From a virus: a DNA stretch of 44,415 nt. The stretch spans positions 1 to 44,415 of the IMG/VR virus record IMGVR_UViG_3300025141_016923. One strand, given 5' to 3'. The translations under genes and the position numbers were made by a program. Positions 1 to 44,415 of this stretch are shown piece after piece (the stretch's first letter is position 1; every line of letters begins with the position of its first letter). The notes under the pieces were generated by a model. The model was not told the DNA's origin. It worked only from the letters and a program-made list of their open reading frames with translations, and ran no database searches.

Positions 1-3000
1 CTATCTTGATAATAATTTGAGCCGGCTCCAGTGTTGACTCTAAGGCCGAAAAACTCGTTTGTTGAAAATGGTTGAGCATCATCGACCACCCACATTTCAG
101 CGATGTCAGGACACAGTGAATCATAATAATATTCGGACACATCACTAAGCCTAGCAGACCTGTTAATCGTGCCCAAATCAACCAAATTTCCATCAGCAGC
201 AGATCTTCTAACGCCCCTACCTAAATTATATATTGGTGATGGTAGTGATGGAGACTGTGATGGAGTTCCATACCACTGACTTTCTATGGCAGTCCGCATC
301 GAAGAACCGCTCACTAGCTTCCCAGATGTCGAGGATTTCAGTACGTGTGTACTTCCTATGTCGTATTCATCAACAATCACCTGATTTCCGATCACTTCAT
401 GAACACAAAGATTAGTTAATTGCTGTGGTAACGAGTGGTATTTTTGAACTTGATCCCTTACCAATGTTCCGTAAAGTCTCAAGACCGATGTGGTGTCCTG
501 GATGGTACAGGATGCCGATGCATTCATCGTCAAATCATTTGTAGTACAGTAGCCAACATACCTATATGCCTGATTGCCAACCTCAGATGCTAGAATATTA
601 TTTCGACATGCGGGATTTCCCGCCATAGGAGTTTGTATATAAGGTGACACCGAAAAAGACCCTGTTTGATGTGCAGGAGGTACAATACCAGCTGCAGGGT
701 CTTGGTCTGCGTAGCTCAGCTGGTTTGATGCAAAAGATATTTCCTTGAAAGATCTATGCGCAGCATCTGCAGGAGACCACTGAGCGCCGAATATAATTTC
801 ATCATCAGGAAGCAATACATATGCAGAATTTTCTGACCTTGAACCAGATAAACCATAATGCATAAAATAAGGTGCATTAAACAACCATCTTTCATTTGAT
901 AAATGACCGTTTTGTTCGTATGCCGCTTTCATTGTTGTAGGAGTAAAACCTTCACCTTGAGACGGTAATCCTGCCTTTAATTTTGATGGTGCACCACCTA
1001 TTAGTTCGGATCTGTTATTCGATAAACCGCCACCAACCCTAATAGAACGAACTGATGATTCATAAGCAGCAGCTAAAACAGGCGGCACTAAATCGTCATA
1101 TTCCCTATAACCTCCATCGACTCCCATTGTTCCACTTGGACCCAAAAGAGCTAATGTTCCAGTGAAACCATCAAGTTCAGTGGAAACACTAAAGCTCGAA
1201 GAAATGAAATCATATATCCCAGCTGCCCTCTTTTTTTGCATAGAGATGCTGACACCACCAGGCCAATAGGTTCCCATACATGCAAGTGCCATTCGTGGGG
1301 TTATTTTTCGCTGGTTCGTATTTGTAAGAAACATCCCCCTATTTTGCCAACCGATCCCATTAATCGAATCGAAATACCTGTTCTTCTGCAGGGCAGTAAA
1401 CATTCCAGGATCAGTCCATTGCCCAGCACACTGCGGAAAGATTGGGGTAGAGTGTTGTGCATATGCATTGGAAACCCTTATCGGAACAGGACCATGAATT
1501 CTATGTGATGCTGTTACAAATTTCCTGGTTGGTTGAAGATTCGGGTCTGTGTCCATATTTCCTGGCTGCCCGATATCAGAAACACCACCATCATTTTTAA
1601 AAAATACGCCGCCTGGGCCATATGGTGGCTGGTCCGTTCCATTGCTGTTACTATAATATGTTAAGGAATCAAGTCCATCGACATGTTCCTCGATTAAATT
1701 TCTGGCAACCTTAAAAATTCTCGATGCCCTGGGGCCATTCATTGGAGACGTATTATGAAGTGTATGATCGACCTCAAGCAGGCTGTGGTTTGAAACATCC
1801 CATCCAACATATTGAGAAGAAAATACATTATTTGAATACCCAACTAAATCCCTTTTAGATGATCCACTTCTTTTTACAAGATTTGCTGAACCTTTATCGG
1901 GATTTTCTTGTCGTAGTAAAAAATAAGTCAAACAGTCAATATGGTTATTCGTGTTGCTCCACATTACCGCCCGTGAGTTTGCTGAACCAACAATTGGAAC
2001 ATCTTTCAGATATGGTTCTTGTAAGCGTGCGGCTTTGACATCTGCCAGAACTTCAAATGCCTCCAAAACAAATGGCTCAGTAATATAGTCAGACATCTTT
2101 ATCGTTTGAGAAGAAGAAGCATGAAACATTGAATTTGTAGACCAAGCTGAATATGCTATTGGCCGGCCGATTGATTCTAGTGTTTTATTAAATGCATTGG
2201 CTAAATCAGGTGAGCCTGACGAATACAAGCTAACTTCTCCGGGGTCGTTCCACATAATGCCAGCCTTCTTAATATATCTTCCATCCCACCTGTAGCCTGG
2301 AATGTCATCTGTGAAAGGAAGCCATTCAGCCTCAGTGTTGATCCGACCACCAAAGCCGCGGCATGACTGAGCACCGGCGTCCATGGGGTCCGGAAAGTTT
2401 GTTGTAAATGGAAAATCTGCTGAAGCGCCAAGAGACCTAGAATATACAGTCCATGCCTGTATTGGGAGATTGTCTTGCATGCCCATCCACATTGACCTTC
2501 CACGCATGTAATTAAATGTGTTGAATGTTGTAGCATGAACATGATTAAATGTAGAGCGGTGGGAAATTAATGACCCATACGGCTGAAATATTCTTGGCAC
2601 CAGCTCAAAATCAGAAAGCTTGCGGCATTGTGTCAATGCAATATCAAGTGCTCCATGTGTTGGAGCTGTAAAGTTTCCAGGATAATTCATCGTAAAACTT
2701 GACGATATTTCTTCAGGTAAAGTCCACCTAAAAATAGCACCAGTTTCAGAGTTTCTACCTCCCATTGGTTCATATTTCATTGTGTTAAAATTAAAATATG
2801 AAAGACCGGTGGTATCAAAGTTAGGAAGATCATCTCCAACTGAGCTACCAAAGGTTTCACCTATGCTGGAACCTGTTAAGACGCGGAGCACAGCAGGTTC
2901 AGATGGTGTAATATCAATGTCAATTATTATTCTATTCCCAAGATTTGTGCTCCAGCCAGGTGCAATCTGAGACAGTTGCCCAACTTCTGTCGCGACGTTT

Positions 3001-4313
3001 GTTGGAGCCCTTGAATCATTAAATGGTCCATATATATCAGATGAATCAGTAGATTCAATACACCTATTATAGCTGTTGATTATATTTGAATAGCCTTGAT
3101 TTGAAGCAGAAGCTGGTGCGTAAATTGTTGGTAACGTATTTGGTGTTGCAATTAACCTACCAACAGCCCAATTTGCTTCTGCACCAGAAATTAAAAGTGT
3201 CGGATAATTAATTTGCTCGCCGGCTATTGGGAGTGTTAACACTGATGAATTGGCATCAAAAACAATTGATTTAATTCCTTTTCGTCTATGATCACCTGAT
3301 CTAGAAATTGTTGGATATGCATCATGTTCGCATTCGCCGCATAACCTACCTGTTTCTGTTGGGTTGTTCAAGATTCCAGAGCTATATGAAGATTGTGTCG
3401 TGTTGTAAAGATATCCAATCTCCTCTTCAGAAAGTGCTGTATTCCAAAATGCAATTTCACCAACCTGTATATCATTTCTTATTCCAGAGTTTATCGCTGC
3501 AAATTGCGATGTCAGGCCACCAACTAAAATATTTGTTATTATTTGAGGTGTAACCGTGCCTGGCAGGCTTGAGCCAGAATCGTCAGTTGTGACTCTACTT
3601 CCATTAATGTAAATTGCAGCGCCGTTATTATTTGCCCACTTATGAGTCGAGGCCAGGTTTGTAAATGATGGATCCTTAACAACAAGGTCAAGTCTTATCC
3701 AATCCCGAACCTGCTGTCTTGTTTGCCAAGACTTTGCATTATGTGGATGCTGACCGGCGTTCCACTGTCGATTTGCATCACCAGCATTATTAAAAGCTTG
3801 AATTGATACAGCCGGTTCCCCACCATGGCCTGCGTCGTTGTCATAGATTAAAGCAAATCTGCCGGCTGTGCGGTTCACATCTGACAATTGTGCTATACAG
3901 ACTTTTGAATCAGTTCCTTGTAATGGCCAATTCTGAACAAGCTTAAATGTAATTGACAACGTGAACATATCTGACATAGCCTGTGTTCCAACTGGAAAAT
4001 TACTAATATCAAAACCAGACCAGATACTTCCTGGCGGAGTATTCTTTACTGCAAGACTTGCAAGTGAAACAAAATTAATCCCCTTTAAGAAGCTTGGTGT
4101 TTCTAAAAGTGCTGGATCGATATCAACTGGGACGCCTTCCGCAATATAAGAACCACTTATTGCAGCTGCATCAATATTCTTTCCAGAAAGAGATGCTTTA
4201 TCTTTGTCTTCCGGGGAAAAAGTCCACCAACCGCAAAGTGAACCAGCAGACGCATAATATCCTTCATTTTTCTTAAGGTCATAATAACGTGAAACTCTTG
4301 TGTTTAACTTCAT
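1..4313 (-). CDS. Giant LamG-domain tail/baseplate protein, 3' end off the left edge
   Basis: The frame starts at ATG 4313-4311, overlapping the TGA of the upstream 321-aa gene (ATGA), and stays open to base 3. I read every codon of this frame and found no stop in 1437 codons, so the gene is partial and its C-terminus lies outside the window. Residues about 105-300 look like a LamG/concanavalin A-type jelly roll: strands such as FTLSITFKL, a 'WIRLDLVVKD' strand, 'AAIYING' and the hallmark 'VGEIAFWNTALSEEEI'. The rest is rich in S, T, N, G and aromatic residues and has no catalytic motif I can name. LamG folds bind glycans or proteins, and the place at the end of the baseplate cluster fits a large virion adhesin or baseplate-associated protein. 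The exact role is unknown. The reading frame is certain; the name is inferred. Confidence 0.87.
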   Translation of the reverse strand, partial: MKLNTRVSRYYDLKKNEGYYASAGSLCGWWTFSPEDKDKASLSGKNIDAAAISGSYIAEGVPVDIDPALLETPSFLKGINFVSLASLAVKNTPPGSIWSGFDISNFPVGTQAMSDMFTLSITFKLVQNWPLQGTDSKVCIAQLSDVNRTAGRFALIYDNDAGHGGEPAVSIQAFNNAGDANRQWNAGQHPHNAKSWQTRQQVRDWIRLDLVVKDPSFTNLASTHKWANNNGAAIYINGSRVTTDDSGSSLPGTVTPQIITNILVGGLTSQFAAINSGIRNDIQVGEIAFWNTALSEEEIGYLYNTTQSSYSSGILNNPTETGRLCGECEHDAYPTISRSGDHRRKGIKSIVFDANSSVLTLPIAGEQINYPTLLISGAEANWAVGRLIATPNTLPTIYAPASASNQGYSNIINSYNRCIESTDSSDIYGPFNDSRAPTNVATEVGQLSQIAPGWSTNLGNRIIIDIDITPSEPAVLRVLTGSSIGETFGSSVGDDLPNFDTTGLSYFNFNTMKYEPMGGRNSETGAIFRWTLPEEISSSFTMNYPGNFTAPTHGALDIALTQCRKLSDFELVPRIFQPYGSLISHRSTFNHVHATTFNTFNYMRGRSMWMGMQDNLPIQAWTVYSRSLGASADFPFTTNFPDPMDAGAQSCRGFGGRINTEAEWLPFTDDIPGYRWDGRYIKKAGIMWNDPGEVSLYSSGSPDLANAFNKTLESIGRPIAYSAWSTNSMFHASSSQTIKMSDYITEPFVLEAFEVLADVKAARLQEPYLKDVPIVGSANSRAVMWSNTNNHIDCLTYFLLRQENPDKGSANLVKRSGSSKRDLVGYSNNVFSSQYVGWDVSNHSLLEVDHTLHNTSPMNGPRASRIFKVARNLIEEHVDGLDSLTYYSNSNGTDQPPYGPGGVFFKNDGGVSDIGQPGNMDTDPNLQPTRKFVTASHRIHGPVPIRVSNAYAQHSTPIFPQCAGQWTDPGMFTALQKNRYFDSINGIGWQNRGMFLTNTNQRKITPRMALACMGTYWPGGVSISMQKKRAAGIYDFISSSFSVSTELDGFTGTLALLGPSGTMGVDGGYREYDDLVPPVLAAAYESSVRSIRVGGGLSNNRSELIGGAPSKLKAGLPSQGEGFTPTTMKAAYEQNGHLSNERWLFNAPYFMHYGLSGSRSENSAYVLLPDDEIIFGAQWSPADAAHRSFKEISFASNQLSYADQDPAAGIVPPAHQTGSFSVSPYIQTPMAGNPACRNNILASEVGNQAYRYVGYCTTNDLTMNASASCTIQDTTSVLRLYGTLVRDQVQKYHSLPQQLTNLCVHEVIGNQVIVDEYDIGSTHVLKSSTSGKLVSGSSMRTAIESQWYGTPSQSPSLPSPIYNLGRGVRRSAADGNLVDLGTINRSARLSDVSEYYYDSLCPDIAEMWVVDDAQPFSTNEFFGLRVNTGAGSNYYQD

Positions 4314-5275
4314 TTTAACAAACCACCATATGCGATTGAATCAACACCTCTGCTGTTCTGATAGTCGAAACCGCAAGGCATGCTTTTCACTTCACTATCT
4401 GGATACCCACTTGGATAATCAACAAGTATTGCGTTCCCAACCATCAAATCTCTTATTTCTTTGTTAGAAACACTCTTATATAATGTCTCAACAGAATTTC
4501 CATCGACAAACGGCATTGGAACTACTGGAGTATCTGCCTCATAAGGTATTTGAAGTGTCCACACTTCAGGATCTGTAGGCAACTCCTCGCTAGTGTCGAC
4601 CGGAATTTCTTCAAACCAATTTTTTGTCACTGTGCATTGATCATAAAAATTAGAGATGACAACAGATTTATTTCTGATGTTGAGCACAGTCCCACCACCA
4701 ATTATTATAGCTTTTGGACCTGTTGGCTCGGGGTCATCATAGCTTCCAACAAAAGTTGAATTTCCAGCTATTTCTTTCCTAATTGAAAACGGCTCTATTG
4801 CACCATTAAAATCAAATGGATCGACAGTACTAGTTTGTTCAATTACAATTGGATATGAAATTTGTGTCGGATCACGTATGTAAGAAACAGGATCAAGAAC
4901 ATTCATTTCATGAAATACTTCTGAGGCATCAAAATCTTTTTCAATCCCATAAGTCTGTCTTGAGAGCCTGTAACTTGGTAGCTCTTGTATCTTATAATCA
5001 TCTGATGATATTATTTCTGTTGTGGCAGTATCCGCGCTGCCCGATACAGCAGATATTACAGACACTGTTGTGATTGGTCTAATTGAATCATCGAAAAAAT
5101 TTCTAACGTCAGATGAAACGTTTATTATCTGCTCAGAAGAAGACAAGAATGTCTGTATTCCATCCCTTCCCATCTTTGGTGCAACTGATATTCCAAAAAG
5201 ATCAAATCTAGATACATTTATACCTTGCAATGTAGTTGCATAAGATCCTGTAAATGGTGGCGTAATTGTTGTCAT
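4310..5275 (-). CDS. Structural protein of unknown function in the baseplate cluster
   Basis: This 321-aa protein starts at ATG 5275, which shares one base with the TAA of the upstream gene (TAATG), and its TGA overlaps the next start (ATGA). It therefore sits inside a tightly coupled tail operon. The sequence is beta-rich, with many Thr, Ser and Val, no signal peptide, no membrane segment and no motif I recognise. It begins 'MTTITPPFTGSYATTLQG' and holds a glycine patch (IIIGGGTVLNIRN) in the middle. From its neighbours it is probably a virion protein, such as a baseplate accessory or adaptor between the gp7-like protein and the giant LamG protein. No family can be assigned from sequence alone. 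Confidence 0.8.
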   Translation of the reverse strand: MTTITPPFTGSYATTLQGINVSRFDLFGISVAPKMGRDGIQTFLSSSEQIINVSSDVRNFFDDSIRPITTVSVISAVSGSADTATTEIISSDDYKIQELPSYRLSRQTYGIEKDFDASEVFHEMNVLDPVSYIRDPTQISYPIVIEQTSTVDPFDFNGAIEPFSIRKEIAGNSTFVGSYDDPEPTGPKAIIIGGGTVLNIRNKSVVISNFYDQCTVTKNWFEEIPVDTSEELPTDPEVWTLQIPYEADTPVVPMPFVDGNSVETLYKSVSNKEIRDLMVGNAILVDYPSGYPDSEVKSMPCGFDYQNSRGVDSIAYGGLLK

Positions 5276-8200
5276 TAATATCTCTTAAGCCTTCCGACGA
5301 CTTGTTGTAAATTTAAATCTGTCTGTAGGCCTCTGCGGTCATTTTCACCCAAATAAATATCTTCTTGTAAATATCTCATCTTGTTTCTTTCTAGTATGTG
5401 TGACTCAATAACAAAATTTAGTCCAAGAAAATTTGTCGATGATGGAATCATCTTCTCTATTAAAAATCCAATTGATCCATCAATCCATTTATAAAATGAT
5501 AACAAATTCTTGTAATTCATTCTATCGGTTAATCTATTAAAATAAACTTCTCTTAAATCAACAAGCTTTGGATAATCACTTGCAAACAAAAGCTCAGGTG
5601 CACCAAGCGCATCATTAATAAAATCTAAAGTTCCAAGCAACAAAATAATATCGTCATCTAGTGCTTTCGTAGTCGATAATTCTATCGAAAATCTAGTATC
5701 ATCATTGGAGGGTGTACCAAGTGGTATTGTTCTAACCGGAGATTTTAATGCATTAAATCTTTCAATGTTTTCATCATATAAAAATCCGGAGATTCTAATT
5801 TTGTTATCAGCATTCCTTTCGTCAAACTTTGAATTTAACGATGAATATATCACGTCATCTCTCTTAAAAATATCGTAAGAAGGATAAAATCCAGAGCCTG
5901 TAAAGTGGAGACTATTCTGTGAGAAGTCAAACATGCTAATCTCACCAGCAGGGTTTGATTCGGTGACCATCTGCTCACAGTGCACGTCAGCTCGCATTCT
6001 TTCAAATGATCCAGTTCTGTTTGTTACAAAATTAAAATTCAAAAGAGGATCTTCTACACCCATTGACTTGAAATTTCTAACATGTTCTTGATTTTCATCT
6101 TCCGAAAGTGCCTTGGTCCAGAATCTAATTCTTGCCAAAGAACCGGAATAATCACTTACCTTTGCATGTGATGAAACAGACGTAGCGTTCAGTCCGGCAG
6201 AAAGCTCTGTAATTGAACCAGAACCAAACATTAAAAATGAACCGCTGGCATTTATTTGTGTTGAACCGCTTGAATAATAACTACCCGTTCCAAAACTTGC
6301 AGTTGTTGAAATTGTATGATAATTTACTATTCTACCATTATTCTGGCGTCCTGCTCTTAAAAAATAACTTGAAGTTTTTTCGGTAAGAATATTTCTTCCA
6401 TACGAAATATGCCACATATTGCCGTCAAAAACATCAGCTCCAGTTAAAATGAGTTCTAAAGCTGATTCGGCTGTAGAAATTGGCCGGTGGAAAATACTCA
6501 AAGACCCAGTTTTTGATGTTTTCACATTCGTTCCAACACCAACGCAATTTGCCAACACAATTTCACCAGTTGAACCTGTTGAACACATTCTACTTAATGA
6601 CATTGTTGTAATTAAAGATGGTTCTTTGTGCTGAACCAAAAATTCAACAGTCCAAGAACCAGTAGTAAATAACCCATCCCATACATAATCTGACATTCCG
6701 TGTGGTGCGAACTTATCTTTATCTACAAAAGCTCCAACTGGGTTTGGTACTCCAACCTCGATTCTACTGCCGCTTAAATAAGGACTTCTTAATTGGCTTC
6801 CAGATGTCATGACTGCAAATCGAATGTCAGACTTTTTCTTCATTCTACTTTCTTTTACAGCCAGCTCTATTGGGCCACCAAATTCCCTAAACCTAAACAT
6901 AACGTCAGGATCAATTCCAGCACCGCGCATGATTGATTTTATTCCATGCACTGTCCCTTTTGATCTTATTGCATCCTGAATATTTATTAGGATTCTTCTC
7001 CAAATTTGAGCCTGAATCTTTGCGAGGGCAGCACCCGTGGCTTCTGGATTTGTTGTAATATTTTGGCCTCTCAAATACTGCGAAACAGTTGCACCTGAAA
7101 ACATGTTTGGAAGCTCAAATCCATAATGTCTAGCGAGGAAAGGTAACATCATATCTGCAATTGTACCATTTTCGTCATAATCTATATTTAGTAAATTTCC
7201 AAATTGATCTAAAAACAACTTTATTTCATCAAAAAATTTAGCCCACATAAACAGAAGTGATGCAATCAATTGTGGGGAACCAACGTTTCCACCACCTGGA
7301 AAATCTGTTGTATATCCATACGGATTTCCGATGTTGCCGCGGGCATCGGAATAACCAAGCATTGCAGATTCATCCTGCAGATAGTGTCTTGGTACCAATC
7401 TTGTAATTAAATTTGGATTATTTTTATCGTAAATTGATGCTGTAACCAGCAAATCTGTGTTCAACGAAACAAGCTTTGGGTGTGTTGGAAACAAAACAGG
7501 ACAAAGACCAACATCTTCATTTGGAATTGGTTGTTGCCAATCTTGCTTAATACGTAATGAATTGGTATAATTTGTGATTGTTGCATGTAGAGAATTTCCA
7601 GATGAATCAAGCACAATATTATTATTGGAATATGAACCAGTTGGTTCATTAAATCTATAGAACACTAAAAGATCTTTTTTATAATTTAATGATCCCGATC
7701 TTATATCATCTAATTGATTTACATTCTTTCTAGATGCATACAGTCGTAGATCATCAATTGAGCCTGAAAATGTAGAAAATGGTTCAAGCAGTTTTTTATA
7801 CGTTCCCAAATAATGATCCGAGCCTGAGCCAATTACTAAATCGGCTGTCTTAAAATTTAATTTTCCAAAATTTGCAGTTTGACTTGATGTGGCTACAAGA
7901 ACTGAATCTTTATAAATAAATAATTCTGGATTTTCATTTGTTTTTCTTGAAAAAATGAAAGAACAATGTTGAAATTTATCGTCTGACTTTTCAAATGCAA
8001 CACTTGCGCTAATTGCCGTGCTACCACTACTAATTGCAAAGACAATATCGGCGACATCAGTCGACGCTGATTCACTCAAAAATATAGAAAATCCATGATC
8101 ACCAGTTAACTTTTGGAGTATTGTTGACGAATTGTTTGCTTGTTTTGGAACGTTAATGTGGAAGGTACAAGTGAATGGTGAAGTATCAAAATTAATGACA

Positions 8201-8709
8201 GGTTTTGCATCGTTTCTTTTACTTAAAGAAGGATAAAGATAGCCTGCCTGATCAATAACATTAATATGAGTCCCTAAAGCATCTGCATAACCATTTGCTG
8301 CGGTCTCATTTTTTTGTGTTCCAGAAAAGTGAAGCCAGCCTTTATACTTTGGCCAGAGTGAATCAAAACAATATTTTTCATAACCGGTCAAGCCATCAAT
8401 ATATTTATGTACCTCTTCAATGGTGCTGTCAAACGGAAAAAAGTTAATGAAGGTATCAAAAACAATATTGACTTTACTCTCAGCTGAGTTGAAAAATGTA
8501 TGCTTTTCAAATTTTGACCATTCAATCGGAAGCTGTTGAGTTGATTGAAAGCCAGCTCCAAAACCATCAAGGGAAAAACTTCCAGTTGTTACAGATCCAG
8601 AAAGCTGAGCGAAGCTAAATGGTTTTACAGTTGCGGATGGTTTTGAATACTCTGTAACAGTCGCAGAATCGAAAAGACCATTTAATAATACTTTACTTCT
8701 ATTAGCCAT
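5275..8709 (-). CDS. gp7-like baseplate wedge protein with two LamG-like domains
   Basis: This 1144-aa protein starts at ATG 8709 in a TAATG junction. Two LamG-like jelly rolls are visible: one at roughly residues 170-340 ('TCTFHINV', 'GSIDDLRLYASR') and one at roughly 680-890 ('SWTVEFLVQHK', 'ARIRFWTKALSEDE'). Between them lies a helical, non-repetitive stretch (about residues 470-630) with 'LFMWAKFFDEIKLFLDQFG' and 'IWRRILINIQDAIRSKGT'. It reads like the core of large baseplate wedge proteins of T4-like phages. T4 gp7 is about 1030 aa and is encoded soon after gp6, so size and order fit gp7. LamG insertions are not part of T4 gp7 and suggest glycan or virion contacts. The gp7 assignment is inferred mainly from position and size. 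Confidence 0.8.
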   Translation of the reverse strand: MANRSKVLLNGLFDSATVTEYSKPSATVKPFSFAQLSGSVTTGSFSLDGFGAGFQSTQQLPIEWSKFEKHTFFNSAESKVNIVFDTFINFFPFDSTIEEVHKYIDGLTGYEKYCFDSLWPKYKGWLHFSGTQKNETAANGYADALGTHINVIDQAGYLYPSLSKRNDAKPVINFDTSPFTCTFHINVPKQANNSSTILQKLTGDHGFSIFLSESASTDVADIVFAISSGSTAISASVAFEKSDDKFQHCSFIFSRKTNENPELFIYKDSVLVATSSQTANFGKLNFKTADLVIGSGSDHYLGTYKKLLEPFSTFSGSIDDLRLYASRKNVNQLDDIRSGSLNYKKDLLVFYRFNEPTGSYSNNNIVLDSSGNSLHATITNYTNSLRIKQDWQQPIPNEDVGLCPVLFPTHPKLVSLNTDLLVTASIYDKNNPNLITRLVPRHYLQDESAMLGYSDARGNIGNPYGYTTDFPGGGNVGSPQLIASLLFMWAKFFDEIKLFLDQFGNLLNIDYDENGTIADMMLPFLARHYGFELPNMFSGATVSQYLRGQNITTNPEATGAALAKIQAQIWRRILINIQDAIRSKGTVHGIKSIMRGAGIDPDVMFRFREFGGPIELAVKESRMKKKSDIRFAVMTSGSQLRSPYLSGSRIEVGVPNPVGAFVDKDKFAPHGMSDYVWDGLFTTGSWTVEFLVQHKEPSLITTMSLSRMCSTGSTGEIVLANCVGVGTNVKTSKTGSLSIFHRPISTAESALELILTGADVFDGNMWHISYGRNILTEKTSSYFLRAGRQNNGRIVNYHTISTTASFGTGSYYSSGSTQINASGSFLMFGSGSITELSAGLNATSVSSHAKVSDYSGSLARIRFWTKALSEDENQEHVRNFKSMGVEDPLLNFNFVTNRTGSFERMRADVHCEQMVTESNPAGEISMFDFSQNSLHFTGSGFYPSYDIFKRDDVIYSSLNSKFDERNADNKIRISGFLYDENIERFNALKSPVRTIPLGTPSNDDTRFSIELSTTKALDDDIILLLGTLDFINDALGAPELLFASDYPKLVDLREVYFNRLTDRMNYKNLLSFYKWIDGSIGFLIEKMIPSSTNFLGLNFVIESHILERNKMRYLQEDIYLGENDRRGLQTDLNLQQVVGRLKRY

Positions 8710-10247
8710 TATTCAACCTTAAACCCTTGTCCAACATTTAAAAATATTTGATCTTGTTCAAAATCCTTTATCAACAAATCGATTGTATAGCTCTTTCCGC
8801 GAGGTAGCACTTCTGTTCTTAAAATAAAATAGATTCCATCTGAATCGCTAGACAGCTTGGTTCCATTGTTTGTTGTTTCAAAGGGTATAATAACATCGCC
8901 TGAATCTATTTCTCTAATTCTATAGTAAGCACGCTGAAGTGTGGAACTTTTTGTTCGGTACGGTATTTTATAAACTTTTTCGGATTTATTTCTGTCTGCA
9001 ACAAAAAACTGGATCTTTAAAACTTCGTTGTGTTGCATTTTTGATGGCAATGTAACTGCCTTGACTATTAAATTTCCAGGCCTTGCGTTATAATCACTGG
9101 TTGTTGATCTAGAAATTTCAAGAGAGCCAGTATGAAAACCAACAGTTTCATCTGTCGAACACCAAATTGATTTAAATGTTATTGAACCACTAGTGTTAAC
9201 AAAATTTAAAATCACTTCATTGTCAGAGTTAATTTTTGTTTGATCTGATATTGCCACTGCTAATGACGCAGAGTATAAGCCAGTAATTGCGGTGTCGTCG
9301 GTTCCTTTTGCAACCTGGGACACAGTGTATGTCTTACTAAAATCATTCAGCTCTAATCGTAGTGTCATACATTCATCGCCAGTAAGGGCTGATGCTCCGG
9401 CTCCTGAAAGAAAATTTTGCCTTGAACCACGAACAAAATTGTTTAAAAATAATGATCCGGACACATCAAACACAAAGTCATCAGATGTGTCCACTTGAGA
9501 ATCATTATAGATAATGTGTAATGCTGGTTTCCTTAGTGGGTTTGATGATTGTACACTTGCAAATCGCTTTACAAACCTTGTCTTTGCATCATCCTCTTCG
9601 CTGCCCGTAAAAGCCAGCCTAAATCCGTGATCGGGTATTTTTTCGTCTAAAGTTGCCGATATTATTGTAGTAACATCAACAAACATATCTTCTGTGCCTT
9701 TGACGAATGTCTGTTCTGCAACAAGAGATTGTAGTGTTCCGTCAATTGTACCAGAAACAATATAATCGATATTATCAGAATTTAATTCTCCACCCTTGTT
9801 TGCACCAGATACGAACCATGTAGAAGGGGACCCAGCAGTGACTGATGATGTTATAAAATTTGCTGAATCTAAATCTGCGAATGATATAACATCTCTTCCT
9901 GAACCTTCATCAAAAGATGTTGATAGTGGAGCAAGAACTAATGAAAAATTTGCTGGCGTCGCAGTGCCACCAAGAAGATTATGAAGTTTTATCTTAGCCT
10001 TAAATGAACTATCGTTGATATCTATAACCGAACCTGTCAATGCCCTAAGTGGATTTAAGTCAAATTTCATTAAACCCCTAGATATTTCAGCGCTGCCTGT
10101 TACACCATTCAGCGTCGTTTCGTTGTAAAGCTTGAATATGTCAATTGTTCCAGCGCGGCCGACATTTGCATCAGACGCAGTAAATGCGCCATCAATAATC
10201 TTATTTGTAATATAAGTGTCTTTACTACCTGTATAAATTAAATACAT
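8709..10247 (-). CDS. DNRLRE-like structural protein between the gp6-like and gp7-like genes
   Basis: This 512-aa protein starts at ATG 10247 (TAATG with the gp6-like gene), preceded by a good GGGAG. The N-terminal 250 residues resemble DNRLRE or carbohydrate-binding jelly rolls of surface proteins: 'DTYITN' near the start, then 'SRGLMKFDL', 'FVDVTTIISA' and 'HGFRLAFTG'. The second half is beta-rich with several G-S/T-G turns (DVSGSLFLNN, HTGSLEIS) and ends in a strand-rich domain (YRIREIDSGDVIIPFE). There are no catalytic motifs. Its position inside the baseplate operon suggests a virion protein, perhaps a wedge accessory or short fibre attachment protein. No T4 equivalent is evident, and the DNRLRE resemblance is by eye only. 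Confidence 0.78.
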   Translation of the reverse strand: MYLIYTGSKDTYITNKIIDGAFTASDANVGRAGTIDIFKLYNETTLNGVTGSAEISRGLMKFDLNPLRALTGSVIDINDSSFKAKIKLHNLLGGTATPANFSLVLAPLSTSFDEGSGRDVISFADLDSANFITSSVTAGSPSTWFVSGANKGGELNSDNIDYIVSGTIDGTLQSLVAEQTFVKGTEDMFVDVTTIISATLDEKIPDHGFRLAFTGSEEDDAKTRFVKRFASVQSSNPLRKPALHIIYNDSQVDTSDDFVFDVSGSLFLNNFVRGSRQNFLSGAGASALTGDECMTLRLELNDFSKTYTVSQVAKGTDDTAITGLYSASLAVAISDQTKINSDNEVILNFVNTSGSITFKSIWCSTDETVGFHTGSLEISRSTTSDYNARPGNLIVKAVTLPSKMQHNEVLKIQFFVADRNKSEKVYKIPYRTKSSTLQRAYYRIREIDSGDVIIPFETTNNGTKLSSDSDGIYFILRTEVLPRGKSYTIDLLIKDFEQDQIFLNVGQGFKVE

Positions 10248-12091
10248 TACTCAGCACTCCCGATTATGTCATTGGTTATGAATCGCAATTCAAAAATAGA
10301 ACCCGGTGGTCCAACTATCATCCCTTTAAACTTATTTGATTCTAAATCATAGCTATAATCACTGTAAACATTAGTCCCCACCACACCAGCTAAATTAAAA
10401 AATATCAAGCTTGGCATTGCTAAAACACCCGGCGTGTTTATTATTGCATTAATAAAGTCTGCTTCAACCAAAGGTTGATCTATTTGATAATTTTTTGTTT
10501 CTGCAACATTCATTAAAGAGTTAATACACGCACTTGTCACAGTTTCCTTGTTGGAGTCTGGTGTAACAACCACTGAAAATTCAATGCCATAATTCACTAC
10601 GGTTGCATCTAACACATCGATAGAATCAGATATAAGTCTAAATTCATTAAGATATGTTGACAAATTTTTCTTCAATGTATCTGGTGCGATACTGAGCTTG
10701 CCAGCCCTATCTCTACTAAGAACATATAATTCAGAAGACAATGGGTTTCTTGTACTCTTCTTCAGTGATGCCCTATAAACTCTTCCAAATTGTGATGGAA
10801 GTGTATAAATTCTAGACAGTAAATCCTCCGCTGTAACAATTCTAGATTGTTGATTTCTAGCACTTTGGATTAATGATTTAACTCCAGCCATCGAAAACTT
10901 TGGAGCGCCTCCGGCTGCAGCTGCTTCATTAACAACGTCTAAAGAAGCGAGAACGTTTGCTGACACCGTCGCAGTAGGATTTCTCGGAAAATCTGATATA
11001 ACTTGACGAAATCCATCGATGTCTCCTGCGTCTACATTGTGTGAAAGACCACCACCGGTTCTATAACGAATTGTCAGTGTTGTATTGAACGGTGCGTCGC
11101 CCAGGCTCCTTGTCCTTCCAAAATCTCGCGGATCTATAGAAAATCTCGTAAAAGTCTTCTTACCAAACAGTGGTAAAGCAAGCTTCGATGGATCTGGAAT
11201 TAAATCATCTTTAGTTGACAATATAGAACCACCAAATGTAAGTGTCGTTGTGGCTGCCTGAATATTGTCTTCCCTAACAAAGCGCCTGCTAGCAGGAATT
11301 ATTTCTAGAGATGATTCGACTTCAAGTTGATCGAGAGAATAATTCCTGTTTTTTCTAAAAACAGTGTTCTGCGTTAAGAAATCTACTTCATAATAAGAAT
11401 TACCATCACTATCTTTAATACTCAATAGCTCAGTTACGTTTTGCCCTGTTAATATAATTTTTCGAAATGGTGTTGGTGCACCAATTCTTACACTTTGTGT
11501 TTTCAATTCACCGGAGACTGCGATGACCTCACGTGTCATAATATATGAAGCTGGATTTCCTGATGTATCTAATTGCGACACCATAGATGATGCTAAATAA
11601 TTTCCATTAATATCTATCTCAGCAAAATCTAGATCTTCAACAGTAGAAAAGGGTGGGCCCGAGCGCGTGTCACAACTTGTACCCATTTTTATAACTGGTA
11701 ATGCAGCAAGCTGTGGAACGTAATCTCCGTTCGAATCAACTTCAGCCGGTACTTCTATATAGATTTTTATAGTCATAACAGCAGGAGCTGGTCCGACTCC
11801 TTTCACACCAGCATTTCTTGCATGCATTAATACATTCGAAGATTGCTGAGCTGTCAACGGATTGAGTTCACAAAACTGATAATCTAGAAAATATGACATT
11901 GAGTCGCCAATATATGCAGCCAGGTCAACAAACATCCCTCCAATACTAGCCTCAGAAAAATCTGCATTTTGCTTGACAAAATAACTTCTTGCGTATGAAA
12001 GAAGTTCACCCTTAAAACTTGAGTAATCTTTTGCAAGATAATTTTTCTCATCCATAAATTTAGTTGTTGACTTTTCTTTGTCTGTTGCCAT
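10247..12091 (-). CDS. gp6: gp6-like baseplate wedge protein (baseplate J family)
   Basis: The 614-aa product matches the T4 gp6 plan. The N-terminus 'YLAKDYSSFKGELLSYARSYF' and 'SIGGMFVDLAAYIGDSMSYFLDYQ' is the typical wedge helix region. The centre carries the gpJ-like module ('SRIVTAEDLLSRIYTLP', 'GRVYRASLKKS', 'ELYVLSRD'), followed by 'LNEFRLISDSIDVLDATVVNYGIEF' and a C-terminal 'EADFINAIINTPGV'. In T4, gp6 forms the wedge ring that holds the baseplate together and reorganises on infection. The size is close to T4 gp6 (660 aa). It follows the gp25-like gene by 14 bases, giving the usual order 25-6-7. ATG 12091 has a weak TGAGAA upstream. This is the most secure assignment in the tail module, together with gp25. 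Confidence 0.93.
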   Translation of the reverse strand: MATDKEKSTTKFMDEKNYLAKDYSSFKGELLSYARSYFVKQNADFSEASIGGMFVDLAAYIGDSMSYFLDYQFCELNPLTAQQSSNVLMHARNAGVKGVGPAPAVMTIKIYIEVPAEVDSNGDYVPQLAALPVIKMGTSCDTRSGPPFSTVEDLDFAEIDINGNYLASSMVSQLDTSGNPASYIMTREVIAVSGELKTQSVRIGAPTPFRKIILTGQNVTELLSIKDSDGNSYYEVDFLTQNTVFRKNRNYSLDQLEVESSLEIIPASRRFVREDNIQAATTTLTFGGSILSTKDDLIPDPSKLALPLFGKKTFTRFSIDPRDFGRTRSLGDAPFNTTLTIRYRTGGGLSHNVDAGDIDGFRQVISDFPRNPTATVSANVLASLDVVNEAAAAGGAPKFSMAGVKSLIQSARNQQSRIVTAEDLLSRIYTLPSQFGRVYRASLKKSTRNPLSSELYVLSRDRAGKLSIAPDTLKKNLSTYLNEFRLISDSIDVLDATVVNYGIEFSVVVTPDSNKETVTSACINSLMNVAETKNYQIDQPLVEADFINAIINTPGVLAMPSLIFFNLAGVVGTNVYSDYSYDLESNKFKGMIVGPPGSIFELRFITNDIIGSAE

Positions 12092-12105
12092 TTTAAATTC
12101 TCACT

Positions 12106-12606
12106 TTATGCTATTGTTCCTAACACAACACTCATTGTTTCAAGTGATGCATTACCCTGAATAGAATAACCTAATTCTACACGGACCTTTATCACTCCTG
12201 ACGCAGGTGAAGACGGAAGCTTTTGGATCTTCATTGTCTGTAAATTTATGTATGACATGTAAGCAGCAACGGCAGTTTTAATTCTAACCATCACCTCGTC
12301 TTCAAATCCATCCACACCATACTCAGCTAATATAGCTCTTAAATTCGCGCCAAAATTGACGTCCATTACACGTTCGCCCCTATTTGTCTTCAATAGATTT
12401 GCCAAATTATTTGCAATGGCTGAGGAAGCATCAGTATTCATTACGAATAATTCTTTCTGTCTGCCTGACAACCTAAGCGGAACTTCAGGGCTGTAGTTCA
12501 CTTTTTTCTTTTTGCGGGTCTTCTGGAGGTCAAGCTCATGATTTCGAAGCTGCGGTAACCTATCACCCACTGAATTAAAATCAAATATTTTTTTACCTGA
12601 CGACAT
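12106..12606 (-). CDS. gp25: gp25-like baseplate wedge protein
   Basis: This 166-aa protein is of the GPW/gp25 family. I chose ATG 12606 rather than the GTG two codons earlier because GAGGAG lies about 6 bases upstream. The diagnostic part is residues about 55-105: 'AIANNLANLLKTNRGER' followed by 'DVNFGANLRAILAE', the helix-strand pattern of gp25, an inner wedge protein that seeds sheath assembly. A basic linker (KTRKKKKVN) precedes it. The length is a little above T4 gp25 (132 aa) because of an N-terminal extension. It lies upstream of gp6 with a short gap, and the 46 bases before it hold no clear promoter. Confidence 0.93.
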   Translation of the reverse strand: MSSGKKIFDFNSVGDRLPQLRNHELDLQKTRKKKKVNYSPEVPLRLSGRQKELFVMNTDASSAIANNLANLLKTNRGERVMDVNFGANLRAILAEYGVDGFEDEVMVRIKTAVAAYMSYINLQTMKIQKLPSSPASGVIKVRVELGYSIQGNASLETMSVVLGTIA

Positions 12607-12652
12607 TACCACTCCTCTATTTAATTATTCCATCCGATAAAACACAGTATAA

Positions 12653-13495
12653 TTAAGACAGCTTCCCTTCGGCATCTCCCTTCCAAGGCCCGGTCACTGT
12701 TGGAGGCAAAGGAGCTGGAGGGCCACCGGGAACCAGCATTTGATATCCAACAACCACCTGGCCACCGGGTACAGTCACACTTGTTTCAACAACAGCAAAT
12801 TTTGTGTAAGCATGAAAAGCTGCAGATAATCCAGCAGCCAATATTGCAACCGTTGCTGGCACACCTGCGCCTTGAGTGCCTGCCTCTCTTGCTGCTTCAT
12901 AAGCAGCACGACAACCTGCATACAATATTGGATTTGCAACAGTAGGTACTGTCATTGGAAACTTAACTTTACCGCTACCTGTTGCTGCACCTGGAGAAGT
13001 AATATTTGCAATTGGCTTAGCCGTTGCGGCTGGGGAGCCGACTGAGTTTCCGCCTGACGGAATTATAACTGTTGTAACAACCTTCACAGATGTGAAATAC
13101 TTGTGGACTGCTTTAGCCATTGCTTCGGCAAGATCTGCTATTACCTGATCTGAGTTGTCATCTTCCTGACCAGCTGTTTCTGCAGCTTCGAGTGCAGTAT
13201 CAATAGATTTGCGAAGATTGGAAACCCCTCCGGCTTCTACTAGTATTCCAGTTCCTTGGCAATTTCGTTTGATAGATGTTCTACCTCCAAGAAGATCAGG
13301 CTGTGAAGGATCAACATATCCTTTAGTTGTTACTAAAGCCTGGGTGTAATAATTTTTTATAGCAACAGCCATGGCTGACGACAGTGCAAAACGAACGACA
13401 GTATTATTTAATGAAAGCTCTCCAGCAAGCTCGGCTGCTTCGAATGCAGCTACAAGCTGTACTGTTAATGCGGGAAAAGCAGTGGATAGAGGCAC
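12653..13495 (-). CDS. Three-repeat helical structural protein, GTG start
   Basis: This 280-aa protein starts at GTG 13495 with GGAG seven bases upstream; no ATG is available. It contains three copies of a roughly 50-residue module, at residues about 10-58, 93-144 and 190-242. Each has an Ala-rich helix with the core A-(F/L/Y)-E-A-A-x-x-A-G, a second Ala-rich helix, and an end of the form (Y/H)-(Y/F)-T-x-(A/V)-x-V-x-T that leads into a short strand. Gly/Pro linkers join the modules, and the tail is Pro/Gly-rich. Repeated helical pairs suggest an oligomerising rod or ring component. It sits between the spike-like gene and gp25, so it is probably a baseplate or tail-tip protein. I do not recognise the family. 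Confidence 0.8.
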   Translation of the reverse strand: MPLSTAFPALTVQLVAAFEAAELAGELSLNNTVVRFALSSAMAVAIKNYYTQALVTTKGYVDPSQPDLLGGRTSIKRNCQGTGILVEAGGVSNLRKSIDTALEAAETAGQEDDNSDQVIADLAEAMAKAVHKYFTSVKVVTTVIIPSGGNSVGSPAATAKPIANITSPGAATGSGKVKFPMTVPTVANPILYAGCRAAYEAAREAGTQGAGVPATVAILAAGLSAAFHAYTKFAVVETSVTVPGGQVVVGYQMLVPGGPPAPLPPTVTGPWKGDAEGKLS

Positions 13496-13497
13496 AA

Positions 13498-15099
13498 TTA
13501 CTCTCCAAAAATCCGTTCTGATTTAACGTTTACAATATCCGGCTTGAGAGACCCTGCTATTTCTGACTTCAATGTCGAGATTGCGTCATTAAGCTGCACT
13601 GATGGAGCACCGTAACCAGGTGTTGTATGAGTTAAGACAGTGGTACAAAATTCATCAAGAGCGTCCATGGTAGAGTTCCAAAGGTCTTCTAAATCTTGAT
13701 ATTTTACATATGGTTGAGATGATCCTGGACCTGGCCCACCACCGGCACCTCCATCCGCCTCTGCCCTCCCAAGAAAAATCTTTGAACCGCTGATTTGAAT
13801 TGTACCATCTGGAAGTAGACAAATCGTAGCCAAGTCTTCACTACTCTTTCCTTCCTTAATAATCCTCACACTGCCATTAACCGCTGGATTCTCGGCAGTG
13901 GAATACCATTCTTTTTCATCCTGTTTTCTAGCAACAATCCTAACCTCATCTGCTTTTGTAACAATATATGCGGCATTATCAATATTTTCTATTGCAGCCT
14001 CAAACCCAGCCGCCATCCTTCCAACTTCGGCAGAAAGTCCAAAATTTTCATCTGCAGAAGTAAGCATTGAAACATAAATTCTAGATGCATCGGCAACAAA
14101 ATCAGGGTCTCCACCTACTGGATTTTTTGCCAAGCCAGATTTTAATGGATCATGTAGGGTCTCAGTTTGACCCCTAGAATTCTGTACAGTCCTTTGATTT
14201 GTCCTTTCAAAGCTATCGCCATCATCTTCTATTGACATTGGTACTGGCGGGAAATATCTAGACCGGCCGGTTACAATATCAATAGTACCTGCTTGAGCAT
14301 CTGCTCTGTTTTGAGCATTGCTGCCCGTTGCTGCTGCTATAATAGAATTAGTGGAATTGTAATCCCAACCTCGATCTTGTCCCAAGCAAATAAGCGTGTT
14401 ATTACTACCTTGCAAAACCAAATCACCAACTCTCTTTGAATATATCGGTACAGGTTCCAAAACAAAATTGGCTATTGCTTTGCTTCCTCCGGCAATTAAA
14501 TCAAATGGATTGAGATTTTGGAGTGAACCTGAATATGGAGCTAAAACATCATTTCCTTTTATATCATTGATAAAATTGGGAGTTATTTTCATCACCCCTT
14601 CTGGATTGTCTGCCACAGGAGGGTTATCAGTTAAAACACTGGCCTTTTCAGCAGTTGTTAAAGAAGAAATTGTTGTTGACGAGCCACTCATAAAAGAACG
14701 AGGAAAATGCGTAAAGTTAGTACTTGAAGCATTTTGGTTTCCTGGAATTTTACAAATCCAAAATGAATTATCTGGTGCAGGTTTATCAAGTGTCGGAGAC
14801 ATAACCCACACACACTCTCCTGGTTTGACAGGCATAGATAAATTAGGTGGAAAAAATGGATAAACAACAAATGACGTTGTATCCATTGTGGCACCAGCAC
14901 CAAAATATCTCACAATACATGAATTTAACGGTGCGTCAAACAGTTTTTCCTTATTTTTAATATTCCATGTTTCTACTAGCTCTGCTCTTTTATCATATGG
15001 AAATACCCCAAGATCATACAAAATTTCACAAACAACAGCAGTATATATTGATTGGCTGTTGTCAGTGGGACCAGCAGAACCTTCATTGACGTCAGCCAT
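13498..15099 (-). CDS. Putative baseplate hub/central spike protein (gp5-like, no lysozyme domain)
   Basis: The 533-aa product starts at ATG 15099 after GGAG. Residues about 10-120 look like an OB-fold of the gp5/VgrG spike type: 'CIVRYFG', 'PVKPGECVWVM' and 'FWICKIPG'. Near residues 405-440 there is the signature 'LLPDGTIQISGSKIFLG', typical of spike proteins just before or inside the trimeric beta-helix. A Gly-rich linker and a helical C-terminus follow. T4 gp5 has a lysozyme domain between OB-fold and beta-helix; none is visible here. The place directly upstream of the gp25 and gp6 block supports a central spike or hub role. The assignment rests on local motifs and context, so it could also be another OB-fold baseplate protein. 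Confidence 0.72.
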   Translation of the reverse strand: MADVNEGSAGPTDNSQSIYTAVVCEILYDLGVFPYDKRAELVETWNIKNKEKLFDAPLNSCIVRYFGAGATMDTTSFVVYPFFPPNLSMPVKPGECVWVMSPTLDKPAPDNSFWICKIPGNQNASSTNFTHFPRSFMSGSSTTISSLTTAEKASVLTDNPPVADNPEGVMKITPNFINDIKGNDVLAPYSGSLQNLNPFDLIAGGSKAIANFVLEPVPIYSKRVGDLVLQGSNNTLICLGQDRGWDYNSTNSIIAAATGSNAQNRADAQAGTIDIVTGRSRYFPPVPMSIEDDGDSFERTNQRTVQNSRGQTETLHDPLKSGLAKNPVGGDPDFVADASRIYVSMLTSADENFGLSAEVGRMAAGFEAAIENIDNAAYIVTKADEVRIVARKQDEKEWYSTAENPAVNGSVRIIKEGKSSEDLATICLLPDGTIQISGSKIFLGRAEADGGAGGGPGPGSSQPYVKYQDLEDLWNSTMDALDEFCTTVLTHTTPGYGAPSVQLNDAISTLKSEIAGSLKPDIVNVKSERIFGE

Positions 15100-15102
15100 A
15101 AC

Positions 15103-15462
15103 CTACTCCGAAATTTTCGAAAATATGTCGTCTGGATCAATTCTAGACGACTGTTCTTCAGCCTTTGATATTAGCTCGGCCAGTTTTAACAGCTGTTCAT
15201 TTGAACGATTCATCCGCTCCAGATATTTTGTCAAAATCGGACCAACAGTAATGTGTTCCGTTGTCGTCATTTGCATTGCAGTATATGCTTCCCCAAATAA
15301 GATCTCTGCGTTCACACGGTCTCTTAATGCATTTTCATAAACCTCTTTCCAAAGTATCTTTTTCTTATCTGTGGTATTAACTAAATCATCAAGTAGATCG
15401 GAAAATGCATCAATTTTTTCCTGCTGCTTACTGTGTTTCTCTTTAAGCTCTTCGATACTCAA
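15103..15462 (-). CDS. Small helical protein with TTG start, downstream of the late sigma factor
   Basis: This 119-aa, strongly helical and charged protein has no ATG before residue 64. The TTG at 15462 overlaps the sigma-factor stop (TTGA) and has a strong GAGGAG at 15468-15473, so TTG is very likely the real start. The first half (EELKEKHSKQQEKIDAFSDLL) looks like a coiled coil, and the C-terminus is acidic (RIDPDDIFSKISE). Position next to gp55 brings to mind a partner such as T4 gp33, the late co-activator of about 112 aa, but I see no gp33 motif or its terminal LDFLL clamp-binding end. A small terminase or an unrelated helical protein is equally possible. Confidence 0.78.
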   Translation of the reverse strand: MSIEELKEKHSKQQEKIDAFSDLLDDLVNTTDKKKILWKEVYENALRDRVNAEILFGEAYTAMQMTTTEHITVGPILTKYLERMNRSNEQLLKLAELISKAEEQSSRIDPDDIFSKISE

Positions 15463-16181
15463 AACAACTCCTCATTCTTAATCTGCCTGTAAAGTCTTCT
15501 AATTGTCGACATTGACGTTGACAATTGTTTTGAATTTAAGCCTGAAATTTCTCTAATATATACATATATTGCCCTCTTATTTAGCAGATCAAGTTCGTCA
15601 ATCTTGTCAAAAACAACGAGAACTGCTTCAATACATGCAACGTCATTTGTGTTTACGACTTTTGATCTCAACATTTTCAAAATCTGCTGGATTTCAGCTC
15701 TTCTTTCTGCAGATATCATCATATCGTCTGGAGACTCAGATACTTTATAATGCATTATTGCGTGTCGATCAACTGCATTAAATGATTCAAGATCATGAAT
15801 AGAATATGCATTGTCCTGAACTTTCTTTCTCTTTCTTGTATTTAATATTAACCAATTTTTTCCAACAACGTTAAAATAAGAAAAGGCCTTTGTTCCTCGA
15901 GATCCATCAAATTTATAAAGTGTCTCATATAAAAATGTTACACAATCATTTTTTAAACTTCCAAAATCATGACGACCCTTTGCAAAGCCATAAATTAATA
16001 TTAAATTTTCTGCAAGTTTATCAAAAGCAGGCATTATATCTTTTGTATACAATAAATCACGCTCTTCCTGGGTTTCAGCAGATTGAAATTTTTCAATTGC
16101 AACCTGGGTATCTGCAGTAAAATATAACTTACTTTTTCCCTTGCTTCTTTTTATCTTTCTTCTTACTACTTTCTTTTTCAT
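15459..16181 (-). CDS. gp55: gp55-like late-transcription sigma factor with extra C-terminal HTH
   Basis: This 240-aa protein resembles T4 gp55, which binds host RNA polymerase and reads late promoters. The sigma region 2-like core is residues about 50-115: 'LAENLILIYGF', 'LKNDCVTFLYETLYKFD', then 'AFSYFNVVGKNWLI' and the basic 'NTRKRKKV'. The spacing and pattern match gp55. The N-terminus is very basic. T4 gp55 (185 aa) lacks sigma region 4. Here the last 80 residues contain 'AIYVYIREISGLNSKQLS' and 'MSTIRRLYRQIK', which look like a helix-turn-helix. ATG 16181 overlaps the preceding stop (ATGA), and the downstream small gene is coupled through its stop. The sigma call is fairly sure; the HTH is an interpretation. 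Confidence 0.87.
   Translation of the reverse strand: MKKKVVRRKIKRSKGKSKLYFTADTQVAIEKFQSAETQEERDLLYTKDIMPAFDKLAENLILIYGFAKGRHDFGSLKNDCVTFLYETLYKFDGSRGTKAFSYFNVVGKNWLILNTRKRKKVQDNAYSIHDLESFNAVDRHAIMHYKVSESPDDMMISAERRAEIQQILKMLRSKVVNTNDVACIEAVLVVFDKIDELDLLNKRAIYVYIREISGLNSKQLSTSMSTIRRLYRQIKNEELF
15468..15473 (-). promoter_or_regulatory. Strong ribosome binding site selecting a TTG start
   Basis: GAGGAG (minus strand) lies five bases before TTG 15462, inside the last codons of the sigma-factor gene. It is the main reason to accept TTG as the start of the 119-aa protein. Confidence 0.75.
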
Positions 16182-16528
16182 TGCAAAATCTCATCTTCTT
16201 TTTCTTTTTCAAGCTCAAGCTCCTCAACAGTCCCTAATAAATTTGCAACTTTTAAAATAGTGTCACGACTTTCTTTTAAGTCTTCATGCACTTTTCTGAT
16301 CTGAGGCGAATCATAAAATAGTGGAATTTCTAAAATTTCAGAAATTGACGAATATTTTTGATCAAGCATATCTAGGGCGCCTTCAATTCCATCAATCGTC
16401 CTTAAAATTAAAATTCCATGTTTGTAATTAAAATATAATGAAACACACAATAACAAAAAAGTAATAGCAAGCAAAATAGAAATAGTTAAAAGCAAATCAT
16501 CACCGAATAAACTCTTTTGCGACTTCAT
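16178..16528 (-). CDS. Small single-pass membrane protein
   Basis: This 116-aa protein has one clear transmembrane segment at residues about 12-34 (LLLTISILLAITFLLLC), followed by a long helical, charged soluble part ending in EELELEKEKEDEILQ. The short N-terminus and the absence of a cleavage site suggest a membrane anchor. The first 29 bases overlap the end of the GT4 gene, and the stop overlaps the sigma-factor ATG. The site before ATG 16528 is weak, so translation may depend on coupling; a TTG at 16495 is an alternative start. The function is unknown. Membrane proteins with coiled-coil tails can be spanins, superinfection-exclusion factors or morphogenesis proteins, but nothing here selects one. 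Confidence 0.78.
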   Translation of the reverse strand: MKSQKSLFGDDLLLTISILLAITFLLLCVSLYFNYKHGILILRTIDGIEGALDMLDQKYSSISEILEIPLFYDSPQIRKVHEDLKESRDTILKVANLLGTVEELELEKEKEDEILQ

Positions 16529-17654
16529 CCCAAAGTTTGCTTATGCTTTCAAACGAATGTGATGATTTCAATGTAGTTGACAATTGTTGTGCCCATTCTA
16601 CCGGTTTTTGATTTTGATCTCTAAATTTCTTTACCTTTTTCTTAAAGTCATTTTCATCAACCTCGGCCCACTTTGCACCTTTTACAAATATATTATTGTC
16701 AATTTTTTCCTGTGGAACTTCTTCGAGCCTGTAATCCAATGATATCCACTTTCCCTTATCAAGAAAATCGCGGTGGCCTGACCAATTCGTTGCGATCACT
16801 GGTAGACCACTTGCGGCTGCTTCTAACAGCGGTAATCCATATCCTTCTCCACGTGTTGGAGCAATCAAACACTTGACGGTCTTGTTTCGATAAAAAGAAG
16901 CGACTTCATCTTCAGACATTGCACCATGTACTAAGTAAACTGGAACGTCTGTGTTAAGTTCTCTTACCACTTTTCTTATCAGGTTCTTACAAACCCTACG
17001 ATCAATAGAAGTATTTCTACCATGATTTGTCTTTATAACGACACCGACATCTGGGTCACCAGCAAACGCTTCAGTTAACCACTTGAGTGCAAAAAATGTA
17101 TTCTTTCTATCAACAAATGCGTTGCTTCCCGTAATTTGTCCAAATATTAAAAAATTAAATTTTGTACGAACATTTAAGTCATATGGTTCTAATTCATCAT
17201 TTAAAATTGAGTCTGGAAAAGATTCTGGAACGACAACAATTGGAACTGTCAGTGTGCCAGTTCTCTCAAGCGTTGTTTTTGTGTGATTTGATGGAACAAC
17301 TATTAAGTTCATTTCGTTACATTTGGTAATCCACTCAGGATTGCACAAGTCAGTCTCGACCGCAGCAGTGACACCGACATTGAATTTTGCCAGCTTAGGA
17401 TCCCACTCATTTGGTAATTGAACTTGAAATGACAAATCAAAACCAGTCGCTTCAAACTCAACAGAGCGCTTCATGATTTCGCCGACCAGACCATTTAAAT
17501 CATCAGGGTTTATAAGCCAAGGTGTAATTCCCCATGGCAATATCTGAGTCGAAAGTTGAACACCTTCTTTTTGGTTTAACCATCGAAAAACCTGCCTGGT
17601 GTGATTACCATAGCCACTAATTGACAGCAATGGGCCTCTAACACAAATTCTCAT
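16500..17654 (-). CDS. Family 4 glycosyltransferase (second of a pair)
   Basis: This 384-aa GT-B enzyme has the GT4 layout. The N-terminus 'MRICVRGPLLSISGYGNHTRQV' is a Rossmann start with a glycine loop. A central hinge 'FNFLIFGQITGSN' is followed by the C-terminal donor domain with 'PTRGEGYGLPLLEAAASGLPVIAT', whose E-x7-E pair (about E270 and E278) binds the nucleotide-sugar. ATG 17654 forms ATGA with the upstream stop and is preceded by GAGGAGGT. The acceptor is unknown; the enzyme could act on a glycan, a protein or modified DNA. It forms a coupled pair with the next GT4 and is separated from the main glycan island by the nuclease gene. Confidence 0.9.
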   Translation of the reverse strand: MRICVRGPLLSISGYGNHTRQVFRWLNQKEGVQLSTQILPWGITPWLINPDDLNGLVGEIMKRSVEFEATGFDLSFQVQLPNEWDPKLAKFNVGVTAAVETDLCNPEWITKCNEMNLIVVPSNHTKTTLERTGTLTVPIVVVPESFPDSILNDELEPYDLNVRTKFNFLIFGQITGSNAFVDRKNTFFALKWLTEAFAGDPDVGVVIKTNHGRNTSIDRRVCKNLIRKVVRELNTDVPVYLVHGAMSEDEVASFYRNKTVKCLIAPTRGEGYGLPLLEAAASGLPVIATNWSGHRDFLDKGKWISLDYRLEEVPQEKIDNNIFVKGAKWAEVDENDFKKKVKKFRDQNQKPVEWAQQLSTTLKSSHSFESISKLWDEVAKEFIR

Positions 17655-18895
17655 TTTACCTCCTCGCAAACAACTCTATCATATTTGTCTTTCCACGTAG
17701 AAATAAGTTCATTTAATGTTTCATCCCACATATCTATTGTATTTTGATATGCAAATTCTGACTTAACGTAGTTTAAGACCTTTTCGCTTAAAGCTTTTCT
17801 CTCATCTTTATTTAATTTGTATATTTTTGTCAGGGCCGCGGCAGTCTCATCAAGATCAACGTAATCTTCATAGATGTAAGGAACATTCTGTGAACCAACA
17901 AGTGTTTGAAGCTTTATGTCCAAGGCAACACCGTTTTCAGTACCATCACGGTGATCGACAACTTGTCGTGTTAGTCCACCAGTTTTTCCAGCAATTATTG
18001 GAGTTCCTGTTTGCATTGCCTCTAGTGTTGCCAAACCAAATCCTTCAGCATATGATATATTAACACAAACGTCTGCTATATTGTGAAGGATATTAATTTT
18101 TTGAAAATCTAGTCTTTCAGTTGAAAAAACGACTTGCTCTGCTATGCCTAATTTTTCTGCTGCAGCGAATAAATTTGGGCCTTCACTATCATTTGGATCA
18201 GTGTGCATAAGAAGTAACACATCGGGCTTGTTCCCATCTACGGTATTTTCATCAATAAACTTTTTCCATGACAGTAATACGTCGTTAGGTCGCTTCCTCC
18301 TGGCATTTCTATTCATCCAAAATGCTACAAATGCATCTTTTTTATTATCTCCAATAGCTTGGATTTTTGCCCGCCTTATTTCTTCTTCAGGCATTTTAAA
18401 ATATACTTCGCCTGGCAAAGCATGTGGAATGAAATTAACCTTGTCCGGGTACCTGTCTTTTAACATTGTATATGTCAGGTGACTATGACAATTGATCAAA
18501 TCAGTAGCCTCATAAAATGGTGCATTAAATTCTGGAAATGGGTAATTGTCCCAAACATGCCAATATGCAATGGGACACATTTGATGAATTTCATCTTCCA
18601 TTTGCCACAACCACACAAAAAATCTTGGGTCTGTAAAAATCATTAAAATATCTGGCTTTTCGGCTGCCAAAGTTTGTCTTATTAACTCAACAGTTCCAAA
18701 TCCATCAACGGGTTTAATGACAAAATCAGGCGAAACCTGAACAACATCATAGTTATTGTGCTTTATTGCTGCACCAAACTGCCTGACAGTCCACGTACCT
18801 CTTTGTAACAATCCATTAACAAGGTGACGACTTTGAACACCAACCCCAGAAGTACTCAAGGCGTGATCAGACAGCAGTAGTATTTTCTTCTTCAT
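17651..18895 (-). CDS. Family 4 glycosyltransferase (first of a pair)
   Basis: The 414-aa protein starts 'MKKKILLLSDHALSTSGVGVQSR', the glycine loop of a GT-B N-domain. It has 'WHVWDNYPFP' and 'VNFIPHALPGEVYF' in the acceptor half, a basic hinge 'FWMNRNARRKRPND', and 'SYAEGFGLATLEAM' with the E-x7-E pair E284 and E292 of retaining GT4 enzymes. GGAG lies 11 bases upstream of the ATG. It is coupled to the second GT4 (ATGA), so the two probably act on the same product. In T4 the DNA alpha-glucosyltransferase gene is also near gene 55, but no specific similarity to that enzyme is visible, so a glycan or protein substrate is as likely. Confidence 0.9.
   Translation of the reverse strand: MKKKILLLSDHALSTSGVGVQSRHLVNGLLQRGTWTVRQFGAAIKHNNYDVVQVSPDFVIKPVDGFGTVELIRQTLAAEKPDILMIFTDPRFFVWLWQMEDEIHQMCPIAYWHVWDNYPFPEFNAPFYEATDLINCHSHLTYTMLKDRYPDKVNFIPHALPGEVYFKMPEEEIRRAKIQAIGDNKKDAFVAFWMNRNARRKRPNDVLLSWKKFIDENTVDGNKPDVLLLMHTDPNDSEGPNLFAAAEKLGIAEQVVFSTERLDFQKINILHNIADVCVNISYAEGFGLATLEAMQTGTPIIAGKTGGLTRQVVDHRDGTENGVALDIKLQTLVGSQNVPYIYEDYVDLDETAAALTKIYKLNKDERKALSEKVLNYVKSEFAYQNTIDMWDETLNELISTWKDKYDRVVCEEVK
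17658..17665 (-). promoter_or_regulatory. Near-perfect Shine-Dalgarno site fixing the GT4 start
   Basis: GAGGAGGT (minus strand) lies three bases before ATG 17654, within the last codons of the upstream GT4. It decides for ATG over the in-frame TTG five codons earlier. Confidence 0.8.
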
Positions 18896-18947
18896 TAATT
18901 ATTTCACTCCACAACGCTAAAAATAAACAAATTTTGTCAAGCGTAAA

Positions 18948-19787
18948 TTAAGTGCAGTGATTGGTATTATAAAAAGGACAATACTTGCAAGAATTTCTAT
19001 TTTTTAAATAAAGGCCTGCCCTTACTGTCTTCAGCATGCTTCTCAATAACTTATCAGATTTTTCTTCAGTCTTGGGACCAACTGATACTTTGAACAAGTC
19101 TATTGGATTTTTCTTAGCTCCCCTTTTTAGCAATACAAAACCAGCACCGACATTATTACACTCATAATCAAATTTATTTCGCCAAAACTTCTTGTATAAG
19201 GCAATCTGGGCTTGAACTAAAAAATCTTGCTTTTTTCTAGCTTGCCATCCATAAGCAGGTGCTGTCTTCCAGTCTAAGATCCAAACTTTTCTCTTATTAT
19301 TTCTATAATCACATTCAATCACAGCGTCAATAAAACCTTTAAATTTTATTGAATCGCCGGGAATTGGTTCATATAATTCATGCTCTGCAGAGATTGTTTT
19401 CCAGTTTGGAAAATTTGTATCCATAAATTCGGGTACAGCATTAACTGACGTTTCTGCCCATTTTAACCAATGCTCTAACGGCTCTAAAATTCTGGGTTTC
19501 TCACCACGTGCTTTTGCCGATTCAGTTAACTTTTCAATATACTCTTTTGTGTCATAACCCTTTTCACCCCAAGCCGTTTCTAATTTTGCTTTTAATAAAT
19601 CAACATTAATTTCTCTTGTTTTTAAGAAATTTTCTAAACAATCGTGAAGCAAAATACCGTAATCCAAATATTGCGATGGATCGTCTTGCTCAATTTTATC
19701 TACATATGTCAACTTGTGACGATAAGGACACTCTTTCCATGTCCGGACTTCTGAATATGATACATGTGGTTTTTGTGTTGGAAACAT
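18948..19787 (-). CDS. RecB/Cas4-like PD-(D/E)XK nuclease with an iron-sulfur cysteine set
   Basis: The 279-aa protein has the RecB-family nuclease order: a conserved His in 'LLHDCLENFL', Asp in 'GFIDAVIE', 'ILDWK' (the D-x-K core) and 'QAQIALYKKF' (the Q-x3-x2-Y helix). Four cysteines, C20 near the N-terminus and C267, C270 and C278 at the C-terminus, have the spacing of the 4Fe-4S clamp found in Cas4, AddB and related phage exonucleases. The likely function is a DNA exonuclease in recombination, replication or host DNA breakdown. No cas1 or repeat array is near, so a CRISPR role is unsupported. The ATG has no clear Shine-Dalgarno site, only an AT-rich (TTA)n leader. Confidence 0.87.
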   Translation of the reverse strand: MFPTQKPHVSYSEVRTWKECPYRHKLTYVDKIEQDDPSQYLDYGILLHDCLENFLKTREINVDLLKAKLETAWGEKGYDTKEYIEKLTESAKARGEKPRILEPLEHWLKWAETSVNAVPEFMDTNFPNWKTISAEHELYEPIPGDSIKFKGFIDAVIECDYRNNKRKVWILDWKTAPAYGWQARKKQDFLVQAQIALYKKFWRNKFDYECNNVGAGFVLLKRGAKKNPIDLFKVSVGPKTEEKSDKLLRSMLKTVRAGLYLKNRNSCKYCPFYNTNHCT

Positions 19788-19821
19788 ATAATAATAATAA
19801 ATGTATATAATGCTTTGTACA

Positions 19822-20757
19822 TTAATAGCTATTTATCACATCTTTTAAGTCATGTTTTGGTACCCAACCAACACTAAAAGCTGCACAAGAAAACTTATGT
19901 ATATCTGCTTGTGTCTCAAAAAGTTCAGATTTTCTCAGTGGAATGTTAACTGAAATATGAGATATATCTTCTTTCCCAGCCACCATTTGAGCCACTTGAT
20001 TTATTGAGTAATTTCTGCCAGTTCCGACGTTATAAATTTGAAAATAACCCGTATTTTCAGCACTTGGAAAACAACTTTCATGACTACATGCTATATTTGC
20101 TGCGGTGGCGTCATCGATATAAGTAAAATCCCGGCGCTGAGTTCCATCACCGACAATTGTCATTTTTTCTCCGGCAATGAATTGTCTTTTAAATAATCCT
20201 ATGACAGGTGCATAATGACCCTTGGTAGGCTCTCTAGGGCCATACACATTAAAGTACCTAAGAACTATTGCTTGCAACCCATAAGTTCTAGAATAGAACT
20301 CACAGAGCCTTTCCCCAAACCATTTAGAAAGTGCATAAGGAGTATTTAATTGTGGGTCCATGTCCTCTTTAAACGGGACTGGATTATCATGACCATAAAG
20401 TGATGAAGTTCCAGCATATATGAACCGGCAACCTTTATTTTTAAGCGCAAGGTCTAAAACATTTTGCGTTCCTATCGCATTGACTTGTGTTGCTTCGGAA
20501 CGATTATTAAATGTCGGTTGAATTCTTGACCTTGCTGCCATGTGATATATCATATCAAACTGACCAAGCTGAAATAATTTATGATCTTCCCTTGCTATAT
20601 CAAAGTGACAGTATGACGCACCGTCATTAAAATGAAAATAATCATTTTCAGGAGCAGACAAATCATCAACAACAGTCACACTGTGACCAAGTTTAACAAG
20701 CGCATCCACAGTATGACCACCAATAAATCCGCACCCACCGGTGACCAATGCTTTCAC
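19822..20757 (-). CDS. NAD-dependent sugar epimerase/dehydratase (UDP-glucose 4-epimerase-like extended SDR)
   Basis: This 311-aa extended short-chain dehydrogenase has the N-terminal NAD motif 'VTGGCGFIGGH' (TGxxGxxG), 'YHMAARS', 'YAGTSSLYG' (catalytic Ser/Thr), the 'YALSK' YxxxK pair and 'LRYFNVYGPRE', then 'GDGTQRRDFTYIDD', typical of UDP-hexose 4-epimerases and related enzymes. The start is GTG 20757, overlapping the upstream TAG, with AGGGT about eight bases before it. Its substrate cannot be fixed by eye; UDP-Glc/Gal and UDP-GlcNAc/GalNAc are the usual ones. It is the last gene of the glycan island. A one-step epimerase would feed a second nucleotide-sugar to the island's transferases. 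Confidence 0.87.
   Translation of the reverse strand: MKALVTGGCGFIGGHTVDALVKLGHSVTVVDDLSAPENDYFHFNDGASYCHFDIAREDHKLFQLGQFDMIYHMAARSRIQPTFNNRSEATQVNAIGTQNVLDLALKNKGCRFIYAGTSSLYGHDNPVPFKEDMDPQLNTPYALSKWFGERLCEFYSRTYGLQAIVLRYFNVYGPREPTKGHYAPVIGLFKRQFIAGEKMTIVGDGTQRRDFTYIDDATAANIACSHESCFPSAENTGYFQIYNVGTGRNYSINQVAQMVAGKEDISHISVNIPLRKSELFETQADIHKFSCAAFSVGWVPKHDLKDVINSY
19830..19837 (-). promoter_or_regulatory. Candidate T4-type late promoter before the nuclease gene
   Basis: The minus strand reads GATAAATA, one mismatch from the T4 late consensus TATAAATA, 43-50 bases upstream of the nuclease ATG. It lies within the last codons of the epimerase gene, so it may be coding coincidence. A gp55-like factor encoded downstream makes a late promoter plausible. 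Confidence 0.3.
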
Positions 20758-21179
20758 TAATCACCCTTTTCAATTCTGTAACTATCTGTATCGAAGTGTT
20801 GTGTTGAAAATTCAAAGAGCTCAGAATCTTCAAGGGCAATCATCCGGTGTCTGAGACCACGATACACGTGAAAGTTATCTCCTGGATTTAAGATTAACTC
20901 TTGAGCATGAGTTATGTCATCGTCGTCTGAGTATTTAACCAACATCTTTCCAGTTTGTAAATAAAACACTTCGTCCTTAAGCCTGTGTACATGCCAAGAA
21001 CACTTCTTTCCCTTGTTGAAAAATAAAAGCTTTCCACAGTACTCAGGACCATTACAGATCCAGCGCTCCCAACCCCAACCCTTGTCAACATGTTTCATTG
21101 GAAGCTTAGTTGTTCTCGGAAGAAACCTTGGTGTGCTTCTATTTTTATTTCTTACTGCGTCACTGTGACCATCACTCAT
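20757..21179 (-). CDS. Cupin (mannose-6-phosphate isomerase-type barrel)
   Basis: This 140-aa single-domain cupin has a metal site that can be read directly: H63, H65 and E70 in 'WHVHRLKDEVFYL', with a later His in 'NPGDNFHVYRGLRHRM'. The 'GWGWERWICN' lead-in is common in cupins related to type II phosphomannose isomerase and found in capsule clusters. A sugar-phosphate isomerase feeding GDP-mannose would agree with the GMD gene two genes upstream, but a lyxose isomerase or another role is possible. It overlaps the HAD gene by one base (TAATG) and the epimerase by one base. The Met at residue 28 is a less likely start. Confidence 0.8.
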   Translation of the reverse strand: MSDGHSDAVRNKNRSTPRFLPRTTKLPMKHVDKGWGWERWICNGPEYCGKLLFFNKGKKCSWHVHRLKDEVFYLQTGKMLVKYSDDDDITHAQELILNPGDNFHVYRGLRHRMIALEDSELFEFSTQHFDTDSYRIEKGD

Positions 21180-21535
21180 TATTGTTTCCCTGATTTTTCA
21201 ATTGCTCTTTGTAGTTCAAAAAATTTATGATCGCTCATTCCCTTATCGTCGACGTAAACATCACCAGCTGGTTTTCCCATAAACAAAGAGTGAAACTTAA
21301 CGCCCCATTTTTTCAGCTGCTTTTCAGTGTCCTTTCCAAGAAATTCCCATGCGAATGCCTGAGAATTTCCAGATCTGCCCATTCCTCTTGCGGTCTGAAA
21401 TATTATTATATTCCCTTCGTCATATAAACGATTCACTACACTAATTCTATCATTGAGCGGTGCTGCAGTTGAATAATCGCCATTTGTGATTTTTGTGCAA
21501 ATTGTACCATCAATATCAAAAACATATGTTGTCAT
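21179..21535 (-). CDS. Small HAD-family phosphatase of capsule type
   Basis: This 118-aa HAD protein has motif I 'VFDIDGTIC' with D7 and D9, motif II Thr in 'IFQTARGMG', a Lys in 'MGKPAGD' and acidic motif IV residues in 'VYVDDKGMSD'. There is no cap domain. Such short HAD proteins occur in polysaccharide clusters and probably dephosphorylate a sugar phosphate. The heptose pathway upstream lacks an obvious GmhB phosphatase, so this enzyme might fill the gap, but GmhB has a different zinc loop that is not seen here. GAGG eight bases before ATG 21535 and an ATGA overlap with the dehydrogenase stop fix the start. Confidence 0.83.
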   Translation of the reverse strand: MTTYVFDIDGTICTKITNGDYSTAAPLNDRISVVNRLYDEGNIIIFQTARGMGRSGNSQAFAWEFLGKDTEKQLKKWGVKFHSLFMGKPAGDVYVDDKGMSDHKFFELQRAIEKSGKQ

Positions 21536-22404
21536 TCTTTTTCCTCGCTTGACACTGCACCTTCAATTGTTGCCCAGTCTATGTCCTTACGGACTTCCTT
21601 ATTTTTTTCCCAGGTAGCAGTTAACATAATTGGGGATTCATTAATATCGTTAAAAAAACTAATGAACGCATTTATATCTTTTGGAAAACACTTTCCACCA
21701 AATCCAAAATCTCCATCATGGCCGGGCACATCTGTATGTGAATTTCCAATACGACCATCAGACATAAACCCATTCATAACATCATCCCAATTGCATCCAA
21801 GCTTTTTAGCAGCGGAAAACATTTCGTTCATATACGAAATTTTCGTTGCAAAGAAACAATTACACATATATTTGATAAATTCTGCTGACTTGAAATCGGT
21901 TTTGATTATTTTTGTATGCTTAAATCTATCCCTATATAAGTTAGAAACAATTTCTACATCACTGGCATTTCCACCAAGGACTATTCGAGCAGAATTAATA
22001 AAATCTAAATTTGCAGAACGTTCTGTTAGAAATTCTGGATTAAAAACAAAATTCATGAAAGGATATTGCTTTTCATATCTTTCCACAGTTCCTGGGATTA
22101 CAGTTGACTTTATAATAAAATAAACGCTGTCATATGAGAATTCTGAATCTTTTTCTACATTAACAATATCATTAATTACCGAATCTAAAATTCTCAAATC
22201 AATCTCGGCGCCATTCGCATGCTTCATTGGAGTTGGGACTGAAATGAATATAAAATTAGAACCATTAACGGTTTCATAAAGTGAATTAATTGATCTTTTA
22301 TTGTCACTGTCAAAAACCTTAACATTTGCATGTAAGGCAAATCCTGCGGCTATAGCCGATCCAACAAAACCATTTCCAATTATACCAATATTTTTCTTTT
22401 CCAC
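21532..22404 (-). CDS. UDP-glucose/GDP-mannose dehydrogenase-like protein, short form
   Basis: Starting from GTG 22404 (see the ribosome binding site entry) the product has 290 aa. Visible features are the N-terminal NAD loop 'IGIIGNGFVGSAIA', 'ISVPTP', 'IKSTVIPGTVE', 'FNPEFLTERSA' and the catalytic Cys motif 'FGGKCFPKD' (about C239). Classic enzymes oxidise UDP-Glc to UDP-GlcA in about 430 residues and close the site with a C-terminal UDP-binding domain. That domain is absent here, and the protein ends soon after the Cys motif. Short forms like this occur in phages, but whether they still oxidise a nucleotide-sugar is unclear. The product would be a uronic acid donor. The stop overlaps the HAD start (ATGA). 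Confidence 0.85.
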   Translation of the reverse strand: MEKKNIGIIGNGFVGSAIAAGFALHANVKVFDSDNKRSINSLYETVNGSNFIFISVPTPMKHANGAEIDLRILDSVINDIVNVEKDSEFSYDSVYFIIKSTVIPGTVERYEKQYPFMNFVFNPEFLTERSANLDFINSARIVLGGNASDVEIVSNLYRDRFKHTKIIKTDFKSAEFIKYMCNCFFATKISYMNEMFSAAKKLGCNWDDVMNGFMSDGRIGNSHTDVPGHDGDFGFGGKCFPKDINAFISFFNDINESPIMLTATWEKNKEVRKDIDWATIEGAVSSEEKE

Positions 22405-22410
22405 TGTCAA

Positions 22411-22414
22411 CCTC
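22411..22414 (-). promoter_or_regulatory. Ribosome binding site supporting a GTG start
   Basis: GAGG (minus strand) lies six bases before GTG 22404, overlapping the GMD stop codon. The longer TTG-started frame has no comparable site, so GTG is preferred. Confidence 0.6.
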
Positions 22415-23411
22415 AAATATTGTTTTGCCAATGCCCAATCATTTCTTCAAGCATTGACTCAAATGTATATTCTGGCTCCCATCCTAAAACATCTCTGGTA
22501 TGTTGAGAATCTCCCTTCAAGTACTTCAATTCTTCTGGCCGCATATATTTTGGATTTTGAACTATGTAATCTTCGTAGTTCATCCCAAGCATCTCAAACA
22601 CAATTCTGCACAGATCCCTTACTGAATGTGTTTGGCCCGTTGACACAATAAATTCACTGGGTACATCATGGTTTAAAATCATGTGCATGGCACGAACATA
22701 ATCTTTTGAATGGCCCCAATCTCGAAACGAATCCATATTACCAAGCTCTAATTTTTCTTGCAAACCTTTCTTTATCATCACCGCGCCTTTAACAACTTTA
22801 TTTGTCACAAAATTTGTTCCACGTCGTGGTGATTCGTGATTGAACAATATCCCATTACAGGCGTGTAAATTATATGCGTGTCTATAATGCCTGACTAAAT
22901 TATATCCCATCACCTTTGCACAGCCATAAGGACTTACTGGGGTCATTGGTGTTGTTAATCTTTGAACACCATCCGTGTCTACAGAATTTCCAAACATTTC
23001 TGATGAGCTAGCCTGATAAAATTTAGCGTTAGGACAAACGGTTCTGTAGATTTCCAGGATATTCAAAACACCTAATGCATTTGTTTTAATTGTAAACATT
23101 GGTAAGTCAAAGCTCACCCTAACATGACTCATTGCAGCAAGGTTATATATCTCGTCAGGCATAACATCAGACATGATCCTATACAGTGATGAATAATCGT
23201 TCATATCACCATAATACGTTTTAATTCTAGAATCACCATTATGTTCATATTTGCCATCTTTATTAATTGCGTGAAGTCTATAATTTTGATTTTCAGCAAC
23301 AGAATGTCTTCGAACAATTCCATGAACCTCATACCCAAGCGACAGTAAATATTCGGTCAGGTAACTTCCATCTTGACCTGATATTCCGGTTATCAAAGCT
23401 TTTTTTGTCAT
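22413..23411 (-). CDS. gmd: GDP-mannose 4,6-dehydratase
   Basis: The 332-aa enzyme matches GMD closely: 'ALITGISGQDGSYLTEYLL' at the N-terminus, 'GIVRRHS', 'YNLAAMSHV', 'FYQASSSEMFG', the 'YGCAK' YxxxK site and 'GILFNHESPRRG'. It converts GDP-mannose to GDP-4-keto-6-deoxymannose, the precursor of GDP-fucose, GDP-rhamnose, GDP-perosamine and related sugars. No GDP-fucose synthase is next to it, so the final sugar is uncertain; a nearby SDR, PLP enzyme or host enzyme may complete it. The length is slightly below the usual 345-370. AAGGTAG precedes ATG 23411. Confidence 0.94.
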   Translation of the reverse strand: MTKKALITGISGQDGSYLTEYLLSLGYEVHGIVRRHSVAENQNYRLHAINKDGKYEHNGDSRIKTYYGDMNDYSSLYRIMSDVMPDEIYNLAAMSHVRVSFDLPMFTIKTNALGVLNILEIYRTVCPNAKFYQASSSEMFGNSVDTDGVQRLTTPMTPVSPYGCAKVMGYNLVRHYRHAYNLHACNGILFNHESPRRGTNFVTNKVVKGAVMIKKGLQEKLELGNMDSFRDWGHSKDYVRAMHMILNHDVPSEFIVSTGQTHSVRDLCRIVFEMLGMNYEDYIVQNPKYMRPEELKYLKGDSQHTRDVLGWEPEYTFESMLEEMIGHWQNNI

Positions 23412-23416
23412 TTTTT

Positions 23417-23968
23417 CTACCTTATTCTTAACAAGACTTTTGTATTCAATCTGCTTTCATGTACATTTTCCCACAATTCAGGTACATCAAATGAATATAG
23501 ATCAATAATATCAAAATTATAACCTGCCACATGCTTTAGTTCAAGTGCAAGTTTCCTATTTGTCAATATGTAACCATTCTTCTTTACACTTTGCATTGCC
23601 CAAGCCAACAATTTCCTTCTAGAATCTGCGGCATCACTCATACTGGATACATCTATCTCTAAGAAAGCAATGTCTTTATCTTTTGGAATGTTCACATTTG
23701 TGTCTAAAAATTTTATATTTGGATGCGATAGAGGATTAAATATGTCATATCCAATTACTCTGTCATAACCATAAAGATGACACAGCATTTCAACGGCAAC
23801 CCCAATGCCAGTTCCAACCTGTATTACTTTTCCATCTTTTGGAACTTCTAACTGAGACAAAATATGCTTTATTAGAAGGTAACTGTGATAATTGTAGCCA
23901 AAATAAGACCACATTGATATCCCACCTTCAAAATAATCATTCCATACTTTCTTATATTTTCCACTCAC
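23417..23968 (-). CDS. SAM-dependent methyltransferase-like protein
   Basis: This 183-aa protein has a Rossmann methyltransferase core: motif I 'KVIQVGTGIGVAVEML' (residues 48-62) and an acidic end of strand 2 in 'DRVIGYDIF', then 'IAFLEIDVSS' and 'VKKNGYILTNRK'. Motif I is somewhat divergent, with G-T-G-I-G in the loop. The start is GTG 23968, overlapping the upstream TGA. It lies between the iron-oxygenase-like gene and gmd, and may methylate a sugar or a small building block. The substrate is unknown. Confidence 0.77.
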   Translation of the reverse strand: MSGKYKKVWNDYFEGGISMWSYFGYNYHSYLLIKHILSQLEVPKDGKVIQVGTGIGVAVEMLCHLYGYDRVIGYDIFNPLSHPNIKFLDTNVNIPKDKDIAFLEIDVSSMSDAADSRRKLLAWAMQSVKKNGYILTNRKLALELKHVAGYNFDIIDLYSFDVPELWENVHESRLNTKVLLRIR

Positions 23969-24606
23969 AGCTGTAATCCAGTAATCTCAAAAAATATAAA
24001 AGGATCAAATCCAGAATTTGAACACCAGTGAATTAAACGGTGATCCCACTGATAAACATCACCCACTGACCATTGATGAGTTATTGCATTGCCTGCACCA
24101 AATGATTGTCCCCAAGACCAATCAGACAAAAAAACTAAATATCTACAAGCGTTTTTTGCAAGATCATATTCAACATAAGAATAATCTCTTTTCATGTATC
24201 TCTGTAAATAACCATAAGTGTCACCGTGTGCTGGCATACACTGGCCTGGTGGAACAATGATGGAGCAATAATGTTCATATGATATACCGTGATCATTTTT
24301 TAGCTTATTAACAATTGACAAAAATCTTTCATCATTAAATTCATAAAAATAATGATTCTCATTAAAACCAATTTCTCTCATATGTGAAGATCTTGAATTT
24401 ATACTTTTATTCATCACATTAAGTGCAGGATCACCACCGTGAATTCGCTTGTAACCGTTTGAGCCTATTGGGTTTTCAAGCATTTTATCCAATATAGCTA
24501 AATTAGTTGAAGAAATATCAATTTGCCCACATTTTCTTAACTCACCCTGTGGTGGTAAGGTTCTATTATAGTGCCATGTTTTTGACATCTTTTCAAAATT
24601 ATACAT
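23965..24606 (-). CDS. Putative Fe(II)/2-oxoglutarate-type oxygenase
   Basis: This 213-aa protein starts at ATG 24606, chosen because GGAGGAG lies at 24611-24617. The C-terminal half has a jelly-roll iron site pattern: 'CMPAHGDTYGYL' with H127-x-D129, 'CRYLVFLSDWSWGQSF', 'WSVGDVYQWD' and a distal His (H189 or H193) in 'DHRLIHWCS'. This is the layout of aspartyl/asparaginyl hydroxylase-like and phytanoyl hydroxylase-like enzymes. Neighbours are a PLP-dependent enzyme and a methyltransferase, suggesting joint synthesis of an unusual amino or sugar compound. The family is likely but the metal site was assigned by eye; a related non-oxidative cupin is possible. Confidence 0.75.
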   Translation of the reverse strand: MYNFEKMSKTWHYNRTLPPQGELRKCGQIDISSTNLAILDKMLENPIGSNGYKRIHGGDPALNVMNKSINSRSSHMREIGFNENHYFYEFNDERFLSIVNKLKNDHGISYEHYCSIIVPPGQCMPAHGDTYGYLQRYMKRDYSYVEYDLAKNACRYLVFLSDWSWGQSFGAGNAITHQWSVGDVYQWDHRLIHWCSNSGFDPFIFFEITGLQL

Positions 24607-25504
24607 CAATCTCCTCCGCGTCACCAAGTAGAGTCGATATACAGACACGACGCCATTGTGTACCCCTATCATACCCACCGAACTCTGGATGACTTTCATC
24701 TGTAATCCCAAATTGAACACAGTTACTTGGTTTAATGTTCAGGTCATTACAAATTTCAATTTGTCTTTGTCTAAATTTATTTTGGTTGTAATCATATTCA
24801 AAATTGTCACAAATATCAATCCCAACACCTGCTGCTATTTTTGATATACAATGGAATTGATTAAACAACAGGCCACCATCATCGCTGTTATCCTTTCGGC
24901 ACCGTATTCCAATTCTTAGTCGTTCTGTACCATAAAATGCTTTGCTCATACTAAAGGCAACTGTTTCAATACAGGGTCTATCAAGATTAAAATTTATATC
25001 TCGACCAATACAATGATATGCTGCATCTATAAAAACAGGCACACCAAATTTCTCACACTTATCGAGCAAATCCTGAGTTTGTGGGTGTTCTGAACCTAAA
25101 TCGCTAAATGGTACAGATACTATAAATGCATCGCCACTTCTAATTTCATCATCTTCGATATATGCCCAATTAAAATTTTGTTTCCATGAAACTTTATGAT
25201 ATGCATAATCACCCTTTAATACCCTAAACCTTCTGTTGTGGTACTTCATATAAAAAAAATCAAATGCCTGTGATGTCCCATGCATAAAATCAACATTATT
25301 AAATTTTTCAATTCCATGTAGCTGATTTAGCTTGCTTGATCTAACCCATTCATAATATTTGCCAACAAATTCAGGTAATACGGCTTCGCTATAAAGGTGC
25401 TTTGGGTGCACAGCTGCATTCACGAAATTTATAACTTCAGAATTTGGAATTGGTCGAGATCGTCGGCCTTTTTGCTCCCAAGAATCAACAAGTTTAATCT
25501 TCAT
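24599..25504 (-). CDS. PLP-dependent (fold type I) aminotransferase-like enzyme
   Basis: The 301-aa product begins at ATG 25504 (AGGTG upstream; GTG 25513 is an alternative). The PLP site is visible: Asp in 'VFIDAAYHCIG' (about D160) and the Schiff-base Lys in 'AFSMSKAFYG' (about K188), followed by 'LRIGIR'. The N-terminal 'FMHGTSQAFDFFYMKY' is a typical phosphate-binding helix start. The pattern is nearer to class I/II aminotransferases or decarboxylases than to the DegT sugar aminotransferases usual in glycan clusters. At 301 residues it is about 80-100 short, so part of the small domain may be missing. Its stop overlaps the oxygenase gene. Confidence 0.78.
   Translation of the reverse strand: MKIKLVDSWEQKGRRSRPIPNSEVINFVNAAVHPKHLYSEAVLPEFVGKYYEWVRSSKLNQLHGIEKFNNVDFMHGTSQAFDFFYMKYHNRRFRVLKGDYAYHKVSWKQNFNWAYIEDDEIRSGDAFIVSVPFSDLGSEHPQTQDLLDKCEKFGVPVFIDAAYHCIGRDINFNLDRPCIETVAFSMSKAFYGTERLRIGIRCRKDNSDDGGLLFNQFHCISKIAAGVGIDICDNFEYDYNQNKFRQRQIEICNDLNIKPSNCVQFGITDESHPEFGGYDRGTQWRRVCISTLLGDAEEIDV
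24611..24617 (-). promoter_or_regulatory. Strong ribosome binding site deciding the oxygenase start
   Basis: GGAGGAG (minus strand) lies four bases before ATG 24606. It selects the 213-aa product over the longer frame that begins at 24720 inside the PLP-enzyme gene. Confidence 0.7.
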
Positions 25505-25922
25505 TATTTTCACCTATAAAAACTTTATCTAAAGCCTGACCTTGATATGGACCGGTTTTGTATTCATATATGAATGTATTATCTTCTAAAATTTCATATG
25601 AATGCCCACCTTCAAACGTCATCGAGATATCTCCTGTATTTAAAGTATGAGACTCTAAAAATTCTTGATTTATATCATAAAACGAAACAAGAACAGATCC
25701 AGACATTACAACCCAGGACTCTTGCGCTATAACTTTTGGCATGGGTGGATCTTTCCAAATGTGCTGGTGTGCGCGAAATTTTCTTCCTTTATTAAGCCTT
25801 AAAGCGGCAAGTTGCAGAATTTGATTATCAGGTGCAATGTCAACTCTGTCTGGGGCTGGATAATGAGGCCTGCTCACTATATGTAAAAGTCTATTATCAA
25901 CTTTAGATGTTATCTTTCTCAT
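25494..25922 (-). CDS. Cupin/RmlC-like barrel protein
   Basis: This 142-aa protein starts at ATG 25922, with AGGG seven bases upstream in the stop of the preceding gene. It has a jelly-roll cupin pattern: 'KFRAHQHIWKD' with two His, 'ESWVVMSGSVLVSFYD', 'LNTGDISMTFEGGHSYEIL' and 'IYEYKTGPYQG'. The last motif occurs in WxcM-like and WbuC-like proteins of O-antigen clusters, which isomerise or bind nucleotide-sugars. A 3,4-ketoisomerase-like or regulatory role is possible. It lies in the same coupled block as the PLP enzyme. It is too short and simple for a precise function. Confidence 0.77.
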   Translation of the reverse strand: MRKITSKVDNRLLHIVSRPHYPAPDRVDIAPDNQILQLAALRLNKGRKFRAHQHIWKDPPMPKVIAQESWVVMSGSVLVSFYDINQEFLESHTLNTGDISMTFEGGHSYEILEDNTFIYEYKTGPYQGQALDKVFIGENNED

Positions 25923-25930
25923 ATTAAACC

Positions 25931-26662
25931 CTATGCAGTCCAATTTTCATACGAACGAATAAGCTCTTCATCCTCTTCGTTAAAGACCTGATATTCATTC
26001 CATGCAAAAGACTTTCCGTTTGACTTTTTCAGGTTTTCATATAAGTAAGGATTAAACTTACCAAGCCTGACAATATTTGCCCATGGTGCAATTGGTGTCT
26101 TTCCACACAAGATTGTCGCCCCGTTGTTTCTTGCTTTTTTAATATTTTCTATTTCATAATCGTGAACAGACATCCCTGGCTTCATGTATTTGAAAAAATA
26201 ATTTTTGCTAACTATCTGTGGCTGGACATTCACCCTATAATCCATATCTTGAGGGAATTCTAAAAAATTTGCGTCTTGCTTCTTCGTTCTTCTAAATTGT
26301 TCAGGGCCTCCCCAAAACAAAAATATACTATCTGCTTCTCCTGCATGCATTTTTTCTTCAGCTTTTTTTAGCATGTCATGATCTACATTGCTTATCAAAA
26401 AAGTATCTTCACCAAATAATACAAAATAGTCCTCTGGAAACGAATTAATAATTGGTTCGAATGGATCATAAAATGCTTTTACTGGAAAATCGTTCTGTTT
26501 ACCTGCAGAATGAAACGTAAAATTATCTGGGAGCTCAAATTCTGGAGGGTCAAAGCCCAAAAGCTCTACCTTGTACTGGCTACCCCAGTACTTATTAAAT
26601 AGCTTTGTCCAGCCCTCAATCAAGCTCATATATTGATCGCATGTTGTTACGATAATTCTCAT
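25931..26662 (-). CDS. Putative glycosyltransferase (GT-A-like), island-specific
   Basis: This 243-aa protein starts at ATG 26662, with a clear GGAG seven bases upstream and an ATGA overlap. It begins 'MRIIVTTCDQYMSLIEGW' and contains 'EDYFVLFGEDTFLIS', which resembles the strand and acidic metal-binding motif of GT-A transferases, then 'SIFLFWGGPEQFRR' and a C-terminal helical part. No full family signature is evident. It belongs to the island by position and codon overlap, so a sugar-transfer role is likely but not proven. Confidence 0.7.
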   Translation of the reverse strand: MRIIVTTCDQYMSLIEGWTKLFNKYWGSQYKVELLGFDPPEFELPDNFTFHSAGKQNDFPVKAFYDPFEPIINSFPEDYFVLFGEDTFLISNVDHDMLKKAEEKMHAGEADSIFLFWGGPEQFRRTKKQDANFLEFPQDMDYRVNVQPQIVSKNYFFKYMKPGMSVHDYEIENIKKARNNGATILCGKTPIAPWANIVRLGKFNPYLYENLKKSNGKSFAWNEYQVFNEEDEELIRSYENWTA

Positions 26663-27216
26663 TTATTATCTCCTTTTTTCATTGCGGAAACATTGAGACT
26701 CATTAAAACCCCGGTTTCCTTTTGCATGTGTGGCAGATAAGCCTGGCTGTAATCATCAACATGAGAATGTTCTGTTTTTCTCCAGTCATATCTTGAAATT
26801 GATTCAAATCCGGCTTCTATCAAGCATTTTTTTAAATAATCAAAATTAAAAATAATCTTATGTTCATCCAATCGGCCTTCTCTTCCGCCTGACACGAGAC
26901 CTATGACTTCCTCAATTGACCTATTTTTTAAATAAACATTACATACACTATCAAAGTCAGGTACAGCCACTCTCAACCTGCCGCCTTGTCTTAACTTAGA
27001 ACACCACAGTACCAATGTAGGAATTAGCTTATCTCTAGAAACATGCTCTAAAATGTGGCTTGCGTAGATCTCATCAGCACTTTCTTCTTTAACTGTAGAC
27101 AGTATAGTTGCGTCATCAATAACATCAACTGCCTGGCTTTGTTGTAGATCTATATTAACCCACCCTGATAATCTCTTTGTTCCGCACCCAAGATGTAGCT
27201 TTACTTTTTCAACCAT
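26659..27216 (-). CDS. SAM-dependent methyltransferase (class I)
   Basis: From ATG 27216, which overlaps the preceding stop, the product has 185 aa and begins directly with the core 'MVEKVKLHLGCGTKRLSGWVN'. Motif I 'LHLGCG' and the acidic 'NIDL' are clear, followed by 'EIYASHILEHV' and 'LRQGGRLRVAVPDF', the pattern of type 11 methyltransferases that act in glycan clusters. The longer frame that begins 34 codons upstream lies inside the CgeB-like gene and is unlikely. It probably methylates a sugar or a lipid-linked intermediate. Confidence 0.87.
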   Translation of the reverse strand: MVEKVKLHLGCGTKRLSGWVNIDLQQSQAVDVIDDATILSTVKEESADEIYASHILEHVSRDKLIPTLVLWCSKLRQGGRLRVAVPDFDSVCNVYLKNRSIEEVIGLVSGGREGRLDEHKIIFNFDYLKKCLIEAGFESISRYDWRKTEHSHVDDYSQAYLPHMQKETGVLMSLNVSAMKKGDNK

Positions 27217-28102
27217 TAACTTCTCTTTTAGATTTAATCTGGTGGTATATTTCAACGACTGTCTTTGCCCAGGCGTCTCTATTATACTCTTGTACTGCAT
27301 TAAAGCCTGATTTTGCAATTTTATTTCTCAGATCATCATTTTTTAAATAAAACTCAATTTTTTTGCGGAAATCCATTGGGTCATCAAATATAACAAGATG
27401 TTCACCATCTTTAAACATCTCACTTCTACCAATCCAATCGTTTGTCAGCAGAAAACCACCGGCAGCCATGATCTTATAAACCCTATCTGATGCACCTTGT
27501 TCAGTCACAAAATTTAAATTAATCTTTGTCTTTGAAACAACTGTAGCATGATTTCGACCATAAGCACCTTGAACAATTGCAACTGGATAGTTTGCCTGCT
27601 GTAAAAACGGAAGACGGTACCCATAAGGCTCACCAATCATTGATACGTCTACTTCTTTATCACATTCAAGTGGAGAATCAACATCGCGATCGAAACCTTC
27701 ACAAACATGATAAGAATTTTTATTAAGTAACAAGCACTTTTCCAAAACATTCAATTTATCGCAGCAAACAAAGTTCACAATCTTGCACCTTTCCTGAACC
27801 TGTTCATTGAATGATGAAGGAACTAATGGATCCATATACCAAAGTCCAACCAGTGTTGTTTTTAACATCTCAATGACCACCCAGTTATCCATTGACCCTT
27901 TGCTTATTAAAACAAAATCAAAATTTTCAGACCTGACTGTTTTTATTAAATTTTCATCACACATATCTCTTCCGACAGTGCGATCGATGACAGGATAATT
28001 GTACTGCATGACATCGTGGCCTAATCTTTTTAGTGCCCTAAACTGTGCATTATTTGTTGATTTATTTTCATTATCAAAAGATCCAATGTAAAGAATTTTC
28101 AT
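27209..28102 (-). CDS. CgeB/YkvP-like glycosyltransferase
   Basis: This 297-aa GT-B-like enzyme has an N-terminal 'MKILYIGSFDNENKSTNNAQFRAL', a central 'VDVSMIGEPYGYR' and a donor domain with 'DRVYKIMAAGGFLLTNDW' and 'FDDPMDFRKKIEFYL'. This order is characteristic of CgeB-type glycosyltransferases. The start overlaps the stop of the GT9-like gene (ATGA). The acceptor is unknown. It is one of four adjacent transfer-type genes between 25.9 and 30.6 kb, so several sugars may be added in sequence. Confidence 0.87.
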   Translation of the reverse strand: MKILYIGSFDNENKSTNNAQFRALKRLGHDVMQYNYPVIDRTVGRDMCDENLIKTVRSENFDFVLISKGSMDNWVVIEMLKTTLVGLWYMDPLVPSSFNEQVQERCKIVNFVCCDKLNVLEKCLLLNKNSYHVCEGFDRDVDSPLECDKEVDVSMIGEPYGYRLPFLQQANYPVAIVQGAYGRNHATVVSKTKINLNFVTEQGASDRVYKIMAAGGFLLTNDWIGRSEMFKDGEHLVIFDDPMDFRKKIEFYLKNDDLRNKIAKSGFNAVQEYNRDAWAKTVVEIYHQIKSKREVNG

Positions 28103-28866
28103 AATTTGTCCAATTCAAATTTTATATTTTGTAATTCATTCTGAATTGGGCGAACAGCGTTGTATATCTGTTGACCCCTTGAAAAATATACAAAATCCAC
28201 CGGCTTATGTATAGCACCACATGCATGATAAAACACAGAATCGGGAATACAAACTGCTGATGCTCTTCTCATGATTTCAAATTGTGTGTTTATTGAAAAA
28301 TTAAAGGAGTCGAAGTCGACGCCGACTTCAATCACATGTTCGAGGCCTCTATTTTTCTTTAGCCAGGCTCTTCCATATCCTTCCGGTAAATCTTTTTTAG
28401 GGACACCAGTTGTCGTTTGTACAAATCCAAATCTATTATCACCAACACAACTGCTTATCACTTTTGAAGCCATTTCAACATCATAGGTTTCTGTATAAAT
28501 TTCAGCGGTGGGATTCACTGGATTTATTATTCCAATATCTTGAAAATTGGATAGAATTTTAAGCTGGTGTGATTTGTGTCTTGGAAGAATAACATGAGTA
28601 TAATTTTTCGAATTTTGTGCTATTTGAATACACGTATCATATACTGATCTGAAACCGATATTTTCATTTTCAAAATCATTCCACGCATCTTTGGTATAAA
28701 AAATCTCATCGATATAAGGATTATTGTCAAAAAGCTTTGCCGAACGAAATCTTTCAAGCGTTGCAACAGAACATTTATTACCAGTCATAAAGAAAAATTC
28801 TCTTAGTGCGGGTGTTAACAGAACACAATCGCCAAGACCATGTGGGTAACATATTAACGGCTTCAT
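28099..28866 (-). CDS. GT9 (heptosyltransferase-like) glycosyltransferase
   Basis: The 255-aa protein has the GT9 fold signatures: 'YPHGLGDCVLLTPALREF' at the N-terminus, as in ADP-heptose:LPS heptosyltransferases, and 'AVCIPDSVFYHACGAIHKPV' near the C-terminus, corresponding to the donor-binding 'D-S-x-x-x-H-x-A' motif. It is shorter than WaaC or WaaF (about 320-350), so a loop or strand region is reduced. With the heptose nucleotide genes a few kilobases upstream, ADP-heptose is a natural donor candidate. ATG 28866 has GGAG upstream. Confidence 0.83.
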   Translation of the reverse strand: MKPLICYPHGLGDCVLLTPALREFFFMTGNKCSVATLERFRSAKLFDNNPYIDEIFYTKDAWNDFENENIGFRSVYDTCIQIAQNSKNYTHVILPRHKSHQLKILSNFQDIGIINPVNPTAEIYTETYDVEMASKVISSCVGDNRFGFVQTTTGVPKKDLPEGYGRAWLKKNRGLEHVIEVGVDFDSFNFSINTQFEIMRRASAVCIPDSVFYHACGAIHKPVDFVYFSRGQQIYNAVRPIQNELQNIKFELDKL

Positions 28867-28887
28867 TTTTTCTCCATATATTCCATC

Positions 28888-29694
28888 TTATACTACACTA
28901 CCAAAAAGTTGTGTGCTGATTTCTTTTGTTTCTGAATCAATATAACTCATTAATTTTTTTTGATTCGGATATTGCTTCCACCTCTCTAAAACTTTCATCA
29001 TCTGTGCATTTTGATCAAATTTTTCTCTATCAAAAGAACTACCAGATCCAAATGCCATGACCTTCTTTAAACCATTGTCTGTAAATGTCAAATTAAGGTC
29101 TTCACATATTTTCTGCCTGTACTCAGAAGAAGAAAACCAGTCATTAAATTTTATTGTATAATATGATTTATCATTAAGTGCTGCTATTGCATGTTGCTTC
29201 CACAATTTCATTCTTTCAAGCAGGTGATCTGCAACATCCATTGCACCATCATCTGGCGGATCAATTTTCCTCTGTAAACAAGACGCAACGAAATTATATG
29301 GATCACGAATTATAACAATTTTCTTGCATGGATTAAGCTGTCTAAACGCTGAAAAGCGCTTTTCATCCCATACTTTTAAATTAAAATCTTCAATATTATA
29401 GATAAAATTTTTCACATTTGAAAAATCAGTATATGCAAATTCCTGTTGTAGCTTTCTGTTCAAAACAATATCAATTTTCCAATCAAACGCAAAATTCCTT
29501 ACACTATGAGATAAACCTTCTTTATTCCATGTATAATGAACTGCATTTGCATAAGCCATTGGCTCTAATCGTTCATTGTCCCAACCATGAATACAGTTAT
29601 TCATATGTAATACATCGCCATCTATCTGCTGGGCCAACCAATTAACAACACCATGCTGGCCAGATCTTTTTAACGCTGCTACAAAATAATTCAT
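28888..29694 (-). CDS. PAPS-dependent sulfotransferase-like protein
   Basis: This 268-aa protein shows the sulfotransferase P-loop: 'ALKRSGQHGVVNWL' (residues 7-20, the 5'-phosphosulfate loop, K9-R-S-G) and 'KIVIIRDPYNFVAS' (R130 and S138, the 3'-phosphate site). The spacing between them suits this family. It would move sulfate from PAPS to a hydroxyl group of a glycan. Sulfotransferases are uncommon in phages. It lies between two GT9-like genes, so a heptose or hexose on the island's product is a plausible acceptor. No PAPS synthase is present in the window, so PAPS would come from the host. Confidence 0.75.
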   Translation of the reverse strand: MNYFVAALKRSGQHGVVNWLAQQIDGDVLHMNNCIHGWDNERLEPMAYANAVHYTWNKEGLSHSVRNFAFDWKIDIVLNRKLQQEFAYTDFSNVKNFIYNIEDFNLKVWDEKRFSAFRQLNPCKKIVIIRDPYNFVASCLQRKIDPPDDGAMDVADHLLERMKLWKQHAIAALNDKSYYTIKFNDWFSSSEYRQKICEDLNLTFTDNGLKKVMAFGSGSSFDREKFDQNAQMMKVLERWKQYPNQKKLMSYIDSETKEISTQLFGSVV

Positions 29695-29695
29695 A

Positions 29696-30598
29696 TTACC
29701 AACACTTTACCTGAATTTTTTCTATATTTGGCTTTTGAATTTCTTCAACTGCCCACTTTAATTGTTCAGGAGAGGGATGAGAGTGAAACAGTCCGCGTTC
29801 ACCTTCTGTCTTAATAAACACAACATCAGAATCTAATGGGTTCCAGCCGGACGAAAATCTATACCACATTTTATCAAAATCCCACTGCCATGTGACAACT
29901 GGACATCCCATTAGTGTTGCAAGGTGGAGTGGACCTGACGTTGTTCCAACCGTGCATATTGCTTTGTCCATCAACTTTGCAGTTTCTGGAAGGGGGTTTT
30001 CGCGGAAATCTTCAGTTCCATCAACATATGAATCACTATTTGATCCAATCGTCAGGACCTTGTAGCCATCAGCAATTAATGCTTTGGCAAGATTTTCAAA
30101 CATCTGAATCGGTGGATTGTCTTCTGGCCTTATATCAAATCTATTTCTCGCGTGTAATAACACTATTTTTTCATCTTTTGAGACCGATCTATTTCTATCA
30201 AGATATGCTGGTGTAAGAAAGCCGGCTGAGCCATTTCCTGTTGTGTCTAATTGTGGAATATAAACTGGAGCGCTCCGATGAAACCATGCACCTCTATCTG
30301 TCGGAAAGGGCCGAAACCAAACATCGTTTGGACCTGTAATTTCTTGGGCAAAATTTACAAAATCATCTTGGTTCCAAAGAGAATAATTTTCACAATCAGC
30401 CAACCCTCCCTCTGGAGGAGAATAATGTATTACCTTCGTTACAAAATCTTCATACAGCATTTCTCGACCTGGTCTAGTCACTGCAATGATTTCGTCCCAT
30501 CCATCAGATAACTGGCTTAACCTTCTACAGTAGCCTGTCCAAAAAAATAGCTCCCACCCAAATTCGCCAACATATGGCCCTAAAAATAGTTTCTTCAT
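29696..30598 (-). CDS. GT9-like glycosyltransferase
   Basis: The 300-aa product begins 'MKKLFLGPYVGEFGWELFFW' and carries in its C-terminal half 'GTTSGPLHLATLMGCPVVTW', the GT9-type donor loop with a Ser/Gly-Pro-His core, followed by 'WYRFSSGWNP'. The middle 'KIVLLHARNRFDIRPEDNP' is a hinge-like segment. The family resembles ADP-heptose transferases, but the N-terminal motif is divergent. A GAAGGGAAC Shine-Dalgarno site lies before ATG 30598. It forms a group of three with the sulfotransferase and the other GT9-like gene. Confidence 0.8.
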   Translation of the reverse strand: MKKLFLGPYVGEFGWELFFWTGYCRRLSQLSDGWDEIIAVTRPGREMLYEDFVTKVIHYSPPEGGLADCENYSLWNQDDFVNFAQEITGPNDVWFRPFPTDRGAWFHRSAPVYIPQLDTTGNGSAGFLTPAYLDRNRSVSKDEKIVLLHARNRFDIRPEDNPPIQMFENLAKALIADGYKVLTIGSNSDSYVDGTEDFRENPLPETAKLMDKAICTVGTTSGPLHLATLMGCPVVTWQWDFDKMWYRFSSGWNPLDSDVVFIKTEGERGLFHSHPSPEQLKWAVEEIQKPNIEKIQVKCW

Positions 30599-30608
30599 TG
30601 TTCCCTTC

Positions 30609-31430
30609 TTAATAATTTTCTAAAATATCATCAAAACTAACATTATAAACACCAAGATACTTTACTGATATTCCTGCACATATATTTGCAAATTTAATTG
30701 CCGGATCGAGATTGTGTGTTCCCAAATAACCAATACACAAACCCGCTAAAAATGAATCTCCAGCACCACAGACATCAAAAACACCACGAGCTTTTGTTGC
30801 TGGGTATATATTTTCATTCCACTTAGCACCTCTTTCACCTAAGGTTGTAATTAGCTCACAATTGCTCGGAAACTGATGTGCAGCTTCCCTTTCAACCTCA
30901 TTTATTTTTATTATACAGTCTTCAAAATAAGATAAATTTGTTTTTTTGCTGTCTACAAAAATCGGCTTCGGAAGTAATTGCACTATATTACCCAACAATT
31001 CTTCAGGTAAAAACCCTTTGTCATAATCAGATATAACTGTTGCATCAAAAGTATTTTCATTTAAAAATTTTGCCAAGTTATCAATATTAATTGGATCACA
31101 ATTATCATTAGAATCAATTCTTAAAACCTGTTGCGGTGATCCAGAAACACCCTCAGCAATCATCCTCTCTTTCTTTATTATATTTTTATTTGTAACATGA
31201 AAAGTTGAATGACCGAGTGATTCAATGTTTAAATTTACATTTGCTGCCATTCCAGGTTTCTCTTCAGATCTTTGTTGTAGCAAAATTGGAACCGGAGCTT
31301 CTGCGCTCAGTCGAGTACATTTTCCAAACCTGTAAATATCAACACATGTTTCACCCAAGACCAATATTTTTAGCTGTCTTTGTTGTTGAATATCCTTCAA
31401 TTCTCTCAAAGAACAATAATCTTTTTGCAT
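30609..31430 (-). CDS. hldE: HldE kinase-type protein (PfkB family, heptose-7-phosphate kinase half)
   Basis: This 273-aa PfkB-type sugar kinase resembles the N-terminal half of HldE/RfaE. It has 'KILVLGETCVDIYRFG', 'EKPGMAANVNLNI', 'VISDYDKGFLPEE' and the anion-hole/catalytic motif 'DVCGAGDSFLAG' with D225. HldE phosphorylates D-glycero-beta-D-manno-heptose 7-phosphate at C1. The domain is shorter than the usual 310-320. ATG 31430 lies 80 bases inside the nucleotidyltransferase gene. The conserved domain starts near 31373, still before that gene's stop, so at least 25 bases of overlap are real. The Shine-Dalgarno site is weak, which implies coupled translation. Confidence 0.85.
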   Translation of the reverse strand: MQKDYCSLRELKDIQQQRQLKILVLGETCVDIYRFGKCTRLSAEAPVPILLQQRSEEKPGMAANVNLNIESLGHSTFHVTNKNIIKKERMIAEGVSGSPQQVLRIDSNDNCDPINIDNLAKFLNENTFDATVISDYDKGFLPEELLGNIVQLLPKPIFVDSKKTNLSYFEDCIIKINEVEREAAHQFPSNCELITTLGERGAKWNENIYPATKARGVFDVCGAGDSFLAGLCIGYLGTHNLDPAIKFANICAGISVKYLGVYNVSFDDILENY

Positions 31431-31752
31431 TTTCCGAACCTATTACTTCTTTATTTCGATAGTCTGAACCTACGACCATTATATCAGGTTCTATTACTTT
31501 GATTAACACCCTTAGTTCATCCGACGTATTAAAAATTTCAACGTTATCAATACAATTAAGTGATAGTAATACTTCTTTTCTATCTTTTTGTGAATTTATC
31601 GGCCTTGATTCGCCTTTTAATTTCGACACTCTTTCATCTGAATCTATTCCAACGATTAAAATATCACATTGCTCTTTTGCAAACTTAAACATACGAATAT
31701 GCCCAACATGTAGGATATCAAAACATCCATTAATAAAACCAATTTTTTTCAT
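31351..31752 (-). CDS. hldE: HldE nucleotidyltransferase-type protein (cytidylyltransferase fold)
   Basis: This 133-aa protein has the HxGH nucleotidyl transfer signature 'GCFDILHVGHIRMF' (H15-V-G-H18), then 'LIVGIDSDERVSKLKG', 'RPINSQKDRKEVL' and 'DIMVVGSDYRNKEVIG', followed by 'GYSTTKTAKNIG'. This is the HldE C-terminal (RfaE2) pattern. It would join ATP or CTP to heptose-1-phosphate. In bacteria HldE is usually one protein with the kinase first; here the halves are separate and in reverse order. The ATG overlaps the methyltransferase stop (ATGA). Confidence 0.87.
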   Translation of the reverse strand: MKKIGFINGCFDILHVGHIRMFKFAKEQCDILIVGIDSDERVSKLKGESRPINSQKDRKEVLLSLNCIDNVEIFNTSDELRVLIKVIEPDIMVVGSDYRNKEVIGSENAKRLLFFERIEGYSTTKTAKNIGLG

Positions 31753-32879
31753 AATCTTAAGCTTGTTGCAATTTTAATCCATAGTGATTCATCTGTCAAA
31801 TCAAATACATGCGAATAAATTCCATTCTTATTTTTTTGTGCCCAAGAAGGTGCAATTAAAAATTTGCTTTTAACTTTTGTGCTTTCGATGATGTTATCTG
31901 GCACAGCATAGTCTATATTGACACAACCCAACGTATTATTTCTGCTTAAGCGACACAACGAATCCTTGTATGCTTTCGCGTGTTTTCTAAATTCTTTAGA
32001 AGCCACAACAGCACAAAGCCTGATTCCATAATTTGACAGTAAAGATTCCACATGTCTCAAATAATTTAAGTTATCAAGGTTTTTCGTAAAAGGCTCAGAA
32101 ACAAAGGCAAGCAAATCCATGTTTTCATAAAATGGAAGTGGGGGGCCAAATGTTCTCGGTGGTATGTATGGTGATATATTTGGAGAAAATGGACTAGATA
32201 TCATCTCTCTCCTTTCAGTATCATTAATATTGATTGAGTATCCCTTCCGCAATTCTGGCTCTGCTGTACAAAAATCAGCATATTGGTTTTTGTCTACTGT
32301 TATCAAATAACATCTAGATGATGATGCCCAATCTGCTGCTTTTGTGCAGATTTTTGTAATACTAACATGCCACGGATATGCCAAACGAGAAAATTCAAGT
32401 ATTGGACCAAAATTATTTTTAGAACTATAATATGTAGATGCCCATGGATCATTACCAAGATCAGTCCAAAAATTGCAATGACCATCAGGTGGAGGTCCCT
32501 CTACATTGAACGACTCCCTCCATGGAACAGTGATAATTAATTTTCTATCTGTTAACTTGATAAGGTTTATAAAAGCAGTTTTCCAATCTTCAATATGTTC
32601 CAAAACCTCAGAACATATTACTGTTTCACGACTCTTAACTGAGAAGGTTGATAAATCCAATATGTTTGACTGTTCATAGTTTAATTTATCAATATTTTTC
32701 TTTCTACCTTCTGCGGTATGGCTATCTACACCAAAATCTGTTGAGATTACGTCATAACCCATTTCTCCAAGTTCAACTTCCAAATTTCCAGTGCCACACC
32801 CTACTGTCAATATTTCTTTCTTTGTATTGTAAACAGGTAATGAATCAATGATTGATATATGTCTTATGTCAAATGGCAT
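31749..32879 (-). CDS. Two-part SAM methyltransferase with unknown C-terminal domain
   Basis: The 376-aa product has an N-terminal class I methyltransferase domain: 'KEILTVGCGTGNLEVEL' (motif I, residues 21-37), 'DVISTDFG' and 'VICSEVLEHIEDW', then 'RKLIITVPW'. The last 180 residues (from 'TFGPPLPFYENMDLLAFVSEP' on) belong to no family I recognise; 'LRHVESLLSNYGIRLCAVVAS' looks helical with a Rossmann-like turn. ATG 32879 overlaps hldD by 11 bases. Placement between hldD and the nucleotidyltransferase suggests a heptose-related or acceptor methylation, but this is inference. Confidence 0.83.
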   Translation of the reverse strand: MPFDIRHISIIDSLPVYNTKKEILTVGCGTGNLEVELGEMGYDVISTDFGVDSHTAEGRKKNIDKLNYEQSNILDLSTFSVKSRETVICSEVLEHIEDWKTAFINLIKLTDRKLIITVPWRESFNVEGPPPDGHCNFWTDLGNDPWASTYYSSKNNFGPILEFSRLAYPWHVSITKICTKAADWASSSRCYLITVDKNQYADFCTAEPELRKGYSININDTERREMISSPFSPNISPYIPPRTFGPPLPFYENMDLLAFVSEPFTKNLDNLNYLRHVESLLSNYGIRLCAVVASKEFRKHAKAYKDSLCRLSRNNTLGCVNIDYAVPDNIIESTKVKSKFLIAPSWAQKNKNGIYSHVFDLTDESLWIKIATSLRL

Positions 32880-33735
32880 CGAAAATCTCTTTTGTTAGAA
32901 AAATTCCTTCTTCTAGATCTATTCTGTCACTAGAAATTTGAGAATTAATTTTTGAGTTATCACTACACGTATAATCCTGGTATTTTCCAATAAGGTGAGA
33001 TGGAAATGCTACTTCTTCTATATCTGCGCCTGTTAAATCTGAAATTATTTTAGCAACATCAAAAAATGACCGTGGATTGTTTGTCCCAACATTATAGATA
33101 CCTGAATCAAAAAATATTGCACTCTTTGTAATCTGAGCAACATTATCTACATGGATAAAGTCTCGTTTAAAACCATGACTTCCTTCAAATATCTTAATTC
33201 TTCCATTAGTTCTTGCCTGTTTTAAAAATTTATGAACTGGACTTGCCTGATCGTGCTTGTGCTCTTCACCAGGACCATAAACATTAAAATATCTTAACCC
33301 AACAATCTCAGATGATGGATTGTCTATTATTTTTTGCATTGCAATTTTATCAAAAGCTGACTTGCTTATTGCATAATAATTTAATGGAGTCAAAACTGTA
33401 TCTTCACAAAAACCATTCTTACCCAGACCATAAACCGAAGCTGAAGAAGCATACACAAAAGGAATTCCAGCCTCGATACATGCATCCAAAAGCACAGAAC
33501 TCAATGTTATATTAGTATCACTGATTAATCCAATATCTGTTTCCGTTGTTGACGAAATTGCGCCTAAATGATAAACCGCTATAACTTCCTTATTTGTTAT
33601 TTTCATTAAAGCATACTCTTGCGAATTTTTTCCATCAAAGCAATCAAGATCGCACGGGGTAAAATTATCAAATAACTTTGTCAAATGAGAACCAATGAAG
33701 CCGCTAGAGCCAGTTATTAAAACTTTACCTTTCAT
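32869..33735 (-). CDS. hldD: ADP-L-glycero-D-manno-heptose 6-epimerase-like protein
   Basis: The 288-aa enzyme starts at ATG 33735, overlapping the FkbM stop (ATGA); GTG 33741 is a poorer choice. It carries the NAD(P) loop 'LITGSSGFIGSHL', the HldD-specific 'GAISSTTETD', the catalytic Y121-x3-K125 (YAISK), 'RYFNVYGPGEEHK', 'FKRDFIHVDN' and near the end 'LIGKYQDYT'. These are diagnostic of HldD/RfaD, which turns ADP-D-glycero- into ADP-L-glycero-manno-heptose. The length is a little below the 310 aa of E. coli HldD. With split HldE and GT9 enzymes it forms a phage-encoded heptose donor route. Confidence 0.9.
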   Translation of the reverse strand: MKGKVLITGSSGFIGSHLTKLFDNFTPCDLDCFDGKNSQEYALMKITNKEVIAVYHLGAISSTTETDIGLISDTNITLSSVLLDACIEAGIPFVYASSASVYGLGKNGFCEDTVLTPLNYYAISKSAFDKIAMQKIIDNPSSEIVGLRYFNVYGPGEEHKHDQASPVHKFLKQARTNGRIKIFEGSHGFKRDFIHVDNVAQITKSAIFFDSGIYNVGTNNPRSFFDVAKIISDLTGADIEEVAFPSHLIGKYQDYTCSDNSKINSQISSDRIDLEEGIFLTKEIFDAI

Positions 33736-34508
33736 CTCCACACCGTTGCTAAATTTCCATAAACATCTTTTGGTTCGAATGTTGCTTCCTCACTTCCAGG
33801 TCGGAAAAATAACCAACTTGAAACTGTGCTTCCACCACTGAACTCGACTCCAGCAAAACCATATTGGCGTAGAAAAACCAATATATCATCAAAAGTTCCA
33901 TTCCCTTCAATGTTCCCATCTCCAGACTGTTCTTTATGAATTTCTAAAAAGAAAGCAAGAATCTTATTTTTTTCAAGGCTTTCTTTACAACCGAGCAACA
34001 TTTCATATTCTGCACCTTCTATATCAGCCCACACAAAGACACTAGTATCGTCGCTTGTTATAAGCGAATCGATTGTTATAGCAGGTGTTTTACACTCTTG
34101 ATATCGATTATCTGTTATGTGTGTATTGCTTACTTTCAATCTAAAATCCGACGCTCCGTCTTTATGGCCGGTGAATGCATCAATTTCCCCATTTTGTGAA
34201 CAAACACATGCATTAATAAGGCTTCCAGGATACATTGCATCCCGGAGCCTGCTAAATCGTTCCACTTGAGGTTCTATCCCAATTATCTCACACTCAGGAT
34301 AAAAATCATTAATTGACCAAGCCTCAGAACCAGCAAAGCCTGGTCCACAATCAATAAATTTTGAAAATTGACTTTCTTTTGATGGAAACATTTCGTTGAA
34401 AATTTTTAATAATATATAAATTTCATCATGCTGGAGTCTATCAAAGCTAGTATACTTCCCCATCTGCTTCCAATCAGTCGCATTGCGATCTTGCCATATA
34501 TCCTGCAT
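33732..34508 (-). CDS. FkbM-family methyltransferase
   Basis: This 258-aa SAM enzyme of the FkbM family has motif I-like 'KFIDCGPGFAGSEAW', 'EIIGIEPQVERF' and the family hallmark 'WADIEGAEYEMLLGC' at about residues 162-177. FkbM enzymes O-methylate sugars and other hydroxyl groups. The start is ATG 34508 with GGGA upstream; its TGA overlaps the hldD start. It adds to the second FkbM-type gene at 36.5 kb, so the glycan may carry more than one methyl mark. Confidence 0.87.
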   Translation of the reverse strand: MQDIWQDRNATDWKQMGKYTSFDRLQHDEIYILLKIFNEMFPSKESQFSKFIDCGPGFAGSEAWSINDFYPECEIIGIEPQVERFSRLRDAMYPGSLINACVCSQNGEIDAFTGHKDGASDFRLKVSNTHITDNRYQECKTPAITIDSLITSDDTSVFVWADIEGAEYEMLLGCKESLEKNKILAFFLEIHKEQSGDGNIEGNGTFDDILVFLRQYGFAGVEFSGGSTVSSWLFFRPGSEEATFEPKDVYGNLATVWR

Positions 34509-34516
34509 ACTAATCC

Positions 34517-34999
34517 CTAGAAGAAAGGTAGCCCGTCTCTCTTAATACATATTATAGCCGGTTCTCCCATCAAATAAGCGTCAATCATTGCCTTTTCTGT
34601 CTCAGGCTGATTCCGAGGGAAATAACCAAAGGTATTTTTTAACAAGCCAATAAGGCCCTCAGCATTTAATGGCCTGTGTGTCGGACCGTGAGTTGGATAA
34701 TCAGCTTGGCCTACTAACATAACTGGTAATTTTTGTTCGTCAATATCAATTTTAATCTGTTCAAATGGCCTTTCAATTAAAAAAGGTGTAATCGAATAGA
34801 CTATTGGTCTCAAACCCTCAGCGGCCATGCCGGCTGCCATGCTAATCATTGACTGCTCACAAAGACCTGCATTAATATATCTTTCAGGCCAGCGCTCGAT
34901 AAATTCTTCCATACATTGTTCAACATCACCAGATATTAAAATAACGTTATCATCTTTTTCTGCAATTCGAACAAGTGTCTTTCCAAAAGCTCTTCTCAT
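34517..34999 (-). CDS. Transketolase Pyr-domain subunit without the C-terminal domain
   Basis: This 160-aa protein is the middle (pyrimidine-binding) domain of transketolase alone. It has 'FGKTLVRIAEKDDNVILISGDV', 'YINAGLCEQSMISMAAGMAAEG' with the ThDP-activating Glu (E48), 'THGPTHRPL' and 'AIICIKRDGLPFF' at the very end. Bacterial split transketolases have a second subunit of about 300 residues; here the stop falls exactly where the third domain would begin. The ATG overlaps the stop of the PP-domain gene (TAATG), so the two chains are made together and probably pair. The substrate is unknown; see the finding on this pair. Confidence 0.87.
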   Translation of the reverse strand: MRRAFGKTLVRIAEKDDNVILISGDVEQCMEEFIERWPERYINAGLCEQSMISMAAGMAAEGLRPIVYSITPFLIERPFEQIKIDIDEQKLPVMLVGQADYPTHGPTHRPLNAEGLIGLLKNTFGYFPRNQPETEKAMIDAYLMGEPAIICIKRDGLPFF

Positions 35000-35736
35000 T
35001 ATTCTGAATCCTCCAATTCTTCAAGTGCTTGCTTTTCTCTATCTGGTGGTGGCCATTGGGCATGCCAGCAAGGTTGATTTTCCATAAAACTTACACCCTT
35101 TCCCTTGATTGTATTTGCTATAATTAGCCGTGGTATATCTATCTCTGATATTTCTAATGCTGCAAGAATTTCCTCATAAGAGTGACCATCTATTACAGAT
35201 GTATTCCACCCAATCATTTCTGCTATCTTATCAAAATTTGGAATTGGCAAAATATCTTTTGTATACCCAGATCCCTGTATTCCATTCCAGTCAGCAATTA
35301 TAACAAGGTTATCAAGTTTGTGGTGTGCCGCCAAGAGCAATGATTCCCATGTTGTTCCCTCTTGGCATTCACCATCACCAACAATTACATAAATCTTTCC
35401 AGGTTTATTTAACTTCTTCTTTGCGATTGCCATTCCAATCGCAGCAGGAAATCCATGACCCTCGCTTCCAGTAGTCCAATGTATTCCATTATGAACATCT
35501 CTTTCTGGATGACCGGTTGGCCTTGGGTCATAACCCTTCTCGCGGAGCAGAACATAATAAGGCCAGCACGCGTGGCCTTTACTCAAAATAAACCGATCCT
35601 GATCGGTAAGAACATGGTCATATAGCGAGATCAATAACTCAACAGCAGAAAAACATCCGCCATAGTGATAACCACCATTCGCCTTTGAAAAGGCTATCGT
35701 ATCTCTTCTAACCTGTTTTGATCTATTATTCAACAT
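34999..35736 (-). CDS. Transketolase PP-domain subunit
   Basis: This 245-aa subunit is the N-terminal (pyrophosphate-binding) domain. It has 'RFILSKGHACWPYY', 'TTGSEGHGFPAAIGMA', the ThDP and magnesium motif 'VGDGECQEGTTWE' (G120-D-G) with N151 in 'ADWNG', and 'ANTIKGKGVSFM'. Together with the Pyr chain it would give a ThDP enzyme that moves two-carbon units between sugar phosphates, or adds such a unit to a nucleotide-sugar, as in branched-sugar pathways. It overlaps the FkbM-like gene end by 11 bases. The ATG has GGAAGACAA upstream. Confidence 0.9.
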   Translation of the reverse strand: MLNNRSKQVRRDTIAFSKANGGYHYGGCFSAVELLISLYDHVLTDQDRFILSKGHACWPYYVLLREKGYDPRPTGHPERDVHNGIHWTTGSEGHGFPAAIGMAIAKKKLNKPGKIYVIVGDGECQEGTTWESLLLAAHHKLDNLVIIADWNGIQGSGYTKDILPIPNFDKIAEMIGWNTSVIDGHSYEEILAALEISEIDIPRLIIANTIKGKGVSFMENQPCWHAQWPPPDREKQALEELEDSE

Positions 35737-36559
35737 TTGTCTTCCTTATTAATGGGTAATAATTCCCTAATTCTTTCTTGTATGGCTTGTTTGGATAATC
35801 GAGACCTACAATTGGAAATTTTTGATTCGTCTCTTTAGCATCTTCTATTAAATCTTTTCTGACATACGTCATTTCAATTAAAGGAGGAATTTCACAACCT
35901 CCAATATTTATCTTCTTTAGTGAATTATTGGGGTGAATGTGAACAGCATAAAATTTAGAATTTAAAAAACTTAAAATTTCATAATATTTTCTGCACAGTT
36001 CTTCATTAATTTTATTATAAATCGTTTTATAAAAATTACAAAAATATGGTGTTAATTTATGCTCATCCTGCTGGTTTGGTATAAATTTTTTCTCAACATC
36101 GATGAATGCAAAATGAAATTCAATTAAAATTTGATCTACACTGCTTAACAATCCCGGGCTCACTGATTTTATTACTTCCCATTCGTCCCATTCAATATCC
36201 ATTTTCATAGTAATTCCGGAATTATAAGATTCTAGAATTGACGATAGTGATAAAAAATCACCAAATGATTTTGCGGCAACTCCCTTTTTAGTGAAGGTAA
36301 AATTTTCATGACTTAGTGGTAACGAATTTACAGTGTGATCAAACAGTTCCACAGAGGTATTCGGATATTTATTAACCCAATCAATCTCAAATGTAACATT
36401 ATCTTCAACACCAAATGAAATAAGTGTACTACATTCATTAGCTATTTCATGAACTGCAACGTAACCGCCATCACAATTATTCCCAATTCTTATTTTTGAG
36501 AATTCACAATCATAAACTTTTATTTCATTTAAAAAATTAGTAGCCAAATCACTAATCAT
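35726..36559 (-). CDS. FkbM-like methyltransferase, divergent
   Basis: The 277-aa protein carries FkbM-type signatures: 'KIRIGNNCDGGYVAVHE' near the N-terminus, 'LISFGVEDNVTFEID', and 'MKMDIEWDEWEVIKS' (residues 118-132), the equivalent of the D-I-E-G-x-E motif, here with W in place of G. The C-terminal half includes 'LIEFHFAF' and a His-rich 'YAVHIHPNNS'. This subfamily is common beside polysaccharide genes. The altered motif may affect substrate rather than SAM binding. The ATG overlaps the alcohol dehydrogenase stop (ATGA). Confidence 0.8.
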   Translation of the reverse strand: MISDLATNFLNEIKVYDCEFSKIRIGNNCDGGYVAVHEIANECSTLISFGVEDNVTFEIDWVNKYPNTSVELFDHTVNSLPLSHENFTFTKKGVAAKSFGDFLSLSSILESYNSGITMKMDIEWDEWEVIKSVSPGLLSSVDQILIEFHFAFIDVEKKFIPNQQDEHKLTPYFCNFYKTIYNKINEELCRKYYEILSFLNSKFYAVHIHPNNSLKKINIGGCEIPPLIEMTYVRKDLIEDAKETNQKFPIVGLDYPNKPYKKELGNYYPLIRKTNVE

Positions 36560-37581
36560 TGATGATCCATTTTAACCATAACTCTGCCGGCTATTCCAGA
36601 CATTAATAATTCAAACGCCTCATCAACGCCATCTATACTATAAACTGCAGTTATAATCTTATCAATATCTAAAATTCCTGCCTTATGCATTTTTACATAT
36701 CTTTTTAGATCATTCTGTGGGTTGGTCTTTCCTCCTTGTGATACTATAATAGACTTTCCGGAAGGTGACCACCAACTAACGCCATCAGGAATCTTTATAT
36801 CCTGACCTGGTTTTGGCTGGCCTACTAAAATATATCGTCCAGAATCACCAAGAAATTTCATGGTTTCGTATATCGCGTTGACGTTTCCAGTTGTGTCCAT
36901 AATAACATCAAATTTATCAAATTGATCTAGATCGTCAATTTTATCTAAAAAGTGTGTGGCACCAATATTTTCTACAATAAACTGTTTATCTGTTTTGATG
37001 TCTAAACCAACTACTGGATAAGCGCTAGCTAGAAGTGACCCCTGGATTAGATTTAATCCGACACCACCACATCCAACAATCAGAACGCTCTCACCAAATT
37101 TTATCTTTGCATCATTGTTAACAGCACCAAGAGCAGTTGTCATTCCACATCCAAGCAGCGCACATAGGTATTCATCAGTGTCGGCCGGGACGGTTGTTAC
37201 TCTATTTTCTGACACTATTGAAAATTCACTAAGTGTAGTTATTTTTCCGGCAGACATTTCATCACCATTTTCCAGAAAATATTTTGGAAACGGGGCTTCT
37301 ATACCACCACTCTTCCTCCAGTGCATGACAACTTTATCACCAGTACTTACTGTTGTTACACCAGCCCCAACGTCCTCAACGATGCCACAACCTTCATGGC
37401 CAAGCATATGAGGCATAAATTTTGCATTTCCTTTGTGGCCGTTGATTTCATGAATTTGCGCACCGCATAATCCGCTAACTAAAACCCTAACCAAAACCTG
37501 ACCAGGTTCTAAGTGCTGTGGTAGATACACTTGTTCAACTTTTGGAACAATTCCAACTTTTCTTAATATGGCAGCCTTCAT
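36556..37581 (-). CDS. Zinc-dependent alcohol dehydrogenase (MDR), lacking the structural zinc lobe
   Basis: The product starts at ATG 37581, one base after the SDR stop, with GAGGA upstream; it has 341 aa. It is a medium-chain dehydrogenase with the catalytic zinc set C39 ('SGLCGAQIHE'), H62-E ('LGHEGCGIV') and C145 ('LLGCGMTTALG'), and an NAD loop 'LIVGCGGVGLN'. The four-cysteine structural zinc loop is missing and replaced by 'HWRKSGGIEAPFPKYFLENG'. Such forms occur in sugar clusters and oxidise polyols or sugars. It is next to the transketolase pair and an SDR, so these may act in one pathway. Confidence 0.9.
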   Translation of the reverse strand: MKAAILRKVGIVPKVEQVYLPQHLEPGQVLVRVLVSGLCGAQIHEINGHKGNAKFMPHMLGHEGCGIVEDVGAGVTTVSTGDKVVMHWRKSGGIEAPFPKYFLENGDEMSAGKITTLSEFSIVSENRVTTVPADTDEYLCALLGCGMTTALGAVNNDAKIKFGESVLIVGCGGVGLNLIQGSLLASAYPVVGLDIKTDKQFIVENIGATHFLDKIDDLDQFDKFDVIMDTTGNVNAIYETMKFLGDSGRYILVGQPKPGQDIKIPDGVSWWSPSGKSIIVSQGGKTNPQNDLKRYVKMHKAGILDIDKIITAVYSIDGVDEAFELLMSGIAGRVMVKMDHQ

Positions 37582-37582
37582 C

Positions 37583-38239
37583 TTATCCTCGATTAAATTT
37601 TCTAATAACAACTTCTGTTTCAAGCGATGTCATATTATTGCCCCCTATAATATCGCCCACCCTACTGGCAACTTCTCTGGGGTCTATTAACGTACTATAG
37701 TTTTCCCGAGATCTTGTCATGTCTGTCTTCATTGCACCCGGAAATATATCAACTATCCTAACATTCTTTCCAATCGATTCAACTTGCAGTGACTGTGAAA
37801 AACCTTTTAATGCATGTTTTGTTGAGCTGTAAATTGTTTCACCAGGGGCTGGTTGAAGAGCAGCGATTGAATTTATATTAATAATCAAACCATCACCTTT
37901 ATTCACAAAGTGAGCGTACACTCTTTTTAAAAGCTTAATCTGCGCTGTTATGTTAACATTTACTATTTTTTCTATATCCTCATCAGAATGTTCTAAAAAT
38001 AATTTTCTCTGATGTATTGCTGCATTATTCACAAATACATTAATATTATTGTGATCTAATGCTAACTCTATTTTGTCAAGGGTTGTGCTGTCGGTAATAT
38101 CTCCAGCAACTGCGTTTTTTAGCAAGTTCTGTGGAAAAATTCTAAAATGAGGAAGAACAAAACAGCCTCTATCATGTAATTCATCACAGATTAACACTCC
38201 AAGACCCCTTGAACAGCCCGTCACTAAAACATTATTCAT
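37583..38239 (-). CDS. Short-chain dehydrogenase/reductase (classical SDR)
   Basis: The 218-aa enzyme has the cofactor loop 'TGCSRGLG' (residues 7-14), 'FVNNAAIH' (N71-N-A-A), the catalytic Ser S124 in 'NSIAAL', and the YxxxK pair Y137 and K141 in 'IYSSTKHALKGF', followed by 'IFPGAMKTDM'. GAGG lies seven bases before ATG 38239. It is probably a sugar or polyol reductase that works with the alcohol dehydrogenase downstream; the stop of one is one base from the start of the other. The substrate is unknown. Confidence 0.9.
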   Translation of the reverse strand: MNNVLVTGCSRGLGVLICDELHDRGCFVLPHFRIFPQNLLKNAVAGDITDSTTLDKIELALDHNNINVFVNNAAIHQRKLFLEHSDEDIEKIVNVNITAQIKLLKRVYAHFVNKGDGLIININSIAALQPAPGETIYSSTKHALKGFSQSLQVESIGKNVRIVDIFPGAMKTDMTRSRENYSTLIDPREVASRVGDIIGGNNMTSLETEVVIRKFNRG

Positions 38240-38290
38240 TACTCACCTCAATAAAACCAACAATATAATTCTATTATTTTTTATTGTCTT
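38240..38290. other. AT-rich spacer between the GT2 and SDR genes, with an inverted repeat
   Basis: In this 51-base gap an exact 8-bp inverted repeat, CAATAAAA (38249-38256) and TTTTATTG (38279-38286), flanks 22 AT-rich bases. It could be a weak stem or a promoter element for the dehydrogenase/transketolase block. The low sequence complexity makes chance likely. Confidence 0.3.
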
Positions 38291-39076
38291 TTACAATCCG
38301 GTTGCGTTTTTATCTTCAACATAACCACGCTCCCTTATAAATGTGACAGAATTGTGGGCATCTATTCGCATTCCCCCATCGTCAGTGCCACGAGATTTTA
38401 ATGGATTCTCAAGAAACTGATAAACATAAAGTGGTTCATCAATGAACTTTACAGAACCATAGCCACCTGTTTCTTTTTTAATATTCCACAAAATTGGAAG
38501 AACATACGCCTGATCACATCCCATTGAAAACCACTCATTGTCCCATCTCAGAAAATTAGTCAATGGAATTTTCTTAAATTCAGCAGCTCTAAATGTTGAC
38601 ATTGCAGATGTCACCCATTGATCTTTATATGGGTCCCATTCATTTGAAGGTATTTTTCTTGATATTCCAACTTCTTCGTTGTGAGAATATTTCCAGTTGG
38701 TATAGACATATCGTGCATTGTGATTTTTATATTGGTCATATATTTTTTCTAGCACATTATTTTCGCAAAGCCAGTCATCACCATCAAGAACGCAAATAAT
38801 ATCGTCATCGTCACAAAGTGATACATACTCATATAAATTTAAAAGCTTATATTTTCTATCTTTATTAAAAGATATTTTTAAATTTTTCTTTGTGTCTTTG
38901 TTCAGAGCTGCTAGTTCTCTTACTTTCTTTAAAATATTGACTGACTCTTCTTCACTTCTGTCGTCAATATAATAATGTTCATCTGCTCCATGTGTTTGTG
39001 CTATTACAGAATTTATATTGTTTACGCAAAAAACATTTGAATTATATGATGGAGAGAAAACCTTTATTTTAGCCAT
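38291..39076 (-). CDS. Family 2 glycosyltransferase
   Basis: This 261-aa GT-A enzyme begins at ATG 39076 (GAAGAG four bases upstream); the longer TTG start would overlap the previous gene by 11 bases. It shows 'KVFSPSYNSNVF' at the start, 'HYYIDDRSEEES', and the metal-binding acidic motif 'CVLDGDDWL' (D98-G-D-D). The C-terminal part 'DNEWFSMGCDQAYVLPILW' corresponds to the ED-type acceptor motif. It is directly coupled to the GT4-GT2 fusion. Donor and acceptor are unknown. Confidence 0.9.
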   Translation of the reverse strand: MAKIKVFSPSYNSNVFCVNNINSVIAQTHGADEHYYIDDRSEEESVNILKKVRELAALNKDTKKNLKISFNKDRKYKLLNLYEYVSLCDDDDIICVLDGDDWLCENNVLEKIYDQYKNHNARYVYTNWKYSHNEEVGISRKIPSNEWDPYKDQWVTSAMSTFRAAEFKKIPLTNFLRWDNEWFSMGCDQAYVLPILWNIKKETGGYGSVKFIDEPLYVYQFLENPLKSRGTDDGGMRIDAHNSVTFIRERGYVEDKNATGL

Positions 39077-39077
39077 T

Positions 39078-40991
39078 TTACTCTTCAATCATAAGTGCTG
39101 GTTGTTTAGTATTAAGAACTATGTGCGGTGTTGGATTTTCAAAATTGACTGGTGAATGAAAAACCCAACCACCAATTTCTTTTGCAAGCTTAACTGACAG
39201 ATTTTTTATATCTTCGTCAGTAACACTTGACCATTGTTTTTGAAAAAACATATTATTTTCAGGAACGTCTTCTTGCTTAATATCATACAAGCTTTCCCAA
39301 TGTTTTTGCCAGTAATTTTTGTATGTTTTAATTTTTCTTTCAATGTCAAACCAGCTATAGTGATAAACGCTTGGATAATTTTCAACAACTGTTTTAAACC
39401 ATTGAGTGTATGCATCTATGGCTTCTTTATTCCCTTGAAGAGCTGCAAGTCTTACTTTGTGAATTTCACCAGAATAAAAATTTCCATACAGAGTTCTTTC
39501 AAAAGTTTCTGGATCGATATAATCGCAGCCATCAGTACCTGGTTTTGCATATATATTTCCGTCCTTGTCGGCCATAACTAAATCACCAGGAATCCCATGT
39601 GTAATATTTGGAAGGTTTTTACTCAGCCTCCACTTCCACGGATTGACATCCATCCTAACTTTTTCCGCGCTTCCCCAATATTCAATGACGGGCAAGCAGA
39701 TTAATGGAGCATTTTTGGGAAATTGCTTAAGCATGCTTTTAACTTTCTGATAATCATCTTCGTGTACGACCTCATCTGCGTCCTGCTGCCAGCAATATTC
39801 CATTGTGCATCTTTTTCTAGCCTCGGCTTTTTGCAATCCATCGAACACAGCGAATCTTTTGCTTTCCCAATCTCTCTTAACTTGATAGACTTTAAGTCTA
39901 CCATCAACCTGTACTTTTGCCCACTCTTCGAGTTCGGCCCATGTGCCATCCGTAGATCCTCCATCAACAACTATAACCTCATTACAAAATCCTAAAAGGG
40001 ATGAAATTGACTGCTTCCATGGATAACCATTCTTGTTACAGTTGAGGGTAGTTGTGTAACCAGATAATGTTGGAATGTAAGCCATTGAATTTGAAATAGA
40101 AGCCCAGAATTTTTCACGTGCTGCAAACAGATAAGACTCAGTGTCAATCATCTCAACATCAGAAAACCACTCTTCGTCTTTATGTTGAACATTTTCGTTT
40201 AGCTCAAGCTGACATCCAAGAATTTTTGCTTCAATAACAGTTCTGGGACATGTATCACCACCAGGGGGCAAATATACTAAACCTTCTGCTTGAGCCATTT
40301 CTTCCAAAACCTTTCCGTAAGGCCAGTTTTGAATTATTTTGTATTCTTTGTTGTTTTCTTTGCACCATTCTATTGCAAGCTGTGTTCCTTTAATCCAAGA
40401 AGAAGAACCAACAACAAGCCAACCTTTACGTTCTTTTTCTTTATATTTTTCCCGAAGCATTTTCACGGTTAAAAAGAATGAATCATCAAAAACTGAAGAA
40501 AGAACCCAGTTTTCACGTTCATTTAAAAATGGAAACCGATCAAAGTATATTTTCTGTTGTGCTTCTGACATAAACCAGAGAGATTTAGCGCCATAAAAGA
40601 AAGCAGATATCATCTTTCCATAATTTTCTTCATGACAGTCACACTCTTTCTGCTCTGCAGAAAGATGTTTTTCTATACTTCTATATTTGCAAAACTTATA
40701 ATCGTATTCAAGTATAGAATAATCTAGATTTGCAACAACAGTAGGGATTAGCTTAACATCAAGCTGAGAGAAATTACCAAAAATCCAATATTTTCTATGG
40801 CCACTTTCCAGTGTTTTCATTGTTACATCTTTAGAATTTACACACTGTACTTTATATTTTGAAGATTTTATTAAAGCGTCAGTAGTTAATTCTGCTCCAC
40901 CAACATATTGGTTGATAAACATATCAGCAACAAATACCACCTTGGTATTTTCTTCAATCAAAACATCAGTTTTGAACGGTGAATTAAACAT
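39078..40991 (-). CDS. Fused two-domain glycosyltransferase (GT4-like plus GT2)
   Basis: The 637-aa protein has two catalytic modules. The N-terminal GT-B-like part (1-300) has 'VFVADMFINQYVGGAELTTDAL', a hinge 'GWLVVGSSSWIKG' and 'LPPGGDTCPRTVIEAKILGC', the donor-site helix. The C-terminal GT-A part (305-630) has 'YTTTLNCNKNGYPWKQSI', 'VVDGGSTDGTWAEL' (343-355) and the metal motif 'QQDADEVVHEDD' at about 402. One chain could therefore add two sugars in order. ATG 40991 has GAGGG upstream. It opens the glycan island, after the long spacer. No membrane segment is visible. Confidence 0.88.
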   Translation of the reverse strand: MFNSPFKTDVLIEENTKVVFVADMFINQYVGGAELTTDALIKSSKYKVQCVNSKDVTMKTLESGHRKYWIFGNFSQLDVKLIPTVVANLDYSILEYDYKFCKYRSIEKHLSAEQKECDCHEENYGKMISAFFYGAKSLWFMSEAQQKIYFDRFPFLNERENWVLSSVFDDSFFLTVKMLREKYKEKERKGWLVVGSSSWIKGTQLAIEWCKENNKEYKIIQNWPYGKVLEEMAQAEGLVYLPPGGDTCPRTVIEAKILGCQLELNENVQHKDEEWFSDVEMIDTESYLFAAREKFWASISNSMAYIPTLSGYTTTLNCNKNGYPWKQSISSLLGFCNEVIVVDGGSTDGTWAELEEWAKVQVDGRLKVYQVKRDWESKRFAVFDGLQKAEARKRCTMEYCWQQDADEVVHEDDYQKVKSMLKQFPKNAPLICLPVIEYWGSAEKVRMDVNPWKWRLSKNLPNITHGIPGDLVMADKDGNIYAKPGTDGCDYIDPETFERTLYGNFYSGEIHKVRLAALQGNKEAIDAYTQWFKTVVENYPSVYHYSWFDIERKIKTYKNYWQKHWESLYDIKQEDVPENNMFFQKQWSSVTDEDIKNLSVKLAKEIGGWVFHSPVNFENPTPHIVLNTKQPALMIEE

Positions 40992-41263
40992 ATTGATCCC
41001 TCATGTATCGTATGAACAAATACTATCATGTCCTGATTGATTGTTTAAGACATAATTTATCATTTTTTTTCTTGTACATTCAGAATTTTTTTCTAATATT
41101 AAATTCTAATACTAATCTAATCTACTAATCTACTAATCTACTAATCTACTAATCTAATCTACTAATTAGAATATTTGAAATAAAATAACTAGAATTTATC
41201 TAGATAGAAAAAATTCTTTAGTAAAATTAAAAAACTAAATTTTATCTAATAGATCCACTTTAA
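40992..41263. other. Main intergenic spacer, AT-rich, with repeats and possible regulatory sites
   Basis: This 272-base gap holds no gene that I can support. Reading with transcription it has inverted repeats just after the fibre stop, then a block of tandem 8-bp repeats, then AT-rich leader sequence and the Shine-Dalgarno GAGGG of the first glycan gene. The 8-mer GATAAATT occurs twice (41193-41200 and 41054-41061, minus strand), 6 of 8 with the T4 late promoter. It is the natural place for fibre-gene termination and a new promoter for the island. Confidence 0.55.
41123..41154. repeat. Four perfect tandem copies of an 8-bp unit
   Basis: TACTAATC (plus strand) occurs four times in direct contact. 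Shorter TAATC copies flank the array on both sides, so the repeat-like stretch spans about 41106-41168. It may be a protein-binding site, a slippage product or a recombination seam. Confidence 0.85.
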
Positions 41264-41271
41264 TCAAGTGG
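41222..41271 (-). terminator. Possible transcription terminator of the tail fibre gene
   Basis: A 6-bp stem, CCACTT/AAGTGG with a 5-base loop (41255-41271), overlaps the fibre stop. A second exact 7-bp inverted repeat, TAAAATT/AATTTTA (41222-41228 and 41238-41244), encloses six T residues on the minus strand. Neither is a textbook GC-rich hairpin followed at once by U residues, so the call is weak. Confidence 0.35.
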
Positions 41272-44200
41272 TATCATATTCCCATACAGCTGTTAATATT
41301 ACATTTCCTGGATCAAATGACGGATCAACTGATAACCCAATTATGTCTCCACCTGCAAAATTTTCTGTTGCTGTGAAGTTAAATGTATAAGCCGTGTTGG
41401 CTGTTGCCATATTGACGGTTTGTGATGATCCTTGATACGATGTGTTTATATCGACATTACCGTCAACATTCAGGTGAAGACCAATCGCAGTGCTCCCTGC
41501 AACTGTTGGATTGGCATCAGATCTTGCAATAACTTTAATTAATTTTCCTTGATATGGAGCTATCATTTTATTGTCAGCTCCAGGACCGCTATCGGAACCG
41601 TCTGAATCGAATCGTACATAATGTCTAGCATCAGTACCTGGTGCAAATTTATGTGTTGTATAATGAAGTTGTCTTGCTCTAAATGATCCTGATACTACAA
41701 CATCACCACCAAAAACCCCAACGCCTCTGCGCGATGCATGGCCATTTGGTAATTCTAGTGCACCGACAGAACCAGATGACCAGAAGCATGTATCTATACC
41801 ACCTTCACTAGCATTATCAGTGTTTATATAAACAGTGTTTGATGTTCCTCCTTCGTTCTTAGAAGCAATTGCCATTTTAGAATTTGTTTTAACCATAAAT
41901 GAAACATCTGTTCCGTCAGCATTTATTGCAATACTTGATGGTGTACCGTGTGGTTCATACGATAATATCTGAACATCATTACCTTTTAGTCTAAATGAAC
42001 CTTCTCCCTCATTGTTCCACTCTATGGAAGAATTTGGATTTTTAATCGTTGACAACGATTCAGAAACATGTAACCCACCACTAACGACTAAATCACCACC
42101 AAACACAGATATGGTTTTATCACCTACTCCATATTGATTCTTACCGCCGATAGCTCCAGAGACATAAAAGGCAACATCACCACCCGCGGCTTCATCTGGC
42201 GAATTGGCAGAGCCACCAGACAATATTAATACCTGCCCGAGACCAGCATCTGTTTTAATAGAATACTTGTCAGCAGTGCCACCATAAACAACAAAATCTA
42301 TATCTTGTGAGTCAGGATTAACTTGCCAAAGATCTTGGCTTGATTCGAAGAGCTGAACAAACGTTTTTCCTCCAGCTCTCATTTGAATTGTATCGCTACC
42401 GTTAAATCTTATGTATGAATCGGAGTCTCTGGAACACCTAATGTATTCTGATACATGAATTGACTCTGGGTTTAATGCATAAAGCGTTCCTGATACAACT
42501 GTATCTCCACCAAAGACCGATGTTCCCATGTAACCAATGCTCGCCTGGTCTGCCCCAATAGCTCCAGATACATAGAAAGAAATATCAGATCCCATTGCTT
42601 CATTTGGAGATTGTGCAGCGCCGCCAGAGTGGATAAGCACCTTCCCGTCTGGCTTGAGATTCAAGTGTGCATTAGCAGCAGCGCTATCAAGAGTTGTCAG
42701 TTGTGTCTTACCATCTGCACCTACGCTGATGTCAAAATAATTCGTTCCATCGAGAGTGTGACATCTGATATGACTTGCGTTTACTTCTCCTTCGACCCAG
42801 CCCGGCGGGGCAGTAACTGTGATACCTCTGGATGCATTGTTACTAAAGCTTCCGGGATCCGCCACACTAACCCTAATTCCGTCGGTAGTCTGGGATACCC
42901 CAGTATCACTTCCCGTTACTTCGATCTCGAGTCCAACACCTTGAACCATGCCAACCATGGTCGGAGCAGACTGATCATACTTAATCCATAGACCCTTGTG
43001 CTTTTGAAACTGACCCGATGCAACGATACCGGTCACGTCGTAATCGATCAATATACCAGACGCTCCATCATGCGAAGAGATGGAACTATTACTAGTTGTA
43101 TCTGTATAGATTCTGTCAACATCTAGCGCAGATGTTGCTCCGCTAGCAGATCCTGTCAATCCCAGCTTGAAGCCATTAAAATGTAAACCTGGATCAGACA
43201 TTAATGTATTAGCATCTGCCCAATAGGCAAGCCTAGTTGCATCACCGCCGCCGTCAATATCTGCGGTGGCATTAATCGTAACTGCACCATTCGATGCCGA
43301 TGTAATTGTTACATTCGACCCTGCTCTAAGATAACTAGTGCCGTCAGTCAATTTGGTCAGTGAACCACTAAGCCCCAGTGAAGCTGTTAAGAAGCCATTT
43401 GATAAAACATTAAATTCCGAACCTACCCCGCTCCGACCAATAAAAACTGGATATTCACTAACGTCATTTCCTGTTGCTCCAATACCAACATAGTCTGATA
43501 CACCATCATTCGGCCGTAATACAGTACCTTCGTCAGTCCATTCAGCACTGACTGCTGTACCAGTAATTGTAACTGCACCATTAGATGCAGATGCTATAGT
43601 AATACCATTACCAGCAATTAGATATGATGTCCCATCTATTAACTGTGTTAGTGAACCACTCATTCCATCCATCAAGGTAATTGATCCAGAAGAATATATG
43701 TCACCATCAAATAATGCTTTTCCTTGCCCACCTTGATTCGCGACAAATAATGTTGTTACGTCAGTTCCTAAGTCACTTCTATATCCACCAATTTGAACCG
43801 GACCAAATCCTGCATCGCCCCCACCGTAGAGGCCGCCGCTAACAACTAAATCACCGCCAAATATGGAAGTTCCCTTTGTTGACGTTCCTTGTGAGCCTAT
43901 CGCACCAGAGACAAAGAAATTAGTGTCTGTAAATGTTCTTGGATCCGGATCTTGAGGCGATGATCCCTGTCCAACAGTATCCGTTGTAGTACCAGAAAGT
44001 ATCATCACCTGATCTGTACTACCATCAGTTTGTATGGCTGCCGTCTTGTTAGCTGTTTCAACTCTAAAATCTTCTGAAGCACCAGATTGATTTACTATTA
44101 CAGTTCCATTTAGATTTACATCTCCTTGAACATCTAGTGTTGTACCATTCCATGTAAGATCAGCATCAGACGTTAGTGTATCAGTGTCAGACCAAGTCGC

Positions 44201-44415
44201 AATTCTATTTACTGCTCCTGAACCGTCAATATCTCCAGCCGCAGCAATTGTAACCGCTCCGTTCGAAGCTGATGTGATTGTAACATTTGAACCAGCTATA
44301 AGATAACTTGATCCGTCTGTTAATTTTGTCAGCGAACCGGACAACCCTTGATTAAAGTCGGAATTTCCATTAAACACTGCCGGGCCATAAACTGTAAATG
44401 TATCAGAGCCCGAAA
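41264..44415 (-). CDS. Repeat-built tail fibre-like protein, 5' end off the right edge
   Basis: The frame is open to the right edge (at least 1049 aa); a GTG at 44377 is internal, because the codons upstream continue without a stop and give similar sequence (SDTFTVYGPAVF). Three copies of a 34-residue module occur (G-[LM]-S-G-S-L-T-[KQ]-L ending SNGAVTI). Four or so further blocks have 'FYVSGAIG' followed about 15 residues later by 'VFGGDLVVSGGLY'. The C-terminal 130 residues form a different, beta-rich head (RHYVRFDSD, IGLHLNVDG, ILTAVWEYD). Such repeats and a terminal head fit a long fibre or a similar appendage. No chaperone domain is seen. Confidence 0.87.
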   Translation of the reverse strand, partial: SGSDTFTVYGPAVFNGNSDFNQGLSGSLTKLTDGSSYLIAGSNVTITSASNGAVTIAAAGDIDGSGAVNRIATWSDTDTLTSDADLTWNGTTLDVQGDVNLNGTVIVNQSGASEDFRVETANKTAAIQTDGSTDQVMILSGTTTDTVGQGSSPQDPDPRTFTDTNFFVSGAIGSQGTSTKGTSIFGGDLVVSGGLYGGGDAGFGPVQIGGYRSDLGTDVTTLFVANQGGQGKALFDGDIYSSGSITLMDGMSGSLTQLIDGTSYLIAGNGITIASASNGAVTITGTAVSAEWTDEGTVLRPNDGVSDYVGIGATGNDVSEYPVFIGRSGVGSEFNVLSNGFLTASLGLSGSLTKLTDGTSYLRAGSNVTITSASNGAVTINATADIDGGGDATRLAYWADANTLMSDPGLHFNGFKLGLTGSASGATSALDVDRIYTDTTSNSSISSHDGASGILIDYDVTGIVASGQFQKHKGLWIKYDQSAPTMVGMVQGVGLEIEVTGSDTGVSQTTDGIRVSVADPGSFSNNASRGITVTAPPGWVEGEVNASHIRCHTLDGTNYFDISVGADGKTQLTTLDSAAANAHLNLKPDGKVLIHSGGAAQSPNEAMGSDISFYVSGAIGADQASIGYMGTSVFGGDTVVSGTLYALNPESIHVSEYIRCSRDSDSYIRFNGSDTIQMRAGGKTFVQLFESSQDLWQVNPDSQDIDFVVYGGTADKYSIKTDAGLGQVLILSGGSANSPDEAAGGDVAFYVSGAIGGKNQYGVGDKTISVFGGDLVVSGGLHVSESLSTIKNPNSSIEWNNEGEGSFRLKGNDVQILSYEPHGTPSSIAINADGTDVSFMVKTNSKMAIASKNEGGTSNTVYINTDNASEGGIDTCFWSSGSVGALELPNGHASRRGVGVFGGDVVVSGSFRARQLHYTTHKFAPGTDARHYVRFDSDGSDSGPGADNKMIAPYQGKLIKVIARSDANPTVAGSTAIGLHLNVDGNVDINTSYQGSSQTVNMATANTAYTFNFTATENFAGGDIIGLSVDPSFDPGNVILTAVWEYDTT
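43274..43375 (-). repeat. Fibre module copy 3 (34 codons)
   Basis: It encodes G-L-S-G-S-L-T-K-L through S-N-G-A-V-T-I, nearly the same as copy 1 but with R for I in 'YLRAG'. A stretch of about 600 bases with higher G+C begins shortly downstream in reading order. Confidence 0.8.
43565..43666 (-). repeat. Fibre module copy 2 (34 codons)
   Basis: It encodes G-M-S-G-S-L-T-Q-L through S-N-G-A-V-T-I, the most diverged of the three copies (NGITIAS in place of SNVTITS). Confidence 0.8.
44246..44347 (-). repeat. Fibre module copy 1 (34 codons)
   Basis: It encodes G-L-S-G-S-L-T-K-L through S-N-G-A-V-T-I. It is the first copy in the window, and others may lie beyond the right edge. Confidence 0.8.

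Follow-up and report, generated by a model that had tools for sequence, protein, structure and literature searches.

A gp55-type late sigma factor with an added C-terminal domain, probably resembling sigma region 4, in a large phage family

Introduction

The best-described relative of the system studied here is late transcription in bacteriophage T4, and our account of it draws in part on a review that we take to be by Geiduschek and Kassavetis. In the sections of the sources used here, T4 gp55 needs gp33, and its chain ends in a disordered tail that carries a clamp-binding motif (PMC7892883, PMC2988020), and both gp55 and gp33 bind the sliding clamp via hydrophobic C-terminal tails (PMC2988020). 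The -12 adenine of the promoter is held by gp55 residue Y97, and D74 is one of three acidic residues that lie on the beta' clamp helices of RNA polymerase (PMC7892883). As for gp33, which is encoded by a separate gene, it is described as structurally unrelated to sigma region 4 in the part of PMC7892883 used here; the corresponding part of PMC7824862 calls it a helix-turn-helix (HTH).

A 'fused late-transcription sigma' had not been found according to the consulted sections of the T4 review, which pose it as a question (PMC2988020). Section 9 of the same review cites artificial gp55-gp33 fusions (Jain and Geiduschek, unpublished), with which late transcription was fully dependent on the sliding clamp (PMC2988020). 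In the open-licence literature we found no description of a sigma of the gp55 type that naturally carries a region 4-like domain. Here we describe a phage gene that may encode one.

Results

The sigma gene and its family

The window is a virus record of 44,415 bases, and almost all of its large genes lie on the minus strand. The sigma gene reads from 16181 to 15459, and the plus strand across this interval is full of stops (Table 1). The protein is conserved among relatives, with 81% identity in close ones, falling to about 24% in far ones, and is therefore not the product of a chance open reading frame (ORF). Searched on its own, it matched a sigma family neither in Pfam nor in PHROGs, and homology was visible only via relatives and profiles; a search of the family profile against PDB sequences gave a best E of 0.24, to an unrelated protein.

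Table 1. Positions of the sigma gene, its parts and its neighbours in the window.
Feature	Position	Strand	Remarks
Late sigma gene with added C-terminal domain	15459..16181	minus	240 aa, gp55-type
gp55 / sigma region 2 core, residues 13-125	15807..16145	minus	hhalign, phrog_234, structure match, conservation
Added domain, residues 178-240	15462..15650	minus	Not in T4 gp55 or Ochrobactrum phage OC gp55
Predicted helix-turn-helix, residues 202-235	15477..15578	minus	AlphaFold2, VIA-align to sigma region 4
Tail EELF, candidate sliding-clamp-binding motif	15462..15473	minus	Clade-wise motif count
Partner gene, 119 aa, TTG start	15103..15462	minus	Start overlaps sigma stop; phage-family-specific protein
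Baseplate wedge gene (phrog_261, phrog_43)	12106..12612	minus	Downstream of sigma, co-directional
Baseplate wedge gene (phrog_219)	10247..12091	minus	Context of sigma gene

Relatives in IMG/VR came from two scans, the first yielding 12 loci and the second at least 579 of 600 candidate stretches, of which the best 80 were taken. When phage records were searched with the window protein, 6 of 50,697 matched, all of them without annotation or labelled 'hypothetical protein'; isolated Flavobacterium phages carry a family member under that label. Genome bins held 6 family loci. One family locus (L198, PBIO01000013.1) lies in a bin named Halobacteriovorax, which may be a possible host or a binning artefact.

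From 92 loci we left out two near copies (L003 and L011), one locus on the contig of L010 (L052) and two that were cut at the contig start (L045 and L050); the remaining 87 and the window made up the 88 sequences compared. The alignment (A2) contains 70 of these, the other 18, mostly near duplicates, having been removed by hand. Clades were set by a motif, not by a tree, which placed 45 sequences in the clade of the window, 32 in another large clade and 10 in neither.

The order of a sigma gene followed by baseplate wedge genes also occurs in Flavobacterium phage immuto 3-5A (hereafter immuto), and Microcystis phage Mel-JY01 has a similar order with a tail lysozyme gene. The homologue in immuto has the accession QQO92070. 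Elsewhere in the window, positions 16500-23411 hold a sugar-modifying cluster of two glycosyltransferases, two nucleotide-sugar epimerases, a cupin that matches a family named cysteine dioxygenase, and a phosphatase-like protein. An alcohol dehydrogenase gene is found at 36556-37623.

The N-terminal core is of the gp55 type

A preliminary description of this gene, made from the sequence of the window, had called the product a gp55-like late sigma factor, and profile comparisons bear this out. The PHROGs family 'late sigma transcription factor' (phrog_234) was matched by 51 of the 70 aligned members, at best with E 4e-9. In the five members whose matches were displayed, the match ended by about residue 175 at most, and among nine family proteins scanned it was found in four, between residues 2 and 174. 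When the family profile was aligned with hhalign, six gp55s gave E 1.7e-10 over the core and eleven cellular sigmas gave 7.5e-4; Pfam Sigma70_r2 matched weakly in 14/70 members. Searched against six T4-like records, the profile also recovered three gp55s, those of phage OC (2e-12), phage 65 (1.4e-6) and Syn1 (1.2e-5).

The region 2 part of the predicted structure aligned with sigma region 2 at Z about 10, with an rmsd of 2.2-2.6 over 93-96 residues. In the residue pairing read from the hhalign alignment, the invariant Y102 (70/70) corresponds to Y97 of T4 gp55 and D79 (D or E in 69/70) corresponds to D74. We regard homology to gp55, as judged from these sequence comparisons, as close to certain. 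Common to the two proteins are the region 2 core, the conserved pocket tyrosine and the onset of the long helix behind the core; promoters with only a -10 box would probably be a further likeness. They differ in that T4 gp55 has 185 aa and lacks a counterpart of the last part of the window protein.

The layout of a region 2 and a region 4-like domain within about 240 aa is also that of ECF sigmas and of the phage sigmas in BFVD, and it could be argued that the protein is an early or middle ECF-type sigma that resembles gp55 by chance and is not a late sigma. We consider this very improbable, since the sequence matches gp55 and not ECF families, the gene lies among or adjoins baseplate genes, and the candidate promoter box described below favours structural genes.

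The added domain is predicted to contain a helix-turn-helix

The preliminary description had also counted about 80 extra residues. We find about 65-80 residues beyond the extent of T4 gp55, and they are conserved, the added domain being found in 88/88 sequences compared. As the closest annotated gp55, that of phage OC, aligns no further than profile position 175, residues 178-240 represent an addition relative to it.

AlphaFold2, run with the 70 sequences, modelled the whole protein with a mean pLDDT of 88 and a pTM of 0.52; residues 148-240 modelled alone gave 87.6 and 0.76. The predicted helices of the added domain span residues 178-192, 202-213 and 217-235, and the last two form the HTH, which consists of a helix KRAIYVYIREIS, a turn GLN at 214-216 and a single long helix SKQLSTSMSTIRRLYRQIK. 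Block means of pLDDT over residues 202-235 were 94-97 in the full model, and the helix borders were alike in both models. An HTH in the added domain is thus likely on the predicted structure. The C-terminal HTH suggested earlier was recovered in the prediction, although the helices that had been named, REISGLNSKQLS and TIRRLYRQIK, were in the wrong register. The motif ranks with the best-conserved stretches of the protein, and several of its positions vary little among the 70 sequences (K202 in 70/70, Y208 in 67/70, R210 in 68/70, E211 in 64/70 and Y231 in 68/70). In the second helix, position 228 is R or K in 70/70, and 229 is mostly K or R.

Fold comparisons point to sigma factors. With the full model, each of the 50 best PDB rows from Foldseek was a sigma factor or a model containing one, with E 5.5e-3 at best, and in many sigma rows the VIA-align alignment spanned regions 2 to 4. 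With the isolated domain, Foldseek gave nothing below E 1 and placed a Thermus aquaticus sigma at E 8.3. When 133 candidates for the isolated domain were re-scored with VIA-align, region 4 chains ranked 1, 2, 3, 5 and 7 (Z 6.0-5.0); the best was 4xlp_F (Z 6.0, rmsd 3.0, 80 residues), and sigma-28 ranked 9. Z values of 5-6 are modest and common fold arrangements also occur in that range, and a signal recognition particle (SRP) protein (Z 5.3) and a Cas protein (Z 5.2) stood amid the region 4 rows. The structures of T4 gp33 and gp55 were not among the PDB fold matches listed, which excludes nothing. We consider the likeness of the predicted domain to sigma region 4 probable, and the evidence for it suggestive.

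Sequence profiles do not discriminate between region 4 and gp33 as relatives of the C-terminal domain. Sigma70_r4 was not among the first 25 Pfam families listed for the window protein, the 70 full proteins and the 70 C-terminal parts. The profile comparison that had been suggested earlier, of the C-terminal part with region 4, gave an hhalign score of 16.6 in the register of the HTH, which was reached by 2/200 and 0/100 column shuffles. The score against gp33 was also 16.6 (11 columns, E 0.029, reached by 1/100 shuffles), with a gp33 profile of two sequences and a match confined to 11 residues in the N-terminal part of T4 gp33, to which the sequence likeness of the two proteins is limited. 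Thus, the earlier claim of a probable region 4-like domain agrees with the nearest predicted folds but is not supported by the profiles, which match region 4 no better than gp33.

The domain shares with region 4 of RpoD, RpoS, SigH and ECF sigmas the same predicted three-helix HTH and its place C-terminal to region 2. It is set apart from them in that no Pfam region 4 match was listed and no -35 element was found in the relatives. The BFVD phage sigmas of Bacillus phages and cyanophages likewise combine regions 2 and 4 in one protein of similar predicted layout; going by their descriptions, they are near cellular sigmas, whereas the region 2 found here is of the gp55 type.

No gp33 is detected in the family records

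We searched 22 records, 16 from the family, several of which are probably fragments, and 6 T4-like controls. The gp33 profile (phrog_254) matched in 0/16 family records and 6/6 controls, so that the separate gp33 gene which would have argued against a single protein was not detected. A profile of the T4 sliding clamp, gp45 (phrog_223), likewise matched in 0/16 and 6/6, and bacterial DnaN was found in 0/16 family records (18 records searched). The absence of gp33 is soft evidence, because the gp45 profile missed a clamp-like ORF in Mel-JY01. This ORF (L131:9675-10508) is unannotated, encodes 277 aa and lies between the genes for a family B polymerase and a gp44-type clamp loader; by its place and sequence it is likely a divergent sliding clamp.

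The replication genes differ within the family. Of the 16 family records, 6 had a family A polymerase match and 2 a family B polymerase match, compared with 0 and 6 of the 6 controls. Strong matches to a gp44-type loader were seen in Mel-JY01 (6e-77), LR756508 and all six controls, and weaker ones (3e-10 to 6e-3) in G003, G004, G005, G008, G009 and G013. Loss of the clamp was considered as an explanation of the fusion throughout the family and was rejected; Mel-JY01 has the polymerase, loader and clamp-like ORF just described, and LR756508 likewise has a family B polymerase and a loader. Therefore, only part of the family could be clamp-free.

Since the added domain is present in 88/88 sequences and gp33 had no match in 16/16 family records, the window protein is a variant and not a plain gp55.

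A box upstream of structural genes in relatives lacks an upstream element

On T4 late genes, used as a control, our motif search returned TtATAAATAt. In the phage immuto, [CA]TATTTAT stands just 5' of the start codon of structural genes. Counted upstream of mechanically called ORFs, [AC]TATTTAT was found 30 times in sense and 3 times in antisense in immuto (random 4.6 +- 2.4), 20/2 times in Mel-JY01, 11/1 in G003, 19/7 in G001, 4/2 in G005, 3/0 in G006 and 3/4 in G002. In these first four relatives the T4 box TATAAATA was rarer than [CA]TATTTAT. The window had none of the boxes in its 45 upstream regions (sense/antisense 0/1) and no T4-type TATAAATA upstream of genes; the promoter argument therefore rests on the relatives and not on the window. 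In the short loci the box occurred 7/6 times in the window's clade, with no strand bias, and 6/1 in the other clade. For the most part, motif searches of the window, G005 and G006 either returned nothing or picked up ribosome-binding sites and the context of start codons.

Of the 26 boxes in immuto, 18 lie ahead of genes of the structural blocks, which comprise 59 of 207 genes (p 4e-6, a post hoc value because the blocks were drawn from the annotation after the boxes were visible), compared with 0/14 early-type promoters. TTGACA-type sites are present in G003, and the early promoters of immuto are of another type. As early promoters differ between the two and the box is common to them across hosts, we infer that its reader is encoded by the phages.

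If the C-terminal domain were an ordinary region 4, it would cap the flap of the polymerase and also read a -35 or other upstream element, and late promoters would have two parts. The predicted fold, which is nearest to region 4, and the conserved basic residues in which the second HTH helix is rich are what this reading would lead one to expect. However, the 73 boxes from the four relatives had no conserved upstream element, the top column reaching 0.13 bits against a null 95% of 0.17, where the null assumes independent bases. In immuto alone, column -46 was slightly over the null (0.48 versus 0.47 bits). The early-type promoters of immuto, by contrast, showed a fixed GTTG as a positive control (G 12, T 13, T 13 and G 13 of 13), and TTG stood in the corresponding upstream region of 7 of the 26 late-type boxes. 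An ordinary region 4 is in our view unlikely, and the suggestion in the preliminary description that an extra promoter element is recognized finds no support in these boxes.

Two other upstream motifs were seen in relatives. Mel-JY01 (L014, L131; PP395634), for which Microcystis elabens is the recorded host, carries TTG ... TAnnTTTG promoters. We take these to be of the Bacteroidota type, and the host assignment may be wrong. In G002 (L155-L167), at about 203-246 kb, a long repeated motif with CCTGTACAAAG and TAACAGATC stands upstream of many small genes, possibly as a promoter or as a repeat with a regulatory role.

The C-terminal tail and the partner gene

Motifs of the form [DEYFGN][LIVM]F were found in the last residues of 23 of the 45 proteins of the window's clade and 0 of the 32 of the other large clade; elsewhere in these proteins their frequency was about 0.022 per position. 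Such an xLF-type tail resembles the QLxLF clamp motifs of bacteria. T4 gp33 ends in NTLDFLL and the window sigma in EELF. Among five family A polymerases of the phages, no clamp motif common to their ends was seen.

According to the length table, 87/88 sequences have an ORF shorter than 175 aa downstream of the sigma gene, two or three of these ORFs being visibly unlike the others. A profile of the partner matched in 9/9 family records and 0/6 T4-like phages, and a PHROGs scan of partner genes gave nothing informative. The partner may act in transcription as a co-activator, or it may be structural. The main rival to a single protein with both roles builds on this gene: the C-terminal domain may have another job, such as binding the partner, and the cap may come from a different protein, perhaps the partner itself as an analogue of gp33. 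A short ORF in nearly all 88 sequences with a family-specific profile would fit this proposal, as would a protein of about the size of gp33 that ends near acidic and hydrophobic residues (DDIF in the window). However, the partner showed no similarity to gp33 (score 8.2, E 0.77) or to the C-terminal domain of the sigma, and it also adjoins baseplate genes and could have a structural or assembly function. We regard a cap supplied by the partner as possible but doubtful.

Discussion

The family described here combines homology to gp55, an added domain, a predicted HTH fold and the lack of a detectable gp33, and in an annotated relative, immuto, a -10-only box lies upstream of structural genes. 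Based on these results, we propose a model in which one undivided late sigma caps the polymerase flap with its own C-terminal domain, and this domain does not read DNA. We favour this model modestly over the alternatives taken together. That one protein unites the roles of gp55 and gp33, as the preliminary description had proposed, is the best reading because the core is of the gp55 type, the HTH is region 4-like and gp33 had no match in 16/16 family records; flap binding is the part of that proposal that we can only infer.

The first part of our model concerns the promoter. The gp55-type region 2 would sit on the beta' clamp helices and read a T4-like -10 box, probably near [CA]TATTTAT where T4 has TATAAATA. 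The box would then be a promoter, this sigma would use it, and the same would hold in the phage from which the window comes.

The second part concerns the flap. The region 4-like HTH would lie on the beta-flap tip, in the place taken by the separate gp33 in T4, and would cap the flap without reading a -35 sequence, the role that we propose it has in common with gp33. The artificial gp55-gp33 fusions likewise place a late sigma and a flap cap in a single chain. Those are laboratory constructs, and the present family would be their natural counterpart.

A further step would be that, in the window's clade, one chain serves as -10 reader, flap cap and clamp-docking tail on the host beta clamp. The host clamp would be the docking site because in G005 and G006, the two larger records of this clade that we analysed closely, we detected a family A polymerase and neither a phage clamp nor a strong match to a clamp loader. 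We think it improbable that all three functions are combined in this way. If they are, docking on the host clamp would couple late transcription to replication through a host part.

If our model is correct, a large unannotated protein family gains the label of a late sigma. Where T4 uses two proteins for its late genes, a large and mostly uncultured phage family would use one longer protein. A natural fused sigma in hundreds of phage contigs (at least 579 of 600 stretches) would make the question posed for T4 testable: with the flap cap built into the sigma chain itself, is late transcription freed from the need for a clamp, or is it fully clamp-dependent, as with the artificial fusions?

Follow-up and report, generated by a model that had tools for sequence, protein, structure and literature searches.

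To our knowledge, characterised transketolases possess a third, C-terminal domain in addition to their PP (ThDP diphosphate-binding) and Pyr domains. In the known enzymes this domain belongs to the chain that dimerises, so a form reduced to two domains might need another partner. Sulfopyruvate decarboxylase (ComDE) and related ThDP enzymes of the decarboxylase branch work with Pyr and PP chains only, and the third domain is thus dispensable in ThDP enzymes generally. The split transketolase of Carboxydothermus hydrogenoformans (ChTK; PDB 6yak and 6yaj) carries PP and Pyr on separate chains with no PP-Pyr linker, and its second chain, ChTK-C, comprises a Pyr domain (residues 1-162) followed by a C-terminal domain (164-312) (PMC7661550). 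Phages with surface-sugar gene islands are already known, as in the pelagimyophages (PMC7029224), and very diverged, still shorter two-domain relatives of the pair described here are annotated in Campylobacter phages. The Firehammervirus phages CP21 and IBB35 encode, respectively, a Pyr-only protein of 149 aa, CP21_104 ("putative transketolase"; L187:4902-5351), and a PP-like protein of 192 aa (L186:25655-26233). They differ from our pair in that the PP-like protein lacks the GDG motif and no dehydrogenase lies beside CP21_104. Our search of the literature on split transketolases, heptose and O-antigen synthesis, and Campylobacter phages found no paper on a two-domain transketolase form or clade.

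The locus analysed here belongs to a marine phage whose IMG/VR record, 44,415 bases long and referred to below as the window, encodes baseplate wedge proteins and, on its minus strand, a long sugar-gene island. The part of the island around the transketolase pair contains the following features.

30609..31430, minus strand: HldE domain I-like PfkB sugar kinase (TIGR02198, E 5.8e-42, in three stretches, under its cut-off)
31351..31752, minus strand: HldE domain II-like nucleotidyltransferase (TIGR02199, E 6e-38, under its cut-off)
32869..33741, minus strand: HldD-like NDP-sugar epimerase (TIGR02197, E 5.7e-69, under its cut-off)
33732..34508, minus strand: FkbM-family methyltransferase, directly downstream of Pyr (PF05050, E 9.9e-14)
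34517..34999, minus strand: Pyr subunit of the two-domain transketolase, 160 aa, no C-terminal domain (Transket_pyr, E 2.5e-20)
34999..35736, minus strand: PP (ThDP diphosphate-binding) subunit, 245 aa (Transketolase_N, E 8e-28)
35726..36559, minus strand: 277-aa orphan protein encoded between ADH and PP, resembling an FkbM methyltransferase on visual inspection
36556..37623, minus strand: Zn-dependent alcohol dehydrogenase (ADH), conserved cassette partner (ADH_N / ADH_zinc_N; PHROG 2640, phrog_2640 E 7.7e-76)
37583..38239, minus strand: SDR reductase, conserved cassette partner (adh_short, E 5.7e-38)

The stop codon of PP and the start codon of Pyr overlap at the junction GAATAATGAGA (TAATG), indicating translational overlap of the two chains. 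The 277-aa gene upstream overlaps both PP and the Zn-alcohol dehydrogenase, making this one operon-like run; its product has no Pfam, NCBIfam or PHROG match. PP likewise has no match in PHROGs, and that of Pyr is weak and functionless. None of the HldE-I-, HldE-II- and HldD-like genes reaches its curated cut-off, as ADP-heptose biosynthesis, judged together with GmhA, would call for. The HldE-I-like kinase (273 aa) matches its model in separate stretches, and several viral homologues are likewise short (about 242-260 aa), so this family may be compacted. Directly upstream of the sugar island, positions 41264-44377 encode a 1037-aa protein with recurring SGSLTKLTDGTSYLIAGSNVTI-type units that is probably a tail fiber.

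The two reading frames are exactly those proposed in the initial annotation, which described a minimal split transketolase lacking its third domain. The Pyr chain covers positions 5-171 of the 174 in the Transket_pyr profile and stops at residue 160, which corresponds to the boundary between the Pyr and C-terminal domains of ChTK-C. The Pfam profile of that domain, PF02780, had no match in the window even at E<=10 and none in 48 whole virus records carrying relatives; as a positive control, the same search found it in 14 of 14 control genomes. A home-built HMM was derived from the C-terminal domains of 25 split relatives that have all three domains. It recovers E. coli DXS at 93 bits as well as all of its own members, and it found no match among the six-frame ORFs of the window, at the viral loci or within up to 6 kb of sequence flanking the cellular two-domain pairs. 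The separate third-domain gene that would have undone the initial annotation was thus found by neither profile in the 44-kb record, and no co-conserved neighbour qualifies as a candidate for one. Both profiles miss the odd tail of about 120 residues on L020, whose Pyr chain is the only longer one among the viral relatives; a third domain of very divergent sequence could thus still be encoded elsewhere in a phage. A frameshift or assembly error at 34517 is ruled out, as the chain terminates near the same residue in cellular genomes and in independent viral contigs sharing as little as about 41-44% identity.

Scans of viral sequences yielded 19 Pyr loci and 51 PP loci, 41 of them non-redundant by PP sequence with the window included, and the terminase and minor capsid protein genes among their flanking genes identify these as phage loci. 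Nearly all of the non-redundant viral Pyr ORFs (35 of 36) terminate no more than about 15 residues from the end point in the window. Matches from an annotated phage collection (24-40% identity) were left out, as they were largely unannotated faecal contigs and short bacterial-looking fragments. When 84,980 species of bacteria and archaea were scanned, the 53 best cellular loci (L072-L124) proved likewise to lack the C-domain; their hosts include Pelagibacteraceae (SAR11), Chlorobiaceae, Rhodospirillaceae, Anaerolineales (Anaerolineae), Patescibacteria, Pacearchaeota and Woesearchaeota (DPANN). It is present at nearly all of the loci from L125 onward, which have 33-38% identity, the exceptions being L132 and L145. 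As judged from sequence, the short form is therefore not something peculiar to this phage; it constitutes a conserved family with members in dozens of phages as well as in sugar-coat gene clusters of bacteria and archaea. Most cellular carriers checked also hold single-chain ORFs of transketolase or DXS size (621-701 aa), suggesting the two-domain pair is not their housekeeping transketolase; no such ORF was seen in the DPANN genomes G049 and G055.

Some Pacearchaeota carry fused versions of these chains. In one, PP and Pyr form a single ORF of 428 aa with nothing after it and no C-domain (L076:5191-6474), the smallest single-chain transketolase-like enzyme among those examined. No second full-length PP-Pyr fusion free of further domains was identified among 371 genomes of that phylum, where one 454-aa frame was seen (G263, L165). 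Elsewhere Pyr is fused to a SIS_2 (GmhA-type) domain (L085:6000-6992) or to a radical SAM/SPASM protein (L077:6001-7539).

Phylogenies of PP and of Pyr, built by a quick search with the long-branch rows L070, L132 and L145 left out, each use one branch to separate all two-domain rows from the rest (SH-aLRT 99 in both), and since the sample was fetched by phage-family motifs, this single clade holds for the sampled rows. It stands apart from the three-domain split transketolases, so the comparison with bacterial split enzymes called for in the initial annotation sets the short form in a clade of its own, with a topology compatible both with loss of the third domain and with its never having been gained. 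The phage rows group (SH-aLRT 97) with SAR11 loci L072 and L073 and Opitutaceae locus L074. The neighbors of L073 (UDP-glucose dehydrogenase and GT2) and of L074 (a family-5 solute-binding protein) are host-type, and exchange between phages and hosts is likely. Between the window and its relative L002, Pyr shows a pN of 0.057 and a pS of 0.73, which reveals purifying selection and means that the two-domain Pyr is not a product of chance.

Split transketolases with three domains also occur at surface-polysaccharide loci (most of L125-L151), and one lies on an Azospirillum plasmid; they resemble the two-domain pairs in having ADH, HldE-like and epimerase neighbors and in the absence of D469 (E. 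coli TktA numbering). They differ in a Pyr chain of about 305-370 aa that includes the C-domain, in their separate clade, and in a protein of about 200 aa without a Pfam family that often lies directly downstream. The family of this last protein, represented at L138:6954-7556 (about 201 aa), has 21 members, of which 17 occupy the +1 position and none lies beside a two-domain pair. On the Azospirillum plasmid (L185:2958-13065), the three-domain split transketolase is flanked by a kinase, a methyltransferase and radical SAM proteins of the B12-binding type.

The predicted structures are consistent with a transketolase fold. AF2 models of the single chains are confident (pLDDT 89.5 for Pyr and 93.0 for PP). 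In Foldseek, the PP model matches split transketolases, with 6yak at the top (TMq 0.90, 36% identity), and the Pyr model matches DXS and split transketolases; against 6yaj its TMq of 0.87 and TMt of 0.47 correspond to about half of that chain. A Pyr-like fold match was also obtained to H6SUI2 of a Campylobacter phage. ChTK is the closest solved structure for PP (phmmer E 5.7e-49 against 6yak) and among the best for Pyr.

The ThDP motif and activating glutamate noted in the initial annotation are retained, together with the active-site histidines. The glutamate, E48 of Pyr, is present in 86 of 86 two-domain rows, and GDG...N151, H24, H55, H225 and H108 are kept in nearly all two-domain members. 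Expressed in TktA numbering, nearly all members have equivalents of H26, H66, H100, D155, E160, N185 and H261 in PP and of R358, E411, F437 and H473 in Pyr. Thus the cofactor and donor-side residues of TktA (H26, H66, H100, H261, E411, H473, D155 and N185), including the donor-side histidine set, are represented in the two-domain family, and the ThDP and metal residues are conserved as in ChTK. The acceptor side is different. Of the TktA acceptor and phosphate residues R358, S385, H461, D469 and R520, only R358 is kept throughout, the others being variable or replaced: S385, H461, D469 and R520 correspond to C29, Q98, H104 and R154 in the window and mostly to E, N/Y, H and K in the phages, although the alignment is gappy near S385 and H461 and the loss is less sure there than at D469 and R520. 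The position of F434 is an isoleucine in the window. Unlike TktA, which has a linker and third domain on one chain, and unlike ChTK, whose Pyr chain carries the C-domain and which keeps the equivalents of D469 and R520, the phage family as a whole retains neither these acceptor contacts nor the third domain.

The genes around the pair are also conserved. ADH is present in 20 of the 26 non-redundant viral loci whose flanks extend at least 3 kb either way, and an SDR in 19, a count that leaves out L055, where the SDR domain is inside a larger fused ORF. One or both dehydrogenases are missing as separate flanking genes at L055, L065, L067 and L068. The 277-aa orphan has homologs in 13 of the 26 loci, a PfkB kinase is found in eight and an HldE-II-like nucleotidyltransferase in four. 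The SAR11 surface-polysaccharide loci L072 and L073 possess the same cassette with a kinase, nucleotidyltransferase and epimerase; the gene order at L072 reads heptosyltransferase family 9, SIS_2, orphan, PfkB, ADH, PP, Pyr, SDR, nucleotidyltransferase, epimerase. Near the 53 cellular pairs, epimerase-family genes were found at 45 and ADH at 11.

We consider it probable that the two chains constitute one ThDP-dependent ketol (C2) transferase, made of PP and Pyr domains only and acting within an SDR-ADH-PP-Pyr cassette in the synthesis of an unusual surface sugar. Its identity as a two-domain ThDP ketol transferase is well supported by the conserved residues, and from these and the gene neighborhood we infer its reaction. 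The enzyme would most likely assemble as an alpha2beta2 heterotetramer, as in the Carboxydothermus enzyme minus its C-terminal domain, with ThDP and metal held between the PP and Pyr chains and Glu48 of Pyr activating the cofactor. A C2 ketol unit could then be moved from a ketose or hydroxypyruvate to an aldehyde, the acceptor being different from the pentose phosphate that transketolases normally use. The Zn-dehydrogenase probably produces or uses up the aldehyde; the transferase would extend or branch the carbon chain, and the SDR would reduce the new keto group. The steady presence of ADH and SDR suggests such aldehyde generation and ketone reduction around the C2 transfer. In the window phage, the heptose-type kinase, nucleotidyltransferase and epimerase would then probably convert the product into an activated precursor of a surface polysaccharide, and the pathway may serve to alter the host surface. 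The initial annotation had offered a specialised enzyme that moves a two-carbon unit onto a sugar, and this appears to remain the best general reading; the specialised role is supported by the single-chain enzymes of transketolase or DXS size in the cellular carriers and by the conserved dehydrogenase cassette. More tentatively, the clade common to phages, SAR11 and DPANN may form with the Zn-dehydrogenase and SDR a dedicated C2 chain-extension cassette for higher-carbon surface sugars, in which a sugar alcohol is oxidised to an aldehyde, C2 is added and the product is reduced.

The second role offered in the initial annotation, supply of sedoheptulose-7-phosphate to a heptose route, is only partly borne out. 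A short transketolase making this compound (or a longer ketose phosphate) for an ADP-heptose-type pathway of isomerase, kinase, phosphatase, nucleotidyltransferase and epimerase, with ADH and SDR acting elsewhere, is a rather doubtful alternative to the ketol transferase cassette. It would account for the heptose-type genes of the window, for HldE-like kinase-nucleotidyltransferases near 28 and SIS genes near 13 of the 53 cellular pairs, for the archaeal Pyr-SIS fusion, and for the heptosyltransferase-family and SIS_2 genes adjoining the SAR11 cassette. These HldE/HldD-type neighbors and the fusion do suggest that, for some members of the family, the activated sugar is heptose-like. However, of 29 virus records only 8 match HldE-II and 3 match SIS_2, no SIS isomerase (SIS_2, GmhA-type) is found in the window, and most cellular carriers already own a single-chain transketolase or DXS. 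The mostly replaced residues at S385, H461, D469 and R520, which in TktA contact the phosphate and hydroxyls of the acceptor, make plain conversion of ribose-5-phosphate to sedoheptulose-7-phosphate less likely.

A DXS- or E1-like enzyme, passing an acetyl unit from pyruvate to a sugar with a keto or aldehyde group in the manner proposed for branched-chain sugars, is unlikely. The Pyr chain does match DXS as well as it matches transketolase, but PP is far nearer to transketolase (NCBIfam E 1.2e-51, versus 7e-18 for dxs), as are its top Foldseek matches. E. coli DXS also lacks GDGExxEG and equivalents of TktA H100 and E160, all of which are transketolase-like in the two-domain pair and indicate a transketolase-like donor side. 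That the pair derives from a host transketolase as a truncated, inactive or decaying remnant, or reflects an error of assembly, is very improbable despite chains shorter than those of characterised transketolases and the strong divergence of the Campylobacter phage relatives, as about the same end point recurs in dozens of independent contigs and genomes, pN is far below pS and the catalytic residues are invariant.

Taken together, the two-domain ketol transferases would represent a clade without the third domain and thus a natural minimal transketolase, with about 405 residues per active site, in which the role of the third domain can be asked. Their changed acceptor side and the steady company of two dehydrogenases point to an undescribed sugar chemistry, borne by phages in large surface-sugar islands.
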